A DNA stretch of 64,000 nucleotides, taken from contig NZ_CP014544.1 of NCBI RefSeq assembly GCF_001586255.1, positions 3,194,501 to 3,258,500 on the forward strand, written 5' to 3'. Shown here one piece after another: positions 1 to 64,000 of this stretch; position 1 is the stretch's first letter; each line of letters begins with the position of its first letter. The position numbers and the translations under genes are program-made. Source of the stretch: Zhongshania aliphaticivorans. Its GTDB lineage: Bacteria; Pseudomonadota; Gammaproteobacteria; Pseudomonadales; Spongiibacteraceae. The notes under the pieces were generated by a model. The model was not told the DNA's origin. It was given only the letters and a program-made list of their open reading frames with translations, and did no database searches.

Positions 1-175
1 CAACCGGTTCAGCATTGGCACCACGCACAAACACCGAGGTCAGCAATTGACTGAAGCTCTGTTCGGCATTGGGATTCATTTGCGCCTTACCATCGTATTT
101 ACCATCGCTGTCATTACAAGCAGATACGCCGACAATAACTGCGAGGATCAAGCTGCATTTCAGCATCGTATTCAT
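1..175 (-). CDS. Putative lipoprotein, N-terminal part only
   Basis: Only the first 58 codons lie in the window; the gene continues past its left edge. The start is read directly: an ATG preceded by AAAAGGAG about seven bases upstream. The N-terminus has a short hydrophobic segment ending in V-S-A-C (Cys20), a lipoprotein signal, followed by an acidic, polar linker. The function cannot be read from this fragment. The start lies 12 bases after the stop of the DUF4331 gene, so the two are probably cotranscribed and may act together at the envelope. Confidence 0.7.
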   Translation of the reverse strand, partial: MNTMLKCSLILAVIVGVSACNDSDGKYDGKAQMNPNAEQSFSQLLTSVFVRGANAEPV

Positions 176-187
176 CGCTAACTCCTT

Positions 188-1768
188 TTAGTTGGCAGAT
201 ACTGCGCCAGCAATTGGCGTAGCTAAATACGGGAAGCTAGTGGAGTACTCAGCCGGATCAGGAAGTGCGCCGTCATTAACCACCTGACCAGGATTAGCCA
301 CCACTGGCGAGCTACCGCTTAGATCACAGGTTTGCAGACCATTCGCACCGAGTAATGCCCCTTCCGCTACAGTGAGCGCAATATCGACCACATCATCGCT
401 TACCCGACGACCATTGGGGAAACCTGCCAAATCGCAACCCAAAAAGCCCAGATCGCTATAGCCTTCTGCACCAGGAACAACCGGCGCAATTGCCGTGTTC
501 ATACGCAGCATTTCACCCGGCGTGGTCAAATTTGCCGGTGAGGTAAATTTGAAGTTTGCTGGGGTGTCATTAGCGCCAGTGGTCACGCCAGTTACAAATG
601 CCGCAAGCAGGTCGGTACGGCCGCCCTCTGGCATTGGCGCGGGCACGCCAAACAACACCTCAACTAATGTTGGCAGGGTTGGGTAAAGCACGTAGCTGGC
701 AAAATTCGCCACATCGTCTTTCGGCTCGCTAGCATTAAATTTGTCTTTATCCGTAATACCGATAACCACTTCGTTCACCAGTGGACTGCCCAAACGCGAT
801 ACCTGAGTCCATGCGCCACCTTCAATGCTCGGGCCCTGACCAGCGTCATTGGCTACCGGACCTGCGGGATCAGGATTGAGGATACGACCTTGACGCTTGC
901 TTGCCGTTGTCCACGCGCCAATAACCGGATCGCTACCGGCGGTCACACAGCTAATAGGTAGTTCCAATGCCAGCGACGTCACGTTTTTATCGGCAATGGT
1001 ATTGCTGCGGGAGTCCCGCGCGCCCAGCGGATTCAGGTTTACTTGGTCGAAAATCTCACCCAAATTCACCACAAAGCCTTCACGACGCTGACCAACAAAC
1101 AAGCGGCCTTGGCCGGTACAGCCAGGCACAGCAATATCGTAGACATACTGCGCGGCATAACCGGCATAATCTGGAATCGTTTTATTACCAATATTATCAA
1201 CTGGCTTGGTGAACGTAGTCCCACCGCCCGCCATACTTACCGCACTGCTCGTTCCGCTGCGGCGATCACCGCTGACCACGTTAACCGAATAGGTTTCGAC
1301 TACATTCAAAAAGCCAGGGGTGCTACCACTACCGCCGCCCACTGCTGACAAGGGCACTTGCACGCCGCCATTGCCCGTTTCAATTTCGCCATTAGTGATT
1401 AAACCCGCCGCGTTGGCCTGACCATAGGCATTGTTAAATTTAAATTGAAAAGTAAGGTCTTCAACCGCGTCGCCATTATTGTCGATATGTATTTCGTAAA
1501 GCGCGGTGGGGTCCATAGTGAAGTAATTGGGGCCGCCGTAGGCGTCTTGCAGGGGCTGGTAATTCGCAATCAGGGTGACGTAATCACCACGATTCGCTTC
1601 ATAACTACGGAACATGTAAAAGTCGGTGCCGTCTACTTTCGGCGAACCGGCAATAAAAGGCGCTTCGCGGTGGCTGGATGCCATCGCATACTGACTGAGA
1701 ATGGCTGCGCTAAGCACAGATAGAGCCAGTAGCCCTCGCTGTGAGGATCGCTGAGTAATGTATTTCAT
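188..1768 (-). CDS. DUF4331 family secreted protein
   Basis: A 526-residue protein with an N-terminal signal peptide, cleaved probably after the A-M-A near residue 30, followed by the S-S-H-R-E-A-P sequence that typically opens mature DUF4331 proteins and an acidic D-G-T-D-F-Y-M-F segment. The family is predicted to be extracytoplasmic and is often beta-rich; no enzymatic function is established to my knowledge. The start has GAGGTG five to six bases upstream. The next gene downstream encodes a lipoprotein, 12 bases away. Family assignment is good; biological role is unknown. Confidence 0.85.
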   Translation of the reverse strand: MKYITQRSSQRGLLALSVLSAAILSQYAMASSHREAPFIAGSPKVDGTDFYMFRSYEANRGDYVTLIANYQPLQDAYGGPNYFTMDPTALYEIHIDNNGDAVEDLTFQFKFNNAYGQANAAGLITNGEIETGNGGVQVPLSAVGGGSGSTPGFLNVVETYSVNVVSGDRRSGTSSAVSMAGGGTTFTKPVDNIGNKTIPDYAGYAAQYVYDIAVPGCTGQGRLFVGQRREGFVVNLGEIFDQVNLNPLGARDSRSNTIADKNVTSLALELPISCVTAGSDPVIGAWTTASKRQGRILNPDPAGPVANDAGQGPSIEGGAWTQVSRLGSPLVNEVVIGITDKDKFNASEPKDDVANFASYVLYPTLPTLVEVLFGVPAPMPEGGRTDLLAAFVTGVTTGANDTPANFKFTSPANLTTPGEMLRMNTAIAPVVPGAEGYSDLGFLGCDLAGFPNGRRVSDDVVDIALTVAEGALLGANGLQTCDLSGSSPVVANPGQVVNDGALPDPAEYSTSFPYLATPIAGAVSAN

Positions 1769-1902
1769 TATGGCACCTCGGTTATTAGTGGTTGTGCCCG
1801 GTCTTTACGACGCGGACACACACCCAGATCACCCGAAATGCCAAATCAATACGAAATACTACCTAGACGCGTTTAATGCCAAGGCTTAAAGCCTCGAGTA
1901 AA

Positions 1903-4491
1903 TCACTGTAAGCGCGGCGCTTTGAACACTATTTTGCCCTCCGCCACCGTGGCATTGATCACCTGCCCAGCAATAAATTCACCTTTTAATAAACTTTGCG
2001 CCAAGGGGTTTTCAAACTGCTGCTGAATCGCCCGTTTTAATGGCCGCGCGCCGTAGACGGGGTCAAAGCCAATATCTGCAAGGCGATCTAAAACTTCCTC
2101 ACTCACCTCTAAACGCAGCTCCCGCTCCGCCAAACGGCTGTTTAAAATGCCCAGTTGAATACCGGCAATAGCCTGTACTTGGGTGCGGTCCAGCGGTTCA
2201 AAGACCACCAACTCGTCGATGCGGTTAATAAACTCTGGACGGAAATGGCCAGACACCACATTGAGTACGGCGTCGCGAATTTTCGGGTATTCACTGCCTG
2301 CAACAGTCATTTCTTGAATAACGTCGGAACCGAGGTTCGAGGTCATCACAATCACCGTATTGCGAAAATCGACCGTGCGGCCTTGGCCGTCGGTAAGACG
2401 CCCGTCATCCAAGACCTGCAATAAAATATTGAACACGTCAGGGTGAGCCTTCTCAACCTCATCTAATAACAGCAATGAGTAAGGACGACGGCGCACTGCC
2501 TCGGTGAGATAGCCACCCTCTTCATAACCAACATAGCCCGGAGGCGCGCCAATCAAACGCGCCACCGAATGCTTTTCCATAAATTCCGACATATCAATGC
2601 GCACCATGGCGTCTTCGCTGTCATAGAGGAACATCGATAAGGCTTTGCACAGTTCGGTTTTACCGACCCCAGTTGGCCCCAAGAACAAGAAGGAACCGTT
2701 CGGCCGATTGGGGTCACTTAAGCCCGCGCGGCTCCGGCGCACGGCATTTGAGACCGCGTCTACCGCTTCGCTCTGACCAATTACCCGCTGGTGTAATTCA
2801 TCTTCCATGCGCAGTAATTTATCCCGCTCTCCTTCCAACATTTTGCTGATGGGAATCCCGGTCCAGCGCGACACCACCTCCGCGACTTCTTCTTCAGAAA
2901 CTTTGTTGCGCAGCAATTGCATGGCGCCATGATCCACTGCATCGGCAGTGGCCAACTGCTTTTCTAACTCGGGAATTTTGCCGTATTGCAGCTCAGACAT
3001 GCGAGTTAAATCACCGGCGCGACGGGCGGTTTCCAGCTCGAGTTTAGCCTGTTCTAAATCCACCTTAATTTGCGCAGAACCCTGCAGTGCAGCTTTTTCA
3101 CCCTTCCAAATTTCATTAAGATCAGAAAACTCTTTTTCGACCTTGCTGATGTCGGCATTCAGTATTTCCAGCTGTTTTTTTGCGGCAAGATCATCGTCTT
3201 TTTTCACGGCCTCGCGCTGAATTTTCAACTGAATCAAACGCCGTTCAAGCTTGTCCATCACCTCTGGCTTGGAGTCGATCTCCATACGAATACGGCTGGC
3301 CGCCTCGTCGATTAAATCAATGGCCTTATCCGGCAGCTGGCGGTCGGTAATATAGCGCTGGGATAGTTTAGTCGCAGCGATAATCGCTGAGTCGGTGATG
3401 TCCACGCCGTGATGGACTTCGTAGCGCTCTTTAAGGCCGCGCAAAATCGCGATAGTGTCTTCTTCGGAGGGTTCTTCCACCAAAACTTTTTGGAAGCGCC
3501 GCTCCAGCGCTGCGTCTTTCTCAATAGATTGGCGATACTCATTTAAAGTGGTGGCGCCCACGCAGTGCAGCTCACCCCGCGCCAAGGCCGGTTTGAGCAT
3601 ATTGCCCGCGTCCATTGCACCCTCGGCTTTACCGGCGCCAACCATGGTGTGCAGTTCGTCTATGAACAAAATCACCCGCCCCTCTTCCTTGGACAATTCA
3701 TTGAGCACCGCTTTTAAGCGCTCCTCAAAATCACCACGGAATTTTGCGCCAGCCAGCAAGGCGCCCAAATCCAACGAAAGAACTCGTTTGTTTTTCAGGC
3801 CCTCCGGCACTTCGCCATTGATAATGCGTTGCGCCAGACCTTCAACGATGGCGGTTTTACCCACACCGGGCTCGCCTATTAGCACCGGGTTATTTTTGGT
3901 CCGACGCTGCAAAACTTGAATGGTACGACGAATCTCATCGTCGCGGCCAATAACGGGATCGAGCTTGCCTGACTCGGCCCGCTCAGTTAAATCGATAGTG
4001 TATTTATCCAAGGCCTGGCGCGACTCTTCAGCCGAGGCATCATCGACGGATTGACCGCCACGCACTTTATCAATCGCAGCATTGAGTGCGCCTTTTTTAA
4101 CCCCACTATCGGCAAGGAGCTTAGCGGCTTCGTCGTTGGACTCCAGCATTGCCAGCAGCACTAACTCACTGGAAATATAACTGTCTTTACGCTGCTGCGA
4201 GAGTTTGTCAGTGACATTAAAAATACGCGCCAGAGCCGGTGAGATATGCACGTCCCCACCCGCGCCTTGCACCGTAGGCATGCGCTCCAACGCCGCCGCA
4301 ATACTCTGTTCCAAAACGGGAACATTCGCACCCGCTTGGCTTAGCAAAGGTTTAGCGCTCCCCCCCTGCTGCTTGAGCAAGGCACTGAGTAAATGCACGG
4401 CTTCAATGTATTGATGGTCTTTGCCCAGTGCCAGCGACTGAGCATCTGCAAGCGCAGTTTGCAAAGAAGTAGTAAAACGATCTATTCGCAT
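1903..4491 (-). CDS. clpB: ATP-dependent disaggregase ClpB
   Basis: An 862-residue Hsp100 hexameric chaperone that extracts proteins from aggregates with DnaK/DnaJ/GrpE. The order is: N-terminal Clp repeat domain (1-145), first AAA+ domain with Walker A at 206-213 and Walker B VILFIDE near 273, coiled-coil middle domain about 410-525, second AAA+ domain with Walker A GPTGVGKT at 605-612. Both pore loops are present (around 248-253 and the GYVGYE at 662-667). Length is normal for the family. GGAG lies upstream of the ATG, and a very good heat-shock sigma-32 promoter lies 56 bases or more upstream, so induction by heat or misfolded protein is expected. Confidence 0.98.
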
Positions 4492-4546
4492 TTTAAGCTC
4501 TCCGACAACAGTGACGAGAAGGCAAAGCCCTCACTAACCATGATGT

Positions 4547-4577
4547 ATAAATGGGGGAGCAGGGAGCATATTTCAAG
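4547..4577 (-). promoter_or_regulatory. Sigma-32 heat-shock promoter of clpB
   Basis: On the minus strand the sequence reads CTTGAAA (-35), then CCCCATTTA (-10), with 15 bases between CTTGAA and CCCCAT. This matches the RpoH consensus (CTTGAA, 11-16 bases, CCCCAT) at every core position. It sits between the stop of pgeF and the clpB start, so clpB can be transcribed apart from pgeF-rluD. A second copy of the same design precedes groES. Confidence 0.93.
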
Positions 4578-4608
4578 ATGGCTAAGGGTAATCCCCTAGT
4601 TTCGGAGC

Positions 4609-5379
4609 CTAAGACTTGATGTAGACTAGGCTTAACTGACGGCCAGTGACGCCGTCGCGACGAAAGGAATAAAACGCGTCGGTTTCAGCAAAGGTACAGC
4701 GTTGCGCGCCACCCACCCAGCCCACGCCGAGGGCGTGTAATTGCGCCTTGGTCAACGCGTACAAGTCGGCATGGTAATGGCCAGCCTTGTTGGCTGCGGG
4801 ACAAAACGCGGCATGAATCTCCGCCGGTGCTGGCCCAGCAAAACCAGCCTGAAAGGCCTCATAGACCTCGCCGCCCACTTCAAAGTGAGTTTGGGATATG
4901 GCAGGGCCAATCCATGCCAGCAGTTCCGAGCTTGGACAATGAAAAGCGCTGACGGTATTTGCCAACACCCCCGCACACAGCCCTCGCCAGCCGGCGTGAG
5001 CCGCGGCGACCTGACTGCCGTCGCGGCGGCAAAACAGCACTGGCACGCAATCGGCGGTTAACACCCCACAGCCTAAGCCGGGACGGCTAGCAATACTGGC
5101 GTCCGCGTTCACTGCGTCTAACGGCGATTGCGATGTTAGGGTGGCAACGTCGGTGCCGTGCACTTGATTCAACCAGCCAATATGGTCTAAACCTTGGCAT
5201 TGCGCGACTAACTGGCGACGATTTTCCGCCACGGCTGCTGGGCTGTCGGCAACGTGGTCGCCAAGATTAAAGCCTTCATACGGACCCGTACTCGCGCCCT
5301 TAAACCCCGCAAAACCACTTCGGGTGGTCGACAGCGCGACCACCGACGCCGGTGCAGGCCAATCAGGCGTCAGCCACAC
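4609..5379 (-). CDS. pgeF: Purine nucleoside phosphorylase / peptidoglycan editing factor (YfiH/PgeF family)
   Basis: A 256-residue single-domain protein of the multicopper-polyphenol-oxidase-like YfiH family. Members act on purine nucleosides in vitro, and the E. coli member has been linked to correct peptidoglycan stem-peptide composition. The metal-site residues are visible: His74 in NQVHGTDV, Cys111 in ADCVPV and His128 in AAHAGWRG. The start is GTG, directly after the TGA of rluD (TGA-GTG), so translation is probably coupled. The rluD-pgeF pair is conserved in many proteobacteria. Family assignment is firm; the physiological substrate is less certain. Confidence 0.93.
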   Translation of the reverse strand: MWLTPDWPAPASVVALSTTRSGFAGFKGASTGPYEGFNLGDHVADSPAAVAENRRQLVAQCQGLDHIGWLNQVHGTDVATLTSQSPLDAVNADASIASRPGLGCGVLTADCVPVLFCRRDGSQVAAAHAGWRGLCAGVLANTVSAFHCPSSELLAWIGPAISQTHFEVGGEVYEAFQAGFAGPAPAEIHAAFCPAANKAGHYHADLYALTKAQLHALGVGWVGGAQRCTFAETDAFYSFRRDGVTGRQLSLVYIKS

Positions 5380-6336
5380 TCAGCGTACATCCTCGGTAGA
5401 CAGCACGGCGAGCAAGGCTTTCATATCTTCTGGCAGCGGCACTTCCCAAGACATGGTGTCACCGGAAATGGGGTGTTCTAGCTCCAAGCGGCGCGCGTGC
5501 AGCGCCTGACGGCCAAAGCCGCGCAACTGGGTAATCAACACCTCACTGGCGCCCTTAGGCAAGCGCGGCCGCCCAGCGTAAAGCGGATCGCCAATTAGCG
5601 GGTATTTAATATGCGCCATATGAACCCGTATTTGGTGGGTACGGCCAGTTTCCAGAAAACAGCGAATATGGGTGTGATTTAAAAACCGGCGGGTAACACG
5701 ATAATGGGTAATTGCTTCTTTACCACCAATTTGGCTCACCGCCATTTTAGTGCGCTGACGCGGGTGCCGGCCCATCGGTTCATCTACCGTGCCGCCACCA
5801 GTCATGGTGCCAAAGACCACGGCATCGTATTCCCGGTGCACTTCTCGCGCCTGAAGCTGGGCGACAAGGCTGGTATGCGCCTCTAGCGTTTTAGCGGCGA
5901 TCATCAAGCCAGTCGTATCCCGGTCGAGACGGTGAACAATACCCGCGCGCGGAACGGTAGCGATGTCGGGGAAGTGATTTAACAGTGCATTTAATAATGT
6001 GCCATCGGGATTACCAGCGCCGGGGTGTACCACTAAACCTGAGGGTTTATTTATTACCATGACATGGTCATCTTCATAGACGATATCAAGCTCAATTTTT
6101 TCGGCTTCCCAGCGTACTTCCGACTGTAATTCGGCGTGCAATGCCAGCTTATCGTCCTCGTAAACTTTGTCGCGAGTACGCTGAACCTCACCGTTGACGG
6201 TGAGTTCGCCGCTTTTTATCCAGGTCTGGAGGCGCGAGCGCGAGTACTCTGGGAACAACTGGGCGGCCACTTGGTCAAAACGGTCGCCATTGAAGCCTGC
6301 AGGAACAATTTCCTGTCGTTCTATAATTTCGGTCAT
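5380..6336 (-). CDS. rluD: 23S rRNA pseudouridine synthase D
   Basis: 318 residues. An N-terminal S4 RNA-binding domain (about 15-75) is followed by the RluA-family catalytic domain, with the motif HRLDRDTTG at 135-143 and catalytic Asp138. In E. coli RluD makes pseudouridines 1911, 1915 and 1917 in helix 69 of 23S rRNA, needed for normal ribosome assembly. It is the first gene of a two-gene unit with pgeF and is transcribed divergently from bamD across a 97-base spacer that must hold both promoters. Divergent rluD/bamD is a common gammaproteobacterial arrangement and supports the call. Confidence 0.96.
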   Translation of the reverse strand: MTEIIERQEIVPAGFNGDRFDQVAAQLFPEYSRSRLQTWIKSGELTVNGEVQRTRDKVYEDDKLALHAELQSEVRWEAEKIELDIVYEDDHVMVINKPSGLVVHPGAGNPDGTLLNALLNHFPDIATVPRAGIVHRLDRDTTGLMIAAKTLEAHTSLVAQLQAREVHREYDAVVFGTMTGGGTVDEPMGRHPRQRTKMAVSQIGGKEAITHYRVTRRFLNHTHIRCFLETGRTHQIRVHMAHIKYPLIGDPLYAGRPRLPKGASEVLITQLRGFGRQALHARRLELEHPISGDTMSWEVPLPEDMKALLAVLSTEDVR

Positions 6337-6433
6337 AGCTGATTCTTTATACCATCTGCGTGCTGTGTTTAAATAGCAGGCCCTTGCTACGGTAGGGGGT
6401 CATCGGGGATATTCCGCTATTTGGAAAAATTAC

Positions 6434-7303
6434 ATGAAAGCTGTCGTTAAGGTCTTTGCACTTCTCTTTATAAGCATATTGGTTGCTGGCTGTGCCAGCG
6501 GCCCAGATCGGCCCGAAATGTCGGAGCGAGAAATCTACGAAGCTGCGCAAGGCTACCTGAAAAGCAAAAACTTTTCATTGGCCGTGGACAATTTACAGCT
6601 CTTAGAAAGCCGCTACCCCTTCGGCCCGTACGCCGAACAAGCCCAGTTAGAGATCATTTACGCCTACTATCGCGGTGGCGACAACGAGGCGGCAGTGGCT
6701 GCGGCTGATCGCTTTGTTCGCCTGCACCCCCAACACCCGAAAGTGGACTACGCCTATTATATGCGCGGACTCGCCAATTACACCGAAGGTGAAGGCTTTT
6801 TAGAGCGTTTTATCCCCACGGATATGACACAACGCGATCCGGGCTCAACTATTCAGTCGTTTGACGACTTCCGTCAGCTACTGCAACGCTTCCCAGACAG
6901 CGAATACGCCCCCGACGCAAAAGCCCGCATGGTGCAGCTGCGCAACCGTCTGGCGCGCTACGAAATCAACGTCGCCAATTACTACTTCAAGCGTAAGGCC
7001 TACCTTGCCGCCGCCAACCGTGGCCGCTACGTCATTGAAAATCTGCCGCAAACCCCAGCCATACCAGACGCTTTAGCGGTTATGGTACAGGCATACTTGC
7101 TACTGGAAATGAATGATTTGGCCGATCAGTCACTGATGGTACTGCGCAAAAACTACCCAAATCACCCCTCGCTAGATAAAAATGGCAACTTTGTGAGCCA
7201 AGTCGGCAAAGATCAAGAAGGCTCGTTGCTCAACAAGGCGACCTTGGGCTTGCTGGACCGCTATGAGCCACCAAAGTTTGATAATCGGGAAGAGACGGAT
7301 TGA
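6434..7303 (+). CDS. bamD: Outer membrane assembly lipoprotein BamD (ComL)
   Basis: 289 residues. The signal ends in L-V-A-G-C with Cys20 as the lipidated residue; the Asp-free +2 position (Ala) predicts sorting to the outer membrane. The rest is TPR-like, with repeats starting around 33-70 ([18 protein letters not shown]) and the conserved [15 protein letters not shown] stretch near residues 58-72. BamD is the essential lipoprotein partner of BamA in the beta-barrel assembly machine. GGAA lies upstream of the ATG. The gene is monocistronic: rluD diverges on the left and a terminator follows on the right. Confidence 0.96.
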
Positions 7304-7337
7304 GGGAAAGTCGGATGTCGGGCGTCTGAAGTCAGAC

Positions 7338-7360
7338 GCTTGACGGGAGATGGGAGACGC
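7338..7360 (+). repeat. Dispersed 23-bp repeat, copy 1
   Basis: Reads GCTTGACGGGAGA then TGGGAGACGC and is followed by a run of T. It is identical over 23 bases to the reverse complement of the copy at 56766-56788, about 49 kb away, next to another gene end. Confidence 0.85.
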
Positions 7361-7405
7361 TTTTTTGGCGTTAAGCCCGACCGCTGGAGTTTAAGATGAT
7401 TTGCC

Positions 7406-7433
7406 AAAAGGTCGCCGAGTGCGGCCTTTTTTT
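7406..7433 (+). terminator. Rho-independent terminator downstream of bamD
   Basis: AAAAGG-T-CGC pairs with GCG-G-CCTTTT around a five-base loop, and the 3' arm runs into seven consecutive T. It lies about 100 bases after the bamD stop, after the first dispersed-repeat unit. Confidence 0.8.
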
Positions 7434-7460
7434 ATGGGTGCCGCCTTGGTCTCACAAAAC

Positions 7461-7483
7461 GCTGGACGGGAGACGGGAGACGC
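7461..7483 (+). repeat. Dispersed 23-bp repeat, copy 2 (left arm of an inverted pair)
   Basis: Reads GCTGGACGGGAGA then CGGGAGACGC. It differs from copy 1 at two positions and is the exact reverse complement of 7715-7737. The two arms enclose about 231 bases holding two of the hairpin elements. Confidence 0.85.
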
Positions 7484-7556
7484 TTTTATTCGCTGCGCTC
7501 ACGGTGGGGTTAAATCGGATGTCTGACGCTTAAGGGCATTCGCTTCGCTCATATGG

Positions 7557-7576
7557 ATACCTGCCTGCGCAGGTAT
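7557..7576. repeat. REP-like palindrome 1
   Basis: ATACCTG and CAGGTAT pair perfectly around a six-base loop CCTGCG. Read on the minus strand the core is CCTG-CGCAGG-CAGG, the same design as the other two hairpins in this spacer but inverted. Confidence 0.75.
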
Positions 7577-7614
7577 GACTCGACAAGTAAAATACCCAGT
7601 GAAGCTACAGCGTC

Positions 7615-7634
7615 GCCCCTGCGAAGGCAGGGGC
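7615..7634. repeat. REP-like palindrome 2
   Basis: GCCCCTG and CAGGGGC pair perfectly around the loop CGAAGG. It has the same CCTG-CGNAGG-CAGG core as its neighbours. Confidence 0.75.
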
Positions 7635-7714
7635 CTATCCCAGCAACGAAGTGGCTTACCTTAAGATGGTCAGATTAACAATCACAGTGGAAACTTAGGC
7701 TCTGCTTCGCTTTT

Positions 7715-7737
7715 GCGTCTCCCGTCTCCCGTCCAGC
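7715..7737 (-). repeat. Dispersed 23-bp repeat, copy 3 (right arm of the inverted pair)
   Basis: Exact reverse complement of the unit at 7461-7483 over all 23 bases. It is preceded by CGCTTTT, which partly mirrors the sequence after the left arm. Confidence 0.85.
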
Positions 7738-7835
7738 ATTCCCGCTTTGCTCGCATAGATAACGGCCTACGTAGGTATGACTGGGGGTTAGGCCTCCCTA
7801 TATACATTAGTCACTCCTGCGGAGGCCGAGCACCG

Positions 7836-7853
7836 TCCCTGCGGAGGCAGGGA
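7836..7853. repeat. REP-like palindrome 3
   Basis: TCCCTG and CAGGGA pair perfectly around the loop CGGAGG. A degenerate copy (CTCCTGCGGAGGCCGAG) lies about 20 bases upstream. Confidence 0.7.
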
Positions 7854-7982
7854 TACATTTATCTACGAAGCGGGTATTGCGCGGTGGTTGGCCATAGCAA
7901 GGCACCAAGACCGGTTTTGCGCCAGACGTCCGATTCCAGACGTCTGACGGGGTTTTGCGCCCCCCGCCCAGCATCCAGCGAA

Positions 7983-9590
7983 TCACCCAGCCGTCTCCGC
8001 CACATACTCTGCCAACTTGGCCTCAGCCTCGTCACCAAACAAAATTTCACACGCCTCACGCAGGCCAGGTGCGCTGATTATGTCTTCTCTACGCACCACT
8101 AGAGCTATTTTTGAGCGGCGGCGCAGGAAGTCGTCTAGTTTGGTAATCATTTCTCGGCGCGCCGCGTGTTCGATCTCACAGCGCAGGTATTCGGCATTTT
8201 CGATGAGTAATTCCGCGCTACTGGGGTCTTCGCGGATCATCTCCAGCATTTCGATAGCACTGCGGCCGTAGCGCCGCCACAGGCGCTGGGTCAGTGGTTC
8301 AGAGGAGCTGGGGTCGGTTAAAGCGTCTAAATTCATTAGCATGGCTTGATGCAGGTATTCCCGCTTTACGCTGCGCCCCGGTTCGCCGTACCAGCGCTTA
8401 TTGGCGTAAGGCACTTTGATGCCTAGGTCTGCCACTAATTCAGCGACTTCATCACCAACATTGATGCAATCAGTGAGTTTGCCGCCAAATATGCTCAGGT
8501 GTTGATCTTGCTTGTCGACATCAATAGCGTGTTTACGAGACAACTTCACCCAATCGGCTACGCCGTCCTCGCCTTTAAGTGCCAGGGGTCGCACACCACA
8601 GCGCTCAGAAATAATGTCGGCGAGGGTCAGCGGCTTTTCTAGTTTGAGCAAAGCGTTAACATTGTCCAAAACAAAATGCCGATCTGCGTCGGTCACGACC
8701 ACCTCGGGGCTCTCAACTTGGGTATCGGTGGTGCCGATACAGGTTTTAGGTCCCATGGGAATAACAAAAAACAGACGACCATCGCTCGCAAAAAAAGTCA
8801 GTATGCGCTGATTCTCGGTGATCCGATCAACAACCAAGTGAATGCCTTTTGAGAATAAATGACGGTGTGCAGTGTGTTGTCCGCTCAGCTGATTATGTTT
8901 GTCGACGTAGGGGCCACAGGCGTTTATCAGCACCTTAGCGCGTACAGTAAATTGCTCGCCACTGATATTATCTCGCACTTGGCTATGCCAAACGCCGTCG
9001 CGCCGTTCAGCGCCCAGCGACTCTACGTAGTTCGCGACAATGCCGCCGTAATTGAGGCTGGTGCGCACAAAATTAAACACAAAACGCGCGTCATTGTCGT
9101 AAAGATAACAATCTGAGTATTCAAAACCGCCTTCGGCATTGCTGGTATCGATCACTGCCTCGGCATTGGCCAGTGCCTTGCGGCTCATATAGCGCGGCGC
9201 GCGAGTCACAAAGCGGCCAAAGAGCCAGTAAACTATCGTACCCAAATAAACTAAAAACGCCGGAAAGCGAAAGCCTCTTTGAATAGTAGTGAGAAAACGA
9301 ATTTCTTTAACCGTTGAAGGGTAGCTGCGCATCAGGTGATTGCGGCTGCGGCAAAGCTTATTAACCAGAAAATACTCGTGATTCTCTAAGTATTTAATAC
9401 CACCCCACGCCAGATTCGACGAGTTAGAGCTGGTTAAACCCGCAAAGTCGCCTCGGTCAATTAGCGCAACTTTCACTCCTTTCGCTGCCAGCGCGGCAGC
9501 CGACACTGCGCCATTGATTCCGCCACCAAGAATCAGAACATCGAAAGTTCCGCCCTGGAGCTTTCGTACATTGCTTGCCCGTAATTCCAT
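7983..9590 (-). CDS. glpD: FAD-dependent glycerol-3-phosphate dehydrogenase
   Basis: 535 residues. The N-terminal dinucleotide-binding motif LGGGINGA (21-28) binds FAD, and the following segment GDFAGLTSSNSSNLAWGG is typical of GlpD. Residues around 115-135 are hydrophobic, in line with peripheral attachment to the inner membrane. GlpD oxidises glycerol-3-phosphate to dihydroxyacetone phosphate and passes electrons to quinone. The start has AGGG upstream. No glpK, glpF or glpR is beside it, so this copy may serve phospholipid-derived glycerol-3-phosphate or be regulated elsewhere. The stop abuts the repeat-rich spacer. It interrupts the otherwise Pseudomonas-like bamD-pilS order. Confidence 0.9.
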   Translation of the reverse strand: MELRASNVRKLQGGTFDVLILGGGINGAVSAAALAAKGVKVALIDRGDFAGLTSSNSSNLAWGGIKYLENHEYFLVNKLCRSRNHLMRSYPSTVKEIRFLTTIQRGFRFPAFLVYLGTIVYWLFGRFVTRAPRYMSRKALANAEAVIDTSNAEGGFEYSDCYLYDNDARFVFNFVRTSLNYGGIVANYVESLGAERRDGVWHSQVRDNISGEQFTVRAKVLINACGPYVDKHNQLSGQHTAHRHLFSKGIHLVVDRITENQRILTFFASDGRLFFVIPMGPKTCIGTTDTQVESPEVVVTDADRHFVLDNVNALLKLEKPLTLADIISERCGVRPLALKGEDGVADWVKLSRKHAIDVDKQDQHLSIFGGKLTDCINVGDEVAELVADLGIKVPYANKRWYGEPGRSVKREYLHQAMLMNLDALTDPSSSEPLTQRLWRRYGRSAIEMLEMIREDPSSAELLIENAEYLRCEIEHAARREMITKLDDFLRRRSKIALVVRREDIISAPGLREACEILFGDEAEAKLAEYVAETAG

Positions 9591-9624
9591 GCTGCCCTAA
9601 GTCCGTTCACAAAATAAGAAGATA

Positions 9625-9648
9625 CCGGGCGGCGATAATCGCCACCGG
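9625..9648 (-). terminator. Probable nadE terminator hairpin
   Basis: On the minus strand a GGCGA/TCGCC stem with a three-base loop is extended by flanking CCGG/CCGG pairing and is followed by a T-rich stretch. It lies about 25 bases after the nadE stop. The T-tract is imperfect, so the call is moderate. Confidence 0.5.
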
Positions 9649-9672
9649 CCACTAGACCAACATGAGCGCGCC

Positions 9673-11301
9673 TTAATCGCCGATGGGCCACTTCTGGGTA
9701 ATCGGGTAGCGACGGTCGCGGCCAAAGCCACGCTCGGTAATACGCGTGCCTATTGGTGCCTGACGGCGTTTGTACTCATTGATATCGATTAAGCGCAAAA
9801 TACGGTAGACCATTTCGCGCTCAAAACCCGCGGCAATAATGGTCTCAGCACTCTCATCGTGCTCAATATAACGCTCAATGACCTGATCGAGAATTTCGTA
9901 GGGCGGCAGACTGTCTTCATCTTTCTGGTCTGGTGCCAGCTCTGCAGACGGCGGCCGATCAATAACGCGCTGCGGAATTGCTGGCGAGAGGCTATTGCGG
10001 TAGCGAGCCAGCTCAAACACTCGGATTTTAGACACGTCTTTAAGTACGTCAAAGCCACCCGCCATGTCGCCATATAAGGTGGAGTAGCCCACCGCGACTT
10101 CGCTCTTATTACCAGTAGTGAGTACCAGCGAACCCTTTTTGTTTGAGATCGCCATCAGCAGCACACCACGACAACGCGCCTGTAAATTTTCTTCGGTTTT
10201 GTCTGCACTTAAGCCGTCAAATTCATCGCTCAGGGCGAGCATAAAGGCATCGTAGACCGACTCAATAGAGATCACCTGGTAGCGCACTTTTAGAATTGCC
10301 GCCTGGGCCTGAGCATCTTCCATGCTCATTGACGCGGTATAGCGAAACGGCATCATGACCGCCTCTACTCGATCTGCGCCTAAGGCATCTACTGCAATAG
10401 CCAAGGTAACCGCCGAATCAATCCCCCCAGACAGGCCTAAGACCACACTCTTAAAACCGTTTTTGTTGACGTAATCTCGGACGCCCAGCACCAAGGTTTC
10501 GTATATGTCTTCCAGAACAGGGCGCAGATCACTAATCTCGCCCTCGTCAAAGCGCAGGCGGCGACCATCCCAGTTGGCGGTAACGCAATTAATATACTCA
10601 ATATAAGCCGGGCTGCGGGCAATCAATTCGCCCTCGGCCGAGACGACCATAGACGCGCCATCAAAGACCAGCTCGTCCTGACCACCCACCAAATTACAGT
10701 ACACCACTGGCATGCCGCCCTGCCACGCGCGCTGAGCCAGCAGCGCCTCGCGCTCAATTTGCTTGCCGGCATGGAATGGCGAGGCGCTCAAGTTGAGCAT
10801 TAATTTTGCGCCTTCGGCTTTGGCACCCGCGGTGGGGGCGTCTTCCCAAACGTCTTCACAAATGCTGATTGCGGTGGGCACCCCAAAGATATCCATCACT
10901 AAGGTGTGCTTACCCTCTTTAAAATAGCGTTTTTCATCAAAAACCCGATAGTTTGGCAGGCACTGTTTATGGTATTCATTAACCAATTTACCGCCAAAAA
11001 ACACGCCGGCGGCATTGTATAAGCTACCGTCCAAAGACCGTGGATAACCCACCACAACGTAGCAACGGGGGGCTTGGCTGGCAATTTTATGCAGCGCCCG
11101 CTCAATACGATGAACAAGGCTCTCGCGCAGCAGTAAATCCTCCGGCGGGTAGCCCGTAACAACGAGTTCGGGAAACAAGATTAACTGCGGGTCGTGACGA
11201 GAAACCGCCGTTTCAATAGTGGCAATAATTTTCTTGGTGTTGCCTTCGATGTCCCCTACAACGGGGTTGATCTGAGCAAGCACAATACGCAGTGAAGTCA
11301 T
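9673..11301 (-). CDS. nadE: Glutamine-dependent NAD+ synthetase
   Basis: 542 residues in two fused domains. The N-terminal nitrilase-type glutaminase has its catalytic triad at Glu45 (FPELVV), Lys112 (HKQCLPNY) and Cys148 (ISICEDVWED). The C-terminal ammonia-dependent synthetase has the PP-loop motif SGGIDS at 291-296. It amidates nicotinic acid adenine dinucleotide to NAD+ using glutamine nitrogen. I chose the ATG that begins MTSLRIVLAQ because this matches the family start; the frame stays open 22 codons further upstream. It is the only gene between glpD and the divergent pilS. Confidence 0.95.
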   Translation of the reverse strand: MTSLRIVLAQINPVVGDIEGNTKKIIATIETAVSRHDPQLILFPELVVTGYPPEDLLLRESLVHRIERALHKIASQAPRCYVVVGYPRSLDGSLYNAAGVFFGGKLVNEYHKQCLPNYRVFDEKRYFKEGKHTLVMDIFGVPTAISICEDVWEDAPTAGAKAEGAKLMLNLSASPFHAGKQIEREALLAQRAWQGGMPVVYCNLVGGQDELVFDGASMVVSAEGELIARSPAYIEYINCVTANWDGRRLRFDEGEISDLRPVLEDIYETLVLGVRDYVNKNGFKSVVLGLSGGIDSAVTLAIAVDALGADRVEAVMMPFRYTASMSMEDAQAQAAILKVRYQVISIESVYDAFMLALSDEFDGLSADKTEENLQARCRGVLLMAISNKKGSLVLTTGNKSEVAVGYSTLYGDMAGGFDVLKDVSKIRVFELARYRNSLSPAIPQRVIDRPPSAELAPDQKDEDSLPPYEILDQVIERYIEHDESAETIIAAGFEREMVYRILRLIDINEYKRRQAPIGTRITERGFGRDRRYPITQKWPIGD

Positions 11302-11518
11302 TAAACGGTTTCCATCTACAAAAACGGGGCTAAATTCGGTCTTTTCGAGGCAGACCGACCTCAACACTCAATTGGGATGCGATATTCTATCAAATAAGCG
11401 GGAGTGCATCCCCCACTATGGACGTATAAACTGAGACCGGAATTAGGGCGCCGCTACGCCCCACCCATTCCGCTGGGGTATTAGCATTTGTGTAGAGTCC
11501 CCCTAACATAGGAATAAT

Positions 11519-13108
11519 ATGGCCATCGCCCAAGATCATATCCAACAACGCGCGATCATGCGCGTATACAGCGCCTACCGTTTTGCGCTGGCTAGCGCCT
11601 TATTCGTGGCCTTAATGTTTGGCCCCGCCAAGTCGACCTTGGGCACCAGTGCGCCCCAGCTATTTGCGGGAGTCGCCTCGGCTTACGCTATTTTTGCGCT
11701 AAGCTTATTATTGCGCCACTACTTAATCAAAGGCCACTACACCCCCACCCAGCTGTTCTTTGAGTTTTTTATCGACATTGGCGCGATCATGTTCATGAGC
11801 TATTGCTCAGGTAGCACTGATTCCGGGCTGCCACTGCTGCTCATCGTGTCAATTAGCGCCGCCAGTATCACTTTACCCAGCCAACTCAGTTTAGCGATTG
11901 CCGCACTGGCAACCATCTCAGCGCTTAGTGAAGTCGCGGCCCACACCCTCTATGAGCGAGTTAGCACCCAACAGTTTATTGTCGCCGGCATTACCGGCAT
12001 GGCGTATTTCTCTGCCGCCATTGCCATCCGTTACCTCAGTGCGCGCATTGTCAAAACCCAGCAATTAGCAGAACGGCGGCGCACCGACATCGAAACGCTC
12101 TCGGCAATCAACCAACGAATTGTGCAGCGCATGCAAACTGGCATCATCGTGATGTCACGCACTGGGCAAATTAAGCTCATAAATGACGCTGCTCAAGAAT
12201 TATTAGATATTCGCCCAGCCAGTGGCGATCAAGATCAATATGCCCCCGCCGTACTCATTGAAATGGCCAAGAACGCAATTAATGATTCGCAAATTATCAG
12301 TGTGGGACCCCGCCGACTTGATCTACACGTAAATATGACTAACTTAGAGGCCCACAATCACAGTGATTGCCTGCTATACATTGAGAACATCAGCAAAATC
12401 ACCCAGCGGGCGCAAAACCTGAAACTGGCATCGCTGGGCCGTTTCACCGCCAGTATCGCCCATGAAATCCGCAACCCCCTCAGCGCCATCAGTCATGCCG
12501 CGCAACTGCTCGCCGAAAGCCCAAACCTCGACGACAGCGACACCCGTTTCGCCGAAATCATCCAAAACCATGCCATGAGAATGAATGATATTATTAAAAA
12601 CATTCTTGAGCTCTCAAGGGGCCGAACGCCGCAACCGGAGCGTTTCGCACTAGGCAACTGGCTGCAGACATTTAACACTGATTGGCGGCCAACCGAACAC
12701 ACCCAGTACAGCATTACTGTCGAAGTCCTCGGTGAGACAGACATTGTCAATGTCGACCGCAGCCAGCTCAACCAGATCGTTTCTAACATTGCCGACAACG
12801 CAGTTCGGCACGGCGCGGCAAAAGATGGACGCGCCGCGTTAATTTTTCGTTGCAGCACTTTAGCCCGCTCTGGCGCCGTTATTTTAGATATCATTGACAA
12901 TGGCGACGGCATTAAGCCTGAAGATGTAGATAAAATATTTGAGCCATTTTTCACCACCCAAGCCCAGGGCAATGGCTTAGGGCTCTATTTGTGCCGGGAG
13001 CTGTGTTTGGCCAACCAAATTCATATTTATTATCGGCGCACCGCAGATCAGCAAAGTTGTTTTCGCTTACAATTCTCCCACCCTGATCGCGGCACTCTGC
13101 CGGACTAA
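11519..13108 (+). CDS. pilS: Type IV pilus sensor histidine kinase PilS
   Basis: 529 residues. The first 175 or so contain several transmembrane helices, as in Pseudomonas PilS (six helices). A PAS-like region follows (about 200-295), then the HisKA motif with phospho-acceptor His315 in SIAHEIRNPLSA, and a C-terminal ATPase domain with N-box NIADNAVRHG and G-box GNGLGLYL. PilS senses pilin in the inner membrane and controls PilR. GGAA precedes the ATG, although spacing is loose. The response regulator gene follows after 42 bases, and the pilus genes it would control lie just beyond. Confidence 0.94.
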   Translation: MAIAQDHIQQRAIMRVYSAYRFALASALFVALMFGPAKSTLGTSAPQLFAGVASAYAIFALSLLLRHYLIKGHYTPTQLFFEFFIDIGAIMFMSYCSGSTDSGLPLLLIVSISAASITLPSQLSLAIAALATISALSEVAAHTLYERVSTQQFIVAGITGMAYFSAAIAIRYLSARIVKTQQLAERRRTDIETLSAINQRIVQRMQTGIIVMSRTGQIKLINDAAQELLDIRPASGDQDQYAPAVLIEMAKNAINDSQIISVGPRRLDLHVNMTNLEAHNHSDCLLYIENISKITQRAQNLKLASLGRFTASIAHEIRNPLSAISHAAQLLAESPNLDDSDTRFAEIIQNHAMRMNDIIKNILELSRGRTPQPERFALGNWLQTFNTDWRPTEHTQYSITVEVLGETDIVNVDRSQLNQIVSNIADNAVRHGAAKDGRAALIFRCSTLARSGAVILDIIDNGDGIKPEDVDKIFEPFFTTQAQGNGLGLYLCRELCLANQIHIYYRRTADQQSCFRLQFSHPDRGTLPD

Positions 13109-13150
13109 TTACCGTATTATTGAGAAAGTAATTTGAAAGAGCGAACGAAT

Positions 13151-14521
13151 ATGCAGCAGTCCGTACTCATTATTGACGACGAACCAGATATACGAGAATT
13201 ACTCGAGATCACGATCAGTCGTATGGGCTTACACACGATTGCGGTAGGCAATGTTCGCGATGCCATTCAGGCCCTGAGCCAAAATGAAAACATTAATCTC
13301 TGCTTAACCGACATTAAGCTCCCAGACGGCTCGGGGCTGGAAATTGTTCGTCACATTCAGCAAAACGCAATGTGTACTGCCGTGGCGGTACTCACCGCCT
13401 ACGGCAGTACCGAGCTGGCAGTAGAAGCCTTAAAAGCGGGTGCCTTCGACTTTATTAACAAGCCCGTCTCGGTTGAGCAGTTGCGCAGCCTAGTAAAAAC
13501 CGCTTTAAAATTAGACCGCCGCGAAACCCAAGTCGACGGCAGCAGCAATACCCGCTTGCTCGGCGAAACCCAAAGCATTGTCAATCTGCGGGAGCAAATT
13601 TTAAAACTTTCTCGAAGTCAGGCGCCGGTTTACATCAGCGGTGAATCTGGTAGTGGTAAAGAGGTAGTCGCCCGCCTCATTCACGCCAATGGGCCGCGCA
13701 GTGACGCGCCGTTTGTACCGGTAAACTGCGGCGCCATTCCGAGCGAGTTAGTTGAGAGCGAGTTTTTTGGCCACAGCAAAGGCAGCTTTACCGGCGCCTA
13801 CGATCACAAAGAGGGTTTGTTTGAAGCAGCCAACGGCGGCACGCTATTCCTCGACGAAGTCGCTGACCTACCGCTAAATATGCAGGTTAAATTATTACGC
13901 GCCATCCAAGAAAAAGCCGTGCGCCGCATTGGTTCTACCCAAGAAATCCCGGTTGATGTGCGCATCCTTAGCGCCACTCATAGAGACCTTGCCAAGGCAG
14001 TAGCCGCCGAGCACTTTCGCAGCGATTTGTTTTATCGTATTAATGTTATTGAAGTGCAAGTACCCAGCCTGCGGGATCGCGCCAGCGACATTCCGCTGCT
14101 GGCCAAATTCCTGCTAGAAAAAATTGGCCGCGAGTGGGGCGTCACACCGCCAACCCTAGACAAGTCGGCATTAGCGAGTTTGTGCGTATACGGCTTTCCT
14201 GGCAATGTTCGCGAATTAGAAAATATTATCGAGCGCGCCGCTACCCTTTGCGAAAACAATACCATTACCGCCAGCGACTTATCGCTGCCAAGTATTGCCC
14301 CACAAGCGCATAGCAATGCGTCCGCGCCCGATAAAGGCAGCCACTTTGCCGCCGCCAGCGGGCAACTCGAAGAGTATATTGCCGGTATTGAAAAAGAGAT
14401 CATTGCCGACGCGCTGGAAGCCAATCGCTGGAATAAAACCGAGTCCGCCAAAAACCTCGGGCTCACCTTCCGGCAATTTCGTTACAAGCTTAAAAAATAT
14501 CAGCTCGATGAGAAGGGCTAA
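13151..14521 (+). CDS. pilR: Sigma-54-dependent response regulator PilR
   Basis: 456 residues. The receiver domain has phospho-acceptor Asp54 (CLTDIKLPDG). The AAA+ domain has Walker A GESGSGKE at 164-171 and the sigma-54-contacting GSFTGA loop at 211-216. The C-terminus is a Fis-type helix-turn-helix (LGLTFRQFRYKLKK). PilR activates RpoN-dependent pilin promoters. I chose the ATG beginning MQQSVLIIDD, with GAG nine bases upstream; a TTG six codons earlier is possible. It forms an operon with pilS and is convergent with pilY1-A. Confidence 0.95.
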   Translation: MQQSVLIIDDEPDIRELLEITISRMGLHTIAVGNVRDAIQALSQNENINLCLTDIKLPDGSGLEIVRHIQQNAMCTAVAVLTAYGSTELAVEALKAGAFDFINKPVSVEQLRSLVKTALKLDRRETQVDGSSNTRLLGETQSIVNLREQILKLSRSQAPVYISGESGSGKEVVARLIHANGPRSDAPFVPVNCGAIPSELVESEFFGHSKGSFTGAYDHKEGLFEAANGGTLFLDEVADLPLNMQVKLLRAIQEKAVRRIGSTQEIPVDVRILSATHRDLAKAVAAEHFRSDLFYRINVIEVQVPSLRDRASDIPLLAKFLLEKIGREWGVTPPTLDKSALASLCVYGFPGNVRELENIIERAATLCENNTITASDLSLPSIAPQAHSNASAPDKGSHFAAASGQLEEYIAGIEKEIIADALEANRWNKTESAKNLGLTFRQFRYKLKKYQLDEKG

Positions 14522-14533
14522 AACCTCCTATTA

Positions 14534-14564
14534 GGAGCGGCAAGATATAGTTTCTTGCCGCTCC
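14534..14564. terminator. Hairpin between convergent pilR and pilY1-A
   Basis: GGAGCGGCAAG and CTTGCCGCTCC form a perfect 11-bp stem around a nine-base loop. It sits between two convergent stops and could serve both strands. No long T-run follows on either side, so termination efficiency is uncertain. Confidence 0.6.
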
Positions 14565-14573
14565 GGCAACTCA

Positions 14574-17500
14574 TTACTTATAAAAATAATACATGCGCTT
14601 GCGGCCGCTACTTATCACCTTACCGTTACTGGGTTTATAAATAGAATCGCCATCGCCACCCATAATAAAGAAGCGGATTTCGTCGTTCAAATTAACAAGA
14701 CCGGAGATCGGACTAGGCGGCAAACCGCCGCCACTGTACTCCGTACGAGTGCGGCTGCCAGTGAACAGATCAACTTTGTAAGCAAAGGCGCGACCTAATC
14801 CACTTTTGCAGCTAGTAGAATCAGTTCGGGTATCTGGCTGATTTGTCGCAAAATACACGGTACCCGCTTCGGTCAGCGGTGCGTTAACACCTTTTTCACC
14901 CACCGCCAAATCAAAGTAATAGCCTTTGTAGTTTGTATCGCGGCCGTCAAAGACATAGCGTTTAGTATTTGTACTAGAACAAGCAACAGCCGCATTATCT
15001 GTACCTGAGGCCTCGTAGCCGCCATTAACTGAATCAAAGCAATTGGCACTGACATCGGTTTGATTCAGTAAATTACTGTTGTAGATCGCAGTGGTACTAC
15101 CCGCCGACGAACCAGTATTGCGATCTATCAGCATATAAAAGCGGTTTTGCACGTTCTGCGCCGTACCCACGGTTGTTGAACTGGTGTACAAGGGGTGTTC
15201 ACGGTCACCGCTAACGGCAACTACCAAATCGTGATTACGGGTGGGAATGATATCCACGCCATATAAGAACTTGCGCTTGCCGTTACCCGCAGTGCCTAAT
15301 TCGGCAAATTTACTAATCGCAATTTCCGAGACAGGCACACTGTTTCCGGTAGCGGTATAGGAATCAGATTTATCTAAATCAATGCGCCAAATATTGCCGC
15401 CGACATCACTCGCATACAGCCGATCGGTATAGCCGTCACCGCGCCGATCGAGAAAGGTTATATCTGCCGCAAAGGCGCTAGTAAGGCCCGTATTAGCCAC
15501 ACACGTTCCCGCCACGCCCTCGGTAGTCAAGCTCGCGTAATGGCTGCTACCAATACCTGCACAGCTATACAGCGACGCCCAGATAATCTTACCGGTGATA
15601 CCGTCGAGAATAACCACTCCGCGCCCCATCGTGTCTGCTGCAACGACAGGATCGGCATCTTGTTCTGGCGAGTAACCTGCACCAAAAATCAATACCGGAC
15701 GATCGCGACCACCTATTTTCGTGACCTTGGGCTGCGACCATGTATAGCCAAGTTCATTAATAATCGTGTTATCGAGCTTCCACATTAACGACGGGGCAAA
15801 GGGGTCGGTCACATTCATGGCATACATAAATCGGCCGCCACGACGAGAGCTCAAATACAAATATTTATGACCCGAGGTTGCACTTGTGGCCCTATCGTCT
15901 TGGAAAAACGTGGTAGTACCATCAAAGAAATATTTACGTCGCTCCGCTGGTGAGCCTGACGGGGTATCGGGAAAGCGGATTGCCGGATCGTCACGAAATA
16001 AACGGGGAAATTGATCTAAAAAATCCTTAGCAACAAAACTCCACAGCTCGCCGCCAGGACGAACTGACACACCCGCACCATTGCTCATTACCGCCGTTTG
16101 ATTACCGTTAATTGCGCGGAAATGACCATCATTAGCACCGTAGTAAACCACCACGCCAGTACCACTACCGTAGTTAACAACGGCAGGTCTGGAGTGCAGA
16201 ACGTCGCCATGCACAGACCCGCGAATAGAAATGGGGCAATTGGAATCTCGGGAACCCTGCGGGCACGGGCCAGTCATGGCCTCATTACCAGCAATATCGT
16301 CGCCACGAACCCAGTTAATTAAATTTTCTGCCGTTAAGGTATCGCCACTAGTGCCACAAGTTACTGAAGCTCCCGACGTAAATACCCACGTCTCCAACCT
16401 TCCTGTGAAATTATCGCTGTCAACGTAGGTTCCACCACTCAACACCACTGAACCAGTGACACCAGCACTGTTGTACACTCCGGCTGTATTCCCTGTGATT
16501 TGGCAGTTATCTAAGGTTTTTTGAGCATTTGTTGTGCCTGATGATATGCCGTGGTCACTCTGATTAACCTTAATCAACTTACTTACTTTGGTAATGGGCT
16601 TGGCGGTAAACGTAAAATTTCCTTCAATCTTATTACTACCCGAAAACGCCAAGGTAAAGCTATTGGCACCGCTAGCAGTAAGACTACAGGGGCTTGAGCT
16701 GCAGCTTGCGCCACCTGGGATATCGCTATCGAGCAAAACCGCATCGTTGCTTGCATTGAAATCAAAGGCACTACCGCTGGTCATTACGATATTGGTTAAG
16801 CTGTATACACAACTTGACACACCCTTATCTTTAGTACATGAAACACTACCATTTACAGTACCTCGCGCACCTGCGGTAATTGAAGAAATACTATCTCTAC
16901 TCGACGCGGATAGCGTAGTTGTAAAATAAGCTGTTAAGGCAGAATTACTGGTATCGAAATTTACCAAACCATTCGCGCCGCAACTCCCTGTGGGGCATTT
17001 ATTGGTGTAAACCCGCCTCGCACCGCTATTTGTTAAATAATCTACCCGCAACATTTGTGCTGCGCCGCCTTTCTGTACTAAGTCGCCGTCTGGCGCATCA
17101 CGCGCACCGCCATCGCCTTCAGGGCTATTCTTCCAAAAGCCATCAGGTAGGGCTGGCCAGTTCGCTGAGTTACTTGGCGTGTTGGTCGTCCAAAAACTTA
17201 ATGCATCATCAACGAGACCGCCGGTTTCAGAGTTAACAATGGAATTTGAGCCAGTGGTAGAGTCATCGGCATCGGTCAATACAATAGAACCAGCGTCATC
17301 CACCCCAAACTGAAACTGTTTAACATTGCCAATCCAACGCGGCCCACCCGACGGGTCGGGGCGGAACATCGCAATATAAATCTGGTTCTCGTAAGTACCT
17401 TGCGTATTCGCACTCACCGGCAATGTCGCAGACGAAAAAACGCTGTTCACGTCTTGTACTTCGTTGAAAATTTCCAGTAAAACGCGGGTTAAAGCATCAC

Positions 17501-18473
17501 TTTCGGTGCTTTTTACAAGGTAGGCTTCACCGCCCCCCACTTTCGCCATGTCTTGGTAAAAAGCGATCTCGTCGGCGACTTGATTAACAAAACTTTCGCC
17601 GTATACCGCAATGCTATAAGTGGTAACGTTACGGTCGATCTGAGTGCTGTCATCGACGTCTACATAACGCATGAAACGAGTCCACTCGTCGCCCCAGTAG
17701 CTGTCAGCGGGCGTTAAATTAAAGCCGTTGCCATTTCGAATTGTGGCAAACTCATTGTATTTACTTGACCCAGCGCTATAACCAAAGGCCGAGGTCAACT
17801 GTTCTTTCAATTTAGTGCCGGGGTTCCCATTGCCATCTTTTACGCTAGCATTTGCCGCCACTGCATTGCCGATATAAATCATCACCGCATTACTGCAGTT
17901 CGTTGAGGTTTCTTTTATTGCGCTATAGTCAGTGCCAGAACAAGAGGTGGGAAGCCCGTTGAGCGCAGCCCAGGTTTCGGCAACGGCATCACCTAATTGA
18001 CTCTGATTCCCCGGCAGGGTCTGTTTAGTAAGCCCCTTTAAGGTAGAGATCATCGAGTCGATACCAGTCGTGGTGAGCAGTGTTGGCGGAATGAGTAAGT
18101 TGCCACAACCGCCTGGGCTGTCGGAGAACGTCATTACACCTACTTTCAACGTGCCCACCAGATCTGGCGAATTCCGCACGGTTTGCAGCGCATTAACTAT
18201 TGCACACTGCTCCATGCCCCCCACCGTATCGCCCCCTAAAGAAGGCTCAACCGTGGTGGCTAGACCATTTGCGCCGATATACCGGCAGCCATGTACGGCG
18301 TTTGCGCTAACATTCGCGCTGGTATGCCAGGTCAACATTACTGTAGCAGGATCTACCGAGGCACTGCTGCCGACAAACAAGTCAATGTCTTCAGCCATTA
18401 ATGTTGCCGAAGCTAGCGCGCAGCCGAGTGCGGCCAGGGTATTTTTACACCATTTTATCGGCTTTATATTCAT
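14574..18473 (-). CDS. pilY1: PilY1-type tip adhesin A, with degenerate VWA motif
   Basis: 1299 residues with a signal peptide (cleavage near A-M-A, residue 27). The N-terminal half aligns with the VWA region of PilY1, but the metal-site D-x-S-x-S is replaced by W-H-T-S-A near residues 49-53, and the later T-D-G loop reads I-G-N near 201-203. Residues about 515-705 form a Ser/Thr-rich insert with several cysteines. From about 720 onward it resembles the PilY1 C-terminal propeller (VYYGANDGHF at 776-785), with a Ca-loop-like D-R-R-G-D-G-Y-T-D at 1009-1017. It ends operon A. PilY1 proteins sit at the type IV pilus tip and support assembly, adhesion and surface sensing; this copy probably lost VWA metal binding. 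Confidence 0.88.
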   Translation of the reverse strand: MNIKPIKWCKNTLAALGCALASATLMAEDIDLFVGSSASVDPATVMLTWHTSANVSANAVHGCRYIGANGLATTVEPSLGGDTVGGMEQCAIVNALQTVRNSPDLVGTLKVGVMTFSDSPGGCGNLLIPPTLLTTTGIDSMISTLKGLTKQTLPGNQSQLGDAVAETWAALNGLPTSCSGTDYSAIKETSTNCSNAVMIYIGNAVAANASVKDGNGNPGTKLKEQLTSAFGYSAGSSKYNEFATIRNGNGFNLTPADSYWGDEWTRFMRYVDVDDSTQIDRNVTTYSIAVYGESFVNQVADEIAFYQDMAKVGGGEAYLVKSTESDALTRVLLEIFNEVQDVNSVFSSATLPVSANTQGTYENQIYIAMFRPDPSGGPRWIGNVKQFQFGVDDAGSIVLTDADDSTTGSNSIVNSETGGLVDDALSFWTTNTPSNSANWPALPDGFWKNSPEGDGGARDAPDGDLVQKGGAAQMLRVDYLTNSGARRVYTNKCPTGSCGANGLVNFDTSNSALTAYFTTTLSASSRDSISSITAGARGTVNGSVSCTKDKGVSSCVYSLTNIVMTSGSAFDFNASNDAVLLDSDIPGGASCSSSPCSLTASGANSFTLAFSGSNKIEGNFTFTAKPITKVSKLIKVNQSDHGISSGTTNAQKTLDNCQITGNTAGVYNSAGVTGSVVLSGGTYVDSDNFTGRLETWVFTSGASVTCGTSGDTLTAENLINWVRGDDIAGNEAMTGPCPQGSRDSNCPISIRGSVHGDVLHSRPAVVNYGSGTGVVVYYGANDGHFRAINGNQTAVMSNGAGVSVRPGGELWSFVAKDFLDQFPRLFRDDPAIRFPDTPSGSPAERRKYFFDGTTTFFQDDRATSATSGHKYLYLSSRRGGRFMYAMNVTDPFAPSLMWKLDNTIINELGYTWSQPKVTKIGGRDRPVLIFGAGYSPEQDADPVVAADTMGRGVVILDGITGKIIWASLYSCAGIGSSHYASLTTEGVAGTCVANTGLTSAFAADITFLDRRGDGYTDRLYASDVGGNIWRIDLDKSDSYTATGNSVPVSEIAISKFAELGTAGNGKRKFLYGVDIIPTRNHDLVVAVSGDREHPLYTSSTTVGTAQNVQNRFYMLIDRNTGSSAGSTTAIYNSNLLNQTDVSANCFDSVNGGYEASGTDNAAVACSSTNTKRYVFDGRDTNYKGYYFDLAVGEKGVNAPLTEAGTVYFATNQPDTRTDSTSCKSGLGRAFAYKVDLFTGSRTRTEYSGGGLPPSPISGLVNLNDEIRFFIMGGDGDSIYKPSNGKVISSGRKRMYYFYK

Positions 18474-18513
18474 GATAAATCAACTCCAAAACGCGCTGAA
18501 TGTGGCTTGTCGC

Positions 18514-19077
18514 TTAACGGCATGTTGTGCCCTCGCCCGCTCGTAAATAGACGCCCTGATGCATTTCTAATGCGGCACCCGTCACCGAGTCATTTACTCT
18601 AGCAAGCGTGTCCCAGGTCATTTTTACGCAACCTGACTTATTTATTGCTGCGGTGCCGGTGGTATCACTAAAAATATTGCCGCCGACCACTTGCACTGAC
18701 TTAAAGCAATCACGATCTTTGACATTGCGCTCATTCAATTCCGAGCGCATTACCGGTGCCGACCGTAAACAGGTTGGCGGCGGCACTGTGCCCGCCATAT
18801 CGGCAAGTCCGTCACCATTAAAATCGATATCAATAACACTTGGCCCAACGGGTAAAGGTAGTGCGAAATTATTTGGATTGCTGACGTAGGTTTCCAGCGC
18901 GTGGCGAGCAGCTAATTTTGCCTCCATGCGATATTGCTGATTACCGGCAATTTTGAAATTGATATTACTGCCACCAATCATGCTCACGACGATCACGCTG
19001 AATACCCCGAGCATTATCAGCACCACGATCAGCACGACACCTCGCTGGGCTTTATCGCTAGCGATTGTGTTATTCAC
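18514..19077 (-). CDS. pilX: Minor pilin PilX (operon A)
   Basis: 187 residues from the chosen GTG. A type III signal Q-R-G precedes the hydrophobic N-terminal helix VVLIVVLIMLGVF. As in other PilX proteins, the usual Glu at mature position 5 is missing. PilX is one of the minor pilins that prime pilus assembly with PilV, PilW, FimU and PilY1. GGGGGAG lies nine bases upstream of the GTG; a second GTG two codons earlier is possible. It overlaps the end of pilW-A by eight bases and lies 40 bases before pilY1-A. Confidence 0.85.
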   Translation of the reverse strand: MNNTIASDKAQRGVVLIVVLIMLGVFSVIVVSMIGGSNINFKIAGNQQYRMEAKLAARHALETYVSNPNNFALPLPVGPSVIDIDFNGDGLADMAGTVPPPTCLRSAPVMRSELNERNVKDRDCFKSVQVVGGNIFSDTTGTAAINKSGCVKMTWDTLARVNDSVTGAALEMHQGVYLRAGEGTTCR

Positions 19078-20119
19078 TTTCACGCACTCCCCCAACATTG
19101 GGCACACTAATCACCGAGGAGTAGACTTGGCGCTTAAAGCCATCACTAAAGGGCCCGCTGCGGCTGCTTCGTCCCATATCGTAGGTTTTAGCGGCATCGC
19201 CGCCACTGGCGGTTGCCCCCCGCACCAGCATGCTCACTCTTACTGAAACAACATTTGCCCAATTCTTCCAATCGTCCACCTGCCAGGTGCCTGCGCACGC
19301 CGTCGGCGCAGTGTCTACGCGAGGGTCGCTGACGTAACAATCTGGACTACCGTTTAAATCAAGGTCCATACCGTAGGAAAAATGAATATCTTCTACTCCA
19401 GCCACCAACGCCTTGGTGCTCAGAACGCCGCCGCTGAATTCGTGCATTTTTAACGTCGGCTTTCCATCACCGTTACCACCGCCACTACAGTCTTCACAGG
19501 GACTAATAAAATAACTGCGGACCACATAGGGCCAGGCTACCGCTAAGGTATCGCAGTCTTTAATTTGTAAGCTTAAATCGTTCTTGGCAGTAGACAACAC
19601 AAAGGGCAAGCCCGCGTCACAATCTGCAATTTGTAAATAAGGAATATTGGTGCTGGTAATCGTGCTGACATCAATTTGCGTGGGCTCGACACGATGCACA
19701 ACCAAGGCTTCGGAATCGCTCACCGCTTCAGTTGCGAAGCAGCTTGGCAAGGTGCTCGTTGCTGGGTAGCCCACCAGGGGCGCAGGCATCTGTAACGGCG
19801 ACGCCGCAAAGCCAAGATCCGATATATTTGTGGCATTAGCGCAAGGGTCTGGCAGCGTATACGTTGCCACGCCCACCCCAGGATGATACATGCCGTAAAA
19901 CCCGGCCAAAGCGATATCCTCGCTCAATAACTGAAGGGCATAACGACCATTTTCAATTTGATCTGAGGTATTGGCTAAGGCTGAGCGTGTTGAACTCACA
20001 GACGCCATAAGACTAATAATGCCCAGCAACATGAAGGCGCCTAAGCCAAGCGAAATCATGATTTCGACTAAGGACATACCCTGCTGTTTAGCCAGTAGCC
20101 TGGCGCGTTTCGCCATCAT
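19070..20119 (-). CDS. pilW: Minor pilin PilW (operon A)
   Basis: 349 residues. The leader ends in K-Q-Q-G followed by MSLVEIMISLG, with Glu at mature position 5 and the long hydrophobic helix of class III/IV pilin-like proteins. The length and the C-terminal pattern match PilW, the large minor pilin. I chose the ATG that overlaps the pilV-A stop (ATGA), with AGGGTGG about six bases upstream; an in-frame GTG lies three codons earlier. It is in operon A between pilV and pilX. Confidence 0.87.
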   Translation of the reverse strand: MMAKRARLLAKQQGMSLVEIMISLGLGAFMLLGIISLMASVSSTRSALANTSDQIENGRYALQLLSEDIALAGFYGMYHPGVGVATYTLPDPCANATNISDLGFAASPLQMPAPLVGYPATSTLPSCFATEAVSDSEALVVHRVEPTQIDVSTITSTNIPYLQIADCDAGLPFVLSTAKNDLSLQIKDCDTLAVAWPYVVRSYFISPCEDCSGGGNGDGKPTLKMHEFSGGVLSTKALVAGVEDIHFSYGMDLDLNGSPDCYVSDPRVDTAPTACAGTWQVDDWKNWANVVSVRVSMLVRGATASGGDAAKTYDMGRSSRSGPFSDGFKRQVYSSVISVPNVGGVRESE

Positions 20120-20691
20120 GACAGCCACCCTATACGCACAATAGAACTCACTATTCGCCGCTGCTTTTCATCACCAAAAGCATTAAGGCCACAGGTATTA
20201 TCGGCGGGCGGGGCCACCGTTTTATTCATGCCCTGCCACGCGACGGTGATGCGGTAGGTACGCTCGGCGGCACTCACTTGCACAATGCAACCTCTGGCGC
20301 CGACCATTGCACCACTGTTATTACTGCCCGACTGCTCAGACACTCCATTCAGGGCATTATTCCATGCCGTAAGATCCGCGGTGACCATGGCTTTTTCTGT
20401 CGCAGAGCCACTGGTGCAGGCGGTAAACGTCGACACCCCGTAGCCTAACGTGGCCCCCGTGCTGCCGTAGGAATAGCACTCGACCACCCCGCGATTCGCG
20501 TTCATGCGGTCGGTCATATCTTGCAGTAAGTTCAGTGCCTGTAAGCGCTGATAGGCCTCGACCTCTTGCTGGACGGTACGCACCATTAAACCCGCGGCGC
20601 CCATTACCCCCACCAACAGCACCACCAGCGCCACCAGCACCTCGATAAGCGTAAAACCACGCGCCTTACGCCCTGCCGCTACGCTATTCAT
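20116..20691 (-). CDS. pilV: Minor pilin PilV (operon A)
   Basis: 191 residues. The prepilin leader K-A-R-G is followed by FTLIEVLVALVVLLVG, the pattern of PilV/GspI minor pilins. Cysteines at the C-terminal half probably form a disulfide. The ATG overlaps the last base of the fimU-A stop (TAATG) and its own stop overlaps pilW-A, which indicates translational coupling along the operon. Confidence 0.88.
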   Translation of the reverse strand: MNSVAAGRKARGFTLIEVLVALVVLLVGVMGAAGLMVRTVQQEVEAYQRLQALNLLQDMTDRMNANRGVVECYSYGSTGATLGYGVSTFTACTSGSATEKAMVTADLTAWNNALNGVSEQSGSNNSGAMVGARGCIVQVSAAERTYRITVAWQGMNKTVAPPADNTCGLNAFGDEKQRRIVSSIVRIGWLS

Positions 20692-21146
20692 TAACAGCTC
20701 CCCGATTCACTGCTGGGCTTACCGCTTAAGGAAATCGACACACATTTGCTGCGACTCGCGGTTCCCGAGCTGGGTGCTAAGGTAAATTCGGCGGCGACAC
20801 TGGCGCGACCGTTGCTGCCATAAATAACGCTTGTTACCCCACTGCTCACCGTAATTCCGCCAACACCATCGACCGTCCGCAATACCGCAGTACCGGCGCT
20901 AACTGTCCAGCCATTGGACCAGCCACCAGCCGCTTGCGCTACCGTTACGTCGGTATTTCGGGTTACCGCTTCACTACGCGCTAAATTTATTGCACCAATT
21001 AAATCGTTGCTGGCGCTGCGTACCCGCTGATTCTCCATAAAAACATTAAAGGACGGCGCGGCGATCGATGCCAATATCGCAACAATTGCCAAGGTGACCA
21101 TTAGCTCAAGCAGTGTATAACCGCGCTTTAAATTCAATTCCAGCAT
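20691..21146 (-). CDS. fimU: GspH/FimT-type minor pilin (FimU position, operon A)
   Basis: 151 residues. Leader L-K-R-G, then YTLLELMVTLAIVAILASIA, then the GspH/FimT signature around ASNDLIGAINLARSEAVTRN (residues about 45-65). Two cysteines lie in the last 20 residues. By position before pilV it corresponds to FimU; FimT cannot be excluded on sequence alone. It overlaps the end of pilE-A by 13 bases. Confidence 0.85.
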   Translation of the reverse strand: MLELNLKRGYTLLELMVTLAIVAILASIAAPSFNVFMENQRVRSASNDLIGAINLARSEAVTRNTDVTVAQAAGGWSNGWTVSAGTAVLRTVDGVGGITVSSGVTSVIYGSNGRASVAAEFTLAPSSGTASRSKCVSISLSGKPSSESGSC

Positions 21147-21553
21147 CGGCTTGCTCCGCTGGCGTGACCTTTCTCACCCTGACTATTTAAGGTCAGCGTG
21201 CCGCAGCTATCGCCGCTTTGTGTGCCGCTAGATTTAGGTGTCGCCGTGATGGTGTAACTCGGCGGCGCGGTTGTGTTATCGCCCGCCGTCGTAACGGTGT
21301 AATTGGTAGCAACTTCGCTTGGCGGGCTTGCGCCTAGCGCCGTCATATCTGCAGCGTAGGCGCGGGCATCTAGAAAGCGGCGCTCTTGCAAATTCGCTAC
21401 TTCAAGGAGATAACTCGTTGCCGCCGAACGATTCGCGCGCTCAACATAATCGCGATACGAAGGCATAGCGATCATAGAAATGATCGCAATTATCGCGACG
21501 GTAATCATTAGCTCAATCAAAGTGAAGCCGCGTTGCCGGGCAGAAACATTCAT
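21134..21553 (-). CDS. pilE: Type IV pilin PilE-like (operon A)
   Basis: 139 residues. Leader R-Q-R-G is followed by FTLIELMITVAIIAIISMIA, then the PSYRDYVERANRSAA segment of PilE-type minor pilins, and a cysteine pair (about 117 and 137) that would close the C-terminal D-region. It is the first gene of operon A, while its counterpart ends operon B. The ribosome site is weak: AGGA lies about 13 bases upstream of the ATG. A possible sigma-54 site lies about 36 bases upstream. Confidence 0.87.
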   Translation of the reverse strand: MNVSARQRGFTLIELMITVAIIAIISMIAMPSYRDYVERANRSAATSYLLEVANLQERRFLDARAYAADMTALGASPPSEVATNYTVTTAGDNTTAPPSYTITATPKSSGTQSGDSCGTLTLNSQGEKGHASGASRCWN

Positions 21554-21588
21554 GAGAAAAAAGCATCCTGTAAATTGGGCGTTTACAG

Positions 21589-21603
21589 GCTAAACCGCCG
21601 CCA
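21589..21603 (-). promoter_or_regulatory. Candidate sigma-54 promoter of operon A
   Basis: On the minus strand the sequence TGGCGGCGGTTTAGC contains the invariant GG-N10-GC spacing of RpoN promoters, with TGGC at -24. The -12 element (TAGC rather than TTGC) and the -22/-21 bases deviate. The start of transcription would fall about 24 bases before pilE-A. PilR, a sigma-54 activator, is encoded nearby. This is a pattern match only. Confidence 0.35.
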
Positions 21604-21629
21604 GCGCAATGTCAGGCTGATTCCGACAA

Positions 21630-21651
21630 CTGGTCGTTTTTCAACGACCAG
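21630..21651. terminator. Hairpin between operons B and A
   Basis: CTGGTCGTT and AACGACCAG form a perfect nine-base stem around TTTC. It lies 61 bases after the pilE-B stop and just upstream of the candidate sigma-54 site. It may end operon B, or the dyad may be a regulator-binding site; there is no T-run on the minus strand. Confidence 0.5.
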
Positions 21652-21711
21652 CGGCAGGCAGCAAGGCTAATTTGTATCGTTAGGTGAAATAGCGCTGACG
21701 TAGACGCTCTC

Positions 21712-22149
21712 TTAGCGCCGCCAGCAATCGGCAACCGTTTTACTAGAACCAGATGGCTTATCGAGCAAGGCCAATTGCCCAGTTTCATTTAACGTAAAGT
21801 TACCGCAGGCGTCGCCCACCATGGGGCCGCTGCGGGTTGCCTTAAGGGTAAAGGTATTATTTGCGGCAGCCGTTGCCGCTATAGTGTAAAACGCCGTGCC
21901 ACTGTCGGGCACCCTGCTAACAAAAACAGCGGGAAGCGCGGTGCCCCCAGAGGCTGTTGTATAGCGGCCATTAGCCGAGTAATAGCGCTCTAGGGCCTGG
22001 GCACTGCTAAAGAGCGCATTAGTTGCTTCGTTACGCCGCGACTTAGCAATTTGCTCTTGATAACTGGGATAGGCAATTGAAGCCAGTATCCCAATTATCG
22101 CAACAGTGATCATCAACTCTACTAAAGTAAAACCCAAATTCCGTTTCAC
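21712..22149 (-). CDS. pilE: Type IV pilin PilE-like (operon B)
   Basis: 145 residues. Leader K-R-N-L-G is followed by FTLVELMITVAIIGILASIA and PSYQEQIAKSRRNEA, with a C-terminal cysteine pair. The start is decided by the ribosome site: AGGAG lies seven bases upstream of a GTG giving VKRNLGF, a standard short leader. An ATG five codons upstream overlaps the pilY1-B stop (ATGA) but would place AGGAG inside the coding sequence. It is the last gene of operon B, as pilE is in Pseudomonas aeruginosa. Confidence 0.87.
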   Translation of the reverse strand: MKRNLGFTLVELMITVAIIGILASIAYPSYQEQIAKSRRNEATNALFSSAQALERYYSANGRYTTASGGTALPAVFVSRVPDSGTAFYTIAATAAANNTFTLKATRSGPMVGDACGNFTLNETGQLALLDKPSGSSKTVADCWRR

Positions 22150-22160
22150 ACATATACTCC

Positions 22161-25100
22161 TCATTGAAACTGCCGCCATGACTGTCTACCTAATAGCTCA
22201 CCTTCACCGGCAGACTCAGTGACCACACCGATTGTCCCGCTGCTGCCAGAGGTATATTTATATTCAAGGTCGCCAGCGCCAATAATGCCCGGCGTTTTTA
22301 TCATTTCGTCACTGCCACGGCCGCTGATGGGGTAGTACTTACCTTCAAACAAGATTTGATCTAGCTCATCAACCTTGCCATCGGCATTTACATCTAAGGC
22401 TGGGCTGCTCAAGCGCCCACCATTGTTCGCATCTAGTTCCATTAACCAGCTCCGGCCACCGTAACCACAGGCATCGCTATTCGGAATAATGCTAGTAAAA
22501 ATAATACGGCCATTTCGCAGTATTGGCTTTGATACCGCGCGTTCACCATTTGCGACCCCAGATGGCGCCAATAGCCGCAAATGCCAACCGTATACCGGTG
22601 TGCTAGTTGCACTATTATTGCTAACCAAGCGCACCGGGAAGGCACTACTGCTGCCGTCAGTAAGCGTCCCGGTATTTTCGTAAACCACGGTTTGGGTAAC
22701 TAAATCGCCACGATTAAGCACTCTAGCGCCGACATCTCTTATGCCGTAAAAATCTTGTATTTGTGGACTGCTGCCCACGACGGCATCGGCGTATTCAAAG
22801 TATTTACCCGTTCCAAAATACACCATGTAACCGCTTTCTTTGTGAGATCCAACCGTGGGTCGCACCGTAATTGGCTGCGCAAGGCCATTATTATCCACGG
22901 CCTGAAAGAGTGGTTTAGGAACACTGCCGTCTTTAAACGCAACATCCCATGTTGCAATTGAATTACCAGTAAAATCAAACTTCCACAGATTACCTTTTAA
23001 ATCGCCTGCATAAACATAGTCAGTTATGCGGTCGCTATCAACATCGACGGGGACCGGTGTCCCCAGCCCATTACCGACGCCACTAACACCGGTATCGATT
23101 GCCTTTAATACGGCGCCTGTCGCCAGATCTACGACAAATAATTTCACATTGTCACCAGAGGCGTAGCCATTACCAAAAATGGCAACCCATTTATTTTCAG
23201 CGTCCAAACGCGCAATTACTGGCTCGCTCATGGCAACACCAAGCTTGTCGGTGTCTAACAACGATGTCGCTTTCTCCCACAGGAAATTGCTCTTGGTTAA
23301 CGAGGCCGGATCGGTAACATCAATGGCAAACACCGACTTGCCACCCGCACCCATGGACCCAATCAATACGGTTCGCCACTGACCGTTAATATAGGCATCG
23401 CTTGCCCGCGGCGAACCGTCTACTGTGTAGCTGTGCACATAAGCAGGGTCGGTCAGCGCCGCTAATTTCGGAAAGCTTGCCACCGGCAAGTAGGCGAATT
23501 TTTCTTTGCCCGTCAGCGCGTCAAAGCCGTGGAGCATGCCATCGTTAGCACCAACATAAATCATTGATGTGCGAGACTTCTTCGCATTCAAAAAGGTTTT
23601 ATAACTACTGCCTTCAGTGCCGCTCAAAACCCCAAAACCATAGTCCGCTAAATTGTCGACAAAATAGGGATCTGAATTAATGATATCGCCCAATGGAGTG
23701 GAGCGCTGACGCAAGGTAATGCCTTCCTTGCTCTTGTCCCCACGCAGCCACGACAGCCGATCTAATGCGGTCGTTGGCGAGCCACCGGCAAGCAACGCCG
23801 TCTGTAAACTTAAGGAAAGCGCATTATAATTACTTCCCGTAAAGCTAATAGCCGACGTCACTAGAGTACCCGGCGCGCCCAAGCCAACAACAATATTACG
23901 AGTGGCGGCACTGGCAATACTGTTGTTATTGGAATCCCAGGCGACCCCTTTCAAACTGCCGTCAGAATTTAAATTGTAGGCGACAATTCGACCAGCCCAA
24001 TCCAAACTATTAAAACTCGCCTGATACACCAACGTGCCCGAATCCAAGCGTGTTGAGTTAGAGGCTATTGACGACGCCGACGATTTACTTTGGCTAGTAA
24101 TGGTGTCCAGTACACCAGACAAGTCGTTGGCAAATTTAGCAGGCTCTGCCGCGCTAAAGAATCCGCCGCGACTGTTCACTCCAGCATGTAATAAATCATC
24201 AATTTTATGGGCGTCGGCACTGGTTGGATTTGGCCAATCGATATTGGCGCCACTCTTTATTGCGGCAAATGCCGTCGCAGGATCAATCGTACCGGCCACA
24301 CCCAAGCCGACACCAAAGGTAACCATATGCTGCCAGAAGGCCGGATTATCTTTCGTCTCCGCAAGCGTGTTGGGCATATCGTTGCGTAAATCATTTTTCC
24401 AGTAATACATTGCCACATCAGCAAGGGTGTCGCTGCGACTGTCTTTAAACGGCGAAACCGCTTTGTACTGATAGCTTTGCCCCGCAGACCCGGTATGGGT
24501 CGGGTTATCTGTACCGTCGTTATTATTACCGCCAGCGCCAGACACGGAACTTCCAGACCAATAACCGTCCGTCATTAATACCGTGTAATTGCGGCGACAA
24601 GACAACTGCGTACTGGTGTCATTCGTGCCGGGGGTAGCACCCCAAGGCCCTTTATTATCGGTACGTTTATAGTAAGTGCCGACAGCATCAATAGCACGCC
24701 GCAAAGGCGTACCTGCACTGGGAATATCTCGACCATATAGTGCGTCATAAAACGCATCTCGATCACTGCCAGCAAACTTCCGCACGCCTTTAACAACAAC
24801 CTCAGAGTTCACGCCATCTACGCTAGTACTGGACTGATTTATACTACCAAAGCCAATTCGTAAACCGCTGCTTTGGCTAACAAAGGCAAAGCCGGAGCCC
24901 GCTCTCGCCATTGACACTCGCGAACGATAATAGGTATACCAGTTAGCGAAGTTTTGAATTTCCTCAGCGTAAGTACACACCCCCAATGAGGCCGCCGCGC
25001 AGTCGTCACGCTTTTCCCGGCCGTGACCAGTGAAGGTTTGACCCGATCTAATTTGCTTCCGCTCGTAACTCGCCCAATTCCAATAACTGCCGCTGCCCTT

Positions 25101-25979
25101 GTACCAAAAATAGGTTGCCGGCCAAAATGTTTTAATACTATTGGTACTGGTGCAGCTATCATCACTCTTGCAACTAAACCAATAATTACTATTGTAGTTG
25201 CTATTATCTACCGTCAAATTTCGACAAAACGCGGCATTTGGTAACAGCGTCGTGCGCATTGGATTATGCAGTGCGCACACCGGATTTGCATTTGGGTAGC
25301 TACTATTATTCGATTTTATCCATGGGTAATAGGTGGAGGATGGATTGTAATAAAGACTATTAATTTGCGGTGAACGCGAGCGCGCATTATAAGGATCGTT
25401 ATCGTCAACGGTAGGCACATAATTTGAATAATCACTGCCACCGTAAATACCATTTGCACGAGGAAATATATAGCGACTACTCCCGGCGATGATATCATCA
25501 GGCATTAATTCAAACTGCATAGACCCAGAGTCATCTAACACATACATTACATTGGGCGGTATAGATTGAGTCAAAAACAGTGGCGCTTGTGCAATACCCT
25601 CTAAGCTTGTTGACACGGGATCGGTGCACCCCAACTTTTTACCTTCAACAGTTACCGTCGCAATGCATGTATAAGAATTACTATTACTATTCAAGACTGT
25701 CAATATATTGCCGCTAGTACGAAACGCTGAACTTGGGCAGCTACTCGCATTACCGCTTTTTAAAACATAACTTACGACTCGGTCAATACTGGAAAGCGTC
25801 GAGTAAACATAACTGTCGTTACTATTATTCTTCCCAATATCAACAATAGAGGTTTCTGTCACGGTGCAAGACACTTGCGCTGACGCGGGTAGCGAAAAGC
25901 CCGCAGCCATCACAAACACGACCGCAAGCAAGCCTATTTTTTTGCCTACGCTTGCTGCATATTTATTTTGCTGTTGCAT
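22161..25979 (-). CDS. pilY1: PilY1-type tip adhesin B, canonical
   Basis: 1272 residues with a signal peptide (cleavage near S-A-Q, residue 35). A short cysteine-bearing N-terminal domain precedes a VWA domain with an intact metal site: D149-D-S-G-S in YVLDDSGSM, Thr424 and Asp470 in LMTDGYW. The C-terminal propeller begins near 745 with the conserved LRGDKSKEG and LGDIINSDP, and has a full Ca-binding loop D-V-D-S-D-R-I-T-D at 979-987. The ATG chosen has AGGGGA eight bases upstream; the frame is open for 62 more codons inside pilX-B. Expected at the pilus tip, where it links assembly, retraction and adhesion. Confidence 0.93.
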   Translation of the reverse strand: MQQQNKYAASVGKKIGLLAVVFVMAAGFSLPASAQVSCTVTETSIVDIGKNNSNDSYVYSTLSSIDRVVSYVLKSGNASSCPSSAFRTSGNILTVLNSNSNSYTCIATVTVEGKKLGCTDPVSTSLEGIAQAPLFLTQSIPPNVMYVLDDSGSMQFELMPDDIIAGSSRYIFPRANGIYGGSDYSNYVPTVDDNDPYNARSRSPQINSLYYNPSSTYYPWIKSNNSSYPNANPVCALHNPMRTTLLPNAAFCRNLTVDNSNYNSNYWFSCKSDDSCTSTNSIKTFWPATYFWYKGSGSYWNWASYERKQIRSGQTFTGHGREKRDDCAAASLGVCTYAEEIQNFANWYTYYRSRVSMARAGSGFAFVSQSSGLRIGFGSINQSSTSVDGVNSEVVVKGVRKFAGSDRDAFYDALYGRDIPSAGTPLRRAIDAVGTYYKRTDNKGPWGATPGTNDTSTQLSCRRNYTVLMTDGYWSGSSVSGAGGNNNDGTDNPTHTGSAGQSYQYKAVSPFKDSRSDTLADVAMYYWKNDLRNDMPNTLAETKDNPAFWQHMVTFGVGLGVAGTIDPATAFAAIKSGANIDWPNPTSADAHKIDDLLHAGVNSRGGFFSAAEPAKFANDLSGVLDTITSQSKSSASSIASNSTRLDSGTLVYQASFNSLDWAGRIVAYNLNSDGSLKGVAWDSNNNSIASAATRNIVVGLGAPGTLVTSAISFTGSNYNALSLSLQTALLAGGSPTTALDRLSWLRGDKSKEGITLRQRSTPLGDIINSDPYFVDNLADYGFGVLSGTEGSSYKTFLNAKKSRTSMIYVGANDGMLHGFDALTGKEKFAYLPVASFPKLAALTDPAYVHSYTVDGSPRASDAYINGQWRTVLIGSMGAGGKSVFAIDVTDPASLTKSNFLWEKATSLLDTDKLGVAMSEPVIARLDAENKWVAIFGNGYASGDNVKLFVVDLATGAVLKAIDTGVSGVGNGLGTPVPVDVDSDRITDYVYAGDLKGNLWKFDFTGNSIATWDVAFKDGSVPKPLFQAVDNNGLAQPITVRPTVGSHKESGYMVYFGTGKYFEYADAVVGSSPQIQDFYGIRDVGARVLNRGDLVTQTVVYENTGTLTDGSSSAFPVRLVSNNSATSTPVYGWHLRLLAPSGVANGERAVSKPILRNGRIIFTSIIPNSDACGYGGRSWLMELDANNGGRLSSPALDVNADGKVDELDQILFEGKYYPISGRGSDEMIKTPGIIGAGDLEYKYTSGSSGTIGVVTESAGEGELLGRQSWRQFQ

Positions 25980-26037
25980 GAGCTTTCCCCTACGCATATT
26001 GCGCGCTGTGATCCTTGTGTAAAGCCGACAATGGCTC

Positions 26038-26586
26038 TTACAATTCTTGTCGTTTATACGTGGTAGCGAGAACCACCATACTGCGATCACTATACCCATA
26101 ACCACGGGCAATGATTCGATAAAAACCATCGCGAGAAACCGGGCGATCGGAATCCAGCACATCATTTTTATTACCGGCTCGGTTCAATTGCTGAATAATA
26201 TATTCCGGCTGCTTAGCGGCATCAGGTATTTTATTTTGCAGGCTTAACCAGCCCTTAGAATCATAATCTGACCATGCTGGATATTTGCAGGCTTCGCGAG
26301 TATCCGCGGGATCTGGACAAGATTGATAAAAGCCGTCTGTACCGTCAAAACCTGGCAGCACGCCACTGCGCAGCACCCCTTCGGCAGTGCGCAAAGCGGC
26401 TTCGGCAGACTGAAAGGCAATGGTATTTTCCTTCATATTACCCGCCATACGCTCCTGCAAGGTTGCAGTTTGCATAGAGGCGATGCTGATAATGGTCAAA
26501 ATCAGCATAAATACCAAGCTCACAATCAAGGCCGCGCCGCGCTGCGAGCGGTATGGTCGCCAAGTACGTCGAGCTAGGCCATTCAT
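26038..26586 (-). CDS. pilX: Minor pilin PilX (operon B)
   Basis: 182 residues. Leader S-Q-R-G is followed by AALIVSLVFMLILTII, then the PilX-type stretch QTATLQERMAGNMKEN (about 42-57). Glu5 of the mature protein is absent, as usual for PilX. The ATG overlaps the pilW-B stop (ATGA), and pilY1-B starts 58 bases downstream of its stop. Confidence 0.9.
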   Translation of the reverse strand: MNGLARRTWRPYRSQRGAALIVSLVFMLILTIISIASMQTATLQERMAGNMKENTIAFQSAEAALRTAEGVLRSGVLPGFDGTDGFYQSCPDPADTREACKYPAWSDYDSKGWLSLQNKIPDAAKQPEYIIQQLNRAGNKNDVLDSDRPVSRDGFYRIIARGYGYSDRSMVVLATTYKRQEL

Positions 26587-27623
26587 TGCAACCGATTCCT
26601 GATAGTAAATACATTGGTAAATACCTGACGCAGACGGCCATCGTTATTGGCGACCAAATCGCCAGAGGCATCGCTGAGTTGCTGCGCATCAGCTGCGCCC
26701 GTTCTACCCACCACATTGTCTTGCGAGCCATACATAATTAGCTCAATGCGCACGCTCAATACCGTTGCCCAATCGGCTACCTCTGCTGCAGTCTGATATA
26801 CATCGACCGCGCGATCAGCATTGGTGTCTACACCATAACTCAGCTGCATATTTTCGATACCTTCCACCAACTCGATCGGGGCGGTCGCCACGCCACCAGA
26901 TGTTAACGTTAATTGCTGGAAATACAGCGCATTAATCGGGTTGCCCGCCGAGCTTTTTCGGCCAGTATCGGCAATAAAAAAGTCTATTACTTGGAAGCCA
27001 AACACTTCGGCTTCGCCCGTGTAAATTTTACTCAGCTTATTATCTGAGTTACTGCCATTGGCATGAGCCAAGGTTGTTTGCCCCTCGCCTTTCTTTTTTG
27101 GCGTATTCGTAATCCGAAACATATCGCCATTTAAGCAGTCGGTGACCATGACAAAATCTTCTTTAACAAACCCAACGGAGTTGTCTTCAATTTTGACGTT
27201 CGCATTATCAGGCGACAAATTGCCAGTGAGCGTAATGAATTCGTCCGAGGCCCGCTTTATTGTCACTCTATCGGTACCTACCACCGCTGACATAGCATCA
27301 CTCGCACCCACATTATCCACGCCAACAAGCGCCGTACCTGGCGAGAAAATAGCAAGACTTGTCGGAAGAGCAATGTTATTGAAGCCTGCGGCGCCAATCG
27401 AGCTGCAGCCCATATAGCCTGCCATCCGAATTTCGCGGGACAAGAAGCGCATAGCAAACCGTGCGTTCTCTTGAATTTGCGCCATTGAATCCAGCATTTT
27501 AGAGCTGGTACTGGTCGCCAAAAATACCTGTATAACCGCCGTGCTGAGCAAAATGCCCAATGTCACTGCAATCATTAATTCAACTAACCCGAAGCCGAGC
27601 TGTTTAACACGCTTTAATCTCAT
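26583..27623 (-). CDS. pilW: Minor pilin PilW (operon B)
   Basis: 346 residues. Leader V-K-Q-L-G precedes FGLVELMIAVTLGILLS, with Glu5 present, and the RFAMRFLSREIRMAGYMGC segment (about 51-69) typical of PilW. GGAG lies eight bases upstream of the ATG, only two bases after the pilV-B stop. It is clearly diverged from PilW-A by eye, so the two operons are not a recent duplication. Confidence 0.9.
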   Translation of the reverse strand: MRLKRVKQLGFGLVELMIAVTLGILLSTAVIQVFLATSTSSKMLDSMAQIQENARFAMRFLSREIRMAGYMGCSSIGAAGFNNIALPTSLAIFSPGTALVGVDNVGASDAMSAVVGTDRVTIKRASDEFITLTGNLSPDNANVKIEDNSVGFVKEDFVMVTDCLNGDMFRITNTPKKKGEGQTTLAHANGSNSDNKLSKIYTGEAEVFGFQVIDFFIADTGRKSSAGNPINALYFQQLTLTSGGVATAPIELVEGIENMQLSYGVDTNADRAVDVYQTAAEVADWATVLSVRIELIMYGSQDNVVGRTGAADAQQLSDASGDLVANNDGRLRQVFTNVFTIRNRLQ

Positions 27624-27625
27624 GC

Positions 27626-28066
27626 TCAGAACTCCGTCACAAATACAAAGCTCTGAATATTACCGCCACCGGCTAATCGTGATTTACTCAAACGTCCTTC
27701 ATCCCATTGCACAGTGACTGTAATGACATTGCCATCGCGACTTATTGCACCATCACCTTCCGGCAAACGCAGAGCTAACTCAGCCAACCATTCTTGCAAG
27801 TCTATGTCGACAATGGTGTCGCCCTCTGGCGCATCATCGTCAACGGCTAAGTCATAGCGCCCTGCCAGCGCAAGCGTTCTATTTGCTCGCATTCGATCTG
27901 TTATGTCGTTAGACAGGAATACTGCGGCAGACCGGATATTGGCCACTTGATTAAACTTGACCGAATTTAATTGCAATGCAGAGGCCCCTAGCACCCCTGT
28001 TGCCGTAATAAGCACTGCAATTAACACCTCAATTAAGGAAACGCCGCGCTGCGTATAACGACTCAT
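27626..28066 (-). CDS. pilV: Minor pilin PilV (operon B)
   Basis: 146 residues. Leader T-Q-R-G precedes VSLIEVLIAVLITATGVLG, followed by a PilV-like segment with DRMRANR. The ATG overlaps the fimU-B stop (ATGA); an in-frame TTG two codons upstream is a weaker candidate. It is shorter than PilV-A (191 residues) and lacks its cysteine-rich C-terminus. Confidence 0.88.
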   Translation of the reverse strand: MSRYTQRGVSLIEVLIAVLITATGVLGASALQLNSVKFNQVANIRSAAVFLSNDITDRMRANRTLALAGRYDLAVDDDAPEGDTIVDIDLQEWLAELALRLPEGDGAISRDGNVITVTVQWDEGRLSKSRLAGGGNIQSFVFVTEF

Positions 28067-28575
28067 GGGCAAACCCGATCCGTAATCGTGACCTGACCAC
28101 TCGCGGTGATATTGATATCGCGATCATGACTGCATTTTTCCGGCTCACTGCGATAGCTTAATACCACCGCTTTTGAATCCTGGATAAAGCCTTGATTATC
28201 AAAGGTCACACTGTTCACCGTGGAAGTCCCAATTTTAGCCGTGATTTTGGCGCTGGTTTTTATTGGCGGCGTTTCCTTGAACGCCTCACCGGCGTCAAAG
28301 CTGCCGTTGTCATTCAGGTCAACCCAGGTTTGCCAACCTTTAGCCCAGTCACCACCGTTAGCGGTTAAAATAACCGGGCGTGCCCTAACTACCGCTTCAG
28401 AACGCGCCGCCACAAGTGCCTTTAACATCGACTGGACATCCGCTCGCTCGCGAGAGTTACTAATAAAGGTGCTAAAATTGGGAATGGCCACCGTCGCGAG
28501 CACAGCAACCACCGCAACAGTCACCATTAGCTCGATAAGGGTATAGCCTGCCACCAATGCATTCCGACGCAACAT
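28063..28575 (-). CDS. fimU: GspH/FimU-type minor pilin (operon B)
   Basis: 170 residues from the chosen ATG. Leader A-L-V-A-G precedes YTLIELMVTVAVVAVLATVA, and the GspH domain signature MLKALVAARSEAVVRARPV follows. The last two residues before the stop are Cys-Pro, with another Cys near 149. AAGGGA lies about six bases upstream of the chosen ATG; another ATG ten codons earlier (28605) is possible but has no good ribosome site. First gene of operon B, matching the Pseudomonas fimU-pilVWXY1-pilE order. Confidence 0.88.
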   Translation of the reverse strand: MLRRNALVAGYTLIELMVTVAVVAVLATVAIPNFSTFISNSRERADVQSMLKALVAARSEAVVRARPVILTANGGDWAKGWQTWVDLNDNGSFDAGEAFKETPPIKTSAKITAKIGTSTVNSVTFDNQGFIQDSKAVVLSYRSEPEKCSHDRDINITASGQVTITDRVCP

Positions 28576-28744
28576 CCCAGATCCCTTGATATCCTTGACT
28601 TTCATTTAATCTTACGTAAAGTTATTTGCTACGGGCTTGACTCCAAATAGGATCAAGAATGAACAATATCCCGTGAAATATAGTTCCTAATATACTTTCT
28701 CGCCAATAACATGCAGTTTAAGCCAGTATGGAAAGGAGTCCATA

Positions 28745-29251
28745 ATGGAAAACCGAGGGGTCACCCTGATCGAACTGATTAGCACCTTGGCAATCAGTGC
28801 TATTTTAGGCCTAATTGCGGTTCCGGCCATGAGTCATTTTATTCAACAGCAGCAGCTGCGGAGCGCCGCCTACAATCTTTATCATTTATTGACAAACGCC
28901 CGCGCCACGGCCATTTCACAGCAGCAGCGGGTCAGTGTTTGGAATCAAAATGGTGACTGGCGCAGCGGCGTCGAACTGTTTGTCGACAGCAACGACAACG
29001 GTCAACGAGAGAATACTGAGACTAGCCTGTATACCGCAACAGACCACGAAAATATTTATATTAGTGGCAACCGCTGGGTAGCTAACTACGTTTCTTACCT
29101 GCCCAATGGCCGCGCAGCCACTGCCAGTGGCGCGTTCCAAGCTGGCACCATAAGTCTGTGCAAGTCTGGTTTAAATGACAAATATCAGCTGGTTATCAGC
29201 ATTGGTGGGCGGCTGCGACTGCAAAAATCCCCAAGTAACAGCTGCCCATAG
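28745..29251 (+). CDS. fimT: GspH/FimT-type minor pilin, divergent
   Basis: 168 residues. The very short leader M-E-N-R-G precedes VTLIELISTLAISAILGLIA, and the FimT/GspH signature is at about 40-60 (LLTNARATAISQQQRVSVW). Cys at about 140 and 167 may pair. AAGGAG lies seven bases upstream of the ATG. It is transcribed away from operon B across a 139-base spacer and convergent with ispH. A separate fimT next to fimU is also found in Pseudomonas; its role there is not essential. Confidence 0.85.
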   Translation: MENRGVTLIELISTLAISAILGLIAVPAMSHFIQQQQLRSAAYNLYHLLTNARATAISQQQRVSVWNQNGDWRSGVELFVDSNDNGQRENTETSLYTATDHENIYISGNRWVANYVSYLPNGRAATASGAFQAGTISLCKSGLNDKYQLVISIGGRLRLQKSPSNSCP

Positions 29252-29267
29252 GTAGCCATCGCATATT

Positions 29268-30215
29268 TTACGAGATATCGATTAAACGCAATTCTTTAGG
29301 CAGTGAAAACGTGATATTTTCAGGGCGACCCGCTAGCTCTACGGGGGCTTGCGCGCCGAGTTCACAAAGCCGCTGCACTACCGCATGGACCAGCACTTCC
29401 GGTGCAGACGCCCCAGCGGTAATGCCAATACGGGGATTATCAGCCAGCCACTCACTGCGAATATCGGTCTCACTGTCGATCAAATAGGCCTTGCAGCCTA
29501 TGCGCTCAGCCAGTTCGCGAAGCCGGTTGGAATTAGAGCTATTTGGCGAGCCCACCACCAAGACCAAATCAACCTGCTCGGCCAAGGTTTTGACAGCGTC
29601 TTGGCGATTTTGGGTGGCGTAGCAAATATCGTCTTTACGCGGGCCTTCAATATTAGGGAATTTACTGCGCAGCGCGTCGATCACCGCAGCCGTATCGTCC
29701 ATCGACAGGGTAGTCTGAGTAACAAAAGACAGGCGGTCAGGGTTTTGCACCTCTAGCGCCAAAGCCTGCTCAACGTCCTCAACCAAGTAGATATCACCAC
29801 CTTGAGCGCCGCTGTACTGGCCCATGGTGCCCTCTACTTCGGGGTGACCTTTGTGGCCGATCAACACGCACTCGCGGCCCTCGCCACTAAAATGGACCAC
29901 CTCCATATGAACCTTGGTTACTAAGGGGCAGGTGGCATCAAATACTTTTAAACCACGCGTTTGCGCTTCTTTGCGCACCGCTTGCGAAACGCCGTGAGCA
30001 CTGAAGATCACGATTTTATCGTCGGGTACTTCAATAAGCTCGTCGACAAATACCGCTCCGCGTTGGCGAAGATTTTCAACCACAAACTTATTATGAACAA
30101 CCTCGTGGCGAACATAGATTGGCGCGCCAAAGACGTCTAAGGCCCGATTCACAATTTCGATGGCGCGATCTACCCCGGCGCAAAACCCCCGGGGGTTAGC
30201 CATCATAATCGGCAT
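29268..30215 (-). CDS. ispH: 4-hydroxy-3-methylbut-2-enyl diphosphate reductase
   Basis: 315 residues. Last enzyme of the MEP isoprenoid pathway, making IPP and DMAPP from HMBPP with a [4Fe-4S] cluster. The three cluster cysteines are visible: Cys12 ([12 protein letters not shown]), Cys96 (FDATCPLV) and Cys198 ([11 protein letters not shown]). I chose the ATG giving [10 protein letters not shown] because it aligns with the family start (MQI-LANPRG); the frame is open 13 codons upstream from a TTG, with GTG codons between. It follows fkpB by 45 bases, as in Pseudomonas. Confidence 0.95.
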
Positions 30216-30260
30216 TTTATTGCTTGTGCCTACCACTACATTCACCTTATTCAATTACAC

Positions 30261-30719
30261 TTAATTGGCCGGAGCCTGAGCCTGCGCGCTTACCTTCAGA
30301 ATTTCAACTCGAAAGGCGAGGCTACGACCAGCCAAGGGATGATTGAAATCAACCATAACCGATTCATCGCTCACTTCACTGACCACGCCGGGCAATTCCG
30401 CCCGCGCTGCATCGGCAAAGGAAATCACCACCCCCTCCTCAAGCACCATGTCGACCGCAAACTGACTGCGGGGAAAGCGCTGAATATTAGCCGGATTGCG
30501 CTGACCAAAGGCATCTTCTGGCGCCAGGGTAAAGGTTTCGCTCGCACCCGCACTCAAGCCAAGCAACTTGGCCTCAACACCGGGGAGCAAGCTGCCGTCG
30601 CCATAGTTAAACGTAGCGGGCTTACCGCCAAAGGTAGAATCGACTTCATCGCCATCAATAATACCTAAAGCGAAGTGCAGAGTAATTTCAGTGCCAGGAG
30701 CAATTTGCATATCAGTCAT
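30261..30719 (-). CDS. fkpB: FKBP-type peptidyl-prolyl isomerase (FkpB/SlpA)
   Basis: 152 residues of the SlyD/SlpA type: an FKBP fold (residues 1-70 and 130-end) carrying an inserted chaperone flap. Visible family marks are the GTEITLHFAL strand, LLPGVEAKLLGLSAGA and the EDAFGQRNP segment near 88-96. It lacks the histidine-rich tail of SlyD, which favours FkpB. Located between lspA and ispH, the usual lspA-fkpB-ispH order. Confidence 0.92.
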   Translation of the reverse strand: MTDMQIAPGTEITLHFALGIIDGDEVDSTFGGKPATFNYGDGSLLPGVEAKLLGLSAGASETFTLAPEDAFGQRNPANIQRFPRSQFAVDMVLEEGVVISFADAARAELPGVVSEVSDESVMVDFNHPLAGRSLAFRVEILKVSAQAQAPAN

Positions 30720-30740
30720 TCAATAGAATCCACACATCCC

Positions 30741-31262
30741 TCAGGATGATTTTTCAGTTTCGGGATTTAAAAACATATCGAGCAGCAACAGCACTGCGCC
30801 AACACTAATGCCCGCATCGGCAATATTAAAGGTGGGGAAATAGTGGTGATCCCAATGTACCGAAATAAAATCGATAACATAGCCAAACCACACACGATCC
30901 CACAAATTACCCAATGCGCCGCCTAATACCAGCGCCAGCGCCAGCGACAATAGCCATTGTTCACGCTTGAGGCGCTGCAGCCAGACCGCAATATAAATAC
31001 TTACCGCCAGCGCTATGACCGAAAAAAACCAGCGCTGCCAACCACCTGCATCGCTCAAAAAGCTAAATGCCGCGCCACGGTTATAGTGCAAAGTGATATC
31101 TAAAACCGGCAATACCGGGTGGGGTTCGGCGTAGCCCAGCGTATTGTTGGCAAGGTACTTCGTGATCTGATCCACGACAATAACCGCGACCACCACCAAC
31201 AGCCAAAACACCCTGCTGCGCCGTTCAGCGGCCTGTTCGAAACTCACCCCCGACTCAAGCAT
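30741..31262 (-). CDS. lspA: Lipoprotein signal peptidase
   Basis: 173 residues with four membrane helices. The catalytic aspartates are Asp131 ([11 protein letters not shown]) and Asp149 (FNIADAGIS). LspA removes the signal peptide from diacylglyceryl-modified prolipoproteins, so it would process BamD and the other lipoproteins in this window. The ATG chosen overlaps the end of ileS by eight bases (ATGCTTGA), the common ileS-lspA coupling; the frame stays open a further 12 codons. Confidence 0.94.
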
Positions 31263-34077
31263 AAAACCGCACTTCGCCATTGCCGTCGACGTTATCAATA
31301 CAGCGGAAGCACAATTCAGGATGCTCTAAAGATTGACCGACTTCTTCACGATGATGCCAACAACGACTGCATTTCTCGCCGTCACTGGCGGCGACGCGCA
31401 CCTGCAAACCGTCAACATCGGTAGCCACTGCCTCATTGGCGGCGGACAGCGGCGCTAAACGTGCAGCAGAACTAATTAAGACGAAGCGCAACTCATCGCC
31501 CAATTTAACCAAGCTGTTCATCAGGCTCTCATCGCAGAATAAAGTCACCTCGGTGGCCAGACTGCCGCCAACCAAGCCTTCTTTTTTGGCGCCTTCCAAT
31601 ACTTTATTAACCGCTGACTTAACCGACTGCACCGTTTCCCAAAAATCGCTGTCCATTTCTGCATCAGCATCCATACGGCTCAAACCCTGATACCACTCCG
31701 CAGCAAATACGGTGCCGCTGCGCTGTCCTGGTAGGTGTTCCCACAGTTCGTCGGCAGTAAAACTCAGTATTGGCGCAATCCAGCGGGTCAGCGCCTCAGC
31801 AATATGGTACATCGCCGTTTGCGCCGACCGCCGGGCTAAGCTATTCGCCTTGGTGGTGTACTGACGATCTTTAATAATATCCAGATAAAAGCCGCCCAGC
31901 TCCAACACGCAGAAATTATGTAACTTCTGATAGATCAAATGGAATTGATACGCCTCGTATGCGGCGACGATTTCATCTTGCAACTCGGCGGCGCGGTGCA
32001 TGATCCAACGATCCATGGCCAGCATTTCGCCAAGTTCAACGGCATGCTCCTTCGGTTCGAAACCTGCCATATTGGCAAGCAAGAAACGCGCGGTGTTGCG
32101 GATGCGACGATAGGAGTCAGCGGTCCGCTTAAAGATTTCGTCAGAAACCGTCATCTCATTGCGGTAATCGGTTGCCGCCACCCACAGGCGTAAAATATCG
32201 GCGCCCAAGGTGTTCATGACTTTTTGCGGCGCAACCACATTGCCGACGGACTTCGACATTTTACGGCCCTGGGCGTCCACGGCAAAACCGTGAGTAAGTA
32301 CGCTCTTGTAGGGTGCGCAGCCATTGGTCGCCACCGAGGTCAGCATAGACGACTGGAACCAGCCGCGATGCTGATCCGAGCCTTCTAAGTACAGATCAGC
32401 AGGGAACTGCAAATTATCGCGCTGCGCTAAGACCGCGTAATGAGTAACGCCAGAGTCGAACCACACATCGAGGGTATCGCTCACTTTAACGTAGTCGCTG
32501 GCGTCGTCACCCAATAGCTCGCTGACCTCAAGGTCGAACCACGCTTGAATGCCAGCTCCCTCAACCCGCTTAGCAATTTCTTCGATCAGCGCTGGCGTAT
32601 TGGGATGCAGTTCGGCAGTGTCTTTGTGAACTAACAGGGCAATTGGCGCGCCCCAAGTACGCTGACGCGATACACACCAATCGGGGCGCTCTTGCATCAT
32701 CGACTCAATACGCGCACGGCCCCAGCCGGGCATCCAGTTAACGGCATCCACTTCCTTCATCGCGGTATCCAGCAGTCCGTTTTGCGTCATGCTGACAAAC
32801 CACTGAGGTGTGGCGCGGAAAATAATCGGGCTTTTATGGCGCCAGCAATGGGGGTAGCTGTGCTCCAAAGGCTTATGCAGCAGTAAACGGCCGCGCTCAG
32901 ATAAAGCCTCAATCACATTGTCATTGGCCTTAAACACATGCTGACCGGCAAATAACTCGGTGTCTGGCAAGAAGGTGCCGTTGGCGGCAACGGGGTTATA
33001 CACTTCTAGGCCGTAAGCCTTCCCCACCACAAAGTCGTCTTGACCATGAGCTGGCGCGGTATGGACGGCACCGGTGCCGGCATCGGTCGTCACGTGGTCA
33101 CCGAGAATCACCGGCACCTGGCGGCTGTAAAGCGGGTGATGCAGCAGCAGATTTTCTAGCGCGGCGCCCTTGCAGCGCCCAACAATCGTAAAGTCTTCAA
33201 CACCATAGCGCGCCATAGCAGACTCGTGCAGCGCATCGGCAAGGAGCACGACAATAGTCTCGCCACTGTTGCGGGTGTATGACACCCACACATAATCCAG
33301 CTCGGGGTGCAGGCTCACCGCCATATTGGCGGGAATAGTCCACGGCGTGGTGGTCCAAATGACCAAATTTAACTCGCCTGCTGTGTCCGCAGGCAAGCCG
33401 CCCGCCGCGAGCATCGCAGCGCGATCTACCGCGGCAAAAGCGACGTCAATCGCTGGTGAGGTTTTGTCTTTGTATTCCACTTCGGCTTCGGCCAGGGCCG
33501 AACCGCAATCCATACACCAGTGCACTGGCTTAAAGCCCTTGTGCAAGTGGCCATTGTCGACAATTTTGCCCAGGGCGCGAATGATATTGGCTTCAAAGCC
33601 AAAATCCATAGTGAGGTAGGGCTTTTCCCAGTCACCAAAAACACCCAAGCGTTTAAAGTCTTCGCGCTGACCATTCACCTGCTTATAGGCGTATTCTCGG
33701 CATTTTTCTCGGAACGTGGCGGCGTCAACTTTTTGGCCAGCCTTGCCTACTTTTTTCTCTACATTGAGTTCAATTGGCAGGCCGTGACAATCCCAACCGG
33801 GTACATAGGGCGCGTCGAAACCGCTGAGGGTTTTCGATTTAACGATAATATCTTTAAGAATTTTATTGACCGCGTGACCAATATGAATATCACCATTGGC
33901 ATACGGCGGGCCGTCGTGAAGTACAAACTTTTGCCGCCCCGCACGGGCGTCGCGAATTTGCTGGTAAACGTCCTCTTCCTGCCAGCGCTTCAGCATACCG
34001 GGTTCACGTTGGGCCAAATTTGCCTTCATGGCAAAGCTGGTCTCGGGCAGGTTCAAGGTGTGCTTGTATTCACTCAT
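31255..34077 (-). CDS. ileS: Isoleucyl-tRNA synthetase
   Basis: 940 residues, class I synthetase. HIGH is at 65-68 (GDIHIGHAV) and the KMSKS loop lies at about 600 ([10 protein letters not shown]). The CP1 editing domain lies between them. The C-terminal zinc-binding cysteines are seen in CSRCWHH and CFRCID. Length is that of the bacterial, mupirocin-sensitive type. It lies 26 bases after ribF and overlaps lspA. Confidence 0.98.
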
Positions 34078-34103
34078 AGTGGCTTCTTACACATTCCAAA
34101 GGT

Positions 34104-35033
34104 TTAAAGATCAAAAAAGGATCGCGCCTGCTCTACATCGTTGGAAATTTGTGCCTGCAGGGCGTCTAGTCCGTCAAACTTCGCTTCTTCACGCAATTTT
34201 TTGCGAAATACCACGCGAATTTTTCGGCCGTAAATATTCTGGTTAAAGTCCAGTAAATGGACCTCTAAAATAGCTTTTGATAAATCGCCAATCGTGGGTC
34301 GCACGCCAACATTGGCAACGCCGGGGCACATACCCTCTGCTGCGCCATAAACTTCAACGGCAAACACCCCGGAGAGGGGTGAACGCAGTCGGTGCAACTC
34401 CACATTCGCAGTTGGTGTGCCAATAGTGCGCCCTAGCTGCTGACCAACGATCACTCGCCCAGATATGCTGTAGCGCCGCCCCAGCAAACGCTCCGCAAGC
34501 GCAAAGTCTGCGTCGGCCAAGACTTCGCGAATACGCGTGCTGCTCACCCGCTCCCCAGCAAACTGCAAAGTAGAGGTATCGACTACTTCAAAGCCATTAA
34601 CATTGCCGAATTTACGCAATAAGCCAAAATCACCGCTGCGATTGCGGCCAAAACGCAAGTCGTCGCCAACCACAATGTATTTCACACCCAAACCCGCAAC
34701 AAACAAGGTGTGAATAAATTCGCTGGCGGTAAGATCCCGAAAGTCTGGGGTAAAACGAATCCGCAAAACGCGATCAATACCCAGCTCCCGCAGGGCATCA
34801 AATTTCTCGCGAAAACTCATTAAGCGGGCTGGCGCATCATTCGGTGAAAAGAACTCTCTCGGCAGAGGCTCAAACAAAACCACGGTCGACGGCAGCCCCA
34901 TTTCTTTACCCTTGGCAATTAACTGGCGTAACACCGCCTGATGACCTAAATGGACACCATCAAAAGCACCAATCGTGGCTACGCAGCCGCGATGTTCGGG
35001 GCGAAAATGCTTAAATCCGCGGATTAACTCCAT
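34104..35033 (-). CDS. ribF: Bifunctional riboflavin kinase / FAD synthetase
   Basis: 309 residues. The N-terminal FMN adenylyltransferase domain has the nucleotide-binding motif GAFDGVHLGH at 22-31; the C-terminal riboflavin kinase domain includes GRTIGTPTANVEL. It makes FMN and FAD in two steps. I chose the ATG giving MELIRGF, which matches the family start; another ATG three codons upstream is equally possible. murJ-ribF-ileS-lspA order is conserved. Confidence 0.95.
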   Translation of the reverse strand: MELIRGFKHFRPEHRGCVATIGAFDGVHLGHQAVLRQLIAKGKEMGLPSTVVLFEPLPREFFSPNDAPARLMSFREKFDALRELGIDRVLRIRFTPDFRDLTASEFIHTLFVAGLGVKYIVVGDDLRFGRNRSGDFGLLRKFGNVNGFEVVDTSTLQFAGERVSSTRIREVLADADFALAERLLGRRYSISGRVIVGQQLGRTIGTPTANVELHRLRSPLSGVFAVEVYGAAEGMCPGVANVGVRPTIGDLSKAILEVHLLDFNQNIYGRKIRVVFRKKLREEAKFDGLDALQAQISNDVEQARSFFDL

Positions 35034-35127
35034 GCCTACCATCGTTGTAGTTTACAAAGCGGCTGATTATAACTCAGGAAGGGGCTCGACTAAACGCCAG
35101 TGTTGCGCTAATCGCGCTGCAGCACTC

Positions 35128-36726
35128 CTAGCCATGAGGCACTGAGCCACGCAGATCTTTAAGACGCAAGCCACAGGTGACCATTACCGCAATATAAGCG
35201 CCACTGCCCGCTACACATAATCCCCCCAAATGGAGGGCTCGCTGCATCGCGCTCCACTGCTGCCAACCATCAAACCATAGCAAGCCATACCAAAGACAGG
35301 CCGCCATTGCTGTCACGGCCAAGCCCAACTGCATACAATAGCGCCCCCAGCCAGGCAGCATTGTATAGCCCGCTTTTTGGCGAAGACCGCGAAACAATAA
35401 GGCGGCATTAAGCCAGGCAGATGCCGCCGTGGCCAAGGCCAAACCTGCGTGACCAACCTGCCAGTAATGGTGAAGCGGAATAACCAGTGCAAGGTTCATT
35501 ACCATATTCGCCACCATGGCGATAATACCGATCCGCACTGGGGTCTTGGTGTCTTGGCGCGCATAAAAGCCTGGGGCCAAGACTTTAATCAACATAAACG
35601 GAATTAAACCCAAGGTATACGCCCGCAAGCTCAATGCCGACATGGTCACGTCTCGAAGCTGCATTTCGCCGTATTGAAACAAGGTAACCAATATTGGCTC
35701 AGCCAGCAGCAGCAGCGCCGCCGTGGCGGGCACCGCCATCAACAGCACGCTGCGCAAACCCCAATCTAAGGTCGCGCCAAACGCCAACTCGTTGCCACCC
35801 GCCTTTAGCCGCGACAAATTGGGCAAGACCACCGTGGCAATGGCAATGGCAAACACCCCCAGAGGCAACTCAACCAAGCGGTCGGAATAATACAGCCAGG
35901 AAATACTGCCTGTGGGTAAAAACGAGGCCAGAACGGTGTCGAGCAGCAAATTGATTTGGCTGATCGACACGCCAAATAGCGCGGGAATCATCAGGGTAAT
36001 AATCTTTTGCACGCCAGGGTCTTCCCATGCCCAGCGCGGCCGCGGCAACATTTGTATGCGCTGCAAAAATGGCATTTGAAAAACCATTTGCACCGCCCCC
36101 GCCATTAACACACCCCAGGCTAGCGCCATCGCCGGTTCCGCAAAGTATTGCGAGAAATGCACGGCAGCCACAATCATGCAGACATTTAGCAGCACCGGGG
36201 TGAACGCCGGCACGGCATAGCGGCCAAAGGTGTTGAGAATGCCACCCGCAAAGCCGGTCATGGAAATCAAGAAAAGATAAGGAAAGGTGATACGGATCAT
36301 GTCTGAGGTGAGCTGAAATTTAGCGGGGTCTGCCCTAAAACCCGGCGCAAACACCGTAGCCACTATCGGCGACGCCAACACCGCCACTGAGGTCACCAAT
36401 AGCAAAACACCGCCCAAGGCGCCAGCAACGCGATCAACTAATAGCTTGATCGACTCCTTGCTGCCATTCTCACGGTACTCAGATAGCACCGGCACAAAGG
36501 CCTGTGAAAACGCGCCTTCGGCAAACAGACGCCGCAGAAAATTGGGGATTTTAAAGGCGACAAAAAAACAGTCAGCGTTGCTACTCGCGCCTAAAAAATT
36601 GGCAATTACTACATCGCGAATCAAGCCTAAGACTCTCGACAGCAAGGTCATCACACTGACCAACAAGCTCGAGCGCAGCAAACCGCGCTGTTTGGCAGGG
36701 CCTTTCACCCCAGCGGCACCACTCAT
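35128..36726 (-). CDS. murJ: Lipid II flippase MurJ (MviN)
   Basis: 532 residues with about 14 hydrophobic helices of the MOP superfamily. The conserved start of the family is present: SLLVSVMTLLSRVLGLIRD and, near 65-80, FKIPNFLRRLFAEGAF with the arginines implicated in lipid II binding. MurJ moves lipid II across the inner membrane for peptidoglycan synthesis. I chose the ATG overlapping the stop of the upstream Nudix gene (ATGA); the frame is open a further 15 codons inside that gene. Confidence 0.95.
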   Translation of the reverse strand: MSGAAGVKGPAKQRGLLRSSLLVSVMTLLSRVLGLIRDVVIANFLGASSNADCFFVAFKIPNFLRRLFAEGAFSQAFVPVLSEYRENGSKESIKLLVDRVAGALGGVLLLVTSVAVLASPIVATVFAPGFRADPAKFQLTSDMIRITFPYLFLISMTGFAGGILNTFGRYAVPAFTPVLLNVCMIVAAVHFSQYFAEPAMALAWGVLMAGAVQMVFQMPFLQRIQMLPRPRWAWEDPGVQKIITLMIPALFGVSISQINLLLDTVLASFLPTGSISWLYYSDRLVELPLGVFAIAIATVVLPNLSRLKAGGNELAFGATLDWGLRSVLLMAVPATAALLLLAEPILVTLFQYGEMQLRDVTMSALSLRAYTLGLIPFMLIKVLAPGFYARQDTKTPVRIGIIAMVANMVMNLALVIPLHHYWQVGHAGLALATAASAWLNAALLFRGLRQKAGYTMLPGWGRYCMQLGLAVTAMAACLWYGLLWFDGWQQWSAMQRALHLGGLCVAGSGAYIAVMVTCGLRLKDLRGSVPHG

Positions 36727-37337
36727 GCCAGCCACCGTTGGCGCAATGTATCGCGATGTATGCGCAGCCACTGCAGGGCAATTAAGCTATGAGCATTGTC
36801 GATCTGACCGGCATCTAACATGGCCATGGCATCGGCAAAGGAAATCACTTTGGCGTGGATATCCTCGCCCTCCTCAGCCAAACCGTAAAAGCCACCGGCG
36901 GCGCTTAAATCTGCGCGGCCGCAAAACAGATAAAAATACTCGTCACTGCCCCCCGGCGAGGAATAGTATTCAGCAATAGATTCCATGTCGGTGATATCTA
37001 AACCGGCTTCTTCTAAAGCTTCGCGACGGGCTACGTCTTCGGGGTTCTCGTCAGGCTTATCGATAATGCCCGCCACCAACTCTGAAATCCAAGGACTGGC
37101 CGAGCGGTTCATTGCCCCAACCCGAAACTGTTCAACCTGCAAAATGCAATCCAGCGCGGGATCATAGGGTAGTACGCCCACCGCCGGGCCACGCACAAAT
37201 AGCTCTCGGCTCAACCAGCGCCCCCAGCCGCCTTTATACAGACGGTGACGCAAACGGTATGCCCGCACTTGAAAAAAACCGCGCCAAGCAGCGCGGTCTT
37301 CATCTATTTCTACATCACTGCGCTTGAAATCAGCCAT
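36723..37337 (-). CDS. nudF: Nudix hydrolase, ADP-ribose pyrophosphatase type
   Basis: 204 residues. The Nudix box ends in the canonical REALEEAGL, preceded by VAGIIDKPDENPEDVAR; there is one extra residue between the leading Gly and the Glu compared with the strict G-x5-E pattern. Upstream WISELVAG and downstream SPGGSDE match ADP-ribose pyrophosphatases (NudF), which split ADP-ribose into AMP and ribose-5-phosphate. It is translationally coupled to murJ and starts 17 bases after the pyrB stop. Confidence 0.88.
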   Translation of the reverse strand: MADFKRSDVEIDEDRAAWRGFFQVRAYRLRHRLYKGGWGRWLSRELFVRGPAVGVLPYDPALDCILQVEQFRVGAMNRSASPWISELVAGIIDKPDENPEDVARREALEEAGLDITDMESIAEYYSSPGGSDEYFYLFCGRADLSAAGGFYGLAEEGEDIHAKVISFADAMAMLDAGQIDNAHSLIALQWLRIHRDTLRQRWLA

Positions 37338-37354
37338 TCGCTATTTGCACCACC

Positions 37355-38371
37355 TCAGAAACGCCGCTCGGTATACCAGTTAACATCGCGGGCATTTTTA
37401 TCGACTTGATCGACCACGTCTAAAATCAGCGCAAACAGCGCCATGCGCACTAAGACACCGTTATCCGCCTGCCGGAATATCGCCAAATTCGGATTGTCAT
37501 TGAGGTCGTTGTCGAGCTCATTGGCCTCTGAGCGAGAGTCCCGGGGCAGCGGATGCATTATGACCGTATTGGGTTCGCAATTGCGGGTGTAAATTGCCTG
37601 ATTCAGGCGGTAGCGGCCACGATACAAATCGGCCTCAGCGCGATCGGCAAAGCGCTCTTCCTGAATTCGAGTGGAATAGGCAATATCAACTTTAGAGATA
37701 CTGCCCTCCATGACATCGGACTCAAGCACGGTATGACCAGCACTACGCAGCTGCTCAACAATGGCGCCCGGCATTTGTAACTCTGTGGGCGAAATTAACA
37801 CTACGGTGACATTGCGGTATAAACACAGCAATTTACACAGGGAGTGCACGGTGCGGCCGTATTTTAAATCACCGATCATGGCAATACGCAGGCCATCGAG
37901 ATCACTGCGACCCTGATGCTGTAGTTCTTTGCGGATGGTATAGAGGTCTAATAGCGCCTGGCTGGGGTGCTCGTTAGCGCCGTCACCACCGTTCATTACC
38001 GGCACTCGACTCGCAGCGGCAAACTCCGCCACCGAACCGGAAACCGGATGGCGCATAACGATAACATCGCTATAGCCACTAAGAACCCGCGCTGTATCGT
38101 ACAGTGATTCACCCTTAGCAATCGCCGACGTCTCAAAGCCGGTAGTTTCCCGTACTTCGCCGCCCAGTAAATTAAAGGCGCAACCAAAACTCACGCGAGT
38201 TCGCGTAGAAGGCTCAAAAAACATATTGCCGAGAATGGCACCGTCGAGCACCTTGGTCACCCGCTGGCGATGAGCATAGGGCTCCATGCGGTCGGCAACT
38301 TCAAACACCCGCTCGATATCGCCGCGGTCGAACTGACTAATAGAGAGGATATGGCTACCTGAAAATTTCAA
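37355..38371 (-). CDS. pyrB: Aspartate carbamoyltransferase catalytic chain
   Basis: 338 residues, somewhat longer than the 311-residue E. coli chain. The carbamoyl-phosphate motif STRTR is at 55-59, Lys86 lies in SAIAKGESL, and HPSQALLDL and MHPLPR are present. It makes carbamoyl-aspartate, the second step of pyrimidine synthesis. No pyrI or pyrC is adjacent. The start is TTG with GGAGA about six bases upstream; the next in-frame ATG would remove the conserved N-terminus. Confidence 0.95.
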   Translation of the reverse strand: MKFSGSHILSISQFDRGDIERVFEVADRMEPYAHRQRVTKVLDGAILGNMFFEPSTRTRVSFGCAFNLLGGEVRETTGFETSAIAKGESLYDTARVLSGYSDVIVMRHPVSGSVAEFAAASRVPVMNGGDGANEHPSQALLDLYTIRKELQHQGRSDLDGLRIAMIGDLKYGRTVHSLCKLLCLYRNVTVVLISPTELQMPGAIVEQLRSAGHTVLESDVMEGSISKVDIAYSTRIQEERFADRAEADLYRGRYRLNQAIYTRNCEPNTVIMHPLPRDSRSEANELDNDLNDNPNLAIFRQADNGVLVRMALFALILDVVDQVDKNARDVNWYTERRF

Positions 38372-38389
38372 AGGGTCTCTCCGCGTTAA

Positions 38390-40195
38390 TTACATTGTTA
38401 CCATTTGTTCGGCACTGCTACTGCCTTCATCAAACTGCAAACTCGCCCAGCGCGAATAGAGCGGCGAGCTTTGTAAAAGTTCGGCATGATTACCGGCATC
38501 CACTAACTTACCGTGATCCAGCACGGCAATAATATCCACGTCGACCACGGTCGCTAGGCGATGGGCTATCACAATGGTAGTGCGCCCTTTCATGAGCAAT
38601 TCCAGGGCCTGCTGAACCTGATACTCGCTCTCGGCGTCGAGCGCGCTGGTGGCCTCATCGAGAAGCAGCAAGGTTGGGTCAGCCAGAATCGCCCGCGCAA
38701 TGGCAACCCGCTGACGTTGACCGCCAGACAGACGAATACCGCCCTCGCCCACAAAGCTGTCGTAGCCGTCGCTCAAGCGCTCAATAAACTCGTGAGCATA
38801 GGCTTTGCGGGCAGCCGCTTCAATCTCGGCCATTGTCGCGCCGGGCTTACCGTAGCGAATATTGTCGGCCACACTGCCGGTAAACAAAACCGGCTGCTGG
38901 GGTACGATGGCAATTTGCGAGCGCAAATCATCTAGGCTCAGGTCGCGTATATCAATGCCGTCAAAACGAATTGCGCCGCCCTGTACATCGTAAAACCGCA
39001 ATATTAAATCAACCAAGGTCGACTTACCTGCACCCGAACTCCCCACCAGTGCTAAGCTGCTGCCCGGTTTGATATCGAGGCAAAGTTTATCAATCGCCTG
39101 CTGCTCTGGTCGCGAGGGATAACTAAAGCAAACCTGATCAAATTCCAAATGCCCTTTGGGCTTTGCTGGCAATGGTACCGGCGCGGTTGACGAAGGCACT
39201 AAATTCTCGGCCGCGAGTAACTCCAATAAGCGCTCGGTAGCACCGGCAGCGCGCTGCAAATCGCCATAGACCTCAGAGATAGCACCTACTGATGCGGCAA
39301 CCATCACCGCGTAAAAGATAAATGCCGTCAACTCACCGCCGCTAATTTTTCCGGCCAAGACATCCAACCCACCGACCCATAACATGGCGGTCACCGCGCC
39401 CAGCACGAGGGTTATGACAATGGTGGTTAACCACGCACGCTGATTAATACGACTAATCGCTACCCGAAATGCCGACTCAACATGGCCATCAAAGGCATTG
39501 CGATCCAGTTCTTGATGGTTAAAGGCCTGCACCATTTTAATATTTTTAACCGATTCACCGACAAAGGTACCGACACCAGCGATCTTATCTTGGCTGGTTC
39601 GCGACAAGCTGCGGACCCGGCGACCAAACACAATAATCGGCACCACAACCAAGGGCACGCTGAGCATCACCAGCGCCGTTAATTTCGGATTGGTGATAAA
39701 GAGCAATATCACCCCGCCGATAAACATCAGCAAATTGCGCAGCGCAATCGATACTGAAGAACCAATGACAGTTTGCAATAAGGTGGTGTCGGTGGTGATA
39801 CGGGATTGAATTTCACCGCTGAGATTGGTTTCAAAATAGCCAGGATGCAGATGCACCACATGAGCAAATACCGCCTTGCGCAAATCGGCACTAACGCGTT
39901 CACCTATCCACGACACCAAATAAAAGCGAGTAAAGGTGCCCACCGCCAGCAACAGGATCATCGCGGTAAAGAGCAACAAGGCTTGATTCAAAGCGGCTTC
40001 AGTCGCGTTGCTAGAGAAGCCCTGATCAACCAGCATCCGCAGCCCCTGCCCGATGGAAAGGGTAATGGCCGCAGTACACACAAGGGCTATACTGGCGCCA
40101 ATCATTTGCCAGTAATAAGGCCGCAAAAACTGCATCATGGCCTTTAGTACGCCGACGTTTGTGCTTTTTGCTCGCTCTGGACCGCTATCTGACAT
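38390..40195 (-). CDS. ABC transporter, fused permease/ATPase (MsbA-like exporter)
   Basis: 601 residues. The N-terminal half holds six membrane helices (ABC type I exporter fold), the C-terminal half the ATPase with Walker A GSSGAGKS, signature LSGGQRQR and Walker B LLLLDEATSALD, then the switch His in IAHRLATV. Such proteins work as homodimers and export lipids, peptides or drugs; MsbA itself flips lipid A core, but substrate cannot be told here, and the absence of an adjacent lpxK argues against the standard msbA locus. The ATG chosen has AGGGGAAGG just upstream. It precedes pyrB by 18 bases. Confidence 0.9.
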   Translation of the reverse strand: MSDSGPERAKSTNVGVLKAMMQFLRPYYWQMIGASIALVCTAAITLSIGQGLRMLVDQGFSSNATEAALNQALLLFTAMILLLAVGTFTRFYLVSWIGERVSADLRKAVFAHVVHLHPGYFETNLSGEIQSRITTDTTLLQTVIGSSVSIALRNLLMFIGGVILLFITNPKLTALVMLSVPLVVVPIIVFGRRVRSLSRTSQDKIAGVGTFVGESVKNIKMVQAFNHQELDRNAFDGHVESAFRVAISRINQRAWLTTIVITLVLGAVTAMLWVGGLDVLAGKISGGELTAFIFYAVMVAASVGAISEVYGDLQRAAGATERLLELLAAENLVPSSTAPVPLPAKPKGHLEFDQVCFSYPSRPEQQAIDKLCLDIKPGSSLALVGSSGAGKSTLVDLILRFYDVQGGAIRFDGIDIRDLSLDDLRSQIAIVPQQPVLFTGSVADNIRYGKPGATMAEIEAAARKAYAHEFIERLSDGYDSFVGEGGIRLSGGQRQRVAIARAILADPTLLLLDEATSALDAESEYQVQQALELLMKGRTTIVIAHRLATVVDVDIIAVLDHGKLVDAGNHAELLQSSPLYSRWASLQFDEGSSSAEQMVTM

Positions 40196-40270
40196 TACCT
40201 TCCCCTGTTTATCGGCGGGCATTATCGCCTGTATCAAGCCTGCGGGAAAGCGGCGTTTTTCAGCGTTTTT

Positions 40271-40531
40271 TTAGGCCTGCGAAGTAACAAGAGCATCTTT
40301 GGCGCTACGCGTCATTTTTTTGATTGCCGCCTCACGCTGAGATGCCTCAGAGCGATTTTGTGCGGTCTCACGGTAGACGATTGCCTGGGCGGGATCACCG
40401 CGAAAAAACCGTGCACCTCGCCCACCCTCGCCACAATGTTCTCGAAATCGACGTTCCGGGTCGGTGCTAATACCGGTATACAGTTTGCCGCTGCGGCTGC
40501 GCACCATATACACCCACCACGGGGAGCTCAC
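40271..40531 (-). CDS. GIY-YIG nuclease superfamily protein (YhbQ-like)
   Basis: 86 residues, a complete small GIY-YIG domain: WVYMVRSRSGKLYTGIS gives the V-Y and Y-T-G pair of the motif, followed by the conserved Arg in PERRFREH and a Glu in the C-terminal half. Small stand-alone members such as YhbQ are poorly characterised and may act on DNA. The GTG start overlaps the sbcB stop (GTGA), so it is coupled to exonuclease I, which fits a DNA repair link. Confidence 0.85.
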   Translation of the reverse strand: MSSPWWVYMVRSRSGKLYTGISTDPERRFREHCGEGGRGARFFRGDPAQAIVYRETAQNRSEASQREAAIKKMTRSAKDALVTSQA

Positions 40532-41967
40532 AAACCTTCCTGCTCCAGGGCATCGGCATATTCGCTTAATTCATTGAGTATCATGGCGTCTGTAGAAGAA
40601 TTGCGCTCCAGCGCCAATTCACCTAAGCGCTGGCGAAACTCAGCGAAACCCAGCTGACCCGGCTCGGGCTGACGCAGGCGTCGGCGGCAAAACTCCAGCC
40701 ACTGCTGGCGCTCAGCCCCAGTCAAGGTCGCAGGGTAATTACGCGCGCGGTAACGCCAGAGTAATTCAGGCAGACGCTGATCCCGAAAGGGAAAAGACTG
40801 CCCCGCCAAGGACTCTGGGTCACTGCTGCGCACCGAATCCATCAAATGACGATCTTCGCCACTGAAAAAACCGCCGCCATAGAGCATCACATCGGGATCA
40901 CTGCTTTCGGCGAACTTGCGGCCACCAAATAGTTTTTGCAGCTTGGCCGTAAGATCACCGCTTTTACGAATGCGCTGCCAATTGCGCCGACACTGGGCCA
41001 TGTCGAGCTGTAAACGCTCGCATACGGCGTCATCCAGCAATTTCGCTGTCGCGACAATAGGAGCGCGATTGATATGAATTTCTTTGAGGGGGATACGCTC
41101 TGCGCCCTCGGGCAAATCGGCGGTGGCACTGAATACCCGCGCCGAAATTTCTTCTACCGACAAATCAATTAAGGGCTGAGGATCAACACTGAGATCATAC
41201 ACAATCACACTGTTTTTGTTGTCGGGGTGCAGGGCCAGCGGCATCATCAATGCCGAGCAAAACTTCGACGCAGGCAGGCGACCGGAGACATGCAGTACCG
41301 GCACTTGCGTGACTGTATCCAGCATCGCTGCCACAGTGCGTTTGTCCCGCAAGCTCAGTGCGTAATCAAATAATTTAGGCTGTCGGGCTTTAAGTAATTT
41401 TGCCAGATCAATGGTAGCGTAGACATCGGATAAGGCGTCGTGCGCCGACTCGTGGCTTAAGCCATTGGCTGCTGACAGCTCCTCAAGGCGGAAGCTTGGG
41501 GTGCCATCTTCCCGCACCGGCCATTCAATACCCTCTGGCCGCAGGGCCCGACACAAGCGCGCGACATCGATAAGATCCCAGCGAGAATTGCCGTTTTGCC
41601 ACTCTCGGGCATAGGGGTCAAAAAAGTTGCGGTATAAAGTATAGCGAGTGACTTCATCGTCGAAACGAATACTGTTATAGCCAACACCACAGGTACCCGG
41701 CTGGGACAGCTCGGCGTGAACAATAGCAATAAATTCTGCCTCAGACACACCGTCTTGCAGGGCTTGCTGGGGCGTAATACCGGTAATTAAACAGGCTTCG
41801 GGATGGGGAAGATAATCTGGACTGGGCCGACTGAACACCATTAGGGGCTCATCGATAATATTCAAATCTGCGTCGGTGCGCACCCCGGCAAACTGCACCG
41901 GCCGATCACGAGCGGGATTAGCGCCCCAGGTTTCGTAATCGTGCCAGTAGAAGGTTTGATTTGCCAA
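40528..41967 (-). CDS. sbcB: Exodeoxyribonuclease I
   Basis: 479 residues. The DEDD exonuclease domain starts with Asp10 and Glu12 in YWHDYETWG, with SHESAHDALSDVYATI (about 170) carrying the later His/Asp residues; the C-terminal exonuclease I SH3-like and helical parts follow. It degrades single-stranded DNA 3' to 5' and takes part in repair and recombination. The start is TTG, decided by AGGAG six to seven bases upstream; no ATG is near. Confidence 0.95.
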   Translation of the reverse strand: MANQTFYWHDYETWGANPARDRPVQFAGVRTDADLNIIDEPLMVFSRPSPDYLPHPEACLITGITPQQALQDGVSEAEFIAIVHAELSQPGTCGVGYNSIRFDDEVTRYTLYRNFFDPYAREWQNGNSRWDLIDVARLCRALRPEGIEWPVREDGTPSFRLEELSAANGLSHESAHDALSDVYATIDLAKLLKARQPKLFDYALSLRDKRTVAAMLDTVTQVPVLHVSGRLPASKFCSALMMPLALHPDNKNSVIVYDLSVDPQPLIDLSVEEISARVFSATADLPEGAERIPLKEIHINRAPIVATAKLLDDAVCERLQLDMAQCRRNWQRIRKSGDLTAKLQKLFGGRKFAESSDPDVMLYGGGFFSGEDRHLMDSVRSSDPESLAGQSFPFRDQRLPELLWRYRARNYPATLTGAERQQWLEFCRRRLRQPEPGQLGFAEFRQRLGELALERNSSTDAMILNELSEYADALEQEGL

Positions 41968-41999
41968 GGTGTGCTCCTATACGCGAAAAGCGCTTACTC

Positions 42000-42031
42000 G
42001 TCGGACGTCGGATGTCTGGCGTCGGACGTCC
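42000..42031. repeat. Short GTCGGACGTC-type repeat cluster between sbcB and fumarase
   Basis: GTCGGACGTC occurs twice (42000-42009 and 42021-42030) around GGATGTCTGGC. The same wording (TCGGATGTCGG, GTCTGAC, GACGTCTG) recurs in the bamD-glpD spacer. The following bases to 42078 continue in this style (GTCAGGCGCCCGACC), and they run into the TGA stop of the fumarase gene. Confidence 0.65.
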
Positions 42032-42075
42032 AAGCAGGCATCTCTCGCTCTGCGTCAGGCGCCCGACCCCCGACC

Positions 42076-43590
42076 TCAGACTACTTCTATCGCCTGCTCT
42101 TCAATCTTCGCCTTCCAAATCTGTGGCCCGATCTTGTGCACCGATTCACCGCGAACATCCACCGCCACGGTAACGGGCATGTCTTCAATAGTGAATTCGT
42201 AGATCGCTTCCATACCCAATTCGGGGAAGCCGACAACTTCGGATTTTTTGATCGCTTGGGCAACCAAATACGCCGCGCCGCCAACGGCCATTAGATAGGT
42301 AGCACCAAATTCCTTGATGGCATCGATGGCCACATCGCCGCGCTCGGATTTACCGATCATGCCCATTAAGCCGGTTTCGGCGAGCATGGTGCGGGTGAAT
42401 TTATCCATACGGGTAGCGGTGGTTGGGCCTGCGGGGCCAACAACTTCGTCGCGCACTGGGTCAACGGGGCCAACGTAATAGATAAAGCGACCTTTCAGGT
42501 CTACGGGAAGCTCTTCACCCTTGGCCAGCATATCGACCATTTTCTTGTGGGCAGCATCGCGACCAGTCAGCATTTTACCGCTCAGCAAAATGGTGTCGCC
42601 TGGCTTCCAAGCGGCCATTTCTTCCTGGGTAACGGTGTCTAAATTAACACGCTTGGCATCGCCTGCTTCGCGGGTTACTTCTGGCCACTCATCCAACGAC
42701 GGGGGTGTCAGTGCCGCTGGGCCACTGCCATCTAGCGTGAAGTGGGCGTGGCGAGTCGCCGCGCAGTTAGGAATCATAGCAACGGCTTTATTGGCGGCGT
42801 GAGTCGGGAAGTCTTTTACCTTCACATCCAGAACCGTGGTTAAACCACCCAGGCCCTGAGCGCCAATACCGAGCTTATTCACTTTATCGAATAGCTCTAA
42901 ACGCAGTTCTTCAGCGCGGTTGCTGGCACCGCGCTTCTGCAGATCGTGAATATCAATTGGGTCGAGCAGCGCTTCTTTGGCGATAATCATCGCTTTTTCA
43001 GCAGTGCCGCCAATACCAATGCCCAGCATGCCCGGCGGGCACCAGCCCGCACCCATGGTAGGTACCATTTTTAACACCCAATCGACGACTGAGTCAGACG
43101 GATTGAGCATGGCAAATTTGGATTTTGCTTCAGAGCCGCCGCCTTTGGCCGCAACATGCACGTCTACAGTGTTGCCGGGCACGATCTGGTAGTGGATAAC
43201 TGCCGGGGTATTGTCTTTGGTATTGCTGCGAGCGCCATCGGGGTCATCCAGAATAGAGGCGCGCAACACATTATCTGGCAGATTATAGGCGCGGCGAACA
43301 CCTTCGTTGACCATATCGCTGACACCCATGGTGCCTTCCCACTGCACATCCATGCCCACGGTCAAGAACACAGTAACAATACCGGTATCTTGGCAAATCG
43401 GGCGCTTGCCCTCGGCGCACATCCGCGAGTTGATCAGAATTTGCGCCATGGCGTCTTTGGCGGCGGGGTTTTCTTCACGCTGATAGGCTTCATCCATAGC
43501 GCGGATAAAATCGACGGGGTGGTAGTATGAAATGTATTGCAGCGCGTCGGCCACACTCTGAATGAGATCGTCTTGACGAATTACGGTCAT
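42076..43590 (-). CDS. fumA: Class I fumarate hydratase (iron-sulfur)
   Basis: 504 residues, alpha and beta domains of the class I (fumA/tartrate dehydratase) type fused. The three likely [4Fe-4S] ligands are Cys66 (PICQDTG), Cys184 (GWCPPGML) and Cys276 (IPNCAATR). The C-terminal domain has the LLSGKMLTGRDAAHKKM segment. It hydrates fumarate to malate in the TCA cycle and is expected to be oxygen-sensitive. A strong AGGAG lies seven bases before the ATG. The gene symbol covers fumA/fumB-type enzymes without distinguishing them. Its TGA falls within the short repeat cluster. Confidence 0.94.
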   Translation of the reverse strand: MTVIRQDDLIQSVADALQYISYYHPVDFIRAMDEAYQREENPAAKDAMAQILINSRMCAEGKRPICQDTGIVTVFLTVGMDVQWEGTMGVSDMVNEGVRRAYNLPDNVLRASILDDPDGARSNTKDNTPAVIHYQIVPGNTVDVHVAAKGGGSEAKSKFAMLNPSDSVVDWVLKMVPTMGAGWCPPGMLGIGIGGTAEKAMIIAKEALLDPIDIHDLQKRGASNRAEELRLELFDKVNKLGIGAQGLGGLTTVLDVKVKDFPTHAANKAVAMIPNCAATRHAHFTLDGSGPAALTPPSLDEWPEVTREAGDAKRVNLDTVTQEEMAAWKPGDTILLSGKMLTGRDAAHKKMVDMLAKGEELPVDLKGRFIYYVGPVDPVRDEVVGPAGPTTATRMDKFTRTMLAETGLMGMIGKSERGDVAIDAIKEFGATYLMAVGGAAYLVAQAIKKSEVVGFPELGMEAIYEFTIEDMPVTVAVDVRGESVHKIGPQIWKAKIEEQAIEVV

Positions 43591-43712
43591 CGGAGGACTC
43601 CTGAAATGATGGCGACAGCGGCCGGAATGGCGGCAGAGTATACACTAGCTAAAGGGCCGTGGTGTAGTACACCATGACCCTTATCACCCAGCGCCCTGCT
43701 CCCGCTATTTGC

Positions 43713-44501
43713 TTATCTCGGGGACGGACTGCCCGAGTGGTATTGCGACATTGTCTGACGCATAGACTCGATATCGCGATTCACCTGCTTGCGGAAGGCA
43801 TTGATTGAATCCAGCCAATCGTCATTTTGACTAACCCGGCGCTCAAGATCTTTAACACGCGCATCCAATGCGCCACCAGAGGCGACTTGTTTACCCATAT
43901 CTAATAACTGCTTGCGATTTACTTCAGCTTGGGCAATAACTCGATCTAGCTTGCTCGCCATTGAGGTAAGCGATTCACGTTCAGCATTGTAAGACTTTAC
44001 AATTTTGGCAACTTGCTCGTCGCTGGTCCGCAATTTCGCTTCAAGCGCGGCTATACGCTTTTCAGCTTTTTCTAAATTGGCTTTTTGGGTAGTCAAACTA
44101 GCGTCATGCTGAGCGAGTTCCTCTTTCTGCTTTTTCCAAACATTGTCCCACAGCTTGCGCACCTCCGAATCCATTTCTTGGAGTCTTACCTGAGTTGAAG
44201 CGCTGGTCTCACTAATACTTTCATCGGCAACCGACAAGCGCTGCTCCAAGAGATCGATCCGCCCCTGCCCAGACTGCAATTGCTTTTGCGCACTGCTCAG
44301 CTGCTCATATAAATAATACGATGCGCCAGCCAGCGCCAATATCAGCACCGCTAACATAAACGTCACGAAGCCACTGCCGCCACCACTATTCGGCGGTGGC
44401 GGCGGCGGCGCAGATGGAGTCTTGCGCTGCGGCGGGGCCTGGACAATATCGTCCTCGTCAATCGAGAGTGAAATTTTTGGTTCCTGTCTTTCCGTGCTCA
44501 C
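43713..44501 (-). CDS. Membrane-anchored coiled-coil protein of unknown function
   Basis: 262 residues. An acidic cytoplasmic N-terminus and a proline-rich stretch (about 24-38, seven consecutive prolines) precede one membrane helix (about 45-66), then a long heptad-rich coiled coil (about 68-255) and a Ser/Pro-rich tail. The layout suggests a single-pass inner-membrane protein with a periplasmic rod. The start is GTG with no strong ribosome site. I do not recognise a named family. It is divergent from the PuuD-like gene. Confidence 0.75.
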   Translation of the reverse strand: MSTERQEPKISLSIDEDDIVQAPPQRKTPSAPPPPPPNSGGGSGFVTFMLAVLILALAGASYYLYEQLSSAQKQLQSGQGRIDLLEQRLSVADESISETSASTQVRLQEMDSEVRKLWDNVWKKQKEELAQHDASLTTQKANLEKAEKRIAALEAKLRTSDEQVAKIVKSYNAERESLTSMASKLDRVIAQAEVNRKQLLDMGKQVASGGALDARVKDLERRVSQNDDWLDSINAFRKQVNRDIESMRQTMSQYHSGSPSPR

Positions 44502-44737
44502 GCTTAATAACTCACTCTAATTAGGGGCAGAAAAAAACCCATTATGACACTGACCTAACGGGGCTTAAAGCACCACATTCGGCATTTGAGCAGCAATTAC
44601 TACCCAAGTTCCGCGGCTTTGCTATACTTCAACGGTTTTACGCTAACACAGCGCGGCAGATGGTTGTACATTGACTCGACGCTGCAGTGCACACAAAAAA
44701 AATTAGACAACGACAAAACGCGAACGAGGATTCTTTA

Positions 44738-45391
44738 ATGGACGCATTTATCTCCCCAGACTTACTACTACGCTGGCTGCACGTTTTATTTGGTATTACC
44801 TGGATTGGCTTGCTGTATTATTTTAATTTTGTGCAAACAGAATACTTTAAAGAAGCTGAACCCGCTGCCAAGGCCGATGCGGTTAAAAAGCTCGCACCGC
44901 GCGCGCTATGGTGGTTCCGCTGGGGCGCCATGTTCACCTTCATCACCGGCTTAGGCTTACTGCACTTCACCATGGCTCGCGGTTTAAACGGCTACATCAT
45001 TATTGGCGCCCTTATGGGCACCCTGATGTTCCTCAACGTGTGGTTGATTATTTGGCCAAATCAAAAAATTGTGTGTGGCATCGTACCTGGTGACGCGGCC
45101 AAAGCAGCGCCAAAAGCTGGCCTCGCCTCGCGGACTAACACCCTGTTCTCGGCCCCTATGCTAATCGGCATGATGGGCTCCTTCCACGGCGCTGGCGCCG
45201 CAAGTGCCACCGCCATAAGCAAAGCAGGCACGTCTATTAGCTTGGGCCTATGGATTTGCATCGGCTTAATTGCGCTGATTCAGCTCAACGCCATATTTGG
45301 TAAAACCGGCCCAATGACTACCGTAAAAGGCGTGGTGCATTGCAGTATCGCCCTTGCCGTGGCCATGGTTTCACTGCTGCAGTTTGTTTAA
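44738..45391 (+). CDS. Urate hydroxylase PuuD-like membrane protein
   Basis: 217 residues with about six membrane helices. It resembles the N-terminal membrane domain of PuuD (urate oxidase N-terminal family): WLHVLFGITWIGLLYYFNF with a conserved His, and later LWWFRWGAM and NVWLIIWPNQK. There is no CxxCH, so the cytochrome c domain of full-length PuuD is missing, and no purine genes are adjacent; urate oxidation is therefore not assured. The chosen ATG has GAGGA about seven bases upstream; the frame is open 17 codons more. A strong terminator follows. Confidence 0.8.
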   Translation: MDAFISPDLLLRWLHVLFGITWIGLLYYFNFVQTEYFKEAEPAAKADAVKKLAPRALWWFRWGAMFTFITGLGLLHFTMARGLNGYIIIGALMGTLMFLNVWLIIWPNQKIVCGIVPGDAAKAAPKAGLASRTNTLFSAPMLIGMMGSFHGAGAASATAISKAGTSISLGLWICIGLIALIQLNAIFGKTGPMTTVKGVVHCSIALAVAMVSLLQFV

Positions 45392-45408
45392 ATAGCAGCA
45401 GAACGATT

Positions 45409-45439
45409 AAAAAAGGGGAGCCAGTGGCTCCCCTTTTTT
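45409..45439. terminator. Strong bidirectional rho-independent terminator
   Basis: AAAAAAGGGGAGCC and GGCTCCCCTTTTTT pair perfectly over 14 bases around AGT. The A-run and T-run make it effective on both strands, and it lies between convergent stops. Confidence 0.95.
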
Positions 45440-45451
45440 AATACTCGAAAA

Positions 45452-45850
45452 CTAAAATTGACCGGTTCTCAACAGTACCAAAGTACAGGCCTCTTCCGTG
45501 GCGATCCCCGCCGCACTAAAGACCTCAGCCATCTCATCTGACTCCGTACCAGGATTAAATATCACTCTGCGCGGCGCTAATTCGACAAGTTGAGCAAGAT
45601 CCTTTACTAAGAGCTCAGGCCGAACGTACAGACTGACGGTATCTACTTTTTCCTTCAGCTGCGCAACATCTGCTACACAAGAGATCCCAGCCACATCGCG
45701 GTGGTAAGGGTTTACTGGTAAAACCCGGTGACCATACTCCGCAAGCAACTTTACCGCTTTATAAGAATAACGCTCTGGCTTTGGGCTCGCGCCCAATACC
45801 ACCACAGTTTCAAGCGCGGTCTCGCCTGTCTTTGACAAGGTCATAAACAT
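45452..45850 (-). CDS. CoA-binding domain protein (YccU-like)
   Basis: 132 residues, a single Rossmann-type CoA-binding domain as in the N-terminus of succinyl-CoA synthetase alpha: VVVLGASPKPERYSYKAV at the start and RRVIFNPGTES later. Stand-alone YccU-type proteins bind CoA in structures but have no settled function. GGGGTA lies before the ATG; an ATG two codons later is equally plausible. It sits between two terminators, so it is probably transcribed alone. Confidence 0.85.
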   Translation of the reverse strand: MFMTLSKTGETALETVVVLGASPKPERYSYKAVKLLAEYGHRVLPVNPYHRDVAGISCVADVAQLKEKVDTVSLYVRPELLVKDLAQLVELAPRRVIFNPGTESDEMAEVFSAAGIATEEACTLVLLRTGQF

Positions 45851-45860
45851 TACCCCAAAC

Positions 45861-45889
45861 GTAAAAAACCGGGCGACCAGCGCCCGGTT
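45861..45889 (-). terminator. Rho-independent terminator after the lipoprotein gene
   Basis: AACCGGGCG and CGCCCGGTT form a perfect nine-base stem with a five-base loop; on the minus strand it is followed by six T in total. It ends transcription of the lipoprotein gene before the CoA-binding gene. Confidence 0.88.
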
Positions 45890-45907
45890 GGAGCTAAACC
45901 TAATGTT

Positions 45908-46453
45908 TTACTTCGCGTTCTGGCCTATCCAGCGACGCAAGGTAGATGCTAACTCTTGCGCGTTATAGGCTTCAGCATCATCGGGCATAGGATTTTTACC
46001 CATTTTAATTTCCAATGAAGCCTGGTAGTTAGTACGCGTAGTTGAAGTCGACACACCACCGCTAATACGTGACGGCGTCTGCGTGACAACAGTATCGCAA
46101 CTTACTAGGCCGCAGCGCTGATATACCGCCGTATGACCACCAAAGTCATTAATGGCTGAAACTCCGCCAGTCGTGCGGGTCTTGCCTTCGGTGTCACGAT
46201 TGACCAAACGGAACCAATTATAGCCATTCTGCAGGGTCAGCTCTGCCGCCCGCAACATTGCATAATCATTCACAGTCTCTTTATCAGTCCGGCTATTACC
46301 GGTAAACGTTACCCGGTAACGGTCAGCGCCAAGCTCGGTTTCGGTGTATCCATAAGCCCCGCGCTCTTCTGCCGGCTTATATACGGTGCCACTACTGCTA
46401 CAGGCCACTACCGCTGTCGATAACAATGCAACTAATACTAAATGTAAACGCAT
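45908..46453 (-). CDS. Putative lipoprotein of unknown function
   Basis: 181 residues. The signal ends in A-V-V-A-C (Cys18), followed by Ser-rich sequence. The mature part has a conserved-looking ETVNDYAMLRAAELTLQNGYNWF segment split by charged residues, resembling the CC0125/CC1285-type lipoproteins in which a short alpha/beta domain contains AAELTL; this is a tentative resemblance. Two cysteines (in RCGLVSC) may pair. GAGGGGAATAAT precedes the chosen ATG, which is far better than the upstream GTG. Confidence 0.75.
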   Translation of the reverse strand: MRLHLVLVALLSTAVVACSSSGTVYKPAEERGAYGYTETELGADRYRVTFTGNSRTDKETVNDYAMLRAAELTLQNGYNWFRLVNRDTEGKTRTTGGVSAINDFGGHTAVYQRCGLVSCDTVVTQTPSRISGGVSTSTTRTNYQASLEIKMGKNPMPDDAEAYNAQELASTLRRWIGQNAK

Positions 46454-46681
46454 ATTATTCCCCTCTTGATTTACCACTAACCGCCAACACCGAAATATTA
46501 GCGGTAACGTTTAACTTGTGTACGTAATAATACCTAATTGAGATTAACTGAAACTGAACAGAATTATTTTTATGTGCATGAGCGAGTCCGCCACGGTGAA
46601 TTCCAATATACCGAAAGACACCAAATTAAGCGATTTCGTCAGCAGTGGAGCTCAGCTAGAAAACACCACACGAGAATAGCA

Positions 46682-47581
46682 TCAACACGCTTGCGCCACC
46701 GTCATTACCGCAAGATGTTGCTGCCCCGGCGCCAATTGCAGCTCATCGGCAAAAGCCATGCCCCGCTCTACACAGACATACTCTGAAAAATGCGGCCCAA
46801 CATCCGCCATGTCTTTAGCGAGGGCCTCACCGGGATTCCACACCACCACGGTGTCACAACCCCGGCCATTAATCACAATATTTCGCTGAGTATCATTTAT
46901 GCACTGCCGACCGCTGAGCCCCTCATAAACCCGATCAATCTCGCCCGCAAAATGCAGTGCTTCGTCCTGTTTAAAACGGGCTAGTTGCTGGCAGTTATCG
47001 AGGTATTCGGCACCCTCGACACCATTTAGTCCAAGTGCAGACAAGCCCGATACCGCGAAATAGCTGTGCATTGCAAAACTGAGGGGCATAGTGTCGTCAC
47101 TGTTATTGCGCACGGACAAACTCAGGGTTAAGTCATTAGCTAATAAAATAGTAAGTTGAGCAGAAAAAAAACAAGGAAAAATGCGCAAATCAGCCTCGCT
47201 AGGCTGGAACAGAAAACTAATTTCCAGATCCCCGTCAGCGGACTCAGCAATATTATCTAAGGCCCAGGATTGATTCCGCGCAAAACCGTGCTTAGGCAAC
47301 TCAGGTTCACGACGATTGACACCAAACCACGGCAAACACAGCGGAATTCCACCGCGAATCGCTTTGCCCGGCTCAAAAGATTCAAGCGGGCTCAGCCACA
47401 ATAGGTCATCTTCGCCGACTGGGCAAAAAGACAAAACCTGAGCACCCTGTAGGGCAATCAATGCCCGACATTTTGCGGTAGTGCATTCCAGTATGGGCAA
47501 ATCCCCAACACCCGCAAATAGCGAGCTGGCGGAAAGCAAATTAACCTTAGCACTGACTAATTCGAGAGCGTCTAAAACCAT
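46682..47581 (-). CDS. yeaD: D-hexose-6-phosphate mutarotase (YeaD family)
   Basis: 299 residues, aldose-1-epimerase fold. Family marks: IRGGIPLCLPWFG with the substrate-binding Arg, KHGFARNQSW with a catalytic His near 109, and MHSYFAVS with the second His near 173. It interconverts alpha and beta anomers of hexose 6-phosphates. AGGA lies before the ATG. The gene lies 37 bases downstream of a methyltransferase gene. Confidence 0.9.
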   Translation of the reverse strand: MVLDALELVSAKVNLLSASSLFAGVGDLPILECTTAKCRALIALQGAQVLSFCPVGEDDLLWLSPLESFEPGKAIRGGIPLCLPWFGVNRREPELPKHGFARNQSWALDNIAESADGDLEISFLFQPSEADLRIFPCFFSAQLTILLANDLTLSLSVRNNSDDTMPLSFAMHSYFAVSGLSALGLNGVEGAEYLDNCQQLARFKQDEALHFAGEIDRVYEGLSGRQCINDTQRNIVINGRGCDTVVVWNPGEALAKDMADVGPHFSEYVCVERGMAFADELQLAPGQQHLAVMTVAQAC

Positions 47582-47600
47582 GATTTATCCTAGCTTGGTT

Positions 47601-47622
47601 GCATCTAGCATCTAGCATCTAG
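47601..47622. repeat. Triple ATGCTAG heptamer at a gene end
   Basis: On the plus strand GCATCTAGCATCTAGCATCTAGC reads as three near-tandem TCTAGCA heptamers. The TAG stop of the upstream methyltransferase gene is the first TAG of this array on the minus strand. Confidence 0.8.
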
Positions 47623-48338
47623 CAAATAATTTTCCGCAAAGTGAGCATTTCACTCGCGCCTTTTTGAAATTGATATGGCACCGGCTTTAACTCAGCTCGA
47701 TATTCACGCTCATTAAAATACCGCAACACACCGGGAAGATGCTGCGACAAGCGACCATCAAGACTCAATAAGGGATAGACACGAACCTCTTTGGCCACCC
47801 GACACATTTCGGTGAGCGCCTCTATATGCTGCGCGGCATCAATCTGTTCGCTGTATAAAAACAACAAATGCGAACACAGACCAAGGTCAAATTCATTATC
47901 AAAAAAAGGAAGTTCAGGTAAGCTGGCATCAACATAGCGGCCTGCCTCGATGCCTGCATCAAAATCGTCCAAAAACCGGTTCATCGCCGACATCCGCACC
48001 GAGCCAAGGTGGCCAGGGTCTTTGAAACTACTCCAATAATAGCTGTCGGCGTTGCGAGCAAGCTCAGCGATCATACCCGGGTAGACGCGCTGAATACGGC
48101 TATTGATTTCCGCTTTACTGAATTGGTAAATCGGATCAACAGACATAACCCGCCCACCAGTTTGGCTCAGCTCAGCATTAAAGCTGGCCGGACCATCGCC
48201 ACAGCCGAGAATATGTCCCTCTAAATCCCTTTCGCTAAGGGCAAACATACGGCAATACTCTGCGTATGAACGCCCCCACGGAACAATTGACGACAGCTCC
48301 AAATTACCCTCACCCAATAAACGGCGCACTCGCCTCAT
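47619..48338 (-). CDS. Class I SAM-dependent methyltransferase-like protein
   Basis: 239 residues. HILGCGDGPASFNAEL (about 43-58) is a motif I type SAM-binding loop and VMSVDPIYQFS gives the acidic residue of motif II; DLGLCSHLLFLYS (about 152-164) fits motif IV. Substrate is unknown. The motif I glycines are intact, so activity is likely. There is no strong ribosome site at the ATG. The stop codon lies in a heptamer repeat. Followed by yeaD. Confidence 0.78.
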   Translation of the reverse strand: MRRVRRLLGEGNLELSSIVPWGRSYAEYCRMFALSERDLEGHILGCGDGPASFNAELSQTGGRVMSVDPIYQFSKAEINSRIQRVYPGMIAELARNADSYYWSSFKDPGHLGSVRMSAMNRFLDDFDAGIEAGRYVDASLPELPFFDNEFDLGLCSHLLFLYSEQIDAAQHIEALTEMCRVAKEVRVYPLLSLDGRLSQHLPGVLRYFNEREYRAELKPVPYQFQKGASEMLTLRKIIC

Positions 48339-48443
48339 AAAAGAATGGGTTTAAGTATAGAGACGACAGGCGCTTCGACACAAATTCTTATCGAGCGACG
48401 GCGCGTAAATTACGCTCTGGAGTCAGTAACTAAAGAAGGAGAA

Positions 48444-48470
48444 TTGAGCCAGCACACATTACTGGCTCAA
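48444..48470 (-). terminator. Terminator of the TSP3-hydrolase gene
   Basis: TTGAGCCAG and CTGGCTCAA pair over nine bases around a nine-base loop and lead into a T-rich stretch on the minus strand, 10 bases after the stop. Confidence 0.75.
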
Positions 48471-48479
48471 CAAGTATAA

Positions 48480-50801
48480 CTAAGGCGCCGCCACCGCAAT
48501 CGCAGTACTCGGGTCTACAGCAAAATCCGGCTCACCAGCGGCATCCAAGGCAAACAAGGGTAGTCGCACACTGGCCGCAATATTCACGACGGGGATCGTC
48601 AGGTCCCGAGAAAATGACTCAATATACTGGGGGTGGTAACCGCTGACCCACAAGCCCAACTCATCACCCGACGCTAAACGCTCAGCAATACCCACCAAGT
48701 CGATATCAGTATGATCACCAAGGCCGCGCACCGGCATGATCTGGTCGTCGAGTAAACGCCACTCGCCCCCGACATTCCGAATCGCGATACCAACAAACAG
48801 GATGCTATCGCAGCCGGTGCGAATAGTAGGCACCCCGCCCAGCGCACAAGCTTCGTCATTCACCATTTGCGGGGTAGACACCGTAATATCGAGCTGCGGG
48901 ATACCGGCAATAATCAGACCTTTGCTATCACTAACGGTTAGTAGCGGGGCAATACTCACATCTTGCGCGAGAACATGGGCCGTCTGCGCAGCAACGCCGT
49001 TGGGCACATTGGCGACTGCCAAATCACTAAACTCACTGAAGCTAATCGCCGTCGTATCATTGGCCGAGCGGCGAGCCTTAAACTTGCTGACCGGAATATT
49101 CACCGCATCGTCATCTGCCAGAGAAACGCAAATTTTATTCTCGCCACTGAGATCCGCCGCGGCAGTCTGGCCCCGCAATTTGGCATTAAACCAATCAATT
49201 GTCGCGCTGCGCTGAGTCCTTTCGCCGCAGGCGAACTTACCGCCCAAGGCTTGAAAATAAATCGGCTCTGGCGTTTCACCCACAAAATTAGGAATGATAT
49301 GGCCGCTTTCATGGGTCAACAGGCGAACCTCATGACCGCTACCGGTGGCGCGTTCACTTAGGCACTGAAAATTCCACCACGCGTCATTAAAGTTAAACAG
49401 GGTGTCACGAATACCCTGAGTTAACAGGATATCCACCCCCGGCTGCCCGGTGTAGCTATTGCTGCCCGGCGCTTCATTAAACTCACTACTGATATTATTG
49501 TTTAGCGGACTAGCAGCAAAACTGTAGGGCATGGTCGCTTGGCCATTCAGTTCACACCAATACTGCGGGCTGTGGTAGGCAAACCAGTCCAAGGCATCGC
49601 GCGGAAACTCATTAGTCGCAATACCCCGCAATAAGGTTTCTTTAACAAAGGGGTCGAGGCCTCGCGCCAAGGGTGACTCTTGATTCTCAAATCCGGGCTG
49701 ATAGCTGCCCGCTTCACCACCGCCAACCAGCAACAAACTCCAGCCTGATTTCACCACATCACCCGGATTTAAACTAAAGGGCAGGTAATGCCACGTAATA
49801 TCCGGCACCATCGCGTCCATACGCTGTTTTTCATCCACGCCGTGAATCAGCAACTGGTAGCCACCACCGTAGCTAGAGCCCACGGCGCCACTCAGCAAGT
49901 TTACGCCGCCCGCAACACTTACCGCCGGATCTGGTCGTCGGGCCAATTCGCCCGTAGCCTCATCGCGCCAGGCCAAATAATCTAAGTTGGCTTCAGCCCA
50001 ATCCAGTATTTGCAATAAATCCAAGCCTTCTACGTCTGGGTCCATTACCCGCACGGTGCCGCTGCTGTCGCCAAAACCGCGCTGATCGATACTAATCACC
50101 GGATAGCCGCCCGCAACGAGCAGATCTAGGGCATTACCACTGTAATCACCGGCCGCCGGATCGCTAACCCGTGAGCCGCCAAAACCGTGGCCGTGCAACA
50201 CCAAGGGGTGGGCACCCGCAGCGCGCTTGCCGCAATCTAGAACAGCAGGCTCAAATACTTCAAAACTGATATTTTCACCACTGGCTGAGGGTAAAATTAC
50301 CTGGTAATGGCGGTTCGCCGTAACCGTTGCAAAGCTGTCGCCGCAGGAGGCATTAGTTTGCGCCGCCGAACAGCCCTGGGCATCGACGGTCGACTGGGCA
50401 GCAGAATTCGCGCAAAGATCGTCTTCATTACCTACGCCGTCGCCGTCACTGTCGCGGTTGTCTTCAGGGTCACAAGCATCACCGATACTATCGGCATCAA
50501 GGTCTTGCTGATTGGCATTGGCCACGGCGGGGCAATTATCTTGGTCGTCGCTAACCCCATCATTGTCGGCATCATCATCGCAAACGTCGCCAACACCATC
50601 GCTGTCGGCATCGGCTTGGTCGCTATTGGCTACTGCGGGGCAATTATCACTGCTATCAGCCACTCCGTCGCCATCACTGTCAGCGGGCTGACTAACCTCA
50701 CCAGAACCTGGGTTGCGTGAAGAGCTCGAACTAGAGCTGCCGCCGCAGGCAGAGAGGGCGACGAGAGTAACTAAAATGATTAGTAGGCGGCTATTTAACA
50801 T
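48480..50801 (-). CDS. Lipoprotein with thrombospondin type 3 repeats and an X-Pro peptidase-like alpha/beta hydrolase domain
   Basis: 773 residues. The signal ends S-A-C (Cys19), followed by a poly-Ser linker. Residues about 41-130 form several Asp-rich thrombospondin type 3 repeats ([15 protein letters not shown] style) expected to bind calcium. An alpha/beta hydrolase domain follows: oxyanion-type HGHGFGG at 203-209, nucleophile Ser310 in VGSSYGGG, and a candidate catalytic His in [11 protein letters not shown]. It resembles CocE/NonD and S15 X-Pro dipeptidyl-peptidase hydrolases, with a beta-rich C-terminal part. Probably a surface or periplasmic esterase or peptidase; substrate unknown. 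AGGA lies before the ATG and a terminator follows. Confidence 0.82.
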
Positions 50802-51014
50802 GATGGTGTCCTGAATTTATTATTGCTAATACTTACGCAAGATATCTGTTTTAGATTCGCGAGGGCCCAACTAAAACATTTTTACCCAGAATTCTCAAGA
50901 TGTAACATAGCAAAAGCGTTAGATAAAATCCCCCATGCATATGCCAACGCAACGTGAAATAATCCCCCGCCAAACCCATTCCCGCCACTGAGCGCCCTCT
51001 TCAGGAATTCCACA

Positions 51015-51737
51015 TTGCGACGCAGCAGCACACCTCTTGCGCTTCACCGCCTGAGCAAAACAATAAATACCTGGTATGTCCGACGCTACATTGCACCCCA
51101 GTTCGACAGCTTGGGCAGCCTACCCGACGTAGTGAACCCGCGCAGCGTGGCCATTTTTGGCGACAACATTCATTTGGGTAAACACGCGCACATTATCGCT
51201 TCGCCAGACAATATTATTCGTTTGACCAGCTGGCCGAGTCGACTCGGCGAATCGGAAATTCGCATCGGCAATTACTGCCTAATATCACCTGGCGTACGAA
51301 TTTCCGCAGCCAAATCCATCCGCATTGGTGACAACTGCATGTTTGCCGCCAATGTTTATATCAGCGACAGCGACTGGCACGGCATTTACAACCGCATCCG
51401 CCCCTTCCGCAGCGAAAAGCCAGTGGTATTAGAAGACAACGTCTGGCTCGGCGAGCGCGTCATCGTCAATAAAGGTGTGCGTATTGGCGAGAACAGCGTG
51501 ATTGGTGCTGGCAGCATTGTCACCAAAGACATCCCTGCGAATGTGATTGCGGCGGGCAATCCCGCCCGAGTAATCAAGACCATAAATCCCAAACGACGAA
51601 TGTTGAAACGCGAAGTCTTATTTCAGGACTCTGAGCATTACTACGAAATTCAGGACGGACTCGCCAAGATGGCGATGGAGAATAATAGCTGGCGCAATTG
51701 GCTGCGGGTTTTATTCAAGCCGAATCAACAAGACTAA
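51015..51737 (+). CDS. Left-handed beta-helix (hexapeptide) acyltransferase
   Basis: 240 residues. Hexapeptide repeats run from about 50 to 185 (IRIGNYCLISPGVRIS, IRIGDNCMF, VVLEDNVWLGERVIV, VRIGENSVIGAGSIV), ending with the conserved IPANVIAAGNPARVI of the WbbJ/CysE-like acetyltransferases, with a candidate active-site His in DSDWHGIY. It probably acetylates a sugar of surface polysaccharide; no other polysaccharide genes are adjacent. The start is TTG, supported by CAGGA eight bases upstream; no earlier ATG exists in frame. It is convergent with groEL. Confidence 0.85.
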   Translation: MRRSSTPLALHRLSKTINTWYVRRYIAPQFDSLGSLPDVVNPRSVAIFGDNIHLGKHAHIIASPDNIIRLTSWPSRLGESEIRIGNYCLISPGVRISAAKSIRIGDNCMFAANVYISDSDWHGIYNRIRPFRSEKPVVLEDNVWLGERVIVNKGVRIGENSVIGAGSIVTKDIPANVIAAGNPARVIKTINPKRRMLKREVLFQDSEHYYEIQDGLAKMAMENNSWRNWLRVLFKPNQQD

Positions 51738-51750
51738 GGCCCAAAAACGA

Positions 51751-51776
51751 CAAACCCCGACCAAGGCCGGGGTTTG
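51751..51776. terminator. Terminator hairpin between acyltransferase and groEL genes
   Basis: CAAACCCCG and CGGGGTTTG form a perfect nine-base stem with an eight-base loop, 13 bases after the acyltransferase stop. Confidence 0.75.
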
Positions 51777-51785
51777 AAAAGCGAT

Positions 51786-51809
51786 AAAGCCCCACCAAAG
51801 TGGGACTTT
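51786..51809 (-). terminator. Terminator hairpin of groESL
   Basis: AAAG-C-CCCAC pairs with GTGGG-A-CTTT around a four-base loop with one mismatch, 15 bases after the groEL stop. It may act with the adjacent hairpin as a convergent terminator pair. Confidence 0.6.
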
Positions 51810-51824
51810 AGAGCAGGGGACTGC

Positions 51825-53498
<1,674 letters not shown>

Positions 53499-53541
53499 CT
53501 ATTAACTAATTCGTTGATTCAAAAGAAATCTTTTGCCGGAC

Positions 53542-53832
53542 TTAAGCTTCTACTACACCAAAGATTTCTGATTCATTCAGAACGATCAGCTCTTCGCCGT
53601 CGACTTTTACGGTGCTACCGGAGTACTGACCAAAAATAACGACATCACCAGCTTTAACGCCAACCGGACGCAATTCGCCGCTTTCTAACAATTTGCCTTC
53701 ACCAACGGCGATAACTTCACCTTGGTTTGGCTTTTCTTTAGCAGAACCTGGCAGAACAATACCGCCCGCACTAGTCTTCTCTTCTTCCTTACGACGAACT
53801 ACAACGCGATCGTATAACGGACGAATTTTCAT
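53542..53832 (-). CDS. groS: Co-chaperonin GroES
   Basis: 96 residues. [14 protein letters not shown] at the start, the GroEL-binding mobile loop ([15 protein letters not shown], about 17-32) and the roof loop are present. I chose the ATG with GGAG ten bases upstream. A TTG three codons earlier also fits the frame but would be one base from the same GGAG, too close to work. First gene of the groESL operon. Confidence 0.98.
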
Positions 53833-53848
53833 TTTTATCAATCTCCAT

Positions 53849-53888
53849 TAAATCAATGATTTAGAATTTATTGACCGGCTAAACCGGT
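53849..53888 (-). promoter_or_regulatory. Paired hairpins in the groESL leader
   Basis: Two small perfect stems lie in the 5' leader: ACCGG/CCGGT with a five-base loop (53874-53888) and TAAATC/GATTTA with a three-base loop (53849-53863). The second, A/U-rich in RNA, ends two to three bases before the GGAG ribosome site. Such a weak hairpin could respond to temperature, but this is only a structural observation. Confidence 0.35.
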
Positions 53889-54010
53889 GTCAGCCCAAAA
53901 GCAGCATTGCCTTTTGACCTGAACCCCCTTTCGTTACGGATTGGGAAACAGCACGCATCCCAACAGGGAAAACCAGGCTTATCACCGCCAAGTTACCGTG
54001 GGCTGTCCTG

Positions 54011-54039
54011 TAAATGGGGCTGCGCAAATGCTTTTCAAG
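54011..54039 (-). promoter_or_regulatory. Sigma-32 heat-shock promoter of groESL
   Basis: On the minus strand CTTGAAAAG (-35) is followed, 14 bases after CTTGAA, by CCCCATTTA (-10), a full match to the RpoH consensus. It begins 16 bases after the fxsA stop and leaves a leader of roughly 170 bases before groES. Confidence 0.93.
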
Positions 54040-54054
54040 AGCCCGACAAGAAAA

Positions 54055-54546
54055 TTATTCTTCTTTTTTGTAATCGCCTTCAATTATCACGGTATCCCGT
54101 CGAGCAGTCGGGTTCACTGGGGCGTCGGCATTATCGGTGCCGGTAAAGCCGGCGCTTCCGGACTGAAATCCAGTTGTTTGAAAATTGTTTACTTGCATCA
54201 CTCCGCGCTTCAATAACTGGCCAACAAGCCATTGCCGCAACGGCCCAATTAGACACACAAACCCCAGGGTATCGGTGATAAAGCCGGGGGTAAGCAACAG
54301 CGCGCCGCCCACCGCTAATAGCAGGCCTTCCAAGATTTCGGTAGCGGGTACTTGGCCGCTACTTAGACGCTGCTGGGCGCGAGTCAGTGTTTCTATCCCC
54401 TGCTGCTTTAGCAGGGCGGCGCCCACCACAGCAGTAAACACCACCATACCAATCGTCGGCAAACTGCCGATCAGGCCGCCAACCTCGATTAACAGCCACA
54501 TCTCTAATACCGGCAAAACCACGAACAAGGCAAACAAAAAGCGCAT
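54055..54546 (-). CDS. fxsA: FxsA family membrane protein
   Basis: 163 residues. Two to three hydrophobic segments at the N-terminus (RFLFALFVVLPVLEMWLLI) and the FxsA segment GGALLLTPGFITDTLGF (about 81-97) place it in the family. In E. coli FxsA modulates exclusion of phage T7 by the F plasmid; its normal role is unclear. The C-terminus is polar and variable. It lies immediately upstream of groESL, a common order. Confidence 0.92.
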   Translation of the reverse strand: MRFLFALFVVLPVLEMWLLIEVGGLIGSLPTIGMVVFTAVVGAALLKQQGIETLTRAQQRLSSGQVPATEILEGLLLAVGGALLLTPGFITDTLGFVCLIGPLRQWLVGQLLKRGVMQVNNFQTTGFQSGSAGFTGTDNADAPVNPTARRDTVIIEGDYKKEE

Positions 54547-54697
54547 TAAAAGCTCACTTTAATAAATAGGGTTTCTCAATAAATGGGGAGGGATAGCCAC
54601 GAATTCAAGGGCGCACAGCGCAATTGAAAAATCACCAGCCAAATGCCTCAGCATTGGTTTACAATTCTAGTTTGCCACGCCGCAATACGGATCATAA

Positions 54698-55723
54698 ATG
54701 AAACACCATCAGCAAAGTAAACTGCTTATTCTGGGCATCTGCGGCGCCTTAGCAGCGCCACTTGCGGCGGCAAGCTCCGACTGTCTCGCCCTTGCGGCCC
54801 AGTCAGCGTCAGAATCGACTACCGTCGCTGAACTCCGGGCGCTCTGTCAATCTCCACTGTGGAGCACCACCGACACCCAAGCTACTGAGAGCCAGCCCGA
54901 ACAGACTATTACTGAGCCTACTCACAGCAATAGCGGCGTAGTACAGCAACGCTTTGAATTAGAGCGCTTTACTCACGACAACCCCTTTGTTTTAACCCCC
55001 CATAGAAGCAATTACATACTGCCAATCTCTTACCGAGACGACATCTTTGATTATAATAGCCTGGTGCCGGGCGCCGATATTCAGCAAGACAATACTGAAT
55101 TAGAATTCCAGCTCAGCATAAAAGTCATGGTTTGGGAGTCGATTTTTGAGAACAACGGTTATCTCAGCATGGGTTACACCAACCGTTCGTTCTGGCAAGC
55201 CTACAACAGCGTGTCATCGGCCCCATTTCGTGAAACGAACCACGAGCCAGAGGCCATGCTCACCTTCACCAATGACTGGGAGTGGCTTGGCTTTCGCAAT
55301 GTTGGCAACCAACTGATATTTAACCATCAATCGAACGGTCGCAGTGAACCGATATCACGCAGCTGGAACCGACTGATGCTTAATTTCATTTTTGAACGAG
55401 ATCGCTTTGCGATGTCCTTCAAACCTTGGTATCGCCTGAAAGAAGATAGGGAGGACGACAACAACCCAGATATTGAAAAATACCTAGGCCATTTCGAATG
55501 GATGGGAATTTATAATTGGCATAATCGCACCTTGAGCCTCATGCTGCGTAATAACTTACGTAGCGAGAACAAAGGCGCAATGGAGCTCGGCTGGAGCTTC
55601 CCAATTAATTCCCGGGTTAAGGCCTACGTAAAGTATTTTAATGGCTACGGAGAGAGCCTGATTGAATACAATAACGCCATCGAAAGTATCGGTATCGGTG
55701 TACTGATCAGCGACTGGCTGTAA
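54698..55723 (+). CDS. pldA: Outer membrane phospholipase A
   Basis: 341 residues. A signal peptide (cleaved near A-A-A, residue 25) and a variable 60-residue linker precede a beta-barrel of OMPLA type. The catalytic residues are visible: His210 and Ser212 in FNHQSNGRSEP and Asn224 in SWNR, with the Ser-to-Asn spacing of 12 seen in E. coli (His142, Ser144, Asn156). OMPLA is calcium-dependent, dimerises when activated and hydrolyses misplaced phospholipids in the outer leaflet. Weak ribosome site. It precedes the carbonic anhydrase gene by 20 bases. Confidence 0.93.
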   Translation: MKHHQQSKLLILGICGALAAPLAAASSDCLALAAQSASESTTVAELRALCQSPLWSTTDTQATESQPEQTITEPTHSNSGVVQQRFELERFTHDNPFVLTPHRSNYILPISYRDDIFDYNSLVPGADIQQDNTELEFQLSIKVMVWESIFENNGYLSMGYTNRSFWQAYNSVSSAPFRETNHEPEAMLTFTNDWEWLGFRNVGNQLIFNHQSNGRSEPISRSWNRLMLNFIFERDRFAMSFKPWYRLKEDREDDNNPDIEKYLGHFEWMGIYNWHNRTLSLMLRNNLRSENKGAMELGWSFPINSRVKAYVKYFNGYGESLIEYNNAIESIGIGVLISDWL

Positions 55724-55743
55724 TCCCCACTGAAAACGGAAAC

Positions 55744-56400
55744 ATGACAATGATTAACGCTCAAGAAGCACTGGAACGACTAAAATCCGGAAATGCCCGC
55801 TTTGTAGACAAATTAAACAGCGACACTGCCACTGTCATCCACAATAAGCGGCCAGAACTCGTTGAGATTCAAGCGCCCTTCGCTATTGTATTGGGCTGTT
55901 CTGACGCCCGGGTGCCAGCGGAATTAGTCTTTGACCAAGGTCTTGGAGACCTTTTTGTTATTCGGGTCGCTGGCAATGTGGTTGCGCCATCGGGCATTGG
56001 CAGCGTTGAATTTGCCGCACTCAATTTTGGTACACCGCTTGTTGTGGTACTGGGCCACTCCAACTGCGGCGCTATTTCAGCCACCGTGGACGTCCTCACC
56101 GGCAATAGCAAAATCCCCTCTCAGAATCTGCACTCCATTGTTAAACGCATTCGCCCTGCGGTAGAAACCCTAATGACGACCGAGCTGCGACATGACCATA
56201 AAGCCCTGATCGAGCAATCTGTTCGCGCCAATGTTCGCACCTCGGTAGAACACCTCAGCAGCGGCTCCCCGACCCTCGAAAAGCTCATCAGCGAAGGAAA
56301 ATTGATGGTGGTTGGTGCTGAGTACTCACTGGAAACCGGTGAGGTCGATTTTTTCTACGAAGATTACTGGGAACGCACCCGCAACCTCGAAGCAGAATGA
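55744..56400 (+). CDS. can: Beta-class carbonic anhydrase
   Basis: 218 residues. The zinc ligands are Cys52 (GCSDARVPAE), His105 and Cys108 (GHSNCGA), and the Asp54-Arg56 dyad is intact. It hydrates CO2 to bicarbonate. GGAAAC precedes the ATG; an ATG two codons later is possible. It probably belongs to an operon with pldA upstream and the alkyltransferase-like gene, which it overlaps by four bases. Confidence 0.94.
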   Translation: MTMINAQEALERLKSGNARFVDKLNSDTATVIHNKRPELVEIQAPFAIVLGCSDARVPAELVFDQGLGDLFVIRVAGNVVAPSGIGSVEFAALNFGTPLVVVLGHSNCGAISATVDVLTGNSKIPSQNLHSIVKRIRPAVETLMTTELRHDHKALIEQSVRANVRTSVEHLSSGSPTLEKLISEGKLMVVGAEYSLETGEVDFFYEDYWERTRNLEAE

Positions 56401-56699
56401 GCGAAGCCGCCCAGCAGTTTTACGCCGTCATTCAGGGCATACCTGAAGGACGGCTATGCAGCTACGGCGACATAGCCAGACTCGCCGGCCTGCCGGGCCA
56501 AGCCCGGCGGGTTGGCAAACTTCTCAGCCAAACCCCAAGCGACACCAAACTCCCCTGGTTCAGAGTCATCAACGCCCAAGGCAAAATTAGCTTTCCTATT
56601 GGTAGCGACGGCTATCAACGACAGTTGGACGCCTTAATTCAAGAAGGCAGCGCAGATGTATCCGGGAAGATATATTGGCGCCAGCGGCGGTGGCCTTGA
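56397..56699 (+). CDS. Alkyltransferase-like protein (ATL)
   Basis: 100 residues, the DNA-binding domain of O6-alkylguanine-DNA alkyltransferases alone. Where MGMT has the catalytic P-C-H-R-V, this protein has P-W-F-R-V at 53-57, so the alkyl acceptor cysteine is replaced by Trp54. This is the hallmark of ATL proteins, which bind O6-alkylguanine and hand it to nucleotide excision repair. The ATG overlaps the carbonic anhydrase stop (ATGA). Its stop lies just before the inverted repeat shared with the AmpG-like gene. Confidence 0.92.
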   Translation: MSEAAQQFYAVIQGIPEGRLCSYGDIARLAGLPGQARRVGKLLSQTPSDTKLPWFRVINAQGKISFPIGSDGYQRQLDALIQEGSADVSGKIYWRQRRWP

Positions 56700-56712
56700 C
56701 GCGATGCGGCAC

Positions 56713-56735
56713 GCTTGACGGGAGACGGTGAACGC
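56713..56735 (+). repeat. Dispersed 23-bp repeat, copy 4 (left arm)
   Basis: GCTTGACGGGAGA then CGGTGAACGC, a variant of the repeat in the bamD-glpD spacer. It pairs imperfectly with 56766-56788 across a 30-base loop, making a large hairpin between two convergent genes. Confidence 0.8.
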
Positions 56736-56765
56736 AAAAGCACGCAGTGCATGGTTTGTTTTTTA

Positions 56766-56788
56766 GCGTCTCCCATCTCCCGTCAAGC
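56766..56788 (-). repeat. Dispersed 23-bp repeat, copy 5 (right arm, holds a stop codon)
   Basis: On the minus strand it is identical over 23 bases to the copy at 7338-7360. The TGA stop of the AmpG-like gene is the TGA inside GCTTGACGGG, so the last codons and stop of that gene come from the repeat. Confidence 0.85.
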
Positions 56789-58063
56789 GCCTCCCGCCGC
56801 AGGTTCCCGCCACGGCGCGACTTTAAACAACATCAACATCCCCGGCACTGCAATAACCGTACACAGCAAATAAAAATTCGTCCAGCCCACTGACTCGACA
56901 ATAATGCCCGTGGTGGCATTAGCAAAGGTGCGAGGCACAGCCGCTAAGGCCGTAAATAGGGCGAACTGCGTGGCGGCGTAAGCAGGCGTGGTAGCACGGG
57001 CAATGAACGCCGTAAACGCAGCGGTTCCGAGGCCAACGCCGAGATACTCAAAAACAATGACCACCGCGAGAGCAAAGCGGTCGTGACCGATTTCTGCCAG
57101 TGCGGCAAAGCCAAGAATACTTAATACCTGCACCACCCCAAAAACCCACAGCGCACGATTGATACCGAGACGAATCATAATAATGCCACCAGCCAGACCA
57201 CCAATAATCGCGGCGGTCAGCGAAGCGGTTTTGGCAATGGTGCCAATTTCAGTGAGGGTAAAACCAAGGTCGAGGTAAAACGGCGACGACAGCGCGGTGG
57301 CCATATTGTCGCCGAGCTTATAAAGAAACAAAAACAGCAGCAAGTAGAGCGCGCTAGCCCAACCTTTACGATTAACAAACTCTTTGAATGGCTCAACAAT
57401 CGCCGCCCGCAAACTCAGCGGCGCAATACTGGCGTCCGCCGCCTCCTCAATCCACAGGGTCATCGCCACACCGATCAGCATGAACGCAGCCATGACCATA
57501 AACACCGTACTCCACGGTAAATAGTCACCCAGAATCACCCCAATCGAGCCCGGCACTAAACCCGCCAAGCGATAGGCTTGCACGTGAATCGCATTGCCCA
57601 GCCCTAACTCATCATCGCGTAATAATTCCCGCCGATAAGCATCAAGCACCACATCTTGGCTGGCACTGCAAAAGGCCACCGCCGCCGCGCCGTAGGCGAC
57701 AAGCCCCACCGAAAACTTGGGGTCGATAAAGCCCAACACCGCCATCGACACGATCAAGCCTAGCTGACTGATTAACATCCACCCCCGCCGCCGCCCAAAA
57801 AATGGCGGTACATAGCGGTCCATCAACGGCGCCCAAACAAACTTCCAGTTATAGGGAAAGCCAATCAACGCAAACAAGCCAATCTCAGTCAGGCCCACAC
57901 CCTCGCTGCGCAACCAAGCCGGGACCAGTTGAATCAAGAAATACAGGGGCAAACCAGAGGCAAAACCGGTTAATACACAGATAAACATATGGCGATTAAA
58001 AATCGCCTGCTGCCAAGTCAGGGGGGCTGGGCTTGGCATGGGCGGTGGGGACTGTTCAGTCAT
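56783..58063 (-). CDS. ampG: MFS transporter of the AmpG type
   Basis: 426 residues with about 12 membrane helices. The start of the membrane part (FICVLTGFASGLPLYFLIQ) and YRRELLRDDELG after helix 4 are typical of AmpG, the inner-membrane permease that imports anhydromuropeptides for cell wall recycling. Other AmpG-like MFS families exist, so the substrate is likely but not certain. Its C-terminal end and stop lie in a dispersed repeat, so the tail may vary among relatives. Confidence 0.85.
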   Translation of the reverse strand: MTEQSPPPMPSPAPLTWQQAIFNRHMFICVLTGFASGLPLYFLIQLVPAWLRSEGVGLTEIGLFALIGFPYNWKFVWAPLMDRYVPPFFGRRRGWMLISQLGLIVSMAVLGFIDPKFSVGLVAYGAAAVAFCSASQDVVLDAYRRELLRDDELGLGNAIHVQAYRLAGLVPGSIGVILGDYLPWSTVFMVMAAFMLIGVAMTLWIEEAADASIAPLSLRAAIVEPFKEFVNRKGWASALYLLLFLFLYKLGDNMATALSSPFYLDLGFTLTEIGTIAKTASLTAAIIGGLAGGIIMIRLGINRALWVFGVVQVLSILGFAALAEIGHDRFALAVVIVFEYLGVGLGTAAFTAFIARATTPAYAATQFALFTALAAVPRTFANATTGIIVESVGWTNFYLLCTVIAVPGMLMLFKVAPWREPAAGGA

Positions 58064-58161
58064 GGCCGGTTCCGAGTATAAAGTGCGTTCATTCTGGCTT
58101 GCTGGACAGCGAATGCAAGAGCGGAAAATTCAGCCCTTGCGCTGACGCACGAAAATCGCGA

Positions 58162-58644
58162 TCAATCTCGGAAATTAGTGAACTGAAGGGGCTGATCCAG
58201 CTCTTCGGCGCGCAATATCGCCATCACTTCTTGCAAATCATCGCGTTTTTTACCCGTTACCCGCACTTGTTCATCTTGAATTTGGCTTTGCACTTTGAGT
58301 TTACGGTCTTTAATCAATTTAACGATTTTGCGCGCCACATCCGAGGTCAGACCGCTTTGCATGGTAACCAACTGCTTTACCTGCTTACCCGCGCCCTTCA
58401 CATCACCCATTTCCATAGCGAGGGGGTCGATTTTCACTTTTACTAACGCAGCACGCAGCAGGTCTTCCATTTGCTGTAATTGAAATTCCGCCTCTGCGAA
58501 CATGGTTACCGTCAATCCGTCACGTTCAAAACGCGCATCCACACCTTTAAAGTCAAAACGGGTTTCAATGACCCGTCCTGCCTGATCAACGGCATTGGTA
58601 AAGATGTGTAAATCCACTTCTGAGACAATATCAAACGCTGGCAT
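58162..58644 (-). CDS. yajQ: YajQ family nucleotide-binding protein
   Basis: 160 residues. PAFDIVSEVDLHIFTNAVDQ at the start, and RVTGKKRDDLQEVMAILR near the C-terminus match the YajQ family (UPF0234). The Xanthomonas homologue binds cyclic di-GMP and affects transcription; others bind tRNA or GTP. The true role here is unknown. GGAA lies about nine bases before the ATG. Length is normal. Confidence 0.93.
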   Translation of the reverse strand: MPAFDIVSEVDLHIFTNAVDQAGRVIETRFDFKGVDARFERDGLTVTMFAEAEFQLQQMEDLLRAALVKVKIDPLAMEMGDVKGAGKQVKQLVTMQSGLTSDVARKIVKLIKDRKLKVQSQIQDEQVRVTGKKRDDLQEVMAILRAEELDQPLQFTNFRD

Positions 58645-58739
58645 AGCCTAAATTCCTTTGTTATGTTGCGCCGCGCAGTTTAGCATCCCGAGACTGCGGA
58701 CTGAATGTGTAGGACCAAGCAAATGTACAGAAAAGCACA

Positions 58740-59669
58740 GTGAGCAACACCGCGAATCCAATATGGTCGATTCTTGGCGCTGGCGCCATTGGCAGCTTAT
58801 GGGCCTGCTATGCCCAGCGCAGCGGCCGTAATACTGAACTCATCTTTCGTGACCACAGCAGCTTAGCAGCTTATCGCCAGCACGGCGGCATTCGCTTCAC
58901 GGCTAACGGGCAAACTGACTTACTCAAAATTCCCGCCCGCTGCCCAGCAACAATCGCAGCCCCCATTCAACAGCTGCTGATCACCACCAAAGCCCAGCAA
59001 ACCCTTACGGCATTGGCAGCGATAGCAGAGTATATTCAGCCCGACGCCAGCTTGGTGCTATTACAAAACGGCCTCGGTATCGCCGAGCAAGTCCAGCAGC
59101 AATTCCCCAAAGCACGACTATTTAAAGCCTCCACCACCGAGGGCGCTTACCGACCCAGCCGCTTTGCGGTCGTTCACGCCGGGCGCGGCCAAACCTTAAT
59201 TGGCAGCGCAGCTGACAAGGTAGACGCCATCGCTCAATCCCTGAGTTTTGCACCACTAACAGTATCACCAAGGGACAATATTGACGCCGTGCTTTGGCGC
59301 AAGCTCGCTATTAATTGCGCGATCAACCCCCTCACGGTTATTCATCGCTGCCGCAATGGCGAATTGCTCGACAAGCCAGAAGCCCTAGCACAAATCGCTA
59401 GCGTGGTAGAAGAAATTCTAAAGCTCAGCAAAATCCTGAACCTCGACCAAGAGCTCGCCAACTTACACCAGCAAGTATTGGACGTTGCCCGCGCTACCGC
59501 GAACAACCGTTCTTCCATGCTTCAAGATATTGAATCTGGCAAAGAAACCGAGATTGAGGCGATTACGGGTTATCTGTGTCGGCTCGCCGCAGAACAGGGC
59601 TTAAGCCTACCCGCCAATCAACACCTGCTCGACGACGTTCAACGGATTTCATTACAAAATCGCGTCTAA
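58740..59669 (+). CDS. panE: 2-dehydropantoate 2-reductase (PanE-type ketopantoate reductase)
   Basis: 309 residues. N-terminal NADPH-binding loop ILGAGAIGSLWACY (about 11-24), a conserved Lys in LITTKAQQT, then the C-terminal helical domain with the second Lys and Asn in WRKLAINCAINPLTV. It reduces 2-dehydropantoate to pantoate for pantothenate and CoA synthesis. The start is GTG with only a weak ribosome site. Several PanE-like reductases of unclear substrate exist, so the specific function is likely rather than certain. Confidence 0.88.
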   Translation: MSNTANPIWSILGAGAIGSLWACYAQRSGRNTELIFRDHSSLAAYRQHGGIRFTANGQTDLLKIPARCPATIAAPIQQLLITTKAQQTLTALAAIAEYIQPDASLVLLQNGLGIAEQVQQQFPKARLFKASTTEGAYRPSRFAVVHAGRGQTLIGSAADKVDAIAQSLSFAPLTVSPRDNIDAVLWRKLAINCAINPLTVIHRCRNGELLDKPEALAQIASVVEEILKLSKILNLDQELANLHQQVLDVARATANNRSSMLQDIESGKETEIEAITGYLCRLAAEQGLSLPANQHLLDDVQRISLQNRV

Positions 59670-59737
59670 GCTACCGCTTCTCGGCCTTACATAATTTGAC
59701 AAAATAGCACCATAGCCGTAGAGTGCGCGCCACGTAA

Positions 59738-59886
59738 TAGGTGCTCAAGCCCGCGTTATTCGCGGCGATGAGTTAAACGGGAAGTCCGGTGAGGCGTGTT
59801 CATACAGAACACCACCAAGTCCGACGCTGCCCCCGCAACGGTAAGCCACTGTCGAGTACAAGATAGGGCAAGCCCGGAACCGGCCT
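59738..59886 (+). promoter_or_regulatory. Cobalamin riboswitch
   Basis: The conserved elements appear in order: AGGTGCTC (59739-59746), GTTAAACGGGAAGTCCGGTGA (59772-59792 region), GACGCTGCCCCCGCAACGGTAAG (59823-59845 region) and the B12 box AGCCCGGAACCGGCCT (59871-59886). It lies in the 323-base spacer before btuB. The expected action is repression of btuB and the following uptake genes when adenosylcobalamin is plentiful. A GATGAAGC/GCTCCATC dyad (59902-59921) just downstream may be part of the expression platform. The rest of the spacer shows nothing else I can support. Confidence 0.93.
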
Positions 59887-59992
59887 ACTACCGATTCACC
59901 CGATGAAGCGGAGGGCTCCATCAGCGGTCGTATACTTGTATATAGCCCCTACCCCTCCCTCATTGCTTCCCTAGCTAGCTTTGAGGTTAACC

Positions 59993-61864
59993 ATGAACAA
60001 ATTCACATTAAGCGCATTAAGCGGTGTTTTAAGCATTGCGGCATCGGCTACGTCGGCCCAGTCCCACAGCGAGATGGAAACTACCATCGTCACTGCGACC
60101 CGCACCGAGCAATCGATTGCCGACAGCTTGGCACCGGTCACAGTATTTGAGCGCGCCGATATTGAGCGTATTCAGCCAGTAGACTTGCAAGAACTGCTGT
60201 CTCGTGCGGTGGGCGTGACATTCGTCCGCAATGGCGGGCGGGGCGCCAATACCAGCCTGTTTCTACGCGGCAATCAAAGCAACCATACGTTGGTCTTAAT
60301 CGATGGCGTGCGCATTGGTTCAGCCACTCTCGGCAGCCCGTCGCTAACCAATCTACCCCCAGAACTAATTGAGCGAGTGGAGATTGTGCGTGGCTCGCGC
60401 TCTAGCTTATATGGCTCTGAGGCCATCGGTGGCGTCGTGAATATTATCACCCGCAAATACCACGACACCGACGGTGTAAAGCCCATGCTGCAACTGGGCA
60501 TTGGCACTCAGGGTAGCAGTAAAGCTCTGGCAGCCATAAGCGGTGGCAATAGCCAAACGCAGTTTAATCTTAGCGCTCTGCAAGAAAATACTGACGGTAT
60601 CGATAATAGCGAAAGCAAATCCGGGGTGCACGGCGACAAAGACGGCTTTGAACAAACCGCTTTCAACCTAACGGCGAGCCATAAAATTAACGAGCGCGCC
60701 AGCATATTTGCGCTATACCAAAACAGCCGCAGCGAAAGTGATTACGACACCAACTGCTACGGCACCCCTTTTGCTATTTATAGTTGCTCGCCCTACAGCG
60801 TCAGCGAGGTTAATGTCGCCAATATCCGCGGAGAATTCCAGCTCTTGCAAAACTGGCTGCTGACTTTATCTGCCGGTGAGTCAAAGGATCAGTCGCAGGT
60901 CAAACATCATTATGTGGAACCCAGCGCCGTCGGTGTGAGCGGTGATAATTTTGACACCACCCGCAAAATTTATAGTCTACAAAATGACTGGCTACTCAGT
61001 GACAGCCATGTACTCACTGTGGGGTTTGAACGCCTGCTCGACGAAGTCGATAGCAACCTGAATTATGGCGAAGACAGCCGCGCCAACAAGGCGATTTTCG
61101 CCCAGTGGCAAGCCGATTTCGGTATCGTCGACCTAACGATCGGCGGCCGCAATGACGACAACGAGCAATTTGGCACCTATGACACCGGCAATGCCTCGGT
61201 GGGCATTCAGCTTGCTAAGCCCGTTAAACTTATTGCCTCTTACGGCGAAGGCTTTAATGCTCCCACCTTTAATGACTTATATTACCCCTTTTACGGCGTG
61301 GCAACTTTAAAGCCAGAAACCTCAGAAAATCGTGAATTAGAATTGCGGGTCGATCAAGCCTGGGGAACCTGGGGAGCCAGCTATTTTCAAAATGATGTCG
61401 ATGAATTAATTCAATACAATCCGGCAACATTTGGCCCCGACCAGATCAAAGGTGCCGAAATAAAAGGTCTTGAGCTAAGCATGGCAACAAGCCTCTATCA
61501 GTGGAATATTGAAGCCAACGCCACCTTACTCGACGCCACCGACACCAGCACGAACAAAGATTTGCGGCGTCGAGCCAGCAAACAATTTAATATTGATGCT
61601 GATCGCCAGTGGCAACAGTGGGGCGCCAGCGCCAGCTTACGCTTTGTTGGCAAACGCTATGAAGACACCAACAACACTGATCGCTTAGGCGGATACACCG
61701 TGATCGACACAGCCGTATCATATCGCTTCAACGAGCAACTCAGGCTTAACTTAGCCCTGAAAAACATTTTTGACCGCGACTATGTTACTGCCCGGGGCGG
61801 ACTAGGTGACTATCAAACTATTGGCCGTGAAGCCATGCTAACCATCACCTACACACCCAAATAA
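59993..61864 (+). CDS. btuB: TonB-dependent vitamin B12 receptor BtuB
   Basis: 623 residues. A signal peptide (cleaved near S-A-Q, residue 23) and a TonB box ETTIVTATR (about 29-37) precede the plug domain (RGANTSLFLRGN, LIDGVRIG, EIVRGSRSSLYGSEAIGGVVNI) and the 22-strand barrel, which ends in an aromatic-containing LTITYTPK. It takes up cobalamin across the outer membrane. GAGG lies six to seven bases before the chosen ATG; the frame opens four codons earlier from a TTG. The riboswitch upstream strongly supports the substrate. Confidence 0.95.
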   Translation: MNKFTLSALSGVLSIAASATSAQSHSEMETTIVTATRTEQSIADSLAPVTVFERADIERIQPVDLQELLSRAVGVTFVRNGGRGANTSLFLRGNQSNHTLVLIDGVRIGSATLGSPSLTNLPPELIERVEIVRGSRSSLYGSEAIGGVVNIITRKYHDTDGVKPMLQLGIGTQGSSKALAAISGGNSQTQFNLSALQENTDGIDNSESKSGVHGDKDGFEQTAFNLTASHKINERASIFALYQNSRSESDYDTNCYGTPFAIYSCSPYSVSEVNVANIRGEFQLLQNWLLTLSAGESKDQSQVKHHYVEPSAVGVSGDNFDTTRKIYSLQNDWLLSDSHVLTVGFERLLDEVDSNLNYGEDSRANKAIFAQWQADFGIVDLTIGGRNDDNEQFGTYDTGNASVGIQLAKPVKLIASYGEGFNAPTFNDLYYPFYGVATLKPETSENRELELRVDQAWGTWGASYFQNDVDELIQYNPATFGPDQIKGAEIKGLELSMATSLYQWNIEANATLLDATDTSTNKDLRRRASKQFNIDADRQWQQWGASASLRFVGKRYEDTNNTDRLGGYTVIDTAVSYRFNEQLRLNLALKNIFDRDYVTARGGLGDYQTIGREAMLTITYTPK

Positions 61865-61889
61865 CAGGTATCATTACCGTTGTTTTTAA

Positions 61890-61918
61890 CACCACCACTT
61901 GCGTGCAATTGGTGGTGT
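61890..61918 (+). promoter_or_regulatory. Intercistronic hairpin between btuB and cobO
   Basis: CACCACCA and TGGTGGTG pair perfectly around a twelve-base loop, one further A-T pair being possible. Only a short T-run follows (CATTT), so it may be a partial terminator or an RNA stabiliser rather than a full stop. Confidence 0.5.
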
Positions 61919-61937
61919 ACATTTAACAGGTGACCTA

Positions 61938-62546
61938 ATGACTACACTGAGTGACGACGAAAAACACCAGAAACGCATGCAAATCAAAAAGGCCATGATC
62001 GACGAAAAAGTCGCGCAGGCCACCGAGGAGCGCGGGGTCCTTATCGTGCTCAGCGGCCCCGGCAAGGGTAAATCCAGCTCGGGCTTTGGCACGGTGATCC
62101 GCGCCTTGGGCCACGGTTATAAAGCAGCCGTAGTACAATTTATTAAAGGCACCTGGGACTGTGGCGAGCGCAATTTTATTCAGCAGCGCTGTCCAGAAGT
62201 CCCGTTTATTGTGATGGGTTCCGGTTTTACGTGGGAAACCCAAAACAAAGAACAAGACCGCGAAGCCGCCCAGCAAGCCTGGCAGAAAACCAAGCTGCTC
62301 TTGCAAGATGAAACCATTCATCTGGTATTGCTCGACGAAATCACCTACGTTTTAAAATACGGTTATCTCGACGCCGAAGAAGTTTACGAAGCCCTGCGCA
62401 ATCGCCCCCGCGAGCAAAGCGTCATTGTCACAGGCCGCGGCGCACCGGTACCGCTCAAACAACTGGCCGATACCGTGTCGATGATCGACGATACCAAGCA
62501 CGCCTTTCACAATGGTATAAAAGCGCGCAAGGGTGTGGAGTGGTAG
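61938..62546 (+). CDS. cobO: Corrinoid adenosyltransferase
   Basis: 202 residues of the CobA/CobO/BtuR type. The P-loop GPGKGKSS is at 40-47; VVQFIKGTWDCGE and LVLLDEITYVLKYGYL follow as in the family. It attaches the adenosyl group of ATP to the corrinoid cobalt, making adenosylcobalamin, which also signals to the riboswitch. I chose the ATG preceded by AGGTG; the frame opens 13 codons earlier. Overlaps btuF by seven bases. Confidence 0.95.
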   Translation: MTTLSDDEKHQKRMQIKKAMIDEKVAQATEERGVLIVLSGPGKGKSSSGFGTVIRALGHGYKAAVVQFIKGTWDCGERNFIQQRCPEVPFIVMGSGFTWETQNKEQDREAAQQAWQKTKLLLQDETIHLVLLDEITYVLKYGYLDAEEVYEALRNRPREQSVIVTGRGAPVPLKQLADTVSMIDDTKHAFHNGIKARKGVEW

Positions 62547-63427
62547 CGTTGAAAACCACTGTTGCAGTCATTCTCAGCGCGCTATTTGCAGCCGGTTCGG
62601 CGTTAGCCGACATCTGCGTGCAAGATGATAGCGGCGCGGAAGTCTGCCTGAGCAAACCCGCACAGCGCATTATTGCTTTATCACCTGGTGCGACTGAGCT
62701 GATCTACGCCGCTGGCGGCGGTGATCAAGTCATTGCCGCCGTGAGCTATTGCGACTATCCCGAGGCGGCAAAAGCACTACCTAGGGTTGGTAGCTATAAT
62801 CGCTTTGACCAAGAAGCGATTCTGGCGCAAAAACCTGATTTACTAATTGCGTGGATTGAAGGTAATCCCGCCGAGCAATTAGCAAAATTAAAGTCACTTG
62901 GCCTCACAATCTACTATACCCAGCTCAATGATTTTGACGACGTAAGCTCCAGCCTAGAAAGGCTTGGCAAACTCGCGGGCAGTGAGACACAGGCCAAACT
63001 CGCGGCGGATAAATTCCGCGCGGGCATTGCCGAACTAGAAGATCGCTACAGCCAGTCGGCGCCCGTTACGGTGTTCCAGCAAATATGGAGCAACCCTCTA
63101 ATGACCGTTAATAATGAGCATATTATTAGCGAGGCCACCCGCATTTGCGGCGGCATGAATGTGTTTGGCAACTTGCCTAATCTCAGCGCCCGCATCGACA
63201 ATGAAGCGGTACTGGCCGCCGACCCCGAGGCCATCATCGCCGGTGGTATGGGCGAAGAAAACCGCGACTGGCTGGACGAGTGGCTGCGCTTTAGCGGCCT
63301 TACTGCCGTGCGTCGCAACAACTTATTTTTTATTCCGCCCTCGACTATTCAGCGGCCAACCCCGCGCTTACTGGAAGGCACCACCTTGCTCTGCCAACAT
63401 TTAGAGACTGCCCGTGGCCGCCGTTAA
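62540..63427 (+). CDS. btuF: Periplasmic cobalamin-binding protein BtuF
   Basis: 295 residues. A signal peptide (cleaved near A-L-A, residue 23) precedes a class III periplasmic-binding fold: RIIALSPGATELIYAAGGGDQVIA, then VSYCDYPEAAKALPRVGSYN, both close to the BtuF/FecB pattern. It delivers B12 to BtuCD. The GTG start has AAGGG six bases upstream and overlaps cobO; a TTG three codons later is possible. Its last 14 bases overlap btuC. Confidence 0.92.
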   Translation: MVALKTTVAVILSALFAAGSALADICVQDDSGAEVCLSKPAQRIIALSPGATELIYAAGGGDQVIAAVSYCDYPEAAKALPRVGSYNRFDQEAILAQKPDLLIAWIEGNPAEQLAKLKSLGLTIYYTQLNDFDDVSSSLERLGKLAGSETQAKLAADKFRAGIAELEDRYSQSAPVTVFQQIWSNPLMTVNNEHIISEATRICGGMNVFGNLPNLSARIDNEAVLAADPEAIIAGGMGEENRDWLDEWLRFSGLTAVRRNNLFFIPPSTIQRPTPRLLEGTTLLCQHLETARGRR

Positions 63428-64000
63428 AACCAGCCGCGGGGCAGTGCCACATTTCATTCTGCCGCTGAGCGTTTTGGCCCTACTTACGCTTGCTACCCTC
63501 GCGCTTGCAATTACCACCGGCAGCGTCAGTATTTCCAATACCGAATTGTGGCAGGTACTCAGTGGCGGCGGCGAACCGTTGCACCGCACCTTGGTATTTG
63601 AACTGCGACTGCCCCGCGCCCTATCCGCATTTGGCGCAGGCGGCTTACTTGCCGTGGCCGGTGCTCTGATGCAAGTGCTGCTGCGCAATCCCCTGGCCGA
63701 CCCCTATATTTTAGGCCTGTCTGGCGGCGCGGCGGTTGGCGCCCTGACTTCTATGCTGCTTGGTCTGAGCGCCGCTGCCGTTTCTGGCTCGGCGTTTATC
63801 GGCGCCATGGTATCGGCGGTCACCGTGTTTGGTTTAGCCCACGGCACAGGCAGCTGGACACCAACTCGACTGCTATTAACCGGTGTGGTTATCGCCTCCG
63901 GCTGGGGCGCCGCCATCACCTTTATGCTCGCCGTCAGCCCCAGCGACCAATTGCCGGGGATGTTGTATTGGCTAATGGGCGACCTCGCCTACGCCCGCTC
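63414..64000 (+). CDS. btuC: Cobalamin ABC transporter permease BtuC, N-terminal part
   Basis: The first 195 codons lie in the window; the gene runs off the right edge. The frame is read from a GTG inside the end of btuF. It shows several membrane helices and the FecCD-family marks RLPRALSAFGAGGLLAVAG, LMQVLLRNPLADPYILGLS and GGAAVGAL. With BtuF it forms the inner-membrane B12 importer; btuD is expected just beyond the window. Confidence 0.9.
   Translation, partial: MAAVKTSRGAVPHFILPLSVLALLTLATLALAITTGSVSISNTELWQVLSGGGEPLHRTLVFELRLPRALSAFGAGGLLAVAGALMQVLLRNPLADPYILGLSGGAAVGALTSMLLGLSAAAVSGSAFIGAMVSAVTVFGLAHGTGSWTPTRLLLTGVVIASGWGAAITFMLAVSPSDQLPGMLYWLMGDLAYAR

Follow-up and report, generated by a model that had tools for sequence, protein, structure and literature searches.

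The window analysed here, a stretch of 64,000 nucleotides from contig NZ_CP014544.1 of Zhongshania aliphaticivorans, carries two minor-pilin/PilY1 cassettes arranged in tandem on the minus strand, cassette A at 14574-21553 and cassette B at 21712-28605, flanked by a histidine kinase/NtrC-type regulator pair (11519-14521) and by ispH-fkpB-lspA-ileS. The regulator pair resembles pilS-pilR, a name presumed from the look of the sequences and their position. The A cassette consists of FimT/FimU-like (20691-21146), PilV-like (20116-20691), PilW-like (19070-20128) and PilX-like (18514-19107) minor pilin genes, followed by the gene for PilY1-A (14574-18473), an open reading frame of 1,299 aa; a PilE-like minor pilin gene (21134-21553) lies upstream, at the edge of the cassette. 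The PilX-like product was recognised from its open reading frame and N-terminal pilin segment, and it covaries with A. The B cassette contains genes for FimT-, PilV-, PilW- and PilX-like minor pilins (26038-28605), PilY1-B (22161-26165) and PilE (21712-22179), all likewise on the minus strand. The likely start of PilY1-B is M63 of the open frame, at 25979, and B residues are numbered from it. Between the B cassette and ispH lies a lone FimT-like pilin gene in the opposite orientation (28745-29251), which is kept there in genomes without A. The third PilY1 of the genome (L035, 2278-5811) is an open frame of 1,178 aa in which the DDSGSM, GTP and TDG motifs are intact, and a pilE-like gene adjoins it.

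Discussions of PilY1 VWA domains treat them as metal-dependent adhesins and mechanosensors. PilY1-B is a canonical family member (PF05567, E 7e-59). For PilY1-A, standalone Pfam and NCBIfam scans reported no domain; a genome-level search with the PF05567 profile gave 39.5 bits with its neighbours in frame, over a cut-off of 28.1, and because the standalone Pfam scan listed nothing, A is regarded as a divergent member of PF05567. It also matches the PilY1 beta-propeller structure 3HX6 by sequence (E 2.9e-9) and is found in the minor-pilin context of PilY1/PilC, with FimT/U-PilV-PilW-PilX-PilE genes at 18514-21553 in a gene order identical to that of the related loci L039-L050.

Since the standalone scans gave nothing, the evidence for the fold of A comes from AlphaFold2 modelling and comparison with the PDB. 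The model of residues 27-375, built from 91 natural sequences, has a mean pLDDT of 87.8 and a pTM of 0.86, and its order of strands and helices is that of a VWA domain, assigned to residues 27-345 (17439-18395). The solved structures that match it are VWA domains, including BatB (3ibs, Z 18.2), a TFIIH subunit (Z 18.2) and Streptococcus sanguinis PilB (7ba2, Z 17.9), and the top Foldseek matches are PilB (E 1.6e-8). The VWA fold presumed for A in the original prediction, a Rossmann-like fold, was thus recovered by structure prediction. The VWA domain of B (24021-25595) carries large insertions, and because of these the mean pLDDT of its AlphaFold2 model is low (60, with higher values in the core strands and helices; pTM 0.71), so that the core alone was used; it too has the VWA fold, with Z scores of up to 17.4 against solved VWA domains.

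The positions of the MIDAS ligands in A were assigned in two ways. In the profile-profile alignment from hhalign, CSNAVMIYIGNAV of A stands opposite CRRNYTVLMTDGY of B, which places the T-D-G position at G202-N203-A204 (17862-17870), in agreement with the orthologue and subfamily alignments; in the same alignment Thr424 of B pairs with Ser158 of A (18000-18002). The hhalign alignment stopped short of the N-terminal motif, and the D-x-S-x-S register was therefore placed through family intermediates. The first motif reads PNVLxxLDN[STA]AN in relatives of A and VWDNAANN in Azotobacter chroococcum, so that W49 of A comes ahead of the Asp position, and the counterpart of D-x-S-x-S is H50-T51-S52-A53-N54 (18312-18326). 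In the models, W49 is the last residue of strand 1 in A, and in B this strand stops at the residue preceding the MIDAS Asp. By these alignments and strand ends, from which the pocket geometry of A is derived, the readings W-H-T-S-A and I-G-N given for A in the original prediction are each shifted by one residue. For B, the D149-D-S151-G-S153 motif (25521-25535) and Thr424 (24708-24710) are intact as had been proposed; the T-D-G Asp is intact as well, although counted from M63 it is residue 471 (24567-24569) rather than 470.

All five MIDAS ligands are kept in B and in the third PilY1 of the genome. In the window copy of A, the VWA region contains neither DxSxS nor TDG anywhere. Ser2 (Ser52) is retained, and where the MIDAS Thr would be the profile alignment places Ser158, a probable conservative replacement that keeps a hydroxyl; Asp1 is replaced by His50, Ser3 by Asn54 and Asp5 by Asn203, leaving no acid at either Asp position. 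The model and the alignments together show a predicted VWA fold in A from which both MIDAS carboxylates are absent and in which Ser3 has become Asn54.

These replacements are conserved. Among 13 orthologues, N54, N203, G202 and A204 are found in 13/13, position 158 is Ser in 12 and Thr in one, and position 50 is His in 12 and Glu in one. PilY1-A is under purifying selection: for the L012/L015 pair dN is 0.048 against a dS of 1.0, and in the VWA domain pN is 0.06-0.36 against a pS of 0.75-0.84. With pocket residues fixed across the 13 orthologues of a gene that selection maintains, the pattern is not due to chance. Five VWA cysteines are invariant in 13/13 orthologues. Two further ideas were considered and rejected, namely that A is a pseudogene or frameshift artefact, given 13 open orthologues and strong purifying selection, and that the stretch around H50 is unusually conserved, given that 41% of 21-residue segments of the VWA domain have as many invariant columns as residues 46-66.

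To date the loss, 91 distinct VWA domains from Beta- and Gammaproteobacteria were aligned, comprising relatives of A (80 of which came from a genome scan), genus orthologues and order-level matches. At the T-D-G Asp position none of them has Asp, 75 have Asn, and the rest have Leu, Gly, Ala or Phe; at the Ser3 position there are 59 Asn, 23 Ala and five Ser. The alignment thus shows that Asp5 is lost throughout the sampled subfamily, and Ser3 throughout nearly all of it. The Asp1 position differs, being Asp in 78/78 sequences outside Spongiibacteraceae and, within this family, His in 12/13 and Glu in 1/13. The protein tree unites the 13 sequences from Spongiibacteraceae in a single group (SH-aLRT 100), the nearest outgroup, A. 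chroococcum, keeps Asp, and the character is explained by two changes. The substitution pattern and the tree therefore indicate that the canonical MIDAS was absent from the subfamily first and that the Asp1-to-His replacement was a later lineage step; they place this replacement, the sole new step in Spongiibacteraceae, as one fixed on the family stem. Among B orthologues of the genus, a simple pattern search recovered D-x-S-x-S and TDG in all, and the GTP motif in all but one. A class-wide scan, thinly drawn and run with a strict threshold, returned no further A-type protein beyond the genome of the window, which is no evidence of absence. The contrast originally drawn between an A copy without the metal site and a B copy with it therefore stands in that A has no canonical MIDAS and that this state is kept in orthologues, but the loss is not private to A. 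It is real, kept by selection, mostly old and common to a widespread subfamily, and thus represents a lineage variant of a kind already known.

The effect on force or calcium-dependent surface sensing expected in the original prediction is conjectural. The structurally established calcium site of PilY1 is in the beta-propeller and not in the MIDAS (PMC13190605). The propeller loop that binds Ca2+ in Pseudomonas aeruginosa PilY1 is intact in B, where it reads DVDSDRITD (23019-23045). Its equivalent in A, D1009-R-R1011-G-D-G-Y-T-D1017 (15423-15449), follows D-x-R-x-D-x-x-x-D, with Arg rather than Asp/Asn at position 3, and departs from the PilY1 pattern DxDxDxxxD with an acid or amide at positions 1, 3, 5 and 9. 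Most A orthologues have D-x-[DN]-x-D-G-x-x-D, position 3 being Asp or Asn in 11/13; Arg at this position occurs only in A and in its closest relative, L006, among the 13, and the loop of L014 has Glu at position 9. At the level of sequence, A and L006 thus differ from the canonical pattern at each of the two metal sites known in PilY1.

Within the genus, B is present in 18/18 genomes and A in 12/18. In five A-less genomes (L193, L194, L195, L196 and L198) the pilR-like gene directly adjoins pilE of the B cassette, leaving a clean empty site, which indicates that A can be inserted or lost as a unit. Comparison with Zhongshania antarctica (L041) gave a DNA identity of 95-100% through the pilR-like gene, a drop to about 50-60% between about 14.5 kb and 20.4 kb, and a return to 90-97% by about 21.3 kb. 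In the interval 14500-21200 the A cassette (FimT, PilV, PilW, PilX and PilY1-A) shares 46-70% identity with its L041 counterpart, and the genes flanking it, those for the histidine kinase, the regulator, the PilE proteins and PilY1-B, are 93-99% identical; the PilE-like protein at the edge of the A cassette is not divergent. At the protein level PilY1-B is 97% identical to that of L041, while the whole FimT-PilV-PilW-PilX-PilY1 block differs. This sharp mosaic suggests that the whole pilus-tip cassette was replaced. PilY1-A is located in an accessory fimT-pilV-pilW-pilX-pilY1 cassette between the pilR-like gene and the core B cassette. A. chroococcum (L047) has an A-type cassette next to ispH-fkpB-lspA-ileS, and searching that genome with PF05567 detected the A-type protein as its sole PilY1.

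Taken together, these data make it probable that PilY1-A is a selected type IV pilus tip protein with a VWA fold but no working MIDAS, acting as an alternative metal-free adhesin beside the metal-dependent B. A most likely joins its own minor pilins in an alternative tip complex. It would cap a subset of the pili as an alternative tip adhesin and hold its target by other loops or by a polar pocket free of metal, without using the MIDAS, while B would supply the canonical metal-dependent tip function. The gene content points to such a division of labour between A and B, and the specialised roles envisaged for the two copies in the original prediction are plausible, with A as an accessory, separately evolving tip cassette and B as the core one.

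Two other explanations, both unlikely, leave some ion or ligand binding at the former MIDAS. In the first, the pocket of A has been rebuilt, and H50 together with H61, C63 or nearby Asn and Ser residues serves as a binding site for a specific ligand or a transition metal. H50 (12/13) and H61 (13/13) do co-occur in Spongiibacteraceae, the corresponding residues of the sister A. chroococcum being Asp and Glu, and C63, N54 and N203 are invariant; however, position 50 is Glu in L006, C63 is also found in outgroups without the histidines and may be part of a disulphide, and the stretch 46-66 is no more conserved than other stretches of the VWA domain. It is similarly improbable that in Spongiibacteraceae the pocket was rebuilt around H50 and H61 as a new ligand or transition-metal site, giving an adhesin independent of Mg2+/Ca2+ whose cassette, swapped between strains as a unit, would change surface specificity. 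In the second explanation, which has an equally small chance of being correct, the VWA domain of A keeps weak MIDAS-like ion binding through Ser52, Asn54, Ser158, Asn203 and water. Asn is able to coordinate metal, and A keeps Ser2 and, probably, a hydroxyl where the MIDAS Thr would be; A is nevertheless left without any carboxylate, and in PilB the loss of one Asp abolishes binding (PMC8179133). Least probable of all is that the VWA domain of A is a decaying relic and that the protein is retained solely for the sake of its beta-propeller and for pilus priming. The degenerate MIDAS and the Arg at position 3 of the propeller loop in A and L006 would fit such decay, but the VWA and propeller regions are alike in conservation (mean 0.72 vs 0.71), pN in the VWA domain is far below pS, its five cysteines are invariant and its fold is predicted with high confidence.

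The Zhongshania pair, a metal-competent core copy next to a metal-less accessory copy, would make it possible to ask which pilus functions need metal, and the cassette pattern suggests that exchange of pilus tips takes place in whole units. Neither the DN[STA]AN...N subfamily, to which A belongs, nor the His step in Spongiibacteraceae was described in the open papers searched.

Among characterised systems, A is comparable to S. sanguinis PilB (7b7p; D319A mutant 7ba2), a VWA-bearing minor pilin of a type IV pilus that is among its best structural matches. In PilB, Mg2+ is held by Ser, Ser, Thr and Asp ligands, and the D319A mutation of the TDG Asp abolished Mg/Mn binding and stopped twitching, with piliation unaffected and a VWA fold that deviated by no more than 0.45 A (PMC8179133). 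Unlike wild-type PilB, which binds Mg/Mn, A resembles the metal-dead D319A mutant at TDG, with Asn in place of Asp; by analogy, A would not be expected to hold a MIDAS metal. Like PilY1 of P. aeruginosa, A combines a VWA domain with a PilY1 beta-propeller (3HX6 match) and is encoded with fimU/pilVWXE minor pilins; the P. aeruginosa protein has the MIDAS 55-DDSGS-59, whereas A lacks the MIDAS carboxylates and its propeller is divergent. The evidence for force sensing in P. aeruginosa relates to cysteines of the VWA domain (PMC8806160, in the summary given by PMC13190605).

The coexistence of intact and degenerate PilY1 paralogues in one genome also has precedents. In Variovorax paradoxus EPS, one of the proteins Varpa_5900, Varpa_4912 and Varpa_3518 has a nearly intact VWA site and two lack it, and the authors of the study proposed that the N- and C-terminal functions of PilY1 are separated (PMC3283707). 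Members of the A subfamily are present in other Variovorax strains; the sampled proteins keep Asp1 and have DN[SA]AA with TLA or TFA, whereas A has H-x-S-x-N and GNA. Xylella fastidiosa has three PilY1 proteins with differing phenotypes (PMC9956873). As in the PilY1 clades of myxobacteria, several PilY1 proteins per genome are encoded in separate minor-pilin clusters and the presence of the MIDAS is variable (PMC13190605). In Myxococcota, however, its absence is scattered across clades (PMC13190605), whereas in the A subfamily the loss marks the whole subfamily.
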